Of a stretch of 30,630 bases of DNA, positions 1 to 30,630 are shown piece by piece. Position 1 is the first letter of the stretch. Each line of letters opens with the position of its first letter. Below the pieces are notes generated by a model, which saw only the letters and a program-made list of their open reading frames with translations, did no database searches and was not told where the DNA came from. Origin of the DNA: a virus; the IMG/VR virus record IMGVR_UViG_3300025308_000017, positions 1 to 30,630 of that record; one strand, written 5' to 3'. A program made the position numbers and the translations under genes.

Positions 1-2
1 GT

Positions 3-380
3 CTAGTATGAAAAAGGTGTAGACTTTTCCACCCCCCTACCCCATCCACCATCATCGGTTGCTGTTTTTTTCGAGTGGTGGGCATGGCAGCGAGAGTGAA
101 GGTATTCGTCTGCGTCGGGATCGGGGACGCCACGAGCGACCAGGATACGGCGGGATGGGACGTGGTCCACGTCGGTGGCGGGGGCACCGCAATCCTCGCA
201 GTAGGGGTGGGCGGCCAGGAACGCTGCACGGATGCGCTGCCAGCGCGCCCCGTAGCCGCGGCTGGCCGCGGTGGGACGGGTATCCCGCGGGCGTACAGAG
301 ACAGGGCGCGGGCCGTGAATGGTGCAGTTGATGCGGCCACACAGCGGGACCCAGCAGACGCGGGCAATCTTGTTAGCCAT
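3..380 (-). CDS. HNH endonuclease, phage packaging-associated type
   Basis: This encodes a 125-residue HNH nuclease. A Cys pair at residues 61 and 64 (CEDCG) is followed by D72-H73 in the VDHV motif and a closing CH..HH cluster near 98-102, which is the zinc and metal-binding core of small phage HNH proteins. Family members usually lie beside small terminase and help cleave DNA during packaging. An extra Cys-rich stretch (residues 9-19) precedes the nuclease domain. I chose the ATG at 380 because an AAGGA sits just upstream; in-frame ATGs at 386 and 407 are alternatives. It overlaps the end of the upstream zinc-ribbon gene by 8 bases, so it is the last visible gene of the early operon. Terminase genes would be expected next, off the left edge. 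Confidence 0.85.
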   Translation of the reverse strand: MANKIARVCWVPLCGRINCTIHGPRPVSVRPRDTRPTAASRGYGARWQRIRAAFLAAHPYCEDCGAPATDVDHVPSRRILVARGVPDPDADEYLHSRCHAHHSKKTATDDGGWGRGVEKSTPFSY

Positions 381-597
381 GATCATCCTTCGAGAATTGA
401 ATGACATCTCTCAATTGGTTATCGCTGGTTTCCCAATAAAACGGTTTGCCGCATTGTGCGCAGCAGCCGCGCAATAAGCGCCAGATACCTCCACTGGCAT
501 GGAATAGTGGCATTCCTTTGATTGTCACCAGTTCGCCAAGGACGTTCCCGCAGGCGGGACAGGTGACAGGTTCGGGTGCGGTAATGGGTGCAGTCAT
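373..597 (-). CDS. Small two-CxxC zinc-ribbon protein
   Basis: This 74-residue protein has CPACG near residue 13 and CAQCG near residue 47. The spacing fits one zinc ribbon with roughly 30 residues between knuckles. It starts inside the stop of the upstream gene (ATGA overlap at 594-597) and runs 8 bases into the HNH gene, so all three are probably translationally coupled. A nucleic-acid-binding or accessory role is likely, but I recognise no named family. Confidence 0.7.
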   Translation of the reverse strand: MTAPITAPEPVTCPACGNVLGELVTIKGMPLFHASGGIWRLLRGCCAQCGKPFYWETSDNQLRDVIQFSKDDHG

Positions 598-1007
598 ACT
601 GTTTCACTCTCGGCTGGTTCAGTGGAGGAATCCTGCCAGTAGTCTTCTATCTCGGTGTAGTTCTGGTTGATCATGACGGCATCACCGAAGCTGCTGAACG
701 GGCCATCGTCGGAGCGGAGCACGGCCAGGTAGCGCTTGGTGGTGACTGGTGAGAGTTTCAAGAGACGGGCACCTTTGTTGATCAGCAAGGATGCGCTGAT
801 GGTGGGATGGCTCTCCAGTTCACGCCGGATGTATTCCTGGAATTCAAGCTGCGCCCAATAGCTGAATGCAACTTTGTCGTTTTGCCTAGCTTCTTCCATG
901 CGTGCCAGGCTCTTCCTGGTTCCAAGCCCTTGCCGCTCGGCTTCTTTTTTTAGGAGTTTGTTTACGCGTTCACATTCTCGCAGTAATTCATAATTTGGCC
1001 TTGTCAT
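594..1007 (-). CDS. Hypothetical early protein with possible helix-turn-helix
   Basis: This is a 137-residue protein starting MTRPNYELL. The ATG at 1007 has a GGAG 8 bases upstream, and the longer frame to 1049 lacks such a site. The N-terminal half is highly charged and helical (residues 1-50). A stretch at about 75-100, with LLINKGARLLKLSPVTTKRY, reads like a helix-turn-helix or winged-helix segment. The C-terminus is acidic. It could be a replication or transcription accessory protein, but only DNA binding is hinted at, and weakly. Confidence 0.65.
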   Translation of the reverse strand: MTRPNYELLRECERVNKLLKKEAERQGLGTRKSLARMEEARQNDKVAFSYWAQLEFQEYIRRELESHPTISASLLINKGARLLKLSPVTTKRYLAVLRSDDGPFSSFGDAVMINQNYTEIEDYWQDSSTEPAESETV

Positions 1008-1057
1008 ATTGCCGTCTCCATGTTTGGATGCCTTGACTCTCACACACACTCATACTC

Positions 1058-1456
1058 TTAATTGAGGGATAATTTATTTACTCTTACGCGCTTGCCGCCG
1101 CGGGCATAGACGCGGACCAGATCGGGATGCGGGCTGGCTTTGGCTTCCAGCGTGGCCAGGTTGGCGGCTGCTTCTTTCAGCCAGGCGGGGATGTGGCGCA
1201 CGTATTTGACCCATTGACCACAGGTAACGCAGACGGGCGGGATGTGGAGCGCTTCGCGTTTGGCAACGCCAACCGGGAAAACGCCGTCGAGAATACGTTT
1301 GATGTCGGAGTGCAGGATCGGTTTCCCGTACTCTGCTGCGATTTGGCGGAGTGACTTCCCAGCGTCTTTTTGTGCCCGGATGTGAAAAGATACATCCTGC
1401 TCGGTGTACGCCTTTTGTACAGCCCTTTTATTGCGGTTGAGGGGTATCGTAGACAT
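1058..1456 (-). CDS. Putative DNA-binding regulator
   Basis: This 132-residue protein carries a probable helix-turn-helix at residues 27-55 (DAGKSLRQIAAEYGKP followed by an ILHSDIKRILDG helix). A CVTCG pair near residue 78 and a basic C-terminus follow. That layout resembles small phage regulators that scan for conserved operators. The ATG at 1456 has AGGG 9 bases upstream; a TTG at 1465 overlaps the stop of the preceding gene and is less likely. It belongs to the same minus-strand operon as its neighbours. Confidence 0.7.
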   Translation of the reverse strand: MSTIPLNRNKRAVQKAYTEQDVSFHIRAQKDAGKSLRQIAAEYGKPILHSDIKRILDGVFPVGVAKREALHIPPVCVTCGQWVKYVRHIPAWLKEAAANLATLEAKASPHPDLVRVYARGGKRVRVNKLSLN

Positions 1457-1461
1457 GGTTG

Positions 1462-1710
1462 TCAACCCTGTTTTAGGCGGGTTCTGGCGGCTTTCCGCTT
1501 CTGTTCGTGCTGCCGATGCAGGGACTCACATGCCACGCAGTGACGGGCACCCATGACCGGCTTGATGGCTGCCTGCACCGGGAAGTTGCACCCGCAATAC
1601 GCGACCAGGATCAGGCCATCGTAACGCAGGATGCAATGGGTCACGTCGGCAAGCGGGGATGCTTTGAGCCAGTGTCCAATGCACTGTTTCGGCTTAGTGA
1701 CGGTGTCCAT
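1462..1710 (-). CDS. Small Cys-rich hypothetical protein
   Basis: The gene encodes 82 residues with five cysteines and several histidines, including GCNF (near residue 40), a CVACESLHRQH cluster (58-68) and a strongly basic tail. This suggests a single metal-binding module. It overlaps the upstream gene by 17 bases and ends next to the HTH regulator start. No family is recognised. Confidence 0.6.
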   Translation of the reverse strand: MDTVTKPKQCIGHWLKASPLADVTHCILRYDGLILVAYCGCNFPVQAAIKPVMGARHCVACESLHRQHEQKRKAARTRLKQG

Positions 1711-1939
1711 TGCCTTTATCGCCTTTGAGCAGTTCTTTCCCGGCGGCTATACTATCATGCGAGACGCCCTGTTCCCCGTCGGCGCACCAATCGGAGGGGC
1801 GCACCGTGGGCCAGACTGAGACGGTGCCTTGCTGGATCAGGTAGGCTGCCGGCGGATGGCGGCGGCAGACTCCCTGCCCGTCTGGGCTTTTCAAGTTGGG
1901 AGAGTAGAAGATACACATAGTGCAGGAGGCGGGTGTCAT
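1694..1939 (-). CDS. Small protein with four-cysteine CxxC...C...WC motif
   Basis: The 81-residue product has CTMC (residues 6-9), GVCRRHPPAA (about 24-33), WPTV and then SDWCADGE. This C-x2-C-x(n)-C-RRHPP-...-WP...WC pattern is common in short uncharacterised phage and bacterial proteins and suggests a bound metal or Fe-S centre. Its start overlaps the stop of the upstream gene (1936-1939), consistent with coupling. Function is unknown. Confidence 0.65.
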   Translation of the reverse strand: MTPASCTMCIFYSPNLKSPDGQGVCRRHPPAAYLIQQGTVSVWPTVRPSDWCADGEQGVSHDSIAAGKELLKGDKGNGHRH

Positions 1940-2226
1940 TCGGTTTCCCTTTTTAGCGGCAGATTTTCTTTCCAGACCAGTTGAGCGTGACCGCTACCGT
2001 ATTCATCCATCCAGGCGTAGGAGATCAGGTCGGGCAGATTGGTTAGGAAATGTTTCTCTTTGATGGCTTCCAGATCGGGGATGCGCCCGAATTGGGTGAA
2101 TTTCAGCCGGTGCAATCCATTGGGCAGGATGCGGCTCTCGGTCATGTGCAGCGGCCCAACCAATGGATCAAAGTCTTTCAGGGTGGAGGGGATGGGCACG
2201 GCTTTGATGGGGAGTAAATTATTCAT
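1936..2226 (-). CDS. Hypothetical early protein
   Basis: This is a 96-residue protein starting MNNLLPIK. The chosen ATG overlaps the stop of the upstream gene (2219-2226) and follows a purine-rich stretch; an in-frame ATG at 2244 would add six basic residues. There are no Cys clusters or membrane segments. The hydrophobic pattern suggests a small alpha/beta fold with an aromatic C-terminal half. No family is recognised. Confidence 0.6.
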   Translation of the reverse strand: MNNLLPIKAVPIPSTLKDFDPLVGPLHMTESRILPNGLHRLKFTQFGRIPDLEAIKEKHFLTNLPDLISYAWMDEYGSGHAQLVWKENLPLKRETE

Positions 2227-2458
2227 CGTCTTTTTCTTCGGCATCCAATCCTGCCGATGTGGGTATCAGCCCTTTGAGCGGAGGCTGCTGCGGAATGATG
2301 CGCAGTTCCACTTTGCCGTCGTCTTTATCCACATACAGCGCCAGGGCTTCGGCGGCTTCCATGTTTTCATCGTTGATCGCCAGACTGAAAGCAATCTTCA
2401 ACTCACCGGCGGCAATATCCGCCTTGACTGATTTCACTTTGCATTGTGGGAATTCCAT
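2219..2458 (-). CDS. Hypothetical acidic early protein
   Basis: This encodes a 79-residue acidic protein starting MEFPQCKVK. An AGGAG 6 bases upstream of the ATG at 2458 supports this start over the longer frame to 2488. Alternating hydrophobic and charged residues (KSVKADIAAGELKIAFSL, then KVELRIIPQQ) suggest beta strands around an NDENMEAAEAL helix, a fold often seen in small phage proteins of unknown function. It overlaps the next gene by 8 bases. Confidence 0.65.
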   Translation of the reverse strand: MEFPQCKVKSVKADIAAGELKIAFSLAINDENMEAAEALALYVDKDDGKVELRIIPQQPPLKGLIPTSAGLDAEEKDDE

Positions 2459-2491
2459 TCGTCTCTCCTGTTTTCTCTTTCGGGACAATCG

Positions 2492-2740
2492 TCAATTTAC
2501 AAAAACTACGTGAGGACTTGATAGATCGAGCGCACCCCCCAAGTAACGAGCAGCAAGGCGGGAAACTCTTTGATTGAACCATTCTGGATCGTCTATCTTG
2601 ACAGTTAGCGTAGCTGTATCTGAATGCCAGTTTTTGATTGCACTCTCGCTCAACCGCTGGGCATGTGGATTGCTCGGAACATACCTGGCGCATACGATTA
2701 TTTCTTCCACAACCATTTTCCAGGCTTCTTCTATTCCCAT
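2492..2740 (-). CDS. Hypothetical protein, 82 aa
   Basis: This encodes an 82-residue protein with a helical N-terminus (IEEAWKMVVEEIIV) and a C-terminal segment mentioning EWFNQRVSRLAARYLG. A weak purine-rich TAGGG precedes the ATG. It sits in the same strand and spacing as its operon neighbours (33 bases to the next gene after start-site refinement). No family is recognised. Confidence 0.55.
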   Translation of the reverse strand: MGIEEAWKMVVEEIIVCARYVPSNPHAQRLSESAIKNWHSDTATLTVKIDDPEWFNQRVSRLAARYLGGALDLSSPHVVFVN

Positions 2741-2751
2741 GTTTTTAGTCC

Positions 2752-3114
2752 CTACAGTATTCCAGGCTGGGCGGCTTCGCCGAACTGCGACCGGGCGGCG
2801 TTGCGCATGGCCTTTTCGGTTTTCAGCAGATCCATCGCCTTGGGGTGCAGTTCCCGCTGGATGAACTCGTCGAACTCGTCTTTCGTGCCGGCCATGAAGT
2901 AGCCGCCCTGCCTTCCGGGGGCGGAGCAGATGAGCCAGCCTTTTTGCCGCAGGTTGTGAACAGCCTGCCGGACGATGCGCTCGTGGACGCCGGGGAAAGC
3001 GCCCCGCACCCGGCTTACCAGCCGTTGGCGGCCCAGGGATAATTCCCGGCCCTTGACATCTCGCAGCGCCAGGATGACTGTCTTTTCAAGTCCTTCGGGA
3101 ACGGATAGTTTCAT
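2752..3114 (-). CDS. Winged-helix DNA-binding protein
   Basis: The 120-residue product looks like a winged helix. A helical N-terminus (EGLEKTVILALRDVKG) leads to a probable recognition region, and a wing with GWLICSAPGRQGGYF (about 58-72) follows the ERIVRQAVHNLRQK helix. A charged tail with repeated helices follows. A strong AAAGGAG lies 5 bases before the ATG. It is probably an early regulator or an accessory factor for replication. It lies directly downstream of an unusual intergenic segment (3115-3407). Confidence 0.7.
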   Translation of the reverse strand: MKLSVPEGLEKTVILALRDVKGRELSLGRQRLVSRVRGAFPGVHERIVRQAVHNLRQKGWLICSAPGRQGGYFMAGTKDEFDEFIQRELHPKAMDLLKTEKAMRNAARSQFGEAAQPGIL

Positions 3115-3130
3115 GGTTCTCCTTTGGGCG

Positions 3131-3166
3131 GGTCTCGATACGCTGCTTCGCAGCTACTCGACCACC
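3131..3166. repeat. REP-like imperfect palindrome, copy 1
   Basis: GGTCTCGATACGCTGC and GCAGCTACTCGACCACC face each other around a short TTC loop. A diverged second copy with the same ends lies at 25897-25939 between the capsid and protease genes. Both copies read GGTYTCGATACGC...GCTACTCRACCACC on the plus strand. This is an intergenic repetitive extragenic palindrome. Confidence 0.6.
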
Positions 3167-3189
3167 AGCGCCCCTGCGGGCTTCTCCCA

Positions 3190-3218
3190 GGTTGCGCCGG
3201 CGCTTACCCGGCGCAACC
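3190..3218. repeat. Perfect 11-bp hairpin in intergenic region
   Basis: GGTTGCGCCGG and CCGGCGCAACC form an 11-bp perfect stem around a 7-base loop, and flanking CTCCC/GGGAG could extend it. There is no T-tract on either side, so it is not a clear rho-independent terminator. Confidence 0.6.
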
Positions 3219-3240
3219 TTTGGGGAGAGAGAGACAATCT

Positions 3241-3287
3241 GGGCGGGAGCGGTGTGACAGGTGCGTGTCTATCTCCTGCTCCCGCCC
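3241..3287. repeat. 10-bp inverted repeat with 27-base loop
   Basis: GGGCGGGAGC (3241-3250) pairs perfectly with GCTCCCGCCC (3278-3287). Together with the preceding hairpin and the following tRNA-like element it makes this segment unusually structured. Confidence 0.55.
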
Positions 3288-3290
3288 GAT

Positions 3291-3400
3291 CAGGGCTGCC
3301 GGGATTTGAACCCGGGGCAGGCCCGGCCCTTCGACAAGCTCAGGACAAGTACCCGCCGCCAGTTGCCCCGCCTGGTTTACCTCCAGGAAGGGCCAGCCCT
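3291..3400 (-). tRNA. tRNA-like remnant (T-arm and acceptor stem recognisable)
   Basis: On the minus strand a 7-base arm AGGGCTG (from 3400) pairs with CAGCCCT near 3292-3298. A canonical T-arm, CCGGG-TTCAAAT-CCCGG, sits directly before the 3' acceptor arm. The rest does not fold as a normal tRNA: the span is about 110 bases, no clear D-arm or anticodon arm can be assigned, and a 26-base interspersed repeat (3327-3352) lies where the anticodon or variable region should be. It is most likely a tRNA pseudogene or a tRNA-like fragment disrupted by repeat insertion. No amino-acid identity can be given. Confidence 0.3.
3327..3352. repeat. Interspersed repeat CCCTTCGACAAGCTCAGGAC
   Basis: This 26-base segment is closely related to the insert at 18971-18996 (CCTTCGACTTCGCTCAGGAC...). 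The core is itself roughly palindromic. Here it sits inside the tRNA-like element; at the other site it splits a separate palindrome. That pattern suggests a small mobile or repeat-seeded unit. Confidence 0.5.
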
Positions 3401-3407
3401 CGTTTCT

Positions 3408-3791
3408 TTATGGAAGATAGCCTCGGTTGGTTAGATACCGAATGGCGTCTTCGAAGGTTTTGGCTTTGTTTTTGAACATCGTCACCGTGTTGCCGGTTTC
3501 GTCCAGGATCCAGATAAACATCCCCTGGTCGAGTTGGCACATCCAGGCCGAGCGTTGGGTATCGGGGTTGTACATCATCTTGGGACTGATGGTGCCATAA
3601 CCGCTGAAACAGGTTACCGCGGCGGAGATAACATCAGCATGGCGGTCTACTTCATGGGCGTCATTGGCAGGCACGGTTACGGGCGGGAATGTCGTCACGG
3701 TTGACAAGAACATGAAGAGCAATGCGCCGATGGCCAGGAATAACAACAAAATGGGCGCTGGACTGGTTTTGGGGTTGGCTATTGCGTTCAT
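3408..3791 (-). CDS. Membrane-anchored hypothetical protein
   Basis: This 127-residue protein has one N-terminal transmembrane segment (residues about 12-33, ILLLFLAIGALLFMFL). A likely extracytoplasmic domain of about 90 residues follows, with two cysteines that could pair. The ATG at 3791 has a strong AAGGAG upstream. A small membrane protein in a phage early operon may act in host takeover or exclusion, but nothing specific is visible. Confidence 0.7.
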   Translation of the reverse strand: MNAIANPKTSPAPILLLFLAIGALLFMFLSTVTTFPPVTVPANDAHEVDRHADVISAAVTCFSGYGTISPKMMYNPDTQRSAWMCQLDQGMFIWILDETGNTVTMFKNKAKTFEDAIRYLTNRGYLP

Positions 3792-3952
3792 ACTGTTATC
3801 TCCTTTTCTGAACTTTTGTCCCGACCGGATTTTTACCGGTGATTTGCTGCTCGCTTTGAGCCGAGCCGATGGCCTATCCCGGAGGGCGTAGGCAGCCTTT
3901 TGTCATATATGTGCCTTGGCAGTACCAGACACGTGACGAGACACTTTTTTTA
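3792..3952 (-). other. Intergenic leader region with small hairpin
   Basis: This 160-base gap lies upstream of the membrane-anchored gene. ACCGG-ATTTTT-ACCGGT forms a short hairpin about 50 bases before the start codon. No convincing promoter or known riboswitch core was recognised. The segment may simply be an untranslated leader within the operon. Confidence 0.3.
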
Positions 3953-4174
3953 TTATTCCGGCCGGGTCTGCGCACCCTGCCCCTCCAACAGCCGCAGGAT
4001 GATCTCGGCGGCGTTCAAGGCCGATGAAACGCGGCGCAGGCGCTCGGTCTCGGTGAAGGGGCGTTCGTCATCCACCAGCGGTTGTAGTTGATGCACAATG
4101 CGCTGGGCTTCCTCCGCCGACCGGTCACGCGCTTCCTTGGCCACGTTCGGCCAGGGGCGGGGAGCGTCAGTCAT
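3953..4174 (-). CDS. Small helical hypothetical protein
   Basis: The gene encodes 73 residues, almost entirely charged helix (AKEARDRSAEEAQRIVHQLQ, later LRRVSSALNAAEIILRLLE), probably a short coiled coil. Its start overlaps the upstream membrane gene by 8 bases, indicating coupled translation. No family is recognised. Confidence 0.6.
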   Translation of the reverse strand: MTDAPRPWPNVAKEARDRSAEEAQRIVHQLQPLVDDERPFTETERLRRVSSALNAAEIILRLLEGQGAQTRPE

Positions 4175-4469
4175 TGCGCAAATCCTTCTGCTCGTTCGAG
4201 CGGGCGTGTACGTGGCGCAGGATCGAGCCGACGATCATCGGCGTGCCGGTGCAGAAGAAAGCCAGGTAGACCTGCCAGACCGGGACGGCCGGGAAGAACC
4301 AGAACGGAGCGAGCGTGAAGCCCACGCCCAGGGCCACCGCCAGGGCGGTGTAGCCTTCGAGATAGTGCTTGCGTTCCCAACCGGCCACCAGTACGTTGTA
4401 ACCAATTCCCAAGCCGAACAAGGCCAGGTAGAGCAGGGCTAAATAAGGGCTAAATTGCTGCTGGAGCAT
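4167..4469 (-). CDS. Small integral membrane protein
   Basis: The 100-residue protein has three hydrophobic helices at about 8-28, 40-60 and 65-85, and a basic cytoplasmic tail (LRHVHARSNEQKDLRND). A strong AGGAG lies upstream of the ATG. The topology would suit a holin-like or exclusion protein, but its place in the early operon, far from the lysin, argues against a lysis role. Function is unknown. Confidence 0.65.
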   Translation of the reverse strand: MLQQQFSPYLALLYLALFGLGIGYNVLVAGWERKHYLEGYTALAVALGVGFTLAPFWFFPAVPVWQVYLAFFCTGTPMIVGSILRHVHARSNEQKDLRND

Positions 4470-4507
4470 CTTTTCGTTCTCCTATGTGCTATGCTGAAAC
4501 CATGAGA

Positions 4508-4924
4508 TCAAGAAAACTTGCCCGGCTTATGCAAACCTAATATCACCGTGAACAGGCCGCGCTCGCCTTCGAGCAGCAGGGCATCGGCCAGGGCTTTGCC
4601 GGAGACCGGGCGCTGGGTGAAGTGGCGTTTCGGGAAGAGTTCCTCTTCGATGGGGTTCCAGTGCCAGTCACAGAGACGCAGTATCTTCGCCAGGCAGGAG
4701 ACGCAGTAGTAGCCGTTGCCGCCGGCCTGACCGCAGCCGCGCAGGAAGCGCATGGCCCGCCCGGCCGCCTGGTTCTCCCGGCAGACCTGGCACAGGCAGA
4801 CCTTGCGGTTCATCTGCCACGGGTAGACCTTGCCGGCGTTCACGATGATGCGGTCCACGCGCTCGGGGTCGAAGATCGCAGGATGGGATACGTCTTTGAT
4901 GGTCAGGTCAGGATGGTCGGGCAT
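4508..4924 (-). CDS. Cys-rich hypothetical protein
   Basis: This is a 138-residue protein. Its centre carries CLCQVC (about 43-48), then GCGQ, CVSC and LCDWHW, which suggests at least one zinc site, possibly a treble-clef or ribbon. The N-terminus (ESP-like PDHPDLTIKDV) and the C-terminal half are not recognised. It overlaps the upstream gene by 17 bases. It could be a nucleic-acid-binding accessory protein. Confidence 0.6.
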   Translation of the reverse strand: MPDHPDLTIKDVSHPAIFDPERVDRIIVNAGKVYPWQMNRKVCLCQVCRENQAAGRAMRFLRGCGQAGGNGYYCVSCLAKILRLCDWHWNPIEEELFPKRHFTQRPVSGKALADALLLEGERGLFTVILGLHKPGKFS

Positions 4925-5333
4925 GGCTCACAACTCCTGTTTTATGCACCGGGCAGTCCGGGTTGTCGCCGGGGCGCTCGAAGCAGGAGCATAGGATGCC
5001 GGCGAATAAGAGCTTGGCGCTCTCGACGATATGGTCGGCGCTCAGTGCGTATGCTTGTGCTCCAACCATTTCCAAGGCCGCTGCCATTCTCCTGGACTGA
5101 GACGGTTCCGCCAGTTCGTCCTTTTCTTCGCGGATGGGGGGTACCGATTGCCCATAGCGCCATACCGCCTGGCAGAAAACGGTTTCCGGTACAATCCCAT
5201 AACTACCTTTCATGCTGGATGCAAATGGATTGCCGCACAATTCCCATCCATCTTCCAGGTGCGCCGTTACTTCGGCGCTGAGTTCTTCAGGAATATTGCC
5301 ATGCAAAAGTTTGTATTTAAGCGGTAATGTCAT
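4908..5333 (-). CDS. DUF1737-like protein with Cys-rich C-terminus
   Basis: The N-terminal 45 residues (KYKLLHG, then ELSAEVTAHLEDGWELCGNPF) match the pattern of the small DUF1737 domain: a strand, a long helix and a GW.L.G turn. About 95 more residues follow, ending in CSCFERPGDNPDCPVH, a probable metal site. Members of DUF1737 are widespread in phages and bacteria without a known biochemical role. The whole protein is 141 residues. Confidence 0.6.
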   Translation of the reverse strand: MTLPLKYKLLHGNIPEELSAEVTAHLEDGWELCGNPFASSMKGSYGIVPETVFCQAVWRYGQSVPPIREEKDELAEPSQSRRMAAALEMVGAQAYALSADHIVESAKLLFAGILCSCFERPGDNPDCPVHKTGVVSHARPS

Positions 5334-5342
5334 CCCAATCTC

Positions 5343-5828
5343 CTATTCCCGATCCATCGGCGCGAGATCCGCCACTCCGATGAAACTCAAGAAATCTTCT
5401 TCCTGCGGCATGGATAAGGGTTCACCGTTCTGCCAGACTTGCCCATCCCGCACCATGCAGTTTGAGGGGAGCAACCCGCCCCCGGAGCGTTTGGTCACAC
5501 ATTTGCGGGAGAAACTTTCCGGGCCGCTGCGCAAGGTAAAGATCACGCCCCACTGCGCCGGGGGCAGCACAATGAACAGGTCCAGGTTGATGCCGCCCGG
5601 CAGCGTAATCTGCTTGTAGCGCGGGCCGTTCTTGATGAACTTGCAGCCGTCGAAAAGGATGGGCATACTGAACTCGAACAGGTCGTCCTTCGGCATGACG
5701 ACGATCTCGATGTCGCCCACTGCGGGTTTGCTGCGGCGCACGCTCCCGGCGATCTCCGACCGCTGGCAAAATGGGCTCAGCAGGGTAAGGATGTGTTCGG
5801 CGATGTTTCTGGCCTGGGTCAGGTCCAT
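5343..5828 (-). CDS. Family X-type DNA polymerase/nucleotidyltransferase, stand-alone
   Basis: This 161-residue protein is a minimal nucleotidyltransferase. GSVRR (about residues 23-27) is the Gly-Ser nucleotide-binding turn. GDIEIVV supplies two catalytic acidic residues and LDLFIV the third, as in polymerase beta, polymerase X and terminal transferases. TLRSGPESFSRKC and GGLLPSNC resemble the late part of the polymerase X palm domain. There is no helix-hairpin-helix or PHP domain, so it is far shorter than bacterial PolX. The ATG at 5828 has AGGAG 7 bases upstream; the longer frame to 5981 lies inside the next gene. A role in DNA end repair or nucleotide addition is an inference. Confidence 0.75.
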   Translation of the reverse strand: MDLTQARNIAEHILTLLSPFCQRSEIAGSVRRSKPAVGDIEIVVMPKDDLFEFSMPILFDGCKFIKNGPRYKQITLPGGINLDLFIVLPPAQWGVIFTLRSGPESFSRKCVTKRSGGGLLPSNCMVRDGQVWQNGEPLSMPQEEDFLSFIGVADLAPMDRE

Positions 5829-5838
5829 CCCATTGCTC

Positions 5839-6135
5839 CTACGGAACCAGGCATGGACGGATAGCGCCCAACAGCGATTTGGGGCAATTGGTTTGATGGA
5901 TGGCCGCACCCAGCAGAGCCGTGGAACAGGGGTGGATAGCGCCCAAAAGCGGTTCGGCGCACAGGATGACCACCTGCTCAAGCTGGAGCGGCATGGGGGC
6001 CGCTCGCAGGGTATTCGTCACCAGGCTGATGGCCGTGGCGATCACGAGCAGGAACAACAGGCTCGCATAGGCCGCGCTGATCAGGCGGTCGGCATGTTTC
6101 TCGAAAAGGTCTTGGCTTTCATTTCTGGCTTTCAT
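5839..6135 (-). CDS. Small membrane protein with internal repeats
   Basis: This encodes 98 residues: a charged N-terminus, one transmembrane helix (about 21-42, ASLLFLLVIATAISLV), then three degenerate copies of a LLGAIHPC-type unit. At DNA level GGATAGCGCCCAACAGCG (5859) recurs with one change at 5934, so the tail probably arose by internal duplication. A GGAGG lies just before the ATG. Function is unknown. Confidence 0.6.
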   Translation of the reverse strand: MKARNESQDLFEKHADRLISAAYASLLFLLVIATAISLVTNTLRAAPMPLQLEQVVILCAEPLLGAIHPCSTALLGAAIHQTNCPKSLLGAIRPCLVP

Positions 6136-6153
6136 TTTCTCCTCCGGGTAGTG

Positions 6154-6336
6154 CTATAAGATTTTCTTCCCAAAGACGGATGACTTCCAGGAAGTTCGCC
6201 GTCCGCTGCGGGTCGGGACCTTTCGGCTGTTTTCTGTTCTCTGTTCTCCGCTCTCTGGCCGAAGGTTCCACCGCCAGTCCAGGTACTGCAATACCAGGTA
6301 GATCAAGAAAAGTATCAGTCCGGTTTGCCATGTCAT
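6154..6336 (-). CDS. Small single-pass membrane protein
   Basis: This is a 60-residue protein starting MTWQTGLILFLIY. An AAGGAG 6 bases before the ATG at 6336 fixes this start inside a longer frame. One transmembrane helix occupies residues 5-18, and a basic tail includes GEQRTENS, encoded by an AGAGAACAG-rich stretch also seen near 20790. The gene overlaps the LexA-like gene by 4 bases. An alternative frame (6119-6331) covers the same bases but lacks a ribosome site. Confidence 0.55.
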   Translation of the reverse strand: MTWQTGLILFLIYLVLQYLDWRWNLRPESGEQRTENSRKVPTRSGRRTSWKSSVFGKKIL

Positions 6337-6596
6337 TGCGACTCCTTCAAGTTCCAATGTCCGCCGACGATCTCGATCTTTTGGCAATAACGATTGCCGA
6401 GTTTTGGCTCAGGCCGGCGGATCAGCCCGTGCTTTTCCAGTTGTTGCAGATGGAAAAAGACCGTGGTCTTGCCCAGGAAACAGGCATCCCCGATCTCCTG
6501 CATGGTGGGAGCATTGCCATCATGCTGGCGCTTGTAGGCCACGATGAACTCGTAGACGCGCCGGTGGGCCGGAATAATTCGAGCCGAGATGGTCAT
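6333..6596 (-). CDS. LexA-type winged-helix DNA-binding protein without peptidase domain
   Basis: This 87-residue protein matches the N-terminal DNA-binding domain of LexA. VYEFIVAYKRQHDGNAPTMQ leads to EIGDACFLGKTTVFFHLQQL, the helix-turn-helix, and then HGLIRRPE, the wing. The autocatalytic S24 peptidase domain of full LexA (about 200 residues) is absent, so RecA-triggered self-cleavage is not expected. It is translationally coupled to a 30-residue membrane peptide upstream (TGA within ATG). It is likely an early regulator. Confidence 0.75.
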   Translation of the reverse strand: MTISARIIPAHRRVYEFIVAYKRQHDGNAPTMQEIGDACFLGKTTVFFHLQQLEKHGLIRRPEPKLGNRYCQKIEIVGGHWNLKESQ

Positions 6597-6685
6597 TCCT
6601 TGTTCCCTTTCAGAATCCAGACAGCCATCACCGCAATGAGTGCGAGGAGCATGAGACCCGCCGATAATGCGATGATTTCTTTCAT
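6593..6685 (-). CDS. 30-residue membrane peptide
   Basis: This tiny ORF begins MKEIIALSAGLMLLALIAVM and continues with AVWILKGNKE. It is a single transmembrane helix with a basic end. Its ATG overlaps the stop of the upstream regulator (6682-6685) and its TGA overlaps the ATG of the LexA-like gene (6593-6596). This double coupling argues that it is translated despite its size. Confidence 0.6.
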   Translation of the reverse strand: MKEIIALSAGLMLLALIAVMAVWILKGNKE

Positions 6686-6915
6686 GCCGGCTCCTCGATG
6701 GTTAGGACCGGTTTGATCGCCCCGCCGTCGGTCATGGTTTCGGCGGATATCGCAACGCCCTTGGGCGTGCGCATGGCAAAGTATTCGAGCACGATCTGGT
6801 TGAGGGTGAGACTGAACCCTTTGCCGCCGTTGCGGCGCAGGGCGCTCTCACCCTGGATCAGGTCGTAGACTTCGGGTCGTAGGTTGATATTGCGGAGAAT
6901 GGTTTTATCCGACAT
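6682..6915 (-). CDS. Ribbon-helix-helix-like regulator
   Basis: This 77-residue protein has an N-terminal strand plus helix (TILRNINLRPEVYDLIQGES) and a second helix (LTLNQIVLEYFAM), the arrangement of MetJ/Arc/CopG ribbon-helix-helix proteins. It sits second in the leftward early operon, right after the promoter-proximal gene, and may autoregulate. DNA binding is inferred from the fold pattern only. Confidence 0.6.
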   Translation of the reverse strand: MSDKTILRNINLRPEVYDLIQGESALRRNGGKGFSLTLNQIVLEYFAMRTPKGVAISAETMTDGGAIKPVLTIEEPA

Positions 6916-7177
6916 TTTGTATCCTTTTGGCTTCCCGGCTGGCTTTGCACTTGGCCGAGAGCCGGGCTTGCCGCTCTTGAAATTCAGGTAGGTGTTCCAA
7001 CCCGAATTTCAAAGCCTCGAGATGTCCTTGGCCTTTCAAGACCAGGTGTTCAACAGGACTACCCCAATCTAGGCCATGCTCTTCGTAGTACTCTATGCAA
7101 AATTTGATTTTGTCTTTGGTCTCTTGGTCCACAGTCATCCTCGCGCGTTGTTTCCAATTTGGTAAGTAAGTTTCCAT
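6905..7177 (-). CDS. First gene of leftward early operon, hypothetical
   Basis: The 90-residue protein starts METYLPNWKQRARMT. A helix-rich, charged sequence follows (TKDKIKFCIEYYEEHG, then EFQERQARLSAKCKASREAKR). The ATG at 7177 lies only a few bases beyond the -10 box of the promoter at 7180-7209, so the mRNA is probably leaderless or nearly so. A Cro-like position next to the operator makes a regulatory role plausible, but no HTH is obvious. Confidence 0.6.
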   Translation of the reverse strand: METYLPNWKQRARMTVDQETKDKIKFCIEYYEEHGLDWGSPVEHLVLKGQGHLEALKFGLEHLPEFQERQARLSAKCKASREAKRIQNVG

Positions 7178-7226
7178 CACATAATACAACTATCTTTGTA
7201 TTATGTCAAGCATTTTTCCAAATTGG
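7154..7226. promoter_or_regulatory. Pair of TTCCAAWTTGGTA operator-like sites
   Basis: TTCCAATTTGGTA (from about 7152) and TTCCAAATTGGTA (from about 7216) are direct repeats differing in the central base. Each contains the near-palindrome CCAAWTTGG. They bracket the leftward promoter and lie just upstream of the repressor gene, the position expected for repressor or Cro operators. Confidence 0.5.
7180..7209 (-). promoter_or_regulatory. Strong leftward promoter with overlapping 10-bp inverted-repeat operator
   Basis: On the minus strand TTGACA (7209-7204), a 17-base spacer and TATTAT (7186-7181) form a near-consensus sigma70 promoter driving the early operon. CATAATACAA (7180-7189) and TTGTATTATG (7196-7205) are perfect 10-bp inverted arms with a 6-base centre and cover the -10 box. 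Repressor binding there would block transcription. This is the probable lytic-lysogenic switch. Confidence 0.75.
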
Positions 7227-7262
7227 TAGCAACTAAATTTCCAGAAAAGGTAAACTATTTAT

Positions 7263-7655
7263 ATGCAATTAGCCCCGCTCAAATTTACCGAATGGTTCAA
7301 CAAACTTTTGAAAGACTATAATCTGGGCGTTCGAGAAGCCGCCCGGAAGATAAAAATATCCCACCCTATGGTTTCTGATCTACAGAATGCAGCAAAACCA
7401 ACAGAAGGCACCTGCGTAAAAATAGCAATCGCATTTGATTACCCTACAGACTTTGTTTTATCTTTGGCTGGCTATCGCCAGCAGGCTAAAGACCCCAATG
7501 TCGAACTCATCACTTATCTCGCCGAACAACTCCCAACCACCGAAGACAAAGAAGACGCCGCTGAATATATTCGCCTGCGCCTGCGCATCGCTGAAGAACG
7601 GGGAAAGTATGGAACCACTGACAAAAAGAGAGATTCAAGAACTAAACCAGGTTGA
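7263..7655 (+). CDS. CI-like HTH_3 (XRE-family) repressor
   Basis: This 130-residue protein has an N-terminal helix-turn-helix at about residues 20-55 (LGVREAARKIKISHPMVSDL, then AAKPTEGTCVKIAIAFDYP), typical of Cro/CI-type XRE regulators. The C-terminal half is charged and helical, with no S24 peptidase. It is divergent from the early operon and next to its operators, so it is the best candidate for the lysogeny repressor. An AAAAGG precedes the ATG. Base composition is AT-richer than the late genes. Confidence 0.8.
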   Translation: MQLAPLKFTEWFNKLLKDYNLGVREAARKIKISHPMVSDLQNAAKPTEGTCVKIAIAFDYPTDFVLSLAGYRQQAKDPNVELITYLAEQLPTTEDKEDAAEYIRLRLRIAEERGKYGTTDKKRDSRTKPG

Positions 7656-7890
7656 CCGGGTGCGGGTGATTCTATATCTGCTTTGGCTACACACCCGCAA
7701 ACCGGCTCTTCCACGCCCGGTGCATTTTGGCCTAGTAGCCAGCTTGTGCATGTTTGCCCTGCTGCCAGCCATGCCCCATCATCCGTTATCCATCCCCACG
7801 GTGATCGGGGCGGGGGTGGCGTTCGCTTTGCTTATCCAAGGAGGAAATTATGGTCAGCGAAGAAAAGGTCAATTGCCTGAAGCAAATTGA
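7609..7890 (+). CDS. Small two-helix membrane protein
   Basis: This is a 93-residue protein starting MEPLTKREIQELNQVDR. The ATG at 7609 follows GGGGAAAG and lies inside the last 47 bases of the repressor gene, a sign of coupled expression. Two hydrophobic helices (about 42-55 and 62-77) follow a cytoplasmic N-terminus. Expression from the repressor transcript would make it a lysogenic protein, possibly in superinfection exclusion. That role is inference. Confidence 0.6.
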   Translation: MEPLTKREIQELNQVDRVRVILYLLWLHTRKPALPRPVHFGLVASLCMFALLPAMPHHPLSIPTVIGAGVAFALLIQGGNYGQRRKGQLPEAN

Positions 7891-8164
7891 TCTGTTAAAT
7901 CAATATATAAGCCAGGCCGAAAAAGAACTGGAGAAAACCAATAGGAACATCACCCAAGGCTCTATCGGGATTTTGCTCGGGGTACTCTCTTTCATTTTGG
8001 GGTGGTTTTTCCCCCTTTGCTTCGCGGGCTTGATTTTTGGCCTGGCCGGGATCATCCTTTTGATCATGAGCCTTATTGAAAAACAAAGAACTGAAGGCTA
8101 TTTAGCGTCTGCACAGGTCTCGTTAAATCAATGGAAAGAAAGGTTATATCGCTTGGAAAATTAG
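7850..8164 (+). CDS. Coiled-coil membrane protein
   Basis: The 104-residue product has a coiled-coil N-terminus (CLKQIDLLNQYISQAEKELE), two close transmembrane helices (about 38-58 and 60-76) and a short helical tail. A consensus AAGGAGG sits just before the ATG, and the gene overlaps its upstream neighbour by 41 bases. Location after the repressor suggests expression in the lysogen. Function is unknown. Confidence 0.7.
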   Translation: MVSEEKVNCLKQIDLLNQYISQAEKELEKTNRNITQGSIGILLGVLSFILGWFFPLCFAGLIFGLAGIILLIMSLIEKQRTEGYLASAQVSLNQWKERLYRLEN

Positions 8165-8183
8165 ATGAACCGAAGGAGAAAAT

Positions 8184-8453
8184 ATGTCCGAGAAAATCTA
8201 CCGCAATCTTGTTCTGGTTCTGCTCCTGGTGCTCGTCCTGGGTCTGGGCATCAACGTTTATTCCAACTTTACCGGGGCGGCGCGCTGTGCAGCGGCGGCC
8301 ACCCTTTTCGAGGGTTTTTTCACCGAATATCAAAGCGCAGTCTATGACAATCCTAAGGTGACCAACATCAACCAGCAAACCTTCATCGCAGCTGAATACC
8401 AAATCCAAGCGCAACTACTCACCGCTGGTCTGATCGCCGCCTGCGCGCCGTAA
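8184..8453 (+). CDS. Secreted or membrane-anchored small protein
   Basis: This encodes 89 residues. An N-terminal hydrophobic helix (about 9-24, LVLVLLLVLVLGLGIN) could be a signal anchor. A small domain follows with two cysteines (about 35 and 87) that may pair outside the membrane. A GGAG lies upstream. No family is recognised. Confidence 0.6.
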   Translation: MSEKIYRNLVLVLLLVLVLGLGINVYSNFTGAARCAAAATLFEGFFTEYQSAVYDNPKVTNINQQTFIAAEYQIQAQLLTAGLIAACAP

Positions 8454-8487
8454 ACAAAAAACCGCCCGGCGCGGGCGAAAGGGAAAT

Positions 8488-8757
8488 ATGAGCGAAGAGC
8501 ATTTCGATTTCGAGAAGATGAATGACCAAATTTCAACCTTGAGCGGGTTGGCGGAAACGCGCTTGGCTACAGACGAAGCGTATCACAAACAAATTGGCAA
8601 CTGGGAAATGTACCTGGAAAATACCCCCTTGCCCGATTTCGCAAATGAAAAACTTCGGGTTTACATCGAGACTTTGAAAAAAGCGTATGCAGACGTGACG
8701 GAATTTATAGACGCAATGGAGGCTTTTATCTCCGGGCTTGACGCCGGGAAAACATAA
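8488..8757 (+). CDS. Hypothetical helical acidic protein
   Basis: The 89-residue protein is acidic and largely helical (FDFEKMNDQISTLSGLAET, later KLRVYIETLKKAYADVTEF). It has no Cys and no membrane segment. It sits in the repressor-to-integrase cluster of small plus-strand genes with its own GGGAAA ribosome site. Function is unknown. Confidence 0.6.
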   Translation: MSEEHFDFEKMNDQISTLSGLAETRLATDEAYHKQIGNWEMYLENTPLPDFANEKLRVYIETLKKAYADVTEFIDAMEAFISGLDAGKT

Positions 8758-8932
8758 CTTTGAGCGCTCCGATTTGCGCACTTGTATGCATGGAAAGAAA
8801 GGGGAGGGTTGCTTTCATAACGAGATGAAAGAACTTCAGTTTCAAGTGTCGTTCGAGTAACTTGAGTTTGTAGGTTTTCTTTTTCATGTCCGTATTTTAG
8901 CACAAATTTTCTATCTGAAAGGAAGGTGAAAC
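8758..8932. other. Non-coding gap holding TTAGCACAAA motif
   Basis: No credible ORF is visible on either strand in these 175 bases. The gap includes the first copy of the TTAGCACAAA motif at 8897-8914, just upstream of a small membrane gene. Confidence 0.4.
8897..8914 (+). repeat. TTAGCACAAA...TCTA motif, copy 1
   Basis: TTAGCACAAATTTTCTAT is a variant of the 18-base motif found exactly at 9571-9588 and 28546-28563. It has an imperfect TTAG...CTAA dyad, as in some LexA-type or phage operators. Copy 1 lies 19 bases upstream of the 8933 gene. Confidence 0.5.
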
Positions 8933-9100
8933 ATGGACGGTTGGGGCATTGTTATTTTCCTGGGTAGTTTTGCTCTTTATTATTTGACCAAGAAAAATAA
9001 CTTCTTCCTGTTCACGGCCGGGATCGGCGCCGGGATCCTCATCGGGGCGATCTGGTCGTATTTTATTATCCTGGGCAGCTTTTCTTCGCTGCTGCCATAA
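8933..9100 (+). CDS. 55-residue membrane protein
   Basis: This short ORF begins MDGWGIVIFLGSFALYYLTK and has two hydrophobic helices: residues 4-18 and 26-47, the latter Gly/Ile-rich. An AAGGAAGGTG lies just before the ATG. It resembles its neighbours in being a tiny membrane protein between repressor and integrase. No family is recognised. Confidence 0.6.
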   Translation: MDGWGIVIFLGSFALYYLTKKNNFFLFTAGIGAGILIGAIWSYFIILGSFSSLLP

Positions 9101-9152
9101 ACAAAATCCGCCTCCGGTAACAGGTCACCGCGGGGCGGGTGAAAGGATAATT

Positions 9153-9554
9153 ATGCAACCGAAGATAGAGTTTGCGTTTTTATGCGAATATGCGCTTGCT
9201 CCCAACAATCAATTGTCGGCTCTTACAATGATCGATTTCTTTGCAATCAAAACATTCCCAGAGACAACCGCGTTCTATCTCGCGGGCGTACTCTTACTGG
9301 GAGGCGGGCGTTTTTATAAATCGCAAATCAGGATTGTTACCAAACCCGGCCCTGATGTTATGGACATCAGGTGCATAAAATCCGAAGATGGGAGTTTTGA
9401 CCTGAAGGCTCTTCCCCGCGGTGAGCCTGCCAAAATCGCCCTTGCCATTCCGTTGAAGAATGTTGTCTTTGAACAGGCGGGGGAATATACGGTTGAGATA
9501 GTGATTGATGATGTTTGTATCCATATTGTTGAACTCCATGTCATTCAAGAATAA
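9153..9554 (+). CDS. DUF6941-like beta-sandwich protein
   Basis: The 133-residue protein opens with QPKIEFAFLCEYALAPNNQ and contains FEQAGEYTVEIVIDD near its C-terminus. That pattern is seen in DUF6941-type proteins, which pair an early sensor-like strand with a GEY.f.v.vdg hairpin. The biochemical role of that family is unknown. It ends 33 bases before the integrase, and the second TTAGCACAAA motif occupies that gap. Confidence 0.55.
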   Translation: MQPKIEFAFLCEYALAPNNQLSALTMIDFFAIKTFPETTAFYLAGVLLLGGGRFYKSQIRIVTKPGPDVMDIRCIKSEDGSFDLKALPRGEPAKIALAIPLKNVVFEQAGEYTVEIVIDDVCIHIVELHVIQE

Positions 9555-9570
9555 AGCGGCTACTTTTATT

Positions 9571-9588
9571 TTAGCACAAACTTTCTAA
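9571..9588 (+). repeat. TTAGCACAAACTTTCTAA motif, copy 2 (identical to copy 3)
   Basis: This 18-base sequence ends at the first base of the integrase start codon and is identical to 28546-28563. It could be an operator controlling the integrase or part of an attachment site. No ribosome-binding site separates it from the ATG. Confidence 0.55.
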
Positions 9589-11105
9589 TGCGCTACGCCA
9601 TCCTCACCGCCGTCTCCTCCAAATCCCAGGCCGCCGAAGGCAAAGACAGCCTGCCGGTCCAGGAAGAAAACTGCCGCCGGGCGGCGCTCGGCAAGGGCTG
9701 GGTCGAGAGCGCCGGGCCGTTCGTCATCCCCGGCCAGCCGCGCACCGGCTACGTCAACCTTTCGGACGCCGAGCGCGAGATCCCGCCCCTGCACGCCATG
9801 CTCGAAGCCGCCAGCGCCGGGGGCTTCGACGTGCTCGTCATCTACGACTACTCCCGCCTGCGCGACCTGATCGCCCTGGTGGCCACCTCCCTGGCCGATT
9901 ACAACGTCCAGATATACTCCCTGTCCCAGGCCGTCGAACCCGTCCCGCCCAGCGAGTTCGACCCCGCCCTGGCCGACGCCGCCTGGTTCAACCAGACCGC
10001 CGCCGGCATGACCAGCCGCGCCGAGATCAACGCCCTGCGCCGGCGCTTCAAGATCGGGATGCCGGGGCGTGTGACCAATAAGGGACTCCATCCGCTCGGG
10101 CGACTGCCTTATGGCTACCGCAAACCGCCCGGCCAGGAACACGACCGCCAGGCCGTCCCCGAACCGGACCCGGTCACTGCTCCCGCCGTGTTGACCATGC
10201 GCGACCTGCTGTTTACCGGGCGCTCCCTGCCCCAGATCGCCAAGGCCCTCGACGCCGCCGGGTATTCCACCCGCTCCGGCCATCCCTGGCACCCTGATAG
10301 CGTCCGGCGCATCCTGCGCAATCCCTACTACTCTGGCATTGTCACCTTTGGCGTGCTGCGCCGCCAGCGGGATGCCCGCCAGGGCCGCCAGACGCGCGTG
10401 GTGCGCTCCTCCGCGCCGGTCCACACCGCCGCCGGAAAACATGCCCCGCTCTGGGATGATCTCACCCACCGCACCATTCTCGACGAACTCGCCCGGCGCG
10501 GCAAAGCCTACCCCGGCCAGCGCCTCTCGCGCTTCTCGTGCCTGCTGTTCTGCTCCGTTTGCAAACGGATGCTGTGGGTGGGATACCGCACCTGGAAAAA
10601 CCATCCCGCCTCCGACGCCACCCGCGTCTACCTGTGCTCCGGCCACGATCTCAGCCACACCCGCCTGAAAGAGTCGGACCTGCTACCGGAGATCGCATCC
10701 CGCCTGCAAGCAGCCCTGCGCCACATGGAAAGCATCCCCATCCCGTCCGCCGCTCCCGATCCGCTGCCCCTGCTGCGCAAACAGATCGCCGAACTGGAGA
10801 CACGCCGCACCCGGCTCACGGAGGCCTACCTCGGCGGAGCCATAGACCTGGCCGAATATAGCAAATTGAAATCAGACATCGCCAGCCAGCAGACCAGCGC
10901 CGCCGAATCCCTCCGCCGCGCCGAGGATACCGCCGCGCGCCAATCCGAACGCACCGGCCAACTGCGCGCCCTGGCTGGTCAGCTCGACGCCATCCCTGAA
11001 TTCATCGCCCATGCTGACCCGCAAACCGTCAACGCCAGCCTGCACCACGTGCTGGAGAAGATCATTGTCACGCCAGAGGGAGAGATCGAGTTTCGGTGGC
11101 TGTAG
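9588..11105 (+). CDS. Large serine recombinase (phage integrase)
   Basis: This 505-residue protein has the large serine integrase layout: a resolvase-like catalytic domain (about 1-150), a recombinase domain (about 165-270, with LGRLPYGYRKPP and HPDSVRRILRNPYYSG), a zinc ribbon (CSVC near 322 and CSGH near 351) and a C-terminal coiled coil. It would cut and join attP with attB. The active-site segment reads AVSSKSQ where most relatives have RVS, so the conserved Arg two residues before the nucleophile is Ala; the DRLSR motif is replaced by SRLRD. Coding sequence is clearly GC-richer than flanking small genes, suggesting separate acquisition. The start codon has no ribosome site, so a leaderless message is likely. 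Confidence 0.85.
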   Translation: MRYAILTAVSSKSQAAEGKDSLPVQEENCRRAALGKGWVESAGPFVIPGQPRTGYVNLSDAEREIPPLHAMLEAASAGGFDVLVIYDYSRLRDLIALVATSLADYNVQIYSLSQAVEPVPPSEFDPALADAAWFNQTAAGMTSRAEINALRRRFKIGMPGRVTNKGLHPLGRLPYGYRKPPGQEHDRQAVPEPDPVTAPAVLTMRDLLFTGRSLPQIAKALDAAGYSTRSGHPWHPDSVRRILRNPYYSGIVTFGVLRRQRDARQGRQTRVVRSSAPVHTAAGKHAPLWDDLTHRTILDELARRGKAYPGQRLSRFSCLLFCSVCKRMLWVGYRTWKNHPASDATRVYLCSGHDLSHTRLKESDLLPEIASRLQAALRHMESIPIPSAAPDPLPLLRKQIAELETRRTRLTEAYLGGAIDLAEYSKLKSDIASQQTSAAESLRRAEDTAARQSERTGQLRALAGQLDAIPEFIAHADPQTVNASLHHVLEKIIVTPEGEIEFRWL

Positions 11106-11168
11106 TTTCTTGCGTAATCATGTTCATGTCATCGCAAGAGTATCATAGTGACCATGCGCTTAAATGCC

Positions 11169-11196
11169 GAGAAACCGCCATCCTTGACGGTTTCTC
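11169..11196 (+). terminator. Putative integrase terminator hairpin
   Basis: GAGAAACCG (11169-11177) and CGGTTTCTC (11188-11196) form a 9-bp stem with a 10-base loop, followed by TACTTT. It lies 64 bases after the integrase stop. The T-tract is weak. Confidence 0.5.
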
Positions 11197-11302
11197 TACT
11201 TTGGCGTTTTCATCGCCTTTGCCCTTCGGTCAGGTATGATTCCCACGCCTATGGGCAATCTCGTCGGCGCAGGTGGCCTGACGGGGGTTATTATACTCTG
11301 AA

Positions 11303-11320
11303 TATAGACGCGCGTCTATA
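11303..11320. other. 18-bp perfect palindrome, candidate attP or operator
   Basis: TATAGACGCGCGTCTATA is perfectly self-complementary. It lies in the integrase-holin gap, a usual place for attP of serine integrases. Attachment sites are normally imperfect dyads around an asymmetric dinucleotide, so a regulatory site is equally possible. Confidence 0.4.
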
Positions 11321-11331
11321 TGACACTGACG

Positions 11332-11364
11332 AAAAGAGCCTCCAAAGAAAGGATGCTCTTTTTT
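11332..11364. terminator. Bidirectional rho-independent terminator
   Basis: AAAAGAGC (11332-11339) and GCTCTTTT (11355-11362) form an 8-bp stem with a T-run on the plus strand and A/T symmetry on the minus strand. It sits between the convergent integrase and holin genes and should stop both transcripts. Confidence 0.75.
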
Positions 11365-11377
11365 GTGCTTATTCTGA

Positions 11378-11698
11378 TCACCGGTTGAGTTTGGCTTCCT
11401 TCACATCGGCTGCCTGCGGCAACAGGGTATAGGCCGGCTGATTGGCGAGCAATGCGGCGAAGAGCACTTTGACGAAGAGCAGCCAGGTGATGGGTTCGCT
11501 AGTAGTGAGAACACCATACTGCGCCAGCATGGTGATAACCAGCGCCGTGATCATAAGTAGCCCCAGCATGATCAAACTCTTGGTTTCACTCTGCAGGCCG
11601 CCATACAGCACCCGCAGCTTCGGGAAGTAGGCAAAGACCAGCGTTAGCAGGATGCCAACGATCCCGGCGATTATCTCGGGGGTAAAATTGACGTTCAT
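11378..11698 (-). CDS. Holin-like membrane protein
   Basis: The 106-residue protein has hydrophobic helices at about 8-24 (IIAGIVGILLTLVFAYF), 40-63 and 71-86, and a short charged tail. It is the last gene of the late module, downstream of the endolysin, as expected of a holin that opens the membrane for lysin release. No single holin family can be assigned. Confidence 0.6.
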   Translation of the reverse strand: MNVNFTPEIIAGIVGILLTLVFAYFPKLRVLYGGLQSETKSLIMLGLLMITALVITMLAQYGVLTTSEPITWLLFVKVLFAALLANQPAYTLLPQAADVKEAKLNR

Positions 11699-11748
11699 TT
11701 TTTCTTTTCTCCTTGTCTAAAATCCGGGAGGTTTCCCCGGTTGAACAC

Positions 11749-12114
11749 TCACCTGGTCAGCGCAATTTTTGCGAGTTCAGAGAGAGTGGAAAATACTTTG
11801 TCCATCGCGATCCCAAAAATGATGGTGAAGAGACCCCAGGCTCCGCCCCCGATTGCGAAGATGAGCATTACCCTGCTTTTCAAAGAGGCAATATCCTGAA
11901 GCGCGCCGGGACTTCCATTTGGATAAAGGGCTTTTTCGTGCTTGTCGCCTTGCACTCTCAGGGAGCGCTGCTCGGCTTCGTAGGCCGTCAATCTATTTTC
12001 GATTTTGGCTTGCCCTTCCAGCAATTGATCGAGTTTCGCGTTGAAATCGTCCATGTATTTGTGGCTCTCCTCCCCCTGATATGCAGCTTCTTTGAGGGGT
12101 CTTTTTGCGGCCAT
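11749..12114 (-). CDS. Coiled-coil plus TM protein, haemolysin XhlA/holin-accessory-like
   Basis: The 121-residue product has a coiled coil (about 22-65, DDFNAKLDQLLEGQAKIENR) followed by one Gly-rich transmembrane helix (about 82-102) and a short tail. This is the layout of XhlA-type lysis-accessory proteins, which work with holin and endolysin in Bacillus phages. It lies between endolysin and holin. The family assignment is by architecture only. Confidence 0.55.
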   Translation of the reverse strand: MAAKRPLKEAAYQGEESHKYMDDFNAKLDQLLEGQAKIENRLTAYEAEQRSLRVQGDKHEKALYPNGSPGALQDIASLKSRVMLIFAIGGGAWGLFTIIFGIAMDKVFSTLSELAKIALTR

Positions 12115-12126
12115 ACTATTTCCTTT

Positions 12127-12999
12127 CTACGGCCAGATCTGCCCACAGGCGGGACAGCGGCGCGGCTCGAGGTCCGGCGGCGGCGTTGTACCTGCATCAG
12201 TCCACCAAGGTTTATAGATGACGTTCAGGTCAACGACCTTTTTGATGGCCGGATGGCCGGGAATGTCTTTGGCGCAGACGCGGGAAGTAAACTGCCAGAT
12301 GGCAATGTCGCTGCCCCAGGGGGAGAGCATCCGGTTGTAAGGTTTGCCGTCCATCGGGACCAGACGACCATCCTGGATTTTTGCGAGTATTTCAGTCAGT
12401 TTCTCGCCGGTGAATAAATAGGGCGGCAATTGGATACGGGTATTGGCAATCCAATTATCCAGCGGCCACTGCGCCAGGCACAGCGGATATTTCTTCGCCC
12501 AGATTGCGGCTGCCCCGCCGATCTCCAGCCAGAAGGATGGATAGGTATACAGGAATGGGACCTGCCCGGTGGCTTTTTGGATCTCGTACATCCACGATCC
12601 CATGGCCTGCAAACAGGACTGTCCGCTCATGCCATCCCAGGTTTCGAAGTCCAGGATTAGGCGGTCGTCCGGGGTGCGCTCCACCGCATTCCAGATTTCC
12701 AGCACATCCTGCGCCTGGGCGATGGCATTGCGGTTCGAACGGAAGAAATGATAGGCCAGGCGCGGCCGGCCGGCAGCCGCCTGCCACTGGACGCGAAAGG
12801 CGGGATCTTCGAAAACGCCATCCACCCAGCGGCCATTGCGGTAAACCAGCCCGCCTTCGGATATTTTGACTGCCGCCACTTGGATGCCAATGTTTTTGGC
12901 TTTCTCCCAGTCGGTCGGTTGGTCGTAGATCCATTTCCCGGCCACATATCGGCGGGCATCGTACAGCGAAACATCCATCATCAAAGGGTTATTGGGCAT
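12127..12999 (-). CDS. GH25-like endolysin (lysozyme)
   Basis: This 290-residue protein resembles glycoside hydrolase family 25. LMMDVSLYD near the N-terminus matches the DvS strand, AAVKISEGG the vKasEG strand, and LAYHFFRS the AYHF strand. LILDFETWDG carries the acidic D-x-E catalytic pair, and a late DIAIWQFTS matches the WQyt strand. It would cut the peptidoglycan glycan backbone at lysis. The C-terminus ends in RRCPACGQIW, a half zinc knuckle instead of a typical wall-binding domain. The ATG at 12999 has AGGA 9 bases upstream; the longer frame to 13047 overlaps the previous gene. Confidence 0.8.
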   Translation of the reverse strand: MPNNPLMMDVSLYDARRYVAGKWIYDQPTDWEKAKNIGIQVAAVKISEGGLVYRNGRWVDGVFEDPAFRVQWQAAAGRPRLAYHFFRSNRNAIAQAQDVLEIWNAVERTPDDRLILDFETWDGMSGQSCLQAMGSWMYEIQKATGQVPFLYTYPSFWLEIGGAAAIWAKKYPLCLAQWPLDNWIANTRIQLPPYLFTGEKLTEILAKIQDGRLVPMDGKPYNRMLSPWGSDIAIWQFTSRVCAKDIPGHPAIKKVVDLNVIYKPWWTDAGTTPPPDLEPRRCPACGQIWP

Positions 13000-13010
13000 T
13001 TTCACATTTC

Positions 13011-13631
13011 CTAAAACATGATGATTTGATTGGAAGGAAACCCCCACTCACCCGTAAATTTCGGGCGTTGCGCCGCAGTCGCGTAGTCGCACATACGGAA
13101 AGCATATCCATCCGACACGTTGCCAATATTAAATAGCAATCCATTGTTGGCAAACGAACCATTGAACATCGCGGTAGCTAAGGCCGGGTCAAGCGTAATT
13201 GTTTTATCCCCCAACGCCTCTGTGGCCGACAATGCCAGCGTACCCATTGCGGCAGCCTCGCGGTCATTCGCCCCCAAAGCCCCGGCAGTCTGCCAGTTAT
13301 TGCCGGTTGAATAGTCGTTGTGTGTTACCTGGGTTTCTACCCAGGCCATCTTGAGGCGATAAACAGACAGGGTTCTGGCATTAGCAGAACTTTCGTCGTA
13401 CATCGTCAATTGCAGAGAGAAGGACAAGAATACTGCCCCGGCGATGGGTGGGTTCGTGCCGAGGGTAAAATTGGGCTTAATTAATCCCTGAGAAAAACCA
13501 GAGCCGTAACCGAAACCTGTACCGCAAAGAAGGAAATTTGACCCCAACGTGTAATTGGTGTCCGGCTGAGCTTCGTGGAGACTGGCGTCAACTCCGTCTG
13601 TGTCATCTGGCTGCCATGTCCAAGTTGTCAT
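13011..13631 (-). CDS. DNRLRE-like tail appendage protein
   Basis: The 206-residue protein starts TTWTWQPDDTDGVDASLHEA and continues with PDTNYTLGSNFLL. This D...D...PDTNYG pattern is typical of DNRLRE/carbohydrate-binding-like beta-sandwich domains. A YRLKMAW...VTHNDYSTGNNWQTAG section fits the same fold. Lying just upstream of the lysin, it is probably a distal tail or adhesion protein contacting the cell surface. Confidence 0.6.
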   Translation of the reverse strand: MTTWTWQPDDTDGVDASLHEAQPDTNYTLGSNFLLCGTGFGYGSGFSQGLIKPNFTLGTNPPIAGAVFLSFSLQLTMYDESSANARTLSVYRLKMAWVETQVTHNDYSTGNNWQTAGALGANDREAAAMGTLALSATEALGDKTITLDPALATAMFNGSFANNGLLFNIGNVSDGYAFRMCDYATAAQRPKFTGEWGFPSNQIIMF

Positions 13632-13661
13632 CGTCTCACCTGATAAGGAACAGAATTCGTC

Positions 13662-14138
13662 TTATGCAGGCTGGAATTTGAGATGCGTTTCCAGACCCAA
13701 CGTTCCGGTCCCGGCAATGTCACAGTCAACAGAAAGCCGGTCACCGGTGGCTACATCGTCTTTGCTGGTATCGATCACCGCCGGGGTGGCGGCGGAGTAA
13801 CTGCTGAATTCGCTGGCGTCAATAGAGCAACTGGTACTGAGCATATCCACGCTGTCAGTGACGTTGCGTAGTTGGATGGTGGGCAGTCCGCTGGAAGAAA
13901 CGGTATAAACGCAGGCGGCTATGGCTACCAGGTTCCAGCCGGTGACCCAGGCTGGAATGGTGATGTGAATTTGGTCATCGCCCACGGTCAGGGCTTGGGC
14001 ATCTCCGATTACCTTCACTAACAACTGGGCGGTGTCGGATTGGGTCTTCAAGTAGTTGTCGTTGGCGATCAGTTGGTTCCATTCGCTGGCGGGAACCACG
14101 TAACCGGCAGAGCGGGTTGTCATTGCTACAAATGCCAT
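13662..14138 (-). CDS. Putative tail fibre or minor structural protein
   Basis: This 158-residue protein begins with WNQLIANDNYLKTQ, an N-terminal helix common in phage fibre proteins. A beta-rich region follows, with many Thr/Ser/Val residues and a terminal LETHLKF strand. Its place between tail genes and the DNRLRE protein supports a structural role. No enzymatic motif is visible. Confidence 0.55.
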   Translation of the reverse strand: MAFVAMTTRSAGYVVPASEWNQLIANDNYLKTQSDTAQLLVKVIGDAQALTVGDDQIHITIPAWVTGWNLVAIAACVYTVSSSGLPTIQLRNVTDSVDMLSTSCSIDASEFSSYSAATPAVIDTSKDDVATGDRLSVDCDIAGTGTLGLETHLKFQPA

Positions 14139-14139
14139 A

Positions 14140-14667
14140 TCACACCTCGCACCTGTTCTCTATGTTTTGGCGTACCAAGTCGGCGACAGTTTCGCCGGGG
14201 CTCCAGTTGCGATTGCGGATATACGGCCGCTTCAGCAGCAGGCGCTCGATCTCGGCTCGCTCATGCGGAAATTCCACCGGAGCGAAATGCGCCGGGACAA
14301 CCTGATCTGCCCGGAACACGCCGGGCCAGTAGCAGCACGAACACAGGTAGACCGGCTCTTCGGGGATCACATCATTCGCCCCGCGGCAGACCGGGCAATC
14401 CACCAGCCAGCGTCCGTACAGGATGCGGGCTTTGACTGGTTTATCATGCCAGCCGCCCGATTCGATAGTCATGCCAGTTTTGAACGCTTCCAGCCGGTAC
14501 CAGTCTGTCAGGGTGAGACCGTGGTTCGAGCGCAGGGCGGGGATGGTATCCCGAGCGGTGGCAATGCGCTGGCCGCTGGAAGTATGAACGAAGATATAGA
14601 CCTCCATCGGAACATCCGGGGCGGTGCGAAAGAATTTCCAATCTGCTGTTTGGGTGGCAATGGACAT
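14140..14667 (-). CDS. Hypothetical late protein with CxxC/CxxCC cluster
   Basis: The 175-residue protein has a beta-rich N-terminal half (WKFFRTAPDVPMEVYIFVHT) and a metal site made from CPVC near 92 and CSCCYWPG near 110. A basic C-terminus follows (ERAEIERLLLKRPYIRN). It lies between two tail genes, so it is probably a tail baseplate or assembly component. The zinc ribbon is inferred from Cys spacing. Confidence 0.55.
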   Translation of the reverse strand: MSIATQTADWKFFRTAPDVPMEVYIFVHTSSGQRIATARDTIPALRSNHGLTLTDWYRLEAFKTGMTIESGGWHDKPVKARILYGRWLVDCPVCRGANDVIPEEPVYLCSCCYWPGVFRADQVVPAHFAPVEFPHERAEIERLLLKRPYIRNRNWSPGETVADLVRQNIENRCEV

Positions 14668-14674
14668 GGTTCTC

Positions 14675-16192
14675 CTATATCGTCAGTACCGTCGCAGAGT
14701 CCAGCGCCGAAGTATCCAGCACCCAGGCCCCGGCGTTGCCGGCGGGGGTCATCAGCCACTCCACGTCGAGGCGGTTACCCAGGCTCACGGTCCGTTTGCG
14801 CCCGTTGATGAAATAATCGCCGCTCAGGCCGGTTTGTGTTTCGGCAATCGTCCAGCGGGTGGAGATGTTGCCGGTCATCGCAGCCAGCATCAGGGCCGCC
14901 GATTTATTGGCATGGAAGTTCACCTGGCAGCTGCGTAGGGCGTTGTTGCTGGCAATGCTTTGCAGGTAGTTCGCCACGGCGTCGGCGGTGAGCGGGTTAT
15001 TCTGGTAGGGCATGTCGAGCGTTTGCACACGCAGGCCGCCGGTGCCTACTTCCACGGTGTAGGGGTTGAAGGGATAGATGCCGTATGCGCGTAACTGGAA
15101 CAGGTTCAGATAGCCGCCCCCCGCGCCGTTGTTCTTGGCCTTCAAGTCGCTGGAGTTGGACCCAATGCGCGTATAGGTAATTCCCAGATTGGCATTCAGA
15201 TCTTGGGTGGTTCCGTCATCCACTGTGCCAAATTTGTAATCAGTTCCCGCCACCATCGGTGTGACAACGCCCTGGGCGGAGATGCGTGAGCCGCTGACCT
15301 GCTCCACGTAGTTGAGCGTGAACGATTTCTCCTCGCCTGGGTTGAGATATATGTGGTAGTTGAGCACAGCCACTGTGACCAGGGAGGTATCCACCCGGCG
15401 GGGCGTGATCCGCACCTGGAACCGGTCGAATACCTGCCCGGCATCATCTATCACCACAGCGTCGTCCATCACATTGCTGATGGTGCCCAGGCTGGTGACG
15501 TTGCCCAGGCGGGCGTTGCGGTGCTCGAATTTGAGCACGCCCCCCCCCCCGGTGCTGGGCTGCAGATAAATACGGCCGTATTCCGAGCGGGCGAGCTTGC
15601 CCAAGATGGAGTAGACCGAGTCTTTGTCCACATCGTCGGTGTCGAAGGCGGTGGCGAAGGTGCTGTCGCCGGTGTCGAAATCGGTGGATGCCGGTTGTGT
15701 GGAGACCAGCGCCAGCAGGGTGGTCAACAGTTGATCGCCGGTTTTATCCGTCTGCACGCCCACGGCCGGCAGCGGCACGTTCATCATCAGTTCCAGCCAG
15801 TCGGTGGCTTTGCAGCGGGTGACGGCTTCGCCGAACAGCCCGGCGCTGGGGATGGGTTTCTTGAGCCAGTACACCCCCATGTAATAGCGGGTGGAGTTGT
15901 AGTATTCCGAGTAGCGGCAGCGGATGTTCTTGGCAAATCCCGCCCGGCAGTTGGCGTGACCAGGGCTGTAATATCCGGCGAGTTTGGCCGAGTTGGCGGG
16001 GGAGTTGTCGAAGACCCAGGCGAGCGAGCCTGGATTGGCCAGCAGGTCAATCAGCGAGGCGGACTGCATCCCATCGGTGACTTCGATGTTGCCGTCCATC
16101 AGGCTCACATCGAGGGTGCAATCGGTCCAGCCGGCATCCACGCCGCTCAGTTCCAGTTCGAGTTTCCAGGTGAAGGTTTCGGCGGCCATCAT
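14675..16192 (-). CDS. Large minor tail / baseplate protein
   Basis: This protein (505 residues from the ATG at 16192, or 504 from 16189) is beta-rich. FTWKLELELSGVDAGWTD at the start resembles distal tail or hub proteins, and the region 75-150 has aromatic-rich YYNSTRYYMGVYWLK. The ATGATG overlaps the TMP stop; the GGAG spacing favours the second ATG. Its place just after the tape measure fits a distal tail or tail hub protein. An 11-base C homopolymer (15540-15550) lies in the middle of the coding sequence and encodes four glycines. The frame upstream of 16192 is a shadow inside the tape measure gene. Confidence 0.65.
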   Translation of the reverse strand: MMAAETFTWKLELELSGVDAGWTDCTLDVSLMDGNIEVTDGMQSASLIDLLANPGSLAWVFDNSPANSAKLAGYYSPGHANCRAGFAKNIRCRYSEYYNSTRYYMGVYWLKKPIPSAGLFGEAVTRCKATDWLELMMNVPLPAVGVQTDKTGDQLLTTLLALVSTQPASTDFDTGDSTFATAFDTDDVDKDSVYSILGKLARSEYGRIYLQPSTGGGGVLKFEHRNARLGNVTSLGTISNVMDDAVVIDDAGQVFDRFQVRITPRRVDTSLVTVAVLNYHIYLNPGEEKSFTLNYVEQVSGSRISAQGVVTPMVAGTDYKFGTVDDGTTQDLNANLGITYTRIGSNSSDLKAKNNGAGGGYLNLFQLRAYGIYPFNPYTVEVGTGGLRVQTLDMPYQNNPLTADAVANYLQSIASNNALRSCQVNFHANKSAALMLAAMTGNISTRWTIAETQTGLSGDYFINGRKRTVSLGNRLDVEWLMTPAGNAGAWVLDTSALDSATVLTI

Positions 16193-18162
16193 TGTCTCCG
16201 CTTCTGGATCTCGGCGGCCAGTTGCGAGGCCTGGTCTTCGAGCAGGTTGGCGATATGTTTCAGTTCGGCCAACTGGGCAGCGTTGGAGCGCGCCGCTTCC
16301 AGGGTCTGGCGGGACACCTGCTGGGCGTTTTGCTGGTTGGAGGCCTGGAAGGTTTGCACGGCCTGTGTGACCACGGGCGCAACCGCTTCCACGGCGGATT
16401 GAGTGGCGGCTTCTACTGACTGCTGGATGACGGCGCCGGAACCGCCGCCTGTCCACATATCGTTGGCTTTATAATAAGCCTCTAAGTATTGATTGCCTGC
16501 GGGACCACCATAATCGGGGATACTGGGGGTGTTGTTGGGCAAGAGTGGCCCATGATATGCGTATGGACTAGATGGTGTATGTTGCGTTCCTGTCGCTGAC
16601 CCGCCGCCTGCATCGAAGAGTATCCCGCCGGACACAAAGCCCATGTCGGGGGTGATGCCCCACTGCTGTAGGCGGCGGATCATATCGTTGGGCAATACCA
16701 CCACGTCGCCCTGCTGATTGCGCACCAGCCATTCCTCGCCGCGCTCGCCCACGCGGGCAAGATCAGAGACAAAGACGCCGCCGAGGGCATGGCCGGTCAT
16801 ATCGGTTGTCGTCATCTCTCCTGTTGTGATGTTCTCCCAAACCGGCGGAGAACCCGGCCCACTTACCGTGCCGGCTAGAACCCATTGTCCAGAACCAACA
16901 GCAGGCGCAGTAGAACCTGTAATATCTGTAACGTTGGCCCACCCCTCGCCACCTGGCTGAATTCCGCTTAGAAAATCTACCGTGATGGTTATATGTTTGT
17001 CTTTTAGCAAGTCAATGGCAGTTTTCAACCCAATAGCGCGCAAAGTGGCAGCATATTCTGCATCGGTCAATAAACCGATTTCATGTTTGTATGCCGCAAT
17101 CTCCTGCGCATCGTCTGCCGAGAACATACCATCCTGCGCTAATTGCCATTGGTACGCAGCGACGATCATCTCCTCGATGGACGGAACAGTACCGCTTATA
17201 AGCCTCTCATATTCTTTGCCTATCTCGACGTTGCGTTCGGTCTGGGCAGCGAGTTCTTCCGCAGCATTAGATGCCTCTCCGAATATTCCTGGAAGATCGC
17301 CACTTTCAATCAATGTAATCTGAGCGTGGGTGGCCACCAGTTGCTCGTTGAGATTGGCAATCCGGCGACCATTGTCGCCAGGCGCAGTTTCCAGCCGTGC
17401 AATCTCGGCTTCCAACAATCCAACGCGCTCCGTCATCGTTACTAGATTTCTGGACGGATCACTCAAAAGGAAATATTTGATAAATTCCGTCCAGCCACCG
17501 AGAGCGTTATTCACCCACTTGACAATCAATTGCAATGTCGGCAAGATGAACTGCCCGGAAGCAAGTTGAAAACCGGCGGCTGAATCGCTGACCGAGTCGA
17601 GCGCCAGGCGATACTCTTCCGTTTGTCGAATTACTTGGGCATCCAGGATTAGCAATTCGTTCACCCCCGCATTACGGCGTAAAATCTCAGCTGACCCGGA
17701 AGCCAATACAGAAGCCAGTGCTTTGCCGCTCTTTCCAAAATTCTCTTGCAGGAAATTGGCTTTTTCCTGCGGGTCGGCCAGGGCATTGTATTGATCTGCC
17801 ATCTGGGCCAACCCTTCAACAGTGACATCTATTCCATTCTTGCGAGCCTGAAACAAGGCCGTTTCGACATCTTTGGCGCTGATGGCATAATCATCCAGCA
17901 CCTGGATCATACGGCTGCCCTGGGTATATGATAGGCTCAACGCGTCTGAAAACGATTTCACTCCGCTGGCAGACGACATCAATTTCCCCACGGTGGCATC
18001 CAGTGCTTTGTCAATGGCATAATAAGCCCCCACGAATAGCCCGGCAACCGCCGCACCCTGGGTCATGGCGGTTTTAATATCCGTCAGAGCACGGACGGTG
18101 TCTTTGTCGGCACCGCCCTGCTTGGAAAGTTTGATGATGATGTTGAAAACTTTATTGGCCAT
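16189..18162 (-). CDS. Tail tape measure protein
   Basis: The 657-residue protein has a TMP profile. A basic helical start (ANKVFNIIIKLSKQGGADKD) leads to an Ala/Gly-rich hydrophobic helix (about 34-50), long helical tracts with Gln/Ala/Glu, and a C-terminal coiled coil (ARSNAAQLAELKHIANLLED). A late Gly/Pro/Tyr-rich region separates the halves. The ATG at 18162 follows a GAGG. It sits right after the tail chaperone genes, as in most siphophages. At roughly 0.15 nm per residue the tail would be near 100 nm, an estimate from the usual ruler relation. Confidence 0.85.
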   Translation of the reverse strand: MANKVFNIIIKLSKQGGADKDTVRALTDIKTAMTQGAAVAGLFVGAYYAIDKALDATVGKLMSSASGVKSFSDALSLSYTQGSRMIQVLDDYAISAKDVETALFQARKNGIDVTVEGLAQMADQYNALADPQEKANFLQENFGKSGKALASVLASGSAEILRRNAGVNELLILDAQVIRQTEEYRLALDSVSDSAAGFQLASGQFILPTLQLIVKWVNNALGGWTEFIKYFLLSDPSRNLVTMTERVGLLEAEIARLETAPGDNGRRIANLNEQLVATHAQITLIESGDLPGIFGEASNAAEELAAQTERNVEIGKEYERLISGTVPSIEEMIVAAYQWQLAQDGMFSADDAQEIAAYKHEIGLLTDAEYAATLRAIGLKTAIDLLKDKHITITVDFLSGIQPGGEGWANVTDITGSTAPAVGSGQWVLAGTVSGPGSPPVWENITTGEMTTTDMTGHALGGVFVSDLARVGERGEEWLVRNQQGDVVVLPNDMIRRLQQWGITPDMGFVSGGILFDAGGGSATGTQHTPSSPYAYHGPLLPNNTPSIPDYGGPAGNQYLEAYYKANDMWTGGGSGAVIQQSVEAATQSAVEAVAPVVTQAVQTFQASNQQNAQQVSRQTLEAARSNAAQLAELKHIANLLEDQASQLAAEIQKRRQ

Positions 18163-18172
18163 TGTTCGCCTC

Positions 18173-18192
18173 GGGCGCAATGTATTGCGCCC
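18173..18192. repeat. GGGCGCAAT..ATTGCGCCC palindrome, copy 1
   Basis: Nine-base perfect arms (GGGCGCAAT and ATTGCGCCC) surround GT in the gap upstream of the tape measure gene. It is followed by CCTAC and two copies of TTTATTGCTTAC. Related copies lie at 18958, 20037 and 20263. Confidence 0.6.
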
Positions 18193-18209
18193 CTACTTTA
18201 TTGCTTACT

Positions 18210-18476
18210 TTATTGCTTACGAAGGGCGGGATGGTTGGCCCGCCAGGAAGCCAGTTTTTGCTCGATGAGCGTATTCGCTTTGCAGGCTTCGGGCAGGCGG
18301 GTGGTGATGGCCTGCGCCCCATCCAGCCATTCGAGGGGCAATCCCTGCACGTCCCAGGGGGCGATCACGACTCCGCCGGCGGCGATGTTAACGTGCTGGG
18401 CGAGGAAGTAGGCAGAGAGGACGGGGTCGCCGGTGCGGCCGGTGCGGGCGATCTCACCGACGGACCCCGAAATCCT
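18210..18476 (-). CDS. Tail assembly chaperone T extension (by -1 frameshift)
   Basis: This frame lacks a start of its own. It continues from the G gene after a -1 slip at 18476-18482, adding 88 residues beginning RISGSVGEIARTG to the 156 shared residues, for a 244-residue G-T fusion. In lambda and relatives the GT product, made at low frequency, helps load the tape measure and recruit tail tube subunits. The extension stops 48 bases before the tape measure start. Confidence 0.75.
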   Translation of the reverse strand, partial: RISGSVGEIARTGRTGDPVLSAYFLAQHVNIAAGGVVIAPWDVQGLPLEWLDGAQAITTRLPEACKANTLIEQKLASWRANHPALRKQ

Positions 18477-18943
18477 TTTTTTACATCTTCCCGGTGGCGC
18501 TCGACCAGCACCCACGAACTGGCGCACAGCCATTCGTACAGGCGGGGATTGTCTTCGTTGATCTTTTCGAGTTCGTCCACGGTCCAGTGAGATGCGGCAT
18601 CCGGCGACTGCGACCACAGGCGGGCGTACCAGGCATACAGCGCCCGGCGGTAGGTTTCGGTCTCGCTCTGGAAGCGGCTGTCGGCGGCAAATTTCACCCG
18701 GGCTTGCACGAAGTTCAACAGGCGTTCGGGCGGGCTGGCCGTTTTATCCGGGCCGGCGCCCATCTTCTTCGCCAGTTTCGCCAGCAATTGACTGTACTCC
18801 CGGTTGATCCCGTCGAATTCCAGCAGCGCCGAGCGGGGCGGGTCCACCCATACGTGGAGGCCCACCCCGGCCAGGTCTGCGTTCTCGGGATCGTAATCCT
18901 GCAAGGGCAGGAAGCGGATAGTTTTCGGGATGTCGAATTTCAT
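18365..18943 (-). CDS. Tail assembly chaperone G
   Basis: The 192-residue protein starts KFDIPKTIRFLPLQDYDPEN and is helical in its second half (TYRRALYAWYARLWSQSPD). It sits between major tail protein and tape measure, the fixed position of siphophage tail chaperones. In the zero frame it ends in a Ser/Pro/Ala-rich low-complexity tail (residues 160-192), as expected when that portion mainly overlaps the frameshifted T frame. Confidence 0.75.
   Translation of the reverse strand: MKFDIPKTIRFLPLQDYDPENADLAGVGLHVWVDPPRSALLEFDGINREYSQLLAKLAKKMGAGPDKTASPPERLLNFVQARVKFAADSRFQSETETYRRALYAWYARLWSQSPDAASHWTVDELEKINEDNPRLYEWLCASSWVLVERHREDVKKGFRGPSVRSPAPAAPATPSSLPTSSPSTLTSPPAES
18476..18482 (-). promoter_or_regulatory. 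Programmed -1 frameshift slippery heptamer A-AAA-AAA
   Basis: On the minus strand GTA AAA AAA GGA becomes AAA AAA AGG ATT after a slip of one base back. The run of seven A residues at the junction of the two overlapping frames is the classic slippery site for tail chaperone genes. Confidence 0.75.
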
Positions 18944-18957
18944 GGTTGCCTTTTCCC

Positions 18958-19009
18958 GTAGGGGCGCAATATCCTTCGACTTCGCTCAGGACAAGTATTG
19001 CGCCCCTAC
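18958..19009. repeat. GTAGGGGCGCAAT palindrome split by CCTTCGAC...CTCAGGAC insert, copy 2
   Basis: GTAGGGGCGCAAT (18958-18970) and ATTGCGCCCCTAC (18997-19009) are the two arms. The 26 bases between them carry a relative of the repeat at 3327-3352. It fits an element inserted into the older palindrome. Confidence 0.6.
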
Positions 19010-19013
19010 CACA

Positions 19014-20015
19014 TTACACGGCGTTGGAGTTGGTGGTGACGGTGCAGGCCAGCATGGCCGCGCCGGTGGTGTCGTACAGCCCGTGGAACAGGGCGGTGTG
19101 CAGGTTGTCGCCGTCGGCTTCGGAACCCAGCGGGGCCATCTCTTCGAAGCGGCCCCACAGGTCCACGATCAGGCTGTAGGTGGTGCCAGAGCCGATCTGC
19201 GAGCCGGGGATCTTCAGGCGGATGGCGTAGGGGGTGCGCGCCTGGAAGCCGTCGTAGTATCCGTCCGCAACCGAGTTGCCTTCGAGCGTGAGGCGCAGCA
19301 TGGCGTCGATGTAGGTTTCGCCGTGGGCGTCGAAAGTGAGACCGTTACCGTGGAACTTGGGATGCAGGCCGGAGATGATCTCCAGTGAGAAGTCACGCAG
19401 CAGGCCGGTCTTCTGGGTGCTGCCCTTGCCCGCCCAGGTGGTGTCAATGTAGAGCTTCGCCTGGTTGGCCACCATCGGTTCCACGGCCGGCAGGGTGAGC
19501 GCGCCGGTGAAAGTGGTGGGAGCGATGGAGTCGGCGAAGCACTCCGCTGAGAGTTTGACAGCCTGGTTCTGCCCCATGCCGCCGGCAATGGTGATGCGCT
19601 TCGCCATGACATATTTGAGCAGGTAGGCCTGCACGTCGTCGCCCACTTCGAAGGTGAACGAGTCCTGGCTGTTGGTGGCGGTCCAGGACGGCGAGAAGGT
19701 CCACAGGTAATCGGATTGGCCAGTGGTGACTAGGCTGGCGGTGATGTCGCCTTTGAGCAGCATACTCATCAGCATGGGCAGCGCCTGGAAGTAGCCATTG
19801 TCAATGTTGAGAGTGAAGCCATCCACCAATTGCTGGTACAGGTGGGTGTCACTGGCGCGGGCGCGCACGGCCAGGTTGTAATTGGGGAACACAAGCGCCC
19901 GGTCGGTGGGGATGTTGGCCTGGCCCAAGAATATCTTGGCGGCGTCCACCTCGGTGCCTTTGGCGGTCTTGAGTTCTTTGCCGTATTGGACTTTGAAGAA
20001 AGCACGTTCGCCCAT
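19014..20015 (-). CDS. Major tail protein (tube)
   Basis: This 333-residue protein is beta-rich and Thr/Ala/Gly-rich. It starts GERAFFKVQYGKEL and contains SDYLWTFSPSWTATNSQDSF, typical of tube subunits that stack into the siphophage tail. Position fits: upstream are neck and tail-completion genes, and downstream are chaperones and tape measure. An AGGAG precedes the ATG. Confidence 0.75.
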   Translation of the reverse strand: MGERAFFKVQYGKELKTAKGTEVDAAKIFLGQANIPTDRALVFPNYNLAVRARASDTHLYQQLVDGFTLNIDNGYFQALPMLMSMLLKGDITASLVTTGQSDYLWTFSPSWTATNSQDSFTFEVGDDVQAYLLKYVMAKRITIAGGMGQNQAVKLSAECFADSIAPTTFTGALTLPAVEPMVANQAKLYIDTTWAGKGSTQKTGLLRDFSLEIISGLHPKFHGNGLTFDAHGETYIDAMLRLTLEGNSVADGYYDGFQARTPYAIRLKIPGSQIGSGTTYSLIVDLWGRFEEMAPLGSEADGDNLHTALFHGLYDTTGAAMLACTVTTNSNAV

Positions 20016-20018
20016 GAT

Positions 20019-20237
20019 TTACTCCTTTCGGGTATCGGGCGCAATGTATTGCGCCCCTACGGGTTGTTGGACGGGTTTGTAATTGCCGTTCTGGATGGCG
20101 GCCTGCAGCACGTCGAGCAGGCCGAGTTCTTCGGCTTCGGCGGCGGTCACTTCGTGCGGCAGGCCGGGGATGCCGGTTCCTTCCCCGCAGAAGCAGTAGA
20201 GGCTGGTTACGTCAGACGGGAATTGTTTCTTCGACAT
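20019..20237 (-). CDS. Small hypothetical protein upstream of tail tube
   Basis: This encodes 72 residues with an N-terminal SLYCFCGEGTG motif and a helical segment (EVTAAEAEELGLLDVLQAAI). The last 14 residues (VGAQYIAPDTRKE end) are encoded by the intergenic palindrome at 20037-20060, so the repeat has become coding. A GGAG lies 10 bases before the ATG. Function is unknown. Confidence 0.55.
   Translation of the reverse strand: MSKKQFPSDVTSLYCFCGEGTGIPGLPHEVTAAEAEELGLLDVLQAAIQNGNYKPVQQPVGAQYIAPDTRKE
20037..20060. repeat. GGGCGCAAT..ATTGCGCCCCTAC palindrome, copy 3
   Basis: The arms are GGGCGCAAT and ATTGCGCCC around GT, almost identical to copy 1. It overlaps the 3' end of the preceding coding sequence. 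Confidence 0.6.
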
Positions 20238-20262
20238 GTTTTTCTCCTTCGGTTTCAGGCGG

Positions 20263-20290
20263 GTAGGGGCGCAAGATATTGCGCCCCTAC
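20263..20290. repeat. GTAGGGGCGCAA..TTGCGCCCCTAC palindrome, copy 4
   Basis: Twelve-base perfect arms (GTAGGGGCGCAA and TTGCGCCCCTAC) flank a GATA centre. It lies in the gap between two head/tail genes. Confidence 0.65.
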
Positions 20291-20300
20291 GGGAATGGTT

Positions 20301-20777
20301 TTAGATTTGACCGGACAGGTTCTGCTTGACGCTCCAGCGGATGATGATGCCGTGATGGGGCGCTTCGCTGCCGTATTGCAGGACGGATAATTGCATGTTT
20401 TCGGCGTCTTTGAGTACGAAATGTTCCACTAGTCCTCCCAGGGTGATGTTGGTCTTGGCGGCGTAGAGGATGCGCCCAAAAAAAGGCAGGCAAAACGCCA
20501 TGTTGGTCTTTTTGACATCCGGGGTGAGATGCAGTTCGGTCTCGCCGCGCCAGATGAGGATGGTGGGGATGGACGAACTGGCCGCGCCATAGGTGGCTTT
20601 GACCGCAATCGGCCAGGACAGGGCGATGGGACCCTTGGTCAGGTCGGGGAGCGCTTCGGGAAATTCATTCTTCGTGGAACACTTCGGCGTGCGCACGACC
20701 TGCCCGCGGCCATACTCGAAGGCCCAGACGGCGTTGAGCGTGTCGATCCATTTTTCGACGGTGCGGGTGTCGGTCAT
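20301..20777 (-). CDS. Tail completion / neck protein, putative
   Basis: The 158-residue protein has an alternating beta pattern (PIALSWPIAVKATYGA, then TILIWRGETELHLTPDVKKT) and sits between the gp10-like neck protein and the tail tube. That is the slot of tail terminator or completion proteins. I do not recognise a specific family. Confidence 0.5.
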   Translation of the reverse strand: MTDTRTVEKWIDTLNAVWAFEYGRGQVVRTPKCSTKNEFPEALPDLTKGPIALSWPIAVKATYGAASSSIPTILIWRGETELHLTPDVKKTNMAFCLPFFGRILYAAKTNITLGGLVEHFVLKDAENMQLSVLQYGSEAPHHGIIIRWSVKQNLSGQI

Positions 20778-20826
20778 GAACGGCTCCAGAGAGCAGAGAA
20801 AAGAGAATAGAGAGCAGGGTTGGTCA

Positions 20827-21336
20827 TCATGGCTGCGCCAACTCCTGAACCACCTGCCCGGCGGCCTGCTCGATCAGGGCGTCAACGCCGGGTCTGGCTT
20901 CTTCCAGCCCGGCTTCCATGAAGTGTCTACCGGAAAAACCGGGGTTCTGGATGGAGCCGATGGCGGTGAAGCGAGTCCCGCCGCCGGATGAGAAATGCAG
21001 GAGGCCGTCTTCTATGCGGCGGGCGGTCACTTCGTGTGCTACTGCACCTTCGTTTAGGGCGGCGGCGAAGCGGGCGGATGGCATCCCGTAGCGTTTGCCG
21101 AAGCCGATGTCGGCGTGGGTGCCGAGGGCAGATGTGCCGCTGTGGATTACCTTCGAACCAAGCGCAGCCTGCACGCGGCGGCTGCCGATATGCGGACGGA
21201 TGCCGGCCTTGACCAGTTCGGCGGCGTTCTCCAAAGCGGGATAGAAATATTTGTCGAAAATCTCCGGGTAGTGCTTCAGGAGTTCGATCTCGCGCTGCAG
21301 GGCTTCGGTACCGATGAATTCGTATTTGATTGCCAT
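20827..21336 (-). CDS. HK97 gp10-like neck/tail-completion protein
   Basis: The 169-residue protein begins IKYEFIGTEALQREIELLKH and contains AALENAAELVKAGIRPHIG and GKRYGMPSARFAAAL. This pattern matches HK97 gp10-type proteins, which form the head-tail joining ring or tail terminator. It lies right after the connector. Confidence rests on pattern and place, not an alignment. Confidence 0.65.
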   Translation of the reverse strand: MAIKYEFIGTEALQREIELLKHYPEIFDKYFYPALENAAELVKAGIRPHIGSRRVQAALGSKVIHSGTSALGTHADIGFGKRYGMPSARFAAALNEGAVAHEVTARRIEDGLLHFSSGGGTRFTAIGSIQNPGFSGRHFMEAGLEEARPGVDALIEQAAGQVVQELAQP

Positions 21337-21339
21337 GAT

Positions 21340-22407
21340 TCACTGCACCGTCTTGATCGAGTAGTGGTCGCGGATGCGCTCCAGATCGAAGCGCGGGAAG
21401 GCATCGTTGTAGTAGACCGTGCCGAGTTCCTGGTTACCGGTGCGCCCGGCATAACCGCTGGCGGCCTTGTTGACCATCAGGGTGGCGATCTCTTTGCATA
21501 GGAAGAGCACGTCCGCCGGGACCAGGTAGCGGCTGACAGCCGTGGCGTTATCATGCGCGGCGGCGGTGGTGCCATTGACGCCGCGCTCCACTGTGAACTT
21601 ACGGTACACGTCCACACTGGCGCCGGTGGAATGGGACGCGCCGAGCGTCTTGTTCCAGTGGCGCTGGACGTAGAGGGTATGGGTGGCGATGTCGAGTATG
21701 CGCTTCTGCTCGACGCCACAACGGATGATCTCGCCGATGTTGACCAGGGCGCCGTTGGTCAGGACGATGGTCTCTTGCGTATCATCAATCGTCCCGTTGA
21801 GGGTGGTGACGGCGGTGACCGGGGTGCTGTAGCCGGTGATGAGTTCCTGCTCGGTGCCGACCAGCGCCACCGCTCCGGGGGAGAGTTTTGACCCGTCGCT
21901 GATCTGCAACGTGGTTTCACTGTTCGATTGCGCTGCGCCCAGGGTCGCTCCGGTCACTTCGGTCTCTTCGTACAGCCCCCAGCGGGCGGGGATAACAATG
22001 CTGTCGGCTTCCTGTGACCATTCGCTCAGGTTGGCGGCATCCGGGTCCACTTCGAGCATGGAGTAAGGACCGTTGCGCCAGTGACGTTCGCCTGGTTGCA
22101 GGATGAAGTCAGTTTCGACCAGGGCGGTGCCATCATTGACAACGGAGCCGGTCAGCCCCAGCAAGGGCGGGATAAAGAGCCGCCGACTACCGCGGCCCTG
22201 GAGATTGCGGGTCTCGCTGACTGGGATGAATTCGCCGATCTCCTGCAGGATGGTCTGGCTGGCGGCCTGGATCTCTTCGTAGAGAATGGCAACATCCCCG
22301 GCGGGCGGCTGCGGGTCGTTGAGCAGGTCGTTCACGGTGCAGAAGAGTTGAGCGAAAGTGGTCACTTTATCATTCTCCGTAAATTGAGAGGTACTTGGCA
22401 CAGGCAT
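21340..22407 (-). CDS. Head-tail connector (adaptor) protein with internal insertion
   Basis: At 355 residues this is longer than usual connectors (about 100-200). The N-terminus (FCTVNDLLNDPQPPAGDVAI) and the C-terminal helices (AVSRYLVPADVLFLCKEIAT, then FPRFDLERIRDHYSIK) look like a gp6-type adaptor; the middle is a beta-rich insert. No clear ribosome site precedes the ATG, so the true start may differ. It should bridge portal and tail. Confidence 0.6.
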   Translation of the reverse strand: MPVPSTSQFTENDKVTTFAQLFCTVNDLLNDPQPPAGDVAILYEEIQAASQTILQEIGEFIPVSETRNLQGRGSRRLFIPPLLGLTGSVVNDGTALVETDFILQPGERHWRNGPYSMLEVDPDAANLSEWSQEADSIVIPARWGLYEETEVTGATLGAAQSNSETTLQISDGSKLSPGAVALVGTEQELITGYSTPVTAVTTLNGTIDDTQETIVLTNGALVNIGEIIRCGVEQKRILDIATHTLYVQRHWNKTLGASHSTGASVDVYRKFTVERGVNGTTAAAHDNATAVSRYLVPADVLFLCKEIATLMVNKAASGYAGRTGNQELGTVYYNDAFPRFDLERIRDHYSIKTVQ

Positions 22408-22448
22408 GAGTAACCGCTGTGCCGTAGGATTTTACGCCGGGAGCAGGA

Positions 22449-22814
22449 TCAGGCATTCTTCATCTCCGGCTGCCTGCCATCTGTGTAGTGTTTGATTACT
22501 TTCCTGCCAGTTTCCTTGCCATCTGCGTTCGTTTCTGCAATGGTGATGGTGTCCACTTCGCCGGTCTTGTAGTACGTCCATGCAATCGTTTTGGTTGCAA
22601 TGATTACGCCAGTTTCCACATCACGGACAGTTTCCGACTGTGACGCAATTTGACCATCCCGGCGATAGGTGCAAACCGGAATATCGTAGATTTGCTCGCT
22701 CCCGTTGTTGGCAAGCACAAGCAGATCGCGTTTGGTCATATCACGGACATAGTCTGCCTTGAGTTGCGTCAGCGATTTGGTACGGAGAATGTCCAAAGTG
22801 GTTTGTGTTTTCAT
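22449..22814 (-). CDS. Hypothetical head-module protein
   Basis: The 121-residue product has a basic start (TLDILRTKSLTQLKADYVRD) and beta-rich strands (VCTYRRDGQIASQSETVRD, then TKTIAWTYYKTGEV). It is followed after 2 bases by the DUF1566 gene, so they are likely co-expressed. It may help assemble or anchor that protein. Function is unknown. Confidence 0.5.
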   Translation of the reverse strand: MKTQTTLDILRTKSLTQLKADYVRDMTKRDLLVLANNGSEQIYDIPVCTYRRDGQIASQSETVRDVETGVIIATKTIAWTYYKTGEVDTITIAETNADGKETGRKVIKHYTDGRQPEMKNA

Positions 22815-22816
22815 GA

Positions 22817-23632
22817 TTAAGACCCTCTGAGCAAGGCGGTAAAATAAGCAGTAGTCTTGGTACTGCAGTACACGTAGCCATAGTAGAAATGCATGAATAT
22901 GCCGTAGCTCACATCGTTAGGAAGCGTAGTGGCCGACCAAATATAGTCACTTGTAGGCCAGGAAGGAAATGCTGCGGCATCAGGCAGGGCGTTTGGAACT
23001 TCCATATCGCACAGACATTTGAGTTCAAGGTCATTGGGGATTCGCCAGTCCGTGTAGCCTCCGAGTGATGCCGCGTTTGCCGCTACGCAGTAGGCGAAGA
23101 TGTTATATAGCTTCGTCGCATCGTACCAGGGTAGTTTGCCGCCAGACGCCGCACCCATCTTGTTCGCAATGTAACGCGAATACATAAGGCCGGTGTTCTG
23201 GTCAAGAACACAGTTATTGGAATGTGCTTCGCGCTTGGCGATGGAAACGCTTGCACCCGCGGCTTCGTTTACCAACGCTTCGAGAGTGACAATCTCTGCC
23301 GCGACGTCGCCGGCGGCGACGGTATAAACACCATTGTTGCTGGCGCTTCCGGTGACCACGATGATGTCATTGGTTTTGAAAATTGCTAGTGCACCCGCGA
23401 CTGAAGTAATCTTCTTTGTTGCGGCATCGAAAGCGATATCGATTGCTGTCAGGTGAACTAAATCAATATTGACCGTGCCTGAGTATTGTCCGGCGCTCAG
23501 GACGGTATAGGCTTTGGCGAGGCCTTTCTTGTAATAGCCATCGTCCAGTTTGTCGGAGTACTGTGTAGTTTGTCCGGTTTTGAGTAGTCGGCCACGGCGC
23601 CGTGAAAAAACTCCTGCTTGCACTCCACTCAT
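22817..23632 (-). CDS. DUF1566/C-type-lectin virion protein, candidate DGR target
   Basis: The 271-residue protein combines an N-terminal Ser/Gly/Tyr-rich virion region, a beta-sandwich-like stretch (DIIVVTGSASNNGVYTVAAG) and a C-terminal DUF1566 (C-type-lectin fold) domain from about 155, marked by NNCVLDQNTGLMYSR and GGYTDWRIPNDLEL. The last 35 residues match the variable region of diversity-generating retroelement targets: WSATT, then HFYYGYVYCSTKTT and a terminal LLRG. The codons at substituted positions (CAT, TAC, TAT, TGC, AGT, ACC) fit adenine mutagenesis of AAC/AAT template codons. It lies in the head module, so it may be a capsid-borne adhesin. No reverse transcriptase or template repeat is in this window. 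Confidence 0.7.
   Translation of the reverse strand: MSGVQAGVFSRRRGRLLKTGQTTQYSDKLDDGYYKKGLAKAYTVLSAGQYSGTVNIDLVHLTAIDIAFDAATKKITSVAGALAIFKTNDIIVVTGSASNNGVYTVAAGDVAAEIVTLEALVNEAAGASVSIAKREAHSNNCVLDQNTGLMYSRYIANKMGAASGGKLPWYDATKLYNIFAYCVAANAASLGGYTDWRIPNDLELKCLCDMEVPNALPDAAAFPSWPTSDYIWSATTLPNDVSYGIFMHFYYGYVYCSTKTTAYFTALLRGS
22820..22950 (-). other. Candidate DGR variable region
   Basis: This end of the DUF1566 gene encodes the WSATT...TALLRG segment. On the coding strand, several Y, H, C, S and T codons differ from AAC/AAT only at A positions, the signature of template A-to-N mutagenesis. The end boundaries are approximate. Confidence 0.55.
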
Positions 23633-23633
23633 T

Positions 23634-24245
23634 CTAGGCCTCCGTCCAGTGGTTTAGCACCGAAACTTTACCTGTGATGCCCGCGCCGCCAGCGGCCAGG
23701 GTAACGATCATCGCTGTGTTTACGGCAGCGCTTTTCTTTGGCTTTGGGAAAATGATGCCCCCGGGGCCGCCCTCGTCAATGTCCATTGTGAACACAGTCG
23801 TGCCGCTCACGTCCTCAACTTTGAGATTGCCGGCAGTGGGGATGCCACCGATATATGACCAAGCAATGCCAGTGATGCAATGTTTGAGCGCGGCTTCAGC
23901 GGCATAAGTCACAATTGCAGCGGCATTGGCTGCAGGGGCGTGGACATCGGCGGAGGCGCAGACGATTGGCACGCCCTCCGTTTTCAACCCGCCGCCAGCA
24001 CCCAGCGCGGCAGGCAATCGGTCGGCGATTTTCTTCCGCACGCTCGACAACCAGCCCAGCAGACCGCTTCCGCCTGCCTCCAAGTTTTCGTCAGTGATGG
24101 CGTCACCGGTGTCAATGGTTACTTTGTCGGCAACGGTAAGGGCTACGTCGGTCTTCAAGGCGTAACTACCATCTCCGTTATCCACGGCTCGCATCGGTAC
24201 GGGATGATTTTCCTGGTCATACATTATTACAAGTTTATCGGCCAT
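23634..24245 (-). CDS. Virion protein, hypothetical
   Basis: The 203-residue protein is Ala/Gly/Val-rich. After a charged start (ADKLVIMYDQENHPVPM) it has SGLLGWLSSVRKKIADRLPA, a segment seen in various phage head or tail proteins. A beta-rich C-terminus follows (IVTLAAGGAGITGKVSVL). It ends a base before the DUF1566 gene, suggesting a functional pair. Exact role is unknown. Confidence 0.55.
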   Translation of the reverse strand: MADKLVIMYDQENHPVPMRAVDNGDGSYALKTDVALTVADKVTIDTGDAITDENLEAGGSGLLGWLSSVRKKIADRLPAALGAGGGLKTEGVPIVCASADVHAPAANAAAIVTYAAEAALKHCITGIAWSYIGGIPTAGNLKVEDVSGTTVFTMDIDEGGPGGIIFPKPKKSAAVNTAMIVTLAAGGAGITGKVSVLNHWTEA

Positions 24246-24393
24246 AGTAGCCCTTCTCTTTCGTTATTCCGTGCCTTCGGCGGGCGTGACATGCAGTTCG
24301 CCAGTAGTAAGTATTGTTGTCGGCATCGATCTTGATTAGTTCCAGGTTCGGCTGGGCGTCTTCGAGAAAATCATTCAATGTGATGGGAGGCAT
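24235..24393 (-). CDS. 52-residue hypothetical protein
   Basis: This short ORF starts MPPITLNDFLEDAQPNLEL and ends in a basic tail (RRRHGITKEKGYYG). An AAAGGA 8 bases upstream of the ATG at 24393 supports translation. It overlaps the next gene by 11 bases. Function is unknown. Confidence 0.5.
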   Translation of the reverse strand: MPPITLNDFLEDAQPNLELIKIDADNNTYYWRTACHARRRHGITKEKGYYGR

Positions 24394-24398
24394 GGCGG

Positions 24399-24626
24399 CT
24401 ATCCTTTCCTGGGGCCAGTCTTGACGGCTTTTTCCAGTCCGATCGGTTTCAGGTCGGCTGTTTCGATCACTTCCCGGCCGCCTTTCAGCGGTTCGACGAT
24501 CCCGGCGGCGATCATGCGGGCAGCTTCGCCTTTGTCGGCGACCTCGATCTCGTCGCCGTGAGTGAAGGATTGCAGCCCTTCTTTGGGGTGTATACGGGCA
24601 AGGGGGGTAACAACACGGTATCTCAT
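24399..24626 (-). CDS. Small head protein, hypothetical
   Basis: This encodes 75 residues. RYRVVTPLARIH, then FTHGDEIEVADKGEAARMIA and GIVEPLKGG form a small beta-barrel-like pattern, common in small proteins directly after the major capsid gene. A strong AAGGAG precedes the ATG. A role in head decoration or connector assembly is possible. Confidence 0.6.
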   Translation of the reverse strand: MRYRVVTPLARIHPKEGLQSFTHGDEIEVADKGEAARMIAAGIVEPLKGGREVIETADLKPIGLEKAVKTGPRKG

Positions 24627-24640
24627 AGGATTTCTCCTTG

Positions 24641-24666
24641 AGGGGCGGACATACAGGTCCGCCCCT
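24641..24666. repeat. AGGGGCGGAC..GTCCGCCCCT hairpin
   Basis: Ten-base perfect arms flank ATACAG just after the major capsid gene on the minus strand. There is no T-run. It is probably part of the same family of GGGGCG-rich intergenic palindromes, and could slow transcription or stabilise the capsid mRNA. Confidence 0.5.
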
Positions 24667-24680
24667 GCAAAATCGTTGGA

Positions 24681-25868
24681 TTAGGTGTGCTGGATCAGGT
24701 AGCCGATTGCGGACGGCTGCAAGACCTTGAAAACGCAGCGGAAGTACATCCACAGCTTGACCTGTCCGGTGGTGGCGGCGGAGTAGGGATCCCGCAGCAG
24801 GGTGAAGCCAGCGCCTTCGCGCATCCCGACGAAGTTCCAGTTGCCGAAATAGGCGCTCTTCAGGCCGGCGGTCATGGCCCCGGCTTTGGTAGAGAAGTGG
24901 ACCGGATAGCCGAGAATTTCGCGGCCAAGGGACCCGCCGGGGTTCTCGGCGTACAGGCGCGGGTTGCCGGTGATGACGGCAATGGCGCCGAAAGTGGAGG
25001 GCTTCATCACCCAGGCCACGGACTTGGTGTCATCCAGGTAATCACCGACGGTGTCGTTCAGGACGACGGCTTCCGGTTCCCCGGCGGCGATGGCGGTGGC
25101 TGTGGCAGTGGTCTTCAGACTGGTGCCGCTGGCAGCCACCTCGGTCAGAAGCAGGGCGTTGCGGGTCTTGGCCATACCGCGGGCGATCCAGTCGGTCAGG
25201 AAGTCCATCAGACGGGCGTCCTCGTCTTCGAGCAACTGGTGGCTCAAGGTGATGTACTTGCTATAGAGCAGCAAGGTCATGGCCGCCTGGCCGATGGCCG
25301 GGGCATCCTGATCGAAACTACCGGCTTCGCTGGTGACAATGAACTCGCCGTCCGTCTCGTTGTCATACGGGACATTGACCGTGGTGCCCTTGCCGGGGAT
25401 GTTGCGCACGCCTAACTTGGTGGCGAGATCGCTCTCGGTGCGCTTGGCAATGACGCCGTTGTACATGCCGGTGGGGTCCACGTAGCCGCCGTCGGCGGCG
25501 GTGCCGACGTTCATGTCGGTGTTGTTGCTGGCGCGGATTGAGATGCCTTCGTCGCTGGCGAGGTCGCGCAACCCTTCGGGAACGATTCCCATGCGCAGGT
25601 AGGATTTCAGGCTGCTTGCGAAGGTGTCGCCGCGGGGATTGCGCAGGACGACGGGGGCCACGCCGGGGCGCTGGGGGGGGACGGCTTCAACGAAGCGGGC
25701 GCGGGCAATGCGGCTATCGAGCGTCTGGATGTCGGCCTGGAGTTTGTCCCAGGCGGCCTGCTCTTCGACGGACAGGTCGCGGGTTTCGGTTTCGGCCAGT
25801 GCGTTCAGGTCACGCGCCTGGGTCATCAGGGCGTCACGTTCAGCCAGTAGTTCACGTTCGGTTTTCAT
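24681..25868 (-). CDS. HK97-fold major capsid protein
   Basis: The 395-residue protein has the HK97 arrangement. An N-terminal coiled coil (TERELLAERDALMTQARDLN, to about 70) is the scaffold-like delta domain, normally cut off by the prohead protease. Then comes the capsid body, with TDMNVGTAADGGYVDP, GKGTTVNVPYDNETDGEF, and VMKPSTFGAIAVITGNPRLY near 275-295. LGYPVHFSTKAG and a late FVGMREGAGFTLLRDPYSA fit the spine helix and A-domain. An AGGAG lies upstream. The protease sits immediately upstream. Confidence 0.9.
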   Translation of the reverse strand: MKTERELLAERDALMTQARDLNALAETETRDLSVEEQAAWDKLQADIQTLDSRIARARFVEAVPPQRPGVAPVVLRNPRGDTFASSLKSYLRMGIVPEGLRDLASDEGISIRASNNTDMNVGTAADGGYVDPTGMYNGVIAKRTESDLATKLGVRNIPGKGTTVNVPYDNETDGEFIVTSEAGSFDQDAPAIGQAAMTLLLYSKYITLSHQLLEDEDARLMDFLTDWIARGMAKTRNALLLTEVAASGTSLKTTATATAIAAGEPEAVVLNDTVGDYLDDTKSVAWVMKPSTFGAIAVITGNPRLYAENPGGSLGREILGYPVHFSTKAGAMTAGLKSAYFGNWNFVGMREGAGFTLLRDPYSAATTGQVKLWMYFRCVFKVLQPSAIGYLIQHT

Positions 25869-25896
25869 GGTGTTTCTCCTTGTTGGTTAGTTGATG

Positions 25897-25939
25897 GGTG
25901 GTTTCGATACGCCGATAAAGCATCGGCTACTCAACCACC
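25897..25939. repeat. REP-like imperfect palindrome, copy 2
   Basis: GGTGGTTTCGATACGCCGAT and ATCGGCTACTCAACCACC face each other in the capsid-protease gap. It is the counterpart of the copy at 3131-3166 in the early region. It overlaps the stop of the protease gene. Confidence 0.6.
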
Positions 25940-26608
25940 GGATGATCGGTCGAGCAATTGCAGGGTGCGGGTGCGGACCTTGCGGCGGGCTTCCGTTTTG
26001 GCAGGTTCGTCTTCTGCGCCACCTGACGCAGCCTGACGCGCCTGTTCCTGTTTCAAGGCTTCGACCTGCGACCGCACACTTGCGGTGGTGGTGGGGTATG
26101 CCGGGAAAGTGACCGGCGATACGTCGTAGAGTTTGTCCACTTCAAGAACTGCCCGCAGGGGCAAATCCTGGGGGTTCTCTGGGTTGGTCCAGAGTTCCTT
26201 GCGGACGGTGAAGGCGAAGGATGAATGGCGAATGTCGCCGCGCTGGACGCGGGAATAGAAGTTCATCGCTTCCTGATCCTCGGGATTGACGTTGATGGCG
26301 TAGTGCAGACCTTCATTTTCCCGGTCTTCCAGTTTCAGGGTTCCTGCGATGGTGCGGCCGAGGACGGTGTCCCAATTGTGGTTGGGGGCACCGATCACGT
26401 CGGGGTTCTCGCTCAGCACGCGTTTGAATGCTCCAGGGCGGATGACTTCACGGAAGAAATCGCCGATGACGGCTTCCCGGTTGTAGACAGCAGCCATGCC
26501 GGAGATAGTGGGGGGCTCGCCCTGGGCAGCGGCGCGGACTTCGATCTCCAAGTAGCGGCGCTCGATGGTGTCGGTCTGGGGGGTGGTGGGTGCGGTCATA
26601 TCGGTCAT
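25931..26608 (-). CDS. Prohead protease, S78/HK97 family
   Basis: The 225-residue protein has the prohead protease pattern: a PPTISGMAAVYNREAVIGDF start, FREVIRPGAFKRVLSEN, then NHNWDTVLGR with the catalytic His, and the HSSFAFTV strand with the catalytic Ser. A VSPVTFPAYPTT segment and a charged C-terminal tail (about 175-225) follow. It should cleave the delta domain of the capsid protein in the prohead. AAAGGA lies 8 bases before the ATG. Confidence 0.85.
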   Translation of the reverse strand: MTDMTAPTTPQTDTIERRYLEIEVRAAAQGEPPTISGMAAVYNREAVIGDFFREVIRPGAFKRVLSENPDVIGAPNHNWDTVLGRTIAGTLKLEDRENEGLHYAINVNPEDQEAMNFYSRVQRGDIRHSSFAFTVRKELWTNPENPQDLPLRAVLEVDKLYDVSPVTFPAYPTTTASVRSQVEALKQEQARQAASGGAEDEPAKTEARRKVRTRTLQLLDRSSGG

Positions 26609-26633
26609 GTCGGTTATCCTTTGTTTTCGAACC

Positions 26634-26653
26634 GGGCGGGATGACCCCGCCCC
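26634..26653. repeat. GGGCGGG..CCCGCCC hairpin
   Basis: Seven-base arms flank ATGAC in the gap between protease and portal, followed by CTACG. It is another GGGGCG-type intergenic palindrome. Confidence 0.45.
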
Positions 26654-26658
26654 TACGG

Positions 26659-28191
26659 TTATTCGGCGGGCGGTGCGAGAAGGCGGCAGATAAAGGCTTC
26701 GGGGTCGAGTGCCGGGATCACGGTCCGGTTGGCGCGGCGGTCGGCGGCGGTGCGGGCAGCGACCGTTGTCAGAATGTCCAGGTCGAGCATCCCGGCTTCG
26801 ACGCAGGGGCGGAATGAGCGGCGGATGAAGGATGGCAGTTCGGCGGTGTAAAACTCTTCTTCCCAGGCGGTGAATTTATCGGCCTTGCCTTTTTCCTGCC
26901 AGCGGGCAATGGCGTCACGCTGTTCGTTGGTCTCGTAGCGGGCAACCCGTTCAGCAATGTCGAGCAGGATGGGCGTGGCAGAGCGGGGCTGAACCTTCCC
27001 AGGCTGGCCCTGCCCGGCTTCGCCCATGTTGAGCGGGAAGCGGTAGGTGTCGCCGCCTTTGTACGGATTGCGGTTTTCGGCTTCGCGGGCTTCGTTGGGG
27101 GAGAGAATGCCGTTGCCGATGGCAGTGGCATAGGCGGTCATACGGGACTGGATGTCGGTGCGCAGGAGCGCATCCACCAGGTGTTCGAAGTAATATTTCA
27201 AGCGTTCAGCGGGCAGGAGCAGGTCTTTGTTGAGCTGCTGCTCAATGCGCACCAGCCAAGGGCGCAGGGTATGCGCCAGGTAGCCGAGTTCCTGCTGCTC
27301 GATGCCGGTGCCCCAGGAGGTGGAGTTGGTCACGTCGCCAAGCATGTGGGGCGGGATGCGGAACATGCGGGCGATCTCGGAGACTTGAAATTGGCGGGTT
27401 TCGAGAAATTGGGCTGCATCGGGTTCGATGCCGATGGTTTTGATGTCGAGGCCTTCTTCCAGCACGGCCACTTTGCCCGTGTTCTCCGCGCCGCGATAGG
27501 TGTCGTTCCAACTCTCGCGCAAGTTCTTTCGCGCTTCGGGTTTCATTGGTTTTGGGGAGGTAAGTACCACAGTGGGGCGGGCATCATTGGCGAAGAAGCG
27601 CGAGCCATACTTTTCGGCGGCAATGGCCAGCCCGACGGCGTTCTTCGCCAGGGAGATACGGGAGTAGCCGCGGATACCGTCGAAGCCGAAAGCGGGGATG
27701 TGCAGGAGGTCCTGCTGGCGGAAGGCGATGCGCTTCCCGGCGTCATTCTGATACAGGTAGCGGCGTTCGCCGTCGGCCCGGAAGATTTCCATGCGGGAGG
27801 GATTGAGCGGCCAGAGTTCGGTGACCACGCCGCGCTCGTCCCACAGCATCTGGGCGAAGAAGTTGCCCCAGCCGAGCATGTGCCCCACCTGAAGTTCACG
27901 GTAGACCATGCTGGTCATTTCAGGGTTGGGAGCGTTGTGCATCAGGGTGTAGCAGGGATGATCGGTGGCGCGCTCTTTGCCGCGCTCCAGGCGACGATAC
28001 AGGATCATGGGCAGGCTGGAGGTGTCTTCGGTGAGAATGGTGAAGCCAGCCAGCACCGCTGTGACCTTGAGCGAGCCTTCCACGCTGACATTGATCCCCG
28101 AGGCCGATTCGCCGATGCCCAGGCTTTCAAGCAGCCACTGGGGAGGGGATGTAATAGATACGTCGCGCTGATGGATGATCTGGCGCAGCAT
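26659..28191 (-). CDS. HK97-type portal protein
   Basis: This 510-residue protein has portal signatures. An N-terminal region (SSLPMILYRRLERGKERATD, HPCYTLMHNAPNPEMTSM) precedes VGHMLGWGNFFAQMLWD and VTELWPLNPSRMEIF, the portal clip/stem strands. QDLLHIPAFGFDGIRGYSRI and the ending VSEIARMFRIPPHMLGDVTN with GTGIEQQELGYLAHT match HK97 gp3-type portals. Twelve copies form the DNA channel at the capsid vertex. The ATG directly follows the stop of the small membrane gene. Large terminase would usually lie just upstream, but here DUF115-like and cassette genes do. Confidence 0.9.
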   Translation of the reverse strand: MLRQIIHQRDVSITSPPQWLLESLGIGESASGINVSVEGSLKVTAVLAGFTILTEDTSSLPMILYRRLERGKERATDHPCYTLMHNAPNPEMTSMVYRELQVGHMLGWGNFFAQMLWDERGVVTELWPLNPSRMEIFRADGERRYLYQNDAGKRIAFRQQDLLHIPAFGFDGIRGYSRISLAKNAVGLAIAAEKYGSRFFANDARPTVVLTSPKPMKPEARKNLRESWNDTYRGAENTGKVAVLEEGLDIKTIGIEPDAAQFLETRQFQVSEIARMFRIPPHMLGDVTNSTSWGTGIEQQELGYLAHTLRPWLVRIEQQLNKDLLLPAERLKYYFEHLVDALLRTDIQSRMTAYATAIGNGILSPNEAREAENRNPYKGGDTYRFPLNMGEAGQGQPGKVQPRSATPILLDIAERVARYETNEQRDAIARWQEKGKADKFTAWEEEFYTAELPSFIRRSFRPCVEAGMLDLDILTTVAARTAADRRANRTVIPALDPEAFICRLLAPPAE

Positions 28192-28389
28192 TTAGGCTTT
28201 GTCCTTGCGGGGTTTGGCAGGGTTGACCAGCCATATCGCCAAGCCGATCAGAAGAGTGCCGGTGATCACCAGCGCCCACGGCCACGAAATAGCCAGTCCT
28301 GATCCAATAAAAATAAAGATCAGACCAAAAAGCAAAATAATGTCAGGGGCTTCCAGCTTGGATTTTGGTTTGGGTGCCTGTTCTGGCAT
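28192..28389 (-). CDS. Small two-TM membrane protein before portal
   Basis: This 65-residue protein starts PEQAPKPKSKLEA; the ATG at 28389 follows a GGAG. Two adjacent hydrophobic helices (about 17-35 and 37-54) and a basic tail (PAKPRKDKA) make a hairpin membrane protein. It is contiguous with the portal gene. Its function is unknown; a longer start at 28431 is possible. Confidence 0.6.
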   Translation of the reverse strand: MPEQAPKPKSKLEAPDIILLFGLIFIFIGSGLAISWPWALVITGTLLIGLAIWLVNPAKPRKDKA

Positions 28390-28415
28390 GTGCGCTCCGC
28401 GGCTTAAATGCAAAA

Positions 28416-28456
28416 CCGGCCACATGTGCAAACCTTGCGGTTCGCAATATGGCCGG
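28416..28456. other. Extended stem-loop upstream of small membrane gene
   Basis: CCGGCCA and TGGCCGG close a stem with inner pairing through GTGC and GCA. It lies in the 170-base gap between the DUF115-like gene and the membrane gene. A second weak hairpin, GCTAGA/TCTAGC, is at about 28494-28530. No riboswitch family is recognised. Confidence 0.35.
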
Positions 28457-28545
28457 TGGTAAAGTCGGTCGTTCCCTATGGATGAGCCTACCTGTGGCGG
28501 CTAGAACTCAATTTTCGCCATCTCTAGCGGTCATTCGAAAACATA

Positions 28546-28563
28546 TTAGCACAAACTTTCTAA
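28546..28563 (+). repeat. TTAGCACAAACTTTCTAA motif, copy 3
   Basis: This sequence is identical to 9571-9588. It overlaps the stop of the DUF115-like gene. Two identical 18-base motifs flanking the integrase-to-portal segment is the notable point. Confidence 0.55.
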
Positions 28564-29114
28564 GATTGCAAGAGTGGGGAGGCCTGCCATTTTCCAAATA
28601 TTGCAACCAGCGGGCCACTCATCGCTCGAATGCGCTCGGGGTGCGGGCATCGCTGGAAGGCTTCCCGCCAGCCGGCCAGGTGCTCTGCGAGCGGGGTCTG
28701 GTAGGCCTGGTTGCGGGGGTCGTCGCCGGGCGGGATGGGGTTGCGGTACAGGTCCATGCCACAAAGCAGCACCGGGCTGCAGCCCAGCCAGCAAGCAAAC
28801 CAGCAGGCGAGGTGACTGGAGAAACGCCCCTGCCACCAGGTCGAGCCGCCCAAATCTATATCCATTTCGGGCTGGCGGGTGACGAACAGTCCGCCTTTGC
28901 TGCGGATCTCGTCTCCGGGCATGGGCATCCGGGCCAGGTCATCCAGAAAAACGGTGTAGTCGGCATGGATATAGCGCAGGGCGTGGTGGTTGACGCTGAT
29001 CAGCACCGCGCCGGGCGGGACCCGGGGCAGGTCCGCGGGCAGGCTGGGTCCGCCGCCCAGGACGGCGGCGGGGCGGCCAGCGTGGATGTTCTGTAAGGAT
29101 GCGATGGGGATCAT
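28560..29114 (-). CDS. DUF115/MptE-like protein
   Basis: The 184-residue protein has AAVLGGGPSLPADLPRVPPG, a Gly-rich nucleotide-type loop, then NHHALRYIHADYTVFLDDLA and a later CWFACWLGCSPVLLCGMDLY. These match the MptE-like (6-hydroxymethylpterin pyrophosphokinase-like) DUF115 fold, a short version of a family also used as phage or flagellar glycosyl-modification proteins. The start lies 10 bases from the last attC-like R' box (29124-29130), so it is the first gene past the cassette array. Substrate is unknown. Confidence 0.65.
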   Translation of the reverse strand: MIPIASLQNIHAGRPAAVLGGGPSLPADLPRVPPGAVLISVNHHALRYIHADYTVFLDDLARMPMPGDEIRSKGGLFVTRQPEMDIDLGGSTWWQGRFSSHLACWFACWLGCSPVLLCGMDLYRNPIPPGDDPRNQAYQTPLAEHLAGWREAFQRCPHPERIRAMSGPLVAIFGKWQASPLLQS

Positions 29115-29123
29115 GGGGAGTCC

Positions 29124-29260
29124 GCCGAACGGTTCGGCTCAGCGGCGGGGCGGGAGGCCGGGGGATGCCAACGGTTATGAACGGGACAAAGTTTCTCAGT
29201 AGTGCATTTAGCAAGACTAGATTCCCCGCCCGCTTCGGACGGCTGGACGTTGTGTTCGGC
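29124..29260 (-). repeat. attC-like site f, degenerate, of a gene-less cassette
   Basis: The 5' box GCCGAAC (minus strand, 29260-29254) and the 3' box GTTCGGC (29130-29124) are perfectly complementary. Inner arms share GCGGGG/CCCCGC, but L''/L' pairing (ACGTCCAGCCG against CCGCTGAGCC) is poor. The cassette body between the previous R' and this R'' is only about 43 bases and holds a CCACCCC/GGGGTGG hairpin but no ORF. Confidence 0.5.
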
Positions 29261-29303
29261 GGCGGCCAACGAGCCCACCCCGTTCTGTGGGGTGGCGAGC
29301 GAC

Positions 29304-29427
29304 GCCGAACGGTTGGTTTTACCGGCGGCGCTAGGAAACATCTGGATCGGTACCAACCGGATTGATATTGCCAAGATACCCAGGTCGGGGCGCATTAGCG
29401 CCGTCCGTGTGCGAACCTTTGTTAGGT
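29304..29427 (-). repeat. attC-like site e
   Basis: R'' is ACCTAAC (29427-29421, fits RYYYAAC) and R' is GTTCGGC (29310-29304). L arms pair AACC/GGTT, then CCG/CGG and GCGCCG/CGGCGC around one unpaired base (29404). The loop contains a GGCGC/GCGCC mini-hairpin. About 124 bases long, it follows cassette ORF 29331-29564. Confidence 0.65.
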
Positions 29428-29564
29428 GCGTGGTAGAGACGGAGGCGAGATGATCTACAACCACCACACCACGCAAAGCGCAGCGGGATATGCTTGGCAA
29501 CTTTACCGATCCAACCACATTTCAAGCACTCGACTTCTTTAGTTTCGTAATTCTCAATATTCAT
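29331..29564 (-). CDS. Cassette ORF: zinc-ribbon protein
   Basis: The 77-residue protein starts NIENYETKEVECLKCGWIGK; CLKCG (about 12-16) and CGGC (about 33-36) form one zinc ribbon. Its ATG at 29564 is only 6 bases from the R' box of attC site d, typical of integron cassette genes. The C-terminal 30 residues (YHAPNKGSHTDGANAPRPG and beyond) are encoded inside attC site e. Function is unknown. Confidence 0.6.
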   Translation of the reverse strand: MNIENYETKEVECLKCGWIGKVAKHIPLRFAWCGGCRSSRLRLYHAPNKGSHTDGANAPRPGYLGNINPVGTDPDVS

Positions 29565-29569
29565 GTAGC

Positions 29570-29694
29570 ACCTAACGGTTCGGCTCAGCGGCGGGGCTAT
29601 TGATGCGGAAACCCACAATGTTCACAAACCACTGTATCAAATTCCGGTGAGTTACATTCGGGGCAAGCCCCGTCCGCTGGAGCCGGTGTTCGGC
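29570..29694 (-). repeat. attC-like site d, best-formed
   Basis: R'' is GCCGAAC (29694-29688) and R' is GTTAGGT (29576-29570, fits GTTRRRY). The arms GGCTC/GAGCC, AGCGG/CCGCT and CGGGG/CCCCG pair perfectly for 15 bp, with one unpaired base at 29679 and another at 29673, all on the same side. An inner CGGGGC-TT-GCCCCG hairpin lies in the loop. This is the integron attC signature, about 125 bases. Confidence 0.8.
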
Positions 29695-29821
29695 GGCGCG
29701 CCAATTCTCCGAGACACGCCCTAACGAAATCGCCATCACCAACATTTTTTGAATCAATCATCATTCTAGCAATTTCTTCTTTCGTCCACAAATTCCAGGG
29801 AAATGAACTGTAATCTGCCAT
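29597..29821 (-). CDS. Cassette ORF: zinc-finger protein
   Basis: The 74-residue protein starts ADYSSFPWNLWTKEEIARMM. GAGAAAGG lies 7 bases before the ATG at 29821. The C-terminus CPECNSPEFDTVVCEHCGFPH is a zinc ribbon encoded inside attC site d, preceded by RRTPAPADGA, whose codons overlap the R''/L'' boxes. The cassette origin has therefore supplied part of a folded domain. Function is unknown. Confidence 0.65.
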   Translation of the reverse strand: MADYSSFPWNLWTKEEIARMMIDSKNVGDGDFVRACLGELARRRTPAPADGACPECNSPEFDTVVCEHCGFPHQ

Positions 29822-29844
29822 GAATAAACCTTTCTCGATGTGCC

Positions 29845-29942
29845 GCCGAACGGATAAGATCAAGCGCCTGGGCGCTCGTTTTTAGAATTGGCCTGGGATT
29901 TTTTGGACTGCGCGCCCAGGTCGCTTGGAGCGGGTGTTATGC
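29845..29942 (-). repeat. attC-like site c
   Basis: R'' is GCATAAC (29942-29936) and R' is GTTCGGC (29851-29845). CAAGCG pairs with CGCTTG and CCTGGGCGC with GCGCCCAGG, giving 15 bp with one unpaired base at 29921. The loop of about 36 bases is A-rich. About 98 bases long. Confidence 0.75.
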
Positions 29943-30081
29943 CCCGTAATGGTAGGCTGAATAAGCCATTGATAACAGCCGTTTCGAGCGCCGACCAAGA
30001 AGCAAAGCCAACCGCCTGCGCCGCCTGATTGAGAAATTGGCGGCGCTTCTGCTGGCGGGTGCGTTGGGTTTTATCAATCAT
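29860..30081 (-). CDS. Cassette ORF: hypothetical helical protein
   Basis: The 73-residue protein starts IDKTQRTRQQKRRQFLNQAA and continues with QAVGFASWSALETAV, basic then amphipathic helix. It overlaps the previous gene by 4 bases (ATGA), so two genes share one cassette, like many toxin-antitoxin pairs. The last residues (ITPAPSDLGA onward) are encoded in attC site c. No toxin or antitoxin family is recognised. Confidence 0.6.
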   Translation of the reverse strand: MIDKTQRTRQQKRRQFLNQAAQAVGFASWSALETAVINGLFSLPLRGITPAPSDLGAQSKKSQANSKNERPGA

Positions 30082-30281
30082 AAATTTGCCTTGAAATATG
30101 CGTAGGGCGTAAACACTTGTTCACCTTCGGCCAGCATGGGAAGGACGCTGCCTTTTTTCCAAAAACCGCTTCCTTCGGTATGTTCTACACATTCCTGTTC
30201 GGTGGTTTCAAACCAATCCAACGGTTCGCCCTCCGCTGCTAATTCTTTGGCTCCATTTCTCCACTTTTTTAGAATTTTCAT
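30078..30281 (-). CDS. Cassette ORF with own promoter: hypothetical protein
   Basis: The 67-residue protein starts KILKKWRNGAKELAAEGEPL and is rich in aromatic residues near the end (QVFTPYAYFKANL). An AAGGAGAGC lies just before the ATG, and the promoter at 30300-30328 reads toward it. Most cassette genes depend on a distant promoter, so a private promoter hints at a need for steady expression. Function is unknown. Confidence 0.6.
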   Translation of the reverse strand: MKILKKWRNGAKELAAEGEPLDWFETTEQECVEHTEGSGFWKKGSVLPMLAEGEQVFTPYAYFKANL

Positions 30282-30299
30282 GTTTGCTCTCCTTATTGT

Positions 30300-30328
30300 A
30301 TTATACTACCGTTATATAACACCGTCAA
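30300..30328 (-). promoter_or_regulatory. Strong sigma70-type promoter inside cassette
   Basis: On the minus strand TTGACG (30328-30323), a 17-base spacer and TATAAT (30305-30300) form a near-consensus promoter. It lies between attC site b and the two-gene cassette ORFs and should drive both. Confidence 0.75.
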
Positions 30329-30343
30329 GAGGGAAAGGGAGGG

Positions 30344-30458
30344 GCATAACGGTTTGTATGAGCGGCTATTCGCCATGCTCAGGACAAAATGGGTCAGTGT
30401 CCCAACCAAAGCAGGAACACATGGATTTGGAAACAGTCCGCTCCATACTTTGTTCGGC
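30344..30458 (-). repeat. attC-like site b
   Basis: R'' is GCCGAAC (30458-30452) and R' is GTTATGC (30350-30344). GTATG/CATAC and AGCGG/CCGCT pair perfectly over 10 bp, with one unpaired base at 30443. About 115 bases long, in the same orientation as the other sites. Confidence 0.75.
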
Positions 30459-30575
30459 GGCTTCTAACTCATCACGCACAACCGCACACATTTCAAGAAA
30501 CTCAACAGGGTTATAGGTTGGCTGATTGCCAAGACGATCACGGGCAATTTTCAAAATTTGCTGAGACTTATCCAT
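30366..30575 (-). CDS. Cassette ORF: hypothetical protein with Cys pair
   Basis: The 69-residue protein starts DKSQQILKIARDRLGNQPTY. A helical middle (FLEMCAVVRDELEAAEQSME) precedes a C-terminal CSCFGWDTDPFCPEHG metal-like motif. The last third is encoded within attC site b. GAAGG lies before the ATG. Its cassette starts at the R' box near 30599. Function is unknown. Confidence 0.55.
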   Translation of the reverse strand: MDKSQQILKIARDRLGNQPTYNPVEFLEMCAVVRDELEAAEQSMERTVSKSMCSCFGWDTDPFCPEHGE

Positions 30576-30598
30576 TTTGATTTCCTTCTCGGCGTGCC

Positions 30599-30630
30599 GC
30601 CGAACGGGGCGCGGCGTCAGGCGCTGGGAC
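30599..30630 (-). repeat. attC-like site a, truncated by window end
   Basis: Only the 3' half is visible: R' GTTCGGC (30605-30599) preceded on the minus strand by AGCGCCTGACGCCGCGCC. The start after it, GGCACGCCGAGAAGG, is nearly the same as GGCACATCGAGAAAGG after site c. The 5' half lies outside. Confidence 0.5.

Follow-up and report, generated by a model that had tools for sequence, protein, structure and literature searches.

Organisation of the locus

The stretch of DNA analysed in this work (the window) is an IMG/VR viral contig of 30,630 bases, whose right end, from position 29124 to 30630, was read on both strands. It is composed of a series of attC sites and short cassette ORFs followed by an MptE-like gene and a portal gene. 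The features are listed below, with scores of the attC covariance model R1 described in the next section.

3..407, minus strand: HNH endonuclease at the opposite end of the contig (PHROG 144, E 8e-17)
26659..28191, minus strand: HK97-type portal (PF04860, E 5e-109; TIGR01537)
28560..29114, minus strand: MptE-like gene, 184 aa, first phage gene past the array (PF01973, E 1e-6, below the Pfam cut-off)
29124..29260, minus strand: attC site, last of the array (R1 15.4 bits, E 0.11)
29304..29427, minus strand: attC site (R1 28.7 bits)
29331..29564, minus strand: cassette ORF, 77 aa, reading across attC into its L' arm
29570..29694, minus strand: attC site (R1 46.0 bits, E 3e-9), hairpin with two extrahelical bases
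29597..29821, minus strand: cassette ORF, 74 aa, tail CPEC...CEHC from the attC loop, stop at the L' arm, weak Zn_ribbon_3 match
29845..29942, minus strand: attC site (R1 30.6 bits)
29860..30081, minus strand: cassette ORF, 73 aa, ending within attC; SWSA.ETAVING common to cassette ORFs of L052 and L063 (by eye)
30078..30281, minus strand: cassette ORF, 67 aa, no convincing family match
30300..30328, minus strand: promoter-like TTGACG-17-TATAAT around the palindrome GTTATATAAC, within a cassette (by eye)
30344..30458, minus strand: attC site (R1 32.1 bits)
30366..30575, minus strand: cassette ORF, 69 aa, CSCF..CPEH tail, stop codon inside the next attC
30606..30630, minus strand: L' half of a sixth attC site, truncated by the contig end (R' box GTTCGGC at 30599-30605)

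The attC sites

Strict-arm-rule attC finders overlooked sites, and for this reason a covariance model (R1) was built from 32 aligned attC sites of bacterial chromosomal integrons. The training loci were IntI-bearing and from named bacterial genomes, no phage sequence was used, and the structure encodes R, L and the extrahelical bases. Run across the entire window on both strands with filters off, R1 placed all of its top five matches on the minus strand of the array; elsewhere in the window the best score was 9.5 bits, and the site at 29570-29694, read on its other strand, gave 10.5 bits. The sixth site is visible as a whole in the overlapping contig L002 (at approximately 3373-3650), where its loop is too long for R1; by eye it pairs as GGCGTC.C.AGGCG.A.CTG / CAG.CGCCT.GACGCC.

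On the minus strand each unit opens with GTT and closes with the reverse complement of its start, after which come the hairpin and the next GTT. The start box of a cassette is the reverse complement of its own R'' (GTTATGCCCC/GGGGCATAAC, GTTAGGTGC/GCACCTAAC, GTTCGGCGGC/GCCGCCGAAC), as required of an integrated circular cassette. Circular cassettes integrating at G|TT yield GTT-bounded units of this kind. The same crossover point is given in PMC8876359, and in the last attC (29124-29260) it lies between 29130 and 29129, precisely the point at which the contig L003, described below, diverges. The extrahelical bases are on the minus-strand L'' arm, a single base followed some six bases on by an A, which is also the pattern of bacterial attC sites (for example CGGCT.C.CAGCGG.A.CGGGG against CCCCG.CCGCTG.AGCCG). 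Folding of the bottom strand as single-stranded DNA was strong for 29570-29694 only (z -4.0, 0/200 shuffles) and weak for the remaining four (z -1.0 to -1.8); with one site out of five much better than its shuffles, folding energy alone is insufficient to settle attC identity.

The criterion for tandem attC sites, i.e. one orientation, the order R''-L''-L'-R' and extrahelical bases on one arm, is met. The sites at 29124-30630 are thus genuine attC sites, and the cassettes of this array are on the minus strand and directed toward the portal. The original prediction, made from sequence alone, had described AAC ... GTT repeats at this position, six attC sites on one strand, unpaired bases on one arm, and an integron cassette array within a phage beside its portal gene. 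All of these held, with five sites recovered by R1 in one orientation, the sixth cut by the contig edge, and the arm identified as the minus-strand L''; the reading on the plus strand failed, as both sites and ORFs are on the minus strand.

Integrase, attI and overlapping contigs

A PF00589 search of the window gave no match, because intI sits off the contig. Overlapping contigs of the same phage were obtained by an IMG/VR portal search. Where they overlap the window, L002 (7.9 kb) is 99.93% identical to it over 4.3 kb and L004 (6.7 kb) 99.96% over 4.6 kb; both contigs extend beyond its right edge and carry TerL, intI, the array and the portal. The full gene order, in one direction, is TerS, TerL, intI, attI, about seven cassettes, the MptE-like gene and the portal. 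TerL is assigned by PF03354/PF20441, and TerS lies ahead of it in L002. Because an HNH gene precedes TerS-TerL in relatives, the two ends of the window, one of which carries the HNH endonuclease, probably flank the missing TerS-TerL-intI segment.

In L002 the ATG of intI lies within the TerL stop codon (ATGA overlap). Its 328 aa product (2218-3201) matches TIGR02249 with 398 bits (cut-off 265) over positions 1-315 of 315, aligns end to end with the solved structure of a Vibrio IntI (PDB 2a3v, E 2e-81), and has the catalytic residues R135, K160, H266, R269, H292 and Y301 invariant. The protein after TerL is an integron integrase, located on L002 and L004 and not on the window record; that it is active in recombination is inferred. 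Just after the intI stop codon is the attI sequence GATAAGGATAG|T, conserved in L002, L003, L052 and L062 and with one change in L063, and the first cassette starts about fifteen bases past the stop. L002 has further cassettes upstream of those in the window; the attC of one of them, judged by eye, is very long. The overlap of intI with TerL leads us to infer that the cassettes are transcribed from a shared late promoter.

The earlier statement that no integron integrase is in view holds therefore for the window only: both intI and attI, sought beyond the right edge, were found just past it, between TerL and the first cassette. The array had also been thought to occupy the place of the terminase genes, and this failed, as it comes after TerL and intI. 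The linkage to intI depends on other IMG entries whose assemblies overlap the window and are possibly not independent samples.

Array exchange between near-identical phages

A further contig from another assembly, L003, matches the window phage from the last attC on with 99% identity, rising to 99.93% in the first 2.8 kb; across the end of intI and attI its identity is 97%. Between these conserved flanks it carries four different cassettes with different attC sites. The arrays of L002 (1901 bp) and L003 (1278 bp) have no cassette in common. At attI identity reaches into the R box by two bases and breaks at ATAG|TT; at the last attC it breaks two bases ahead of the R box, at CC|GTT. As both edges of the array are at integrase crossover points, the exchange is hard to explain without site-specific recombination. 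It leaves the remaining phage genome collinear.

The criterion of cassette mobility is met from one variant pair only, and the left end of L003 is odd: only the last 52 or so residues of IntI are present, and the first 435 bases or so look foreign and may represent an assembly chimera. Both array edges fall on crossover points despite this foreign-looking start. Patterns anchored on the array edges revealed no variants past L001-L004. In L006 (portal 78%) TerL, a small ORF and the MptE-like gene follow each other without an integron, which by comparison we infer to be the ancestral or empty state. The phage probably reshuffles genes through the integron system, although activity is inferred and no recombination was measured.

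Related phages and phylogeny of IntI

R1 also matches the arrays of related phages. L052 (IntI 71%, TerL 24% identical) has the order TerL, intI, cassettes, MptE-like gene and portal, and L139, 3.6 kb long and assigned by binning to an Anaerolineales genome, has TerL, intI (68%) and four attC sites. The TerL-intI-array order is present in three different phages (L002, L052, L139), with the portal after the array in two of them. An intI-cassette module upstream of the terminase genes is found in L062 and L063 (both with an IntI 72-73% identical to that of the window phage), and also in L085, L089 and the phage Rctr41k (KX853513). In the latter (L061, KX853513.1 4680-10101) the IntI relative is annotated as xerD, and after it come six attC sites and a cassette for a C5 DNA methylase; Rctr41k carries a complete integron which seems to have gone unrecognised. 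G003, the record containing L062, is 67.7 kb long with two terminase/portal sets, and only the part around intI was used. These sets (L219-L222) are about 36-40 kb apart and may reflect tandem related phages or a chimera.

In a maximum-likelihood tree the IntIs of the window phage, L052, L062, L063, L139 and Rctr41k form clade A (99/94), and ten other viral contigs, nine with a terminase match, form clade B (100/99). All 44 bacterial IntIs fall outside both clades, in a bacterial sample which is limited. The IntIs of P1 and of Vibrio phages are beside bacterial ones, and Shewanella phage IntI is also outside clades A and B. The nearest bacterial IntI is about 53-55% identical to that of the window phage. 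Clade A phages have IntIs 68-80% identical and TerLs only 24-60% identical, and from this far higher conservation of IntI we infer that the module travels between phages. L063 and L085 are related phages, with 82% DNA identity in TerL, and both have intI at one and the same place ahead of HNH-TerS-TerL; their IntIs belong to different phage clades, which could reflect a swap of the whole integron.

Cassettes of clades A and B are co-directional with intI, whereas the layout is divergent in bacteria, to which Treponema is a known exception (PMC3607928), and in most other viral contigs. In the clade B contigs L106, L115 and L130 a conserved attI-like sequence, GTAGTTGTAGAATCATGAGTT, follows the end of intI, and L089 has only ATCATGAGTT. 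Most other IMG/VR contigs with an IntI (40-52%) were not counted as phage integrons; they mostly have the classical divergent layout, many group with bacterial IntIs, and no terminase or portal family matched them among the families tried. One 45.6 kb viral contig, L137, has a terminase match and a very divergent IntI; its attC sites number at least twelve, and its layout is the classical divergent one.

Coding attC sites

The stop codon of the cassette ORF lies more than 20 nt inside the attC site in 39 of 49 phage sites (clades A and B) versus 10 of 109 bacterial ones, and exactly 9 nt ahead of R' in 16 of the 49 and none of the 109. Considering only sites of at least 85 nt, the stop is in the last 30 nt in 34/47 phage and 1/43 bacterial sites (p 7e-13). 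In phage attC sites the frame ending at the cassette-ORF stop near R' is depleted of stops (16 in 1283 codons, versus 105 in 2558 for the other two frames, p 4e-7); bacterial attC sites have no such frame bias in stops. The p-values are optimistic, since attC sites in related arrays are not independent. In several cassette ORFs the attC loop encodes a zinc-ribbon tail, as for CPEC...CEHC in the window. Hairpins of attC are known to hinder the translation of cassettes further along, an effect which a short ORF within the site is believed to counteract (PMC8876359). By inference, reading through attC would keep the downstream portal and capsid genes expressed.

Cassette cargo

Family searches gave no convincing match for the window's own cassettes. 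In related phages, cassette products include DNA methyltransferases, a PAPS-reductase/ParB pair and proteins with zinc ribbons or an HTH, and most are of unknown function. L052 and L063 have in common a 1.9-kb block with PAPS-reductase and ParB-like genes at 90% DNA identity, from which movement of cassettes between phages is inferred.

The promoter-like element around GTTATATAAC is near-identical between L052 (about 13690-13740) and L063 (about 12300-12350) and similar in the window; judged by eye, it resembles an autoregulated operator, a reading we offer as no more than a possibility. A similar Cys/His tail is present in an early-region protein (4908-5333, CSCFERPGDNPDCPVH) and in the cassette protein 30366-30575 (CSCFGWDTDPFCPEH), and may at some time have passed between the early region and the array.

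Probable lysogeny genes and plausible host

A large serine integrase (9588-11105; PF07508, PHROG 95 E 2e-53) and, near it, a repressor-like gene (7263-7655) probably constitute a lysogeny module, as inferred from family matches. The phage is therefore likely to be temperate and IntI unlikely to be its lysogeny integrase; as the phage has a large serine integrase of its own, IntI need not be essential.

Portal relatives of 35-44% were found in Chloroflexota (three genomes, then 396 of the class), and a related IntI is present in 22 of the 396 Anaerolineae genomes at E <= 1e-100, a count which includes the phage contig. As portal relatives and chromosomal integrons both occur there, Anaerolineae are a plausible host class, and we regard this assignment as possible. 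It remains a guess, since the best portal relatives reach just 35-44%.

Proposed mechanism and alternative explanations

In our interpretation the region holds the cassettes of an integron that is complete and encoded by the phage (probability approximately 0.88), recombination activity being inferred. Four components of a complete integron are found: an IntI with its specific insert and catalytic residues, attI beside intI, tandem attC sites and mobile cassettes. A phage-specific integron of the late region is likewise supported by a phage-only IntI clade, co-directional cassettes and linkage to terminase and portal. In the proposed mechanism, IntI would be made together with the late genes and would act on the bottom strand of attC in its folded form; recombination would release cassettes and let new ones enter at attI, which lies at the 3' end of intI. 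Incoming cassettes may derive from co-infecting phages or from host chromosomal integrons, and once inserted would be read within the packaging/head operon. Because cassette ORFs cross attC and stop in the L' arm, we propose that ribosomes melt the hairpin, by which the downstream capsid genes would stay expressed. The cargo may be a swappable kit against host defences, as suggested by the methyltransferases, the PAPS-reductase/ParB pairs and small unknown proteins, whose functions are not established. A bolder reading, which we favour, is that tailed phages own integrons: two or more lineages of IntI would reside in phage genomes and travel with them, close to the packaging genes, each clade with its own attI, the cassettes being late-transcribed and the attC sites coding in a fixed frame that spares virion gene expression.

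The most serious alternative is a captured host integron, recently picked up from a bacterial chromosome and without lasting role. Anaerolineae, the plausible hosts, often hold chromosomal integrons with a related IntI, and phage IntIs of such origin are known, including a reported Vibrio phage case. However, the IntI of the window phage groups only with phage IntIs (clade A, 99/94), the nearest bacterial one is at about 53-55%, and the 68% match, L139, is itself a TerL-intI contig; the P1, Vibrio and Shewanella phage IntIs are placed elsewhere in the tree, and the same module recurs across phages whose TerLs are only 24-60% identical. This explanation is unlikely and, within the limited bacterial sample, largely refuted by the tree. 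IntI could also be mainly a lysogeny integrase, integrating the phage genome into host attC or attI with cassettes as by-products, and a Vibrio prophage excising at attC sites has been described (PMC9892861). The separate serine integrase and repressor-like gene, and the collinearity of the rest of the phage upon array exchange, make this very improbable.

Two further explanations concern the status of the locus itself. It could be a CALIN, an integrase-less attC cluster and passive remnant, as intI is absent inside the window and 17 phage CALINs have been published (PMC9892861); however, L002 and L004 have intI and a conserved attI directly ahead of their first cassette, and L003 has a different array, so that a CALIN is as good as ruled out unless L002 and L004 are chimeric at the same place. 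Or the array could belong to a bacterial chromosome, by a host integron beside a prophage or by a chimeric contig. In favour are a metagenomic contig which stops inside the array and the foreign-looking start of L003; against are the TerL/intI ATGA overlap in L002 and the TerL-intI-array order in L002, L052 and L139, with the portal following in two of these, and hardly any room is left for this view.

If phages maintain dedicated integrons, they own a site-specific, homology-independent means of swapping accessory genes, plausibly for counter-defence, both between phages and with host integrons, and this would be a route for cassettes among bacteria and make phage integrons a source for the unknown cassette pool. 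The coding attC would be a new answer to the hampering of downstream translation by attC hairpins (PMC8876359).

Comparison with known systems

Integrons count as platforms of bacteria and, since recently, of archaea, with phages seen as occasional carriers. The claim in the original prediction that such a cluster at the place of the terminase genes looked undescribed held in part only, as attC clusters in phages were already published: Qi et al. 2023 (PMC9892861) reported phages with three complete integrons, one cassette-less intI and 17 CALINs, and phage attC sites recombined by IntI1. In the open-licence literature searched (supplements excluded) there was no description of a phage-specific intI lineage or of a terminase-linked integron; an earlier mention is possible. 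A complete, phage-lineage-specific integron in the packaging/head region with coding attC sites appears to be undescribed.

Among bacterial systems, a chromosomal integron with intI read toward attI and the cassettes has the same direction as the phage module but no terminase linkage, whereas the phage module aligns intI, cassettes and virion genes. Chromosomal integrons of Anaerolineae/Chloroflexota have a similar attC core (GCGT.G.CACCTG.A.CG in L148, GCGT.G.TACCTG.A.CG in L003), but their IntIs are only about 50-55% identical, form a separate clade and are mostly in divergent orientation. ORFs in the bacterial set seldom cross attC, unlike in phage arrays. In Rctr41k (KX853513), too, intI and the six attC sites after it lie upstream of the terminase; its IntI is 54% identical. 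The integrons and CALINs of Qi et al. are likewise attC arrays, sometimes with intI, in phage genomes; their clusters in virulent phages are without intI, and the IntIs tested (P1, Vibrio, Shewanella) are outside the phage clades. In distinction to these, the window phage has an intI of a phage clade, a site in the packaging region, its own attI and an array which varies between near-identical phages.
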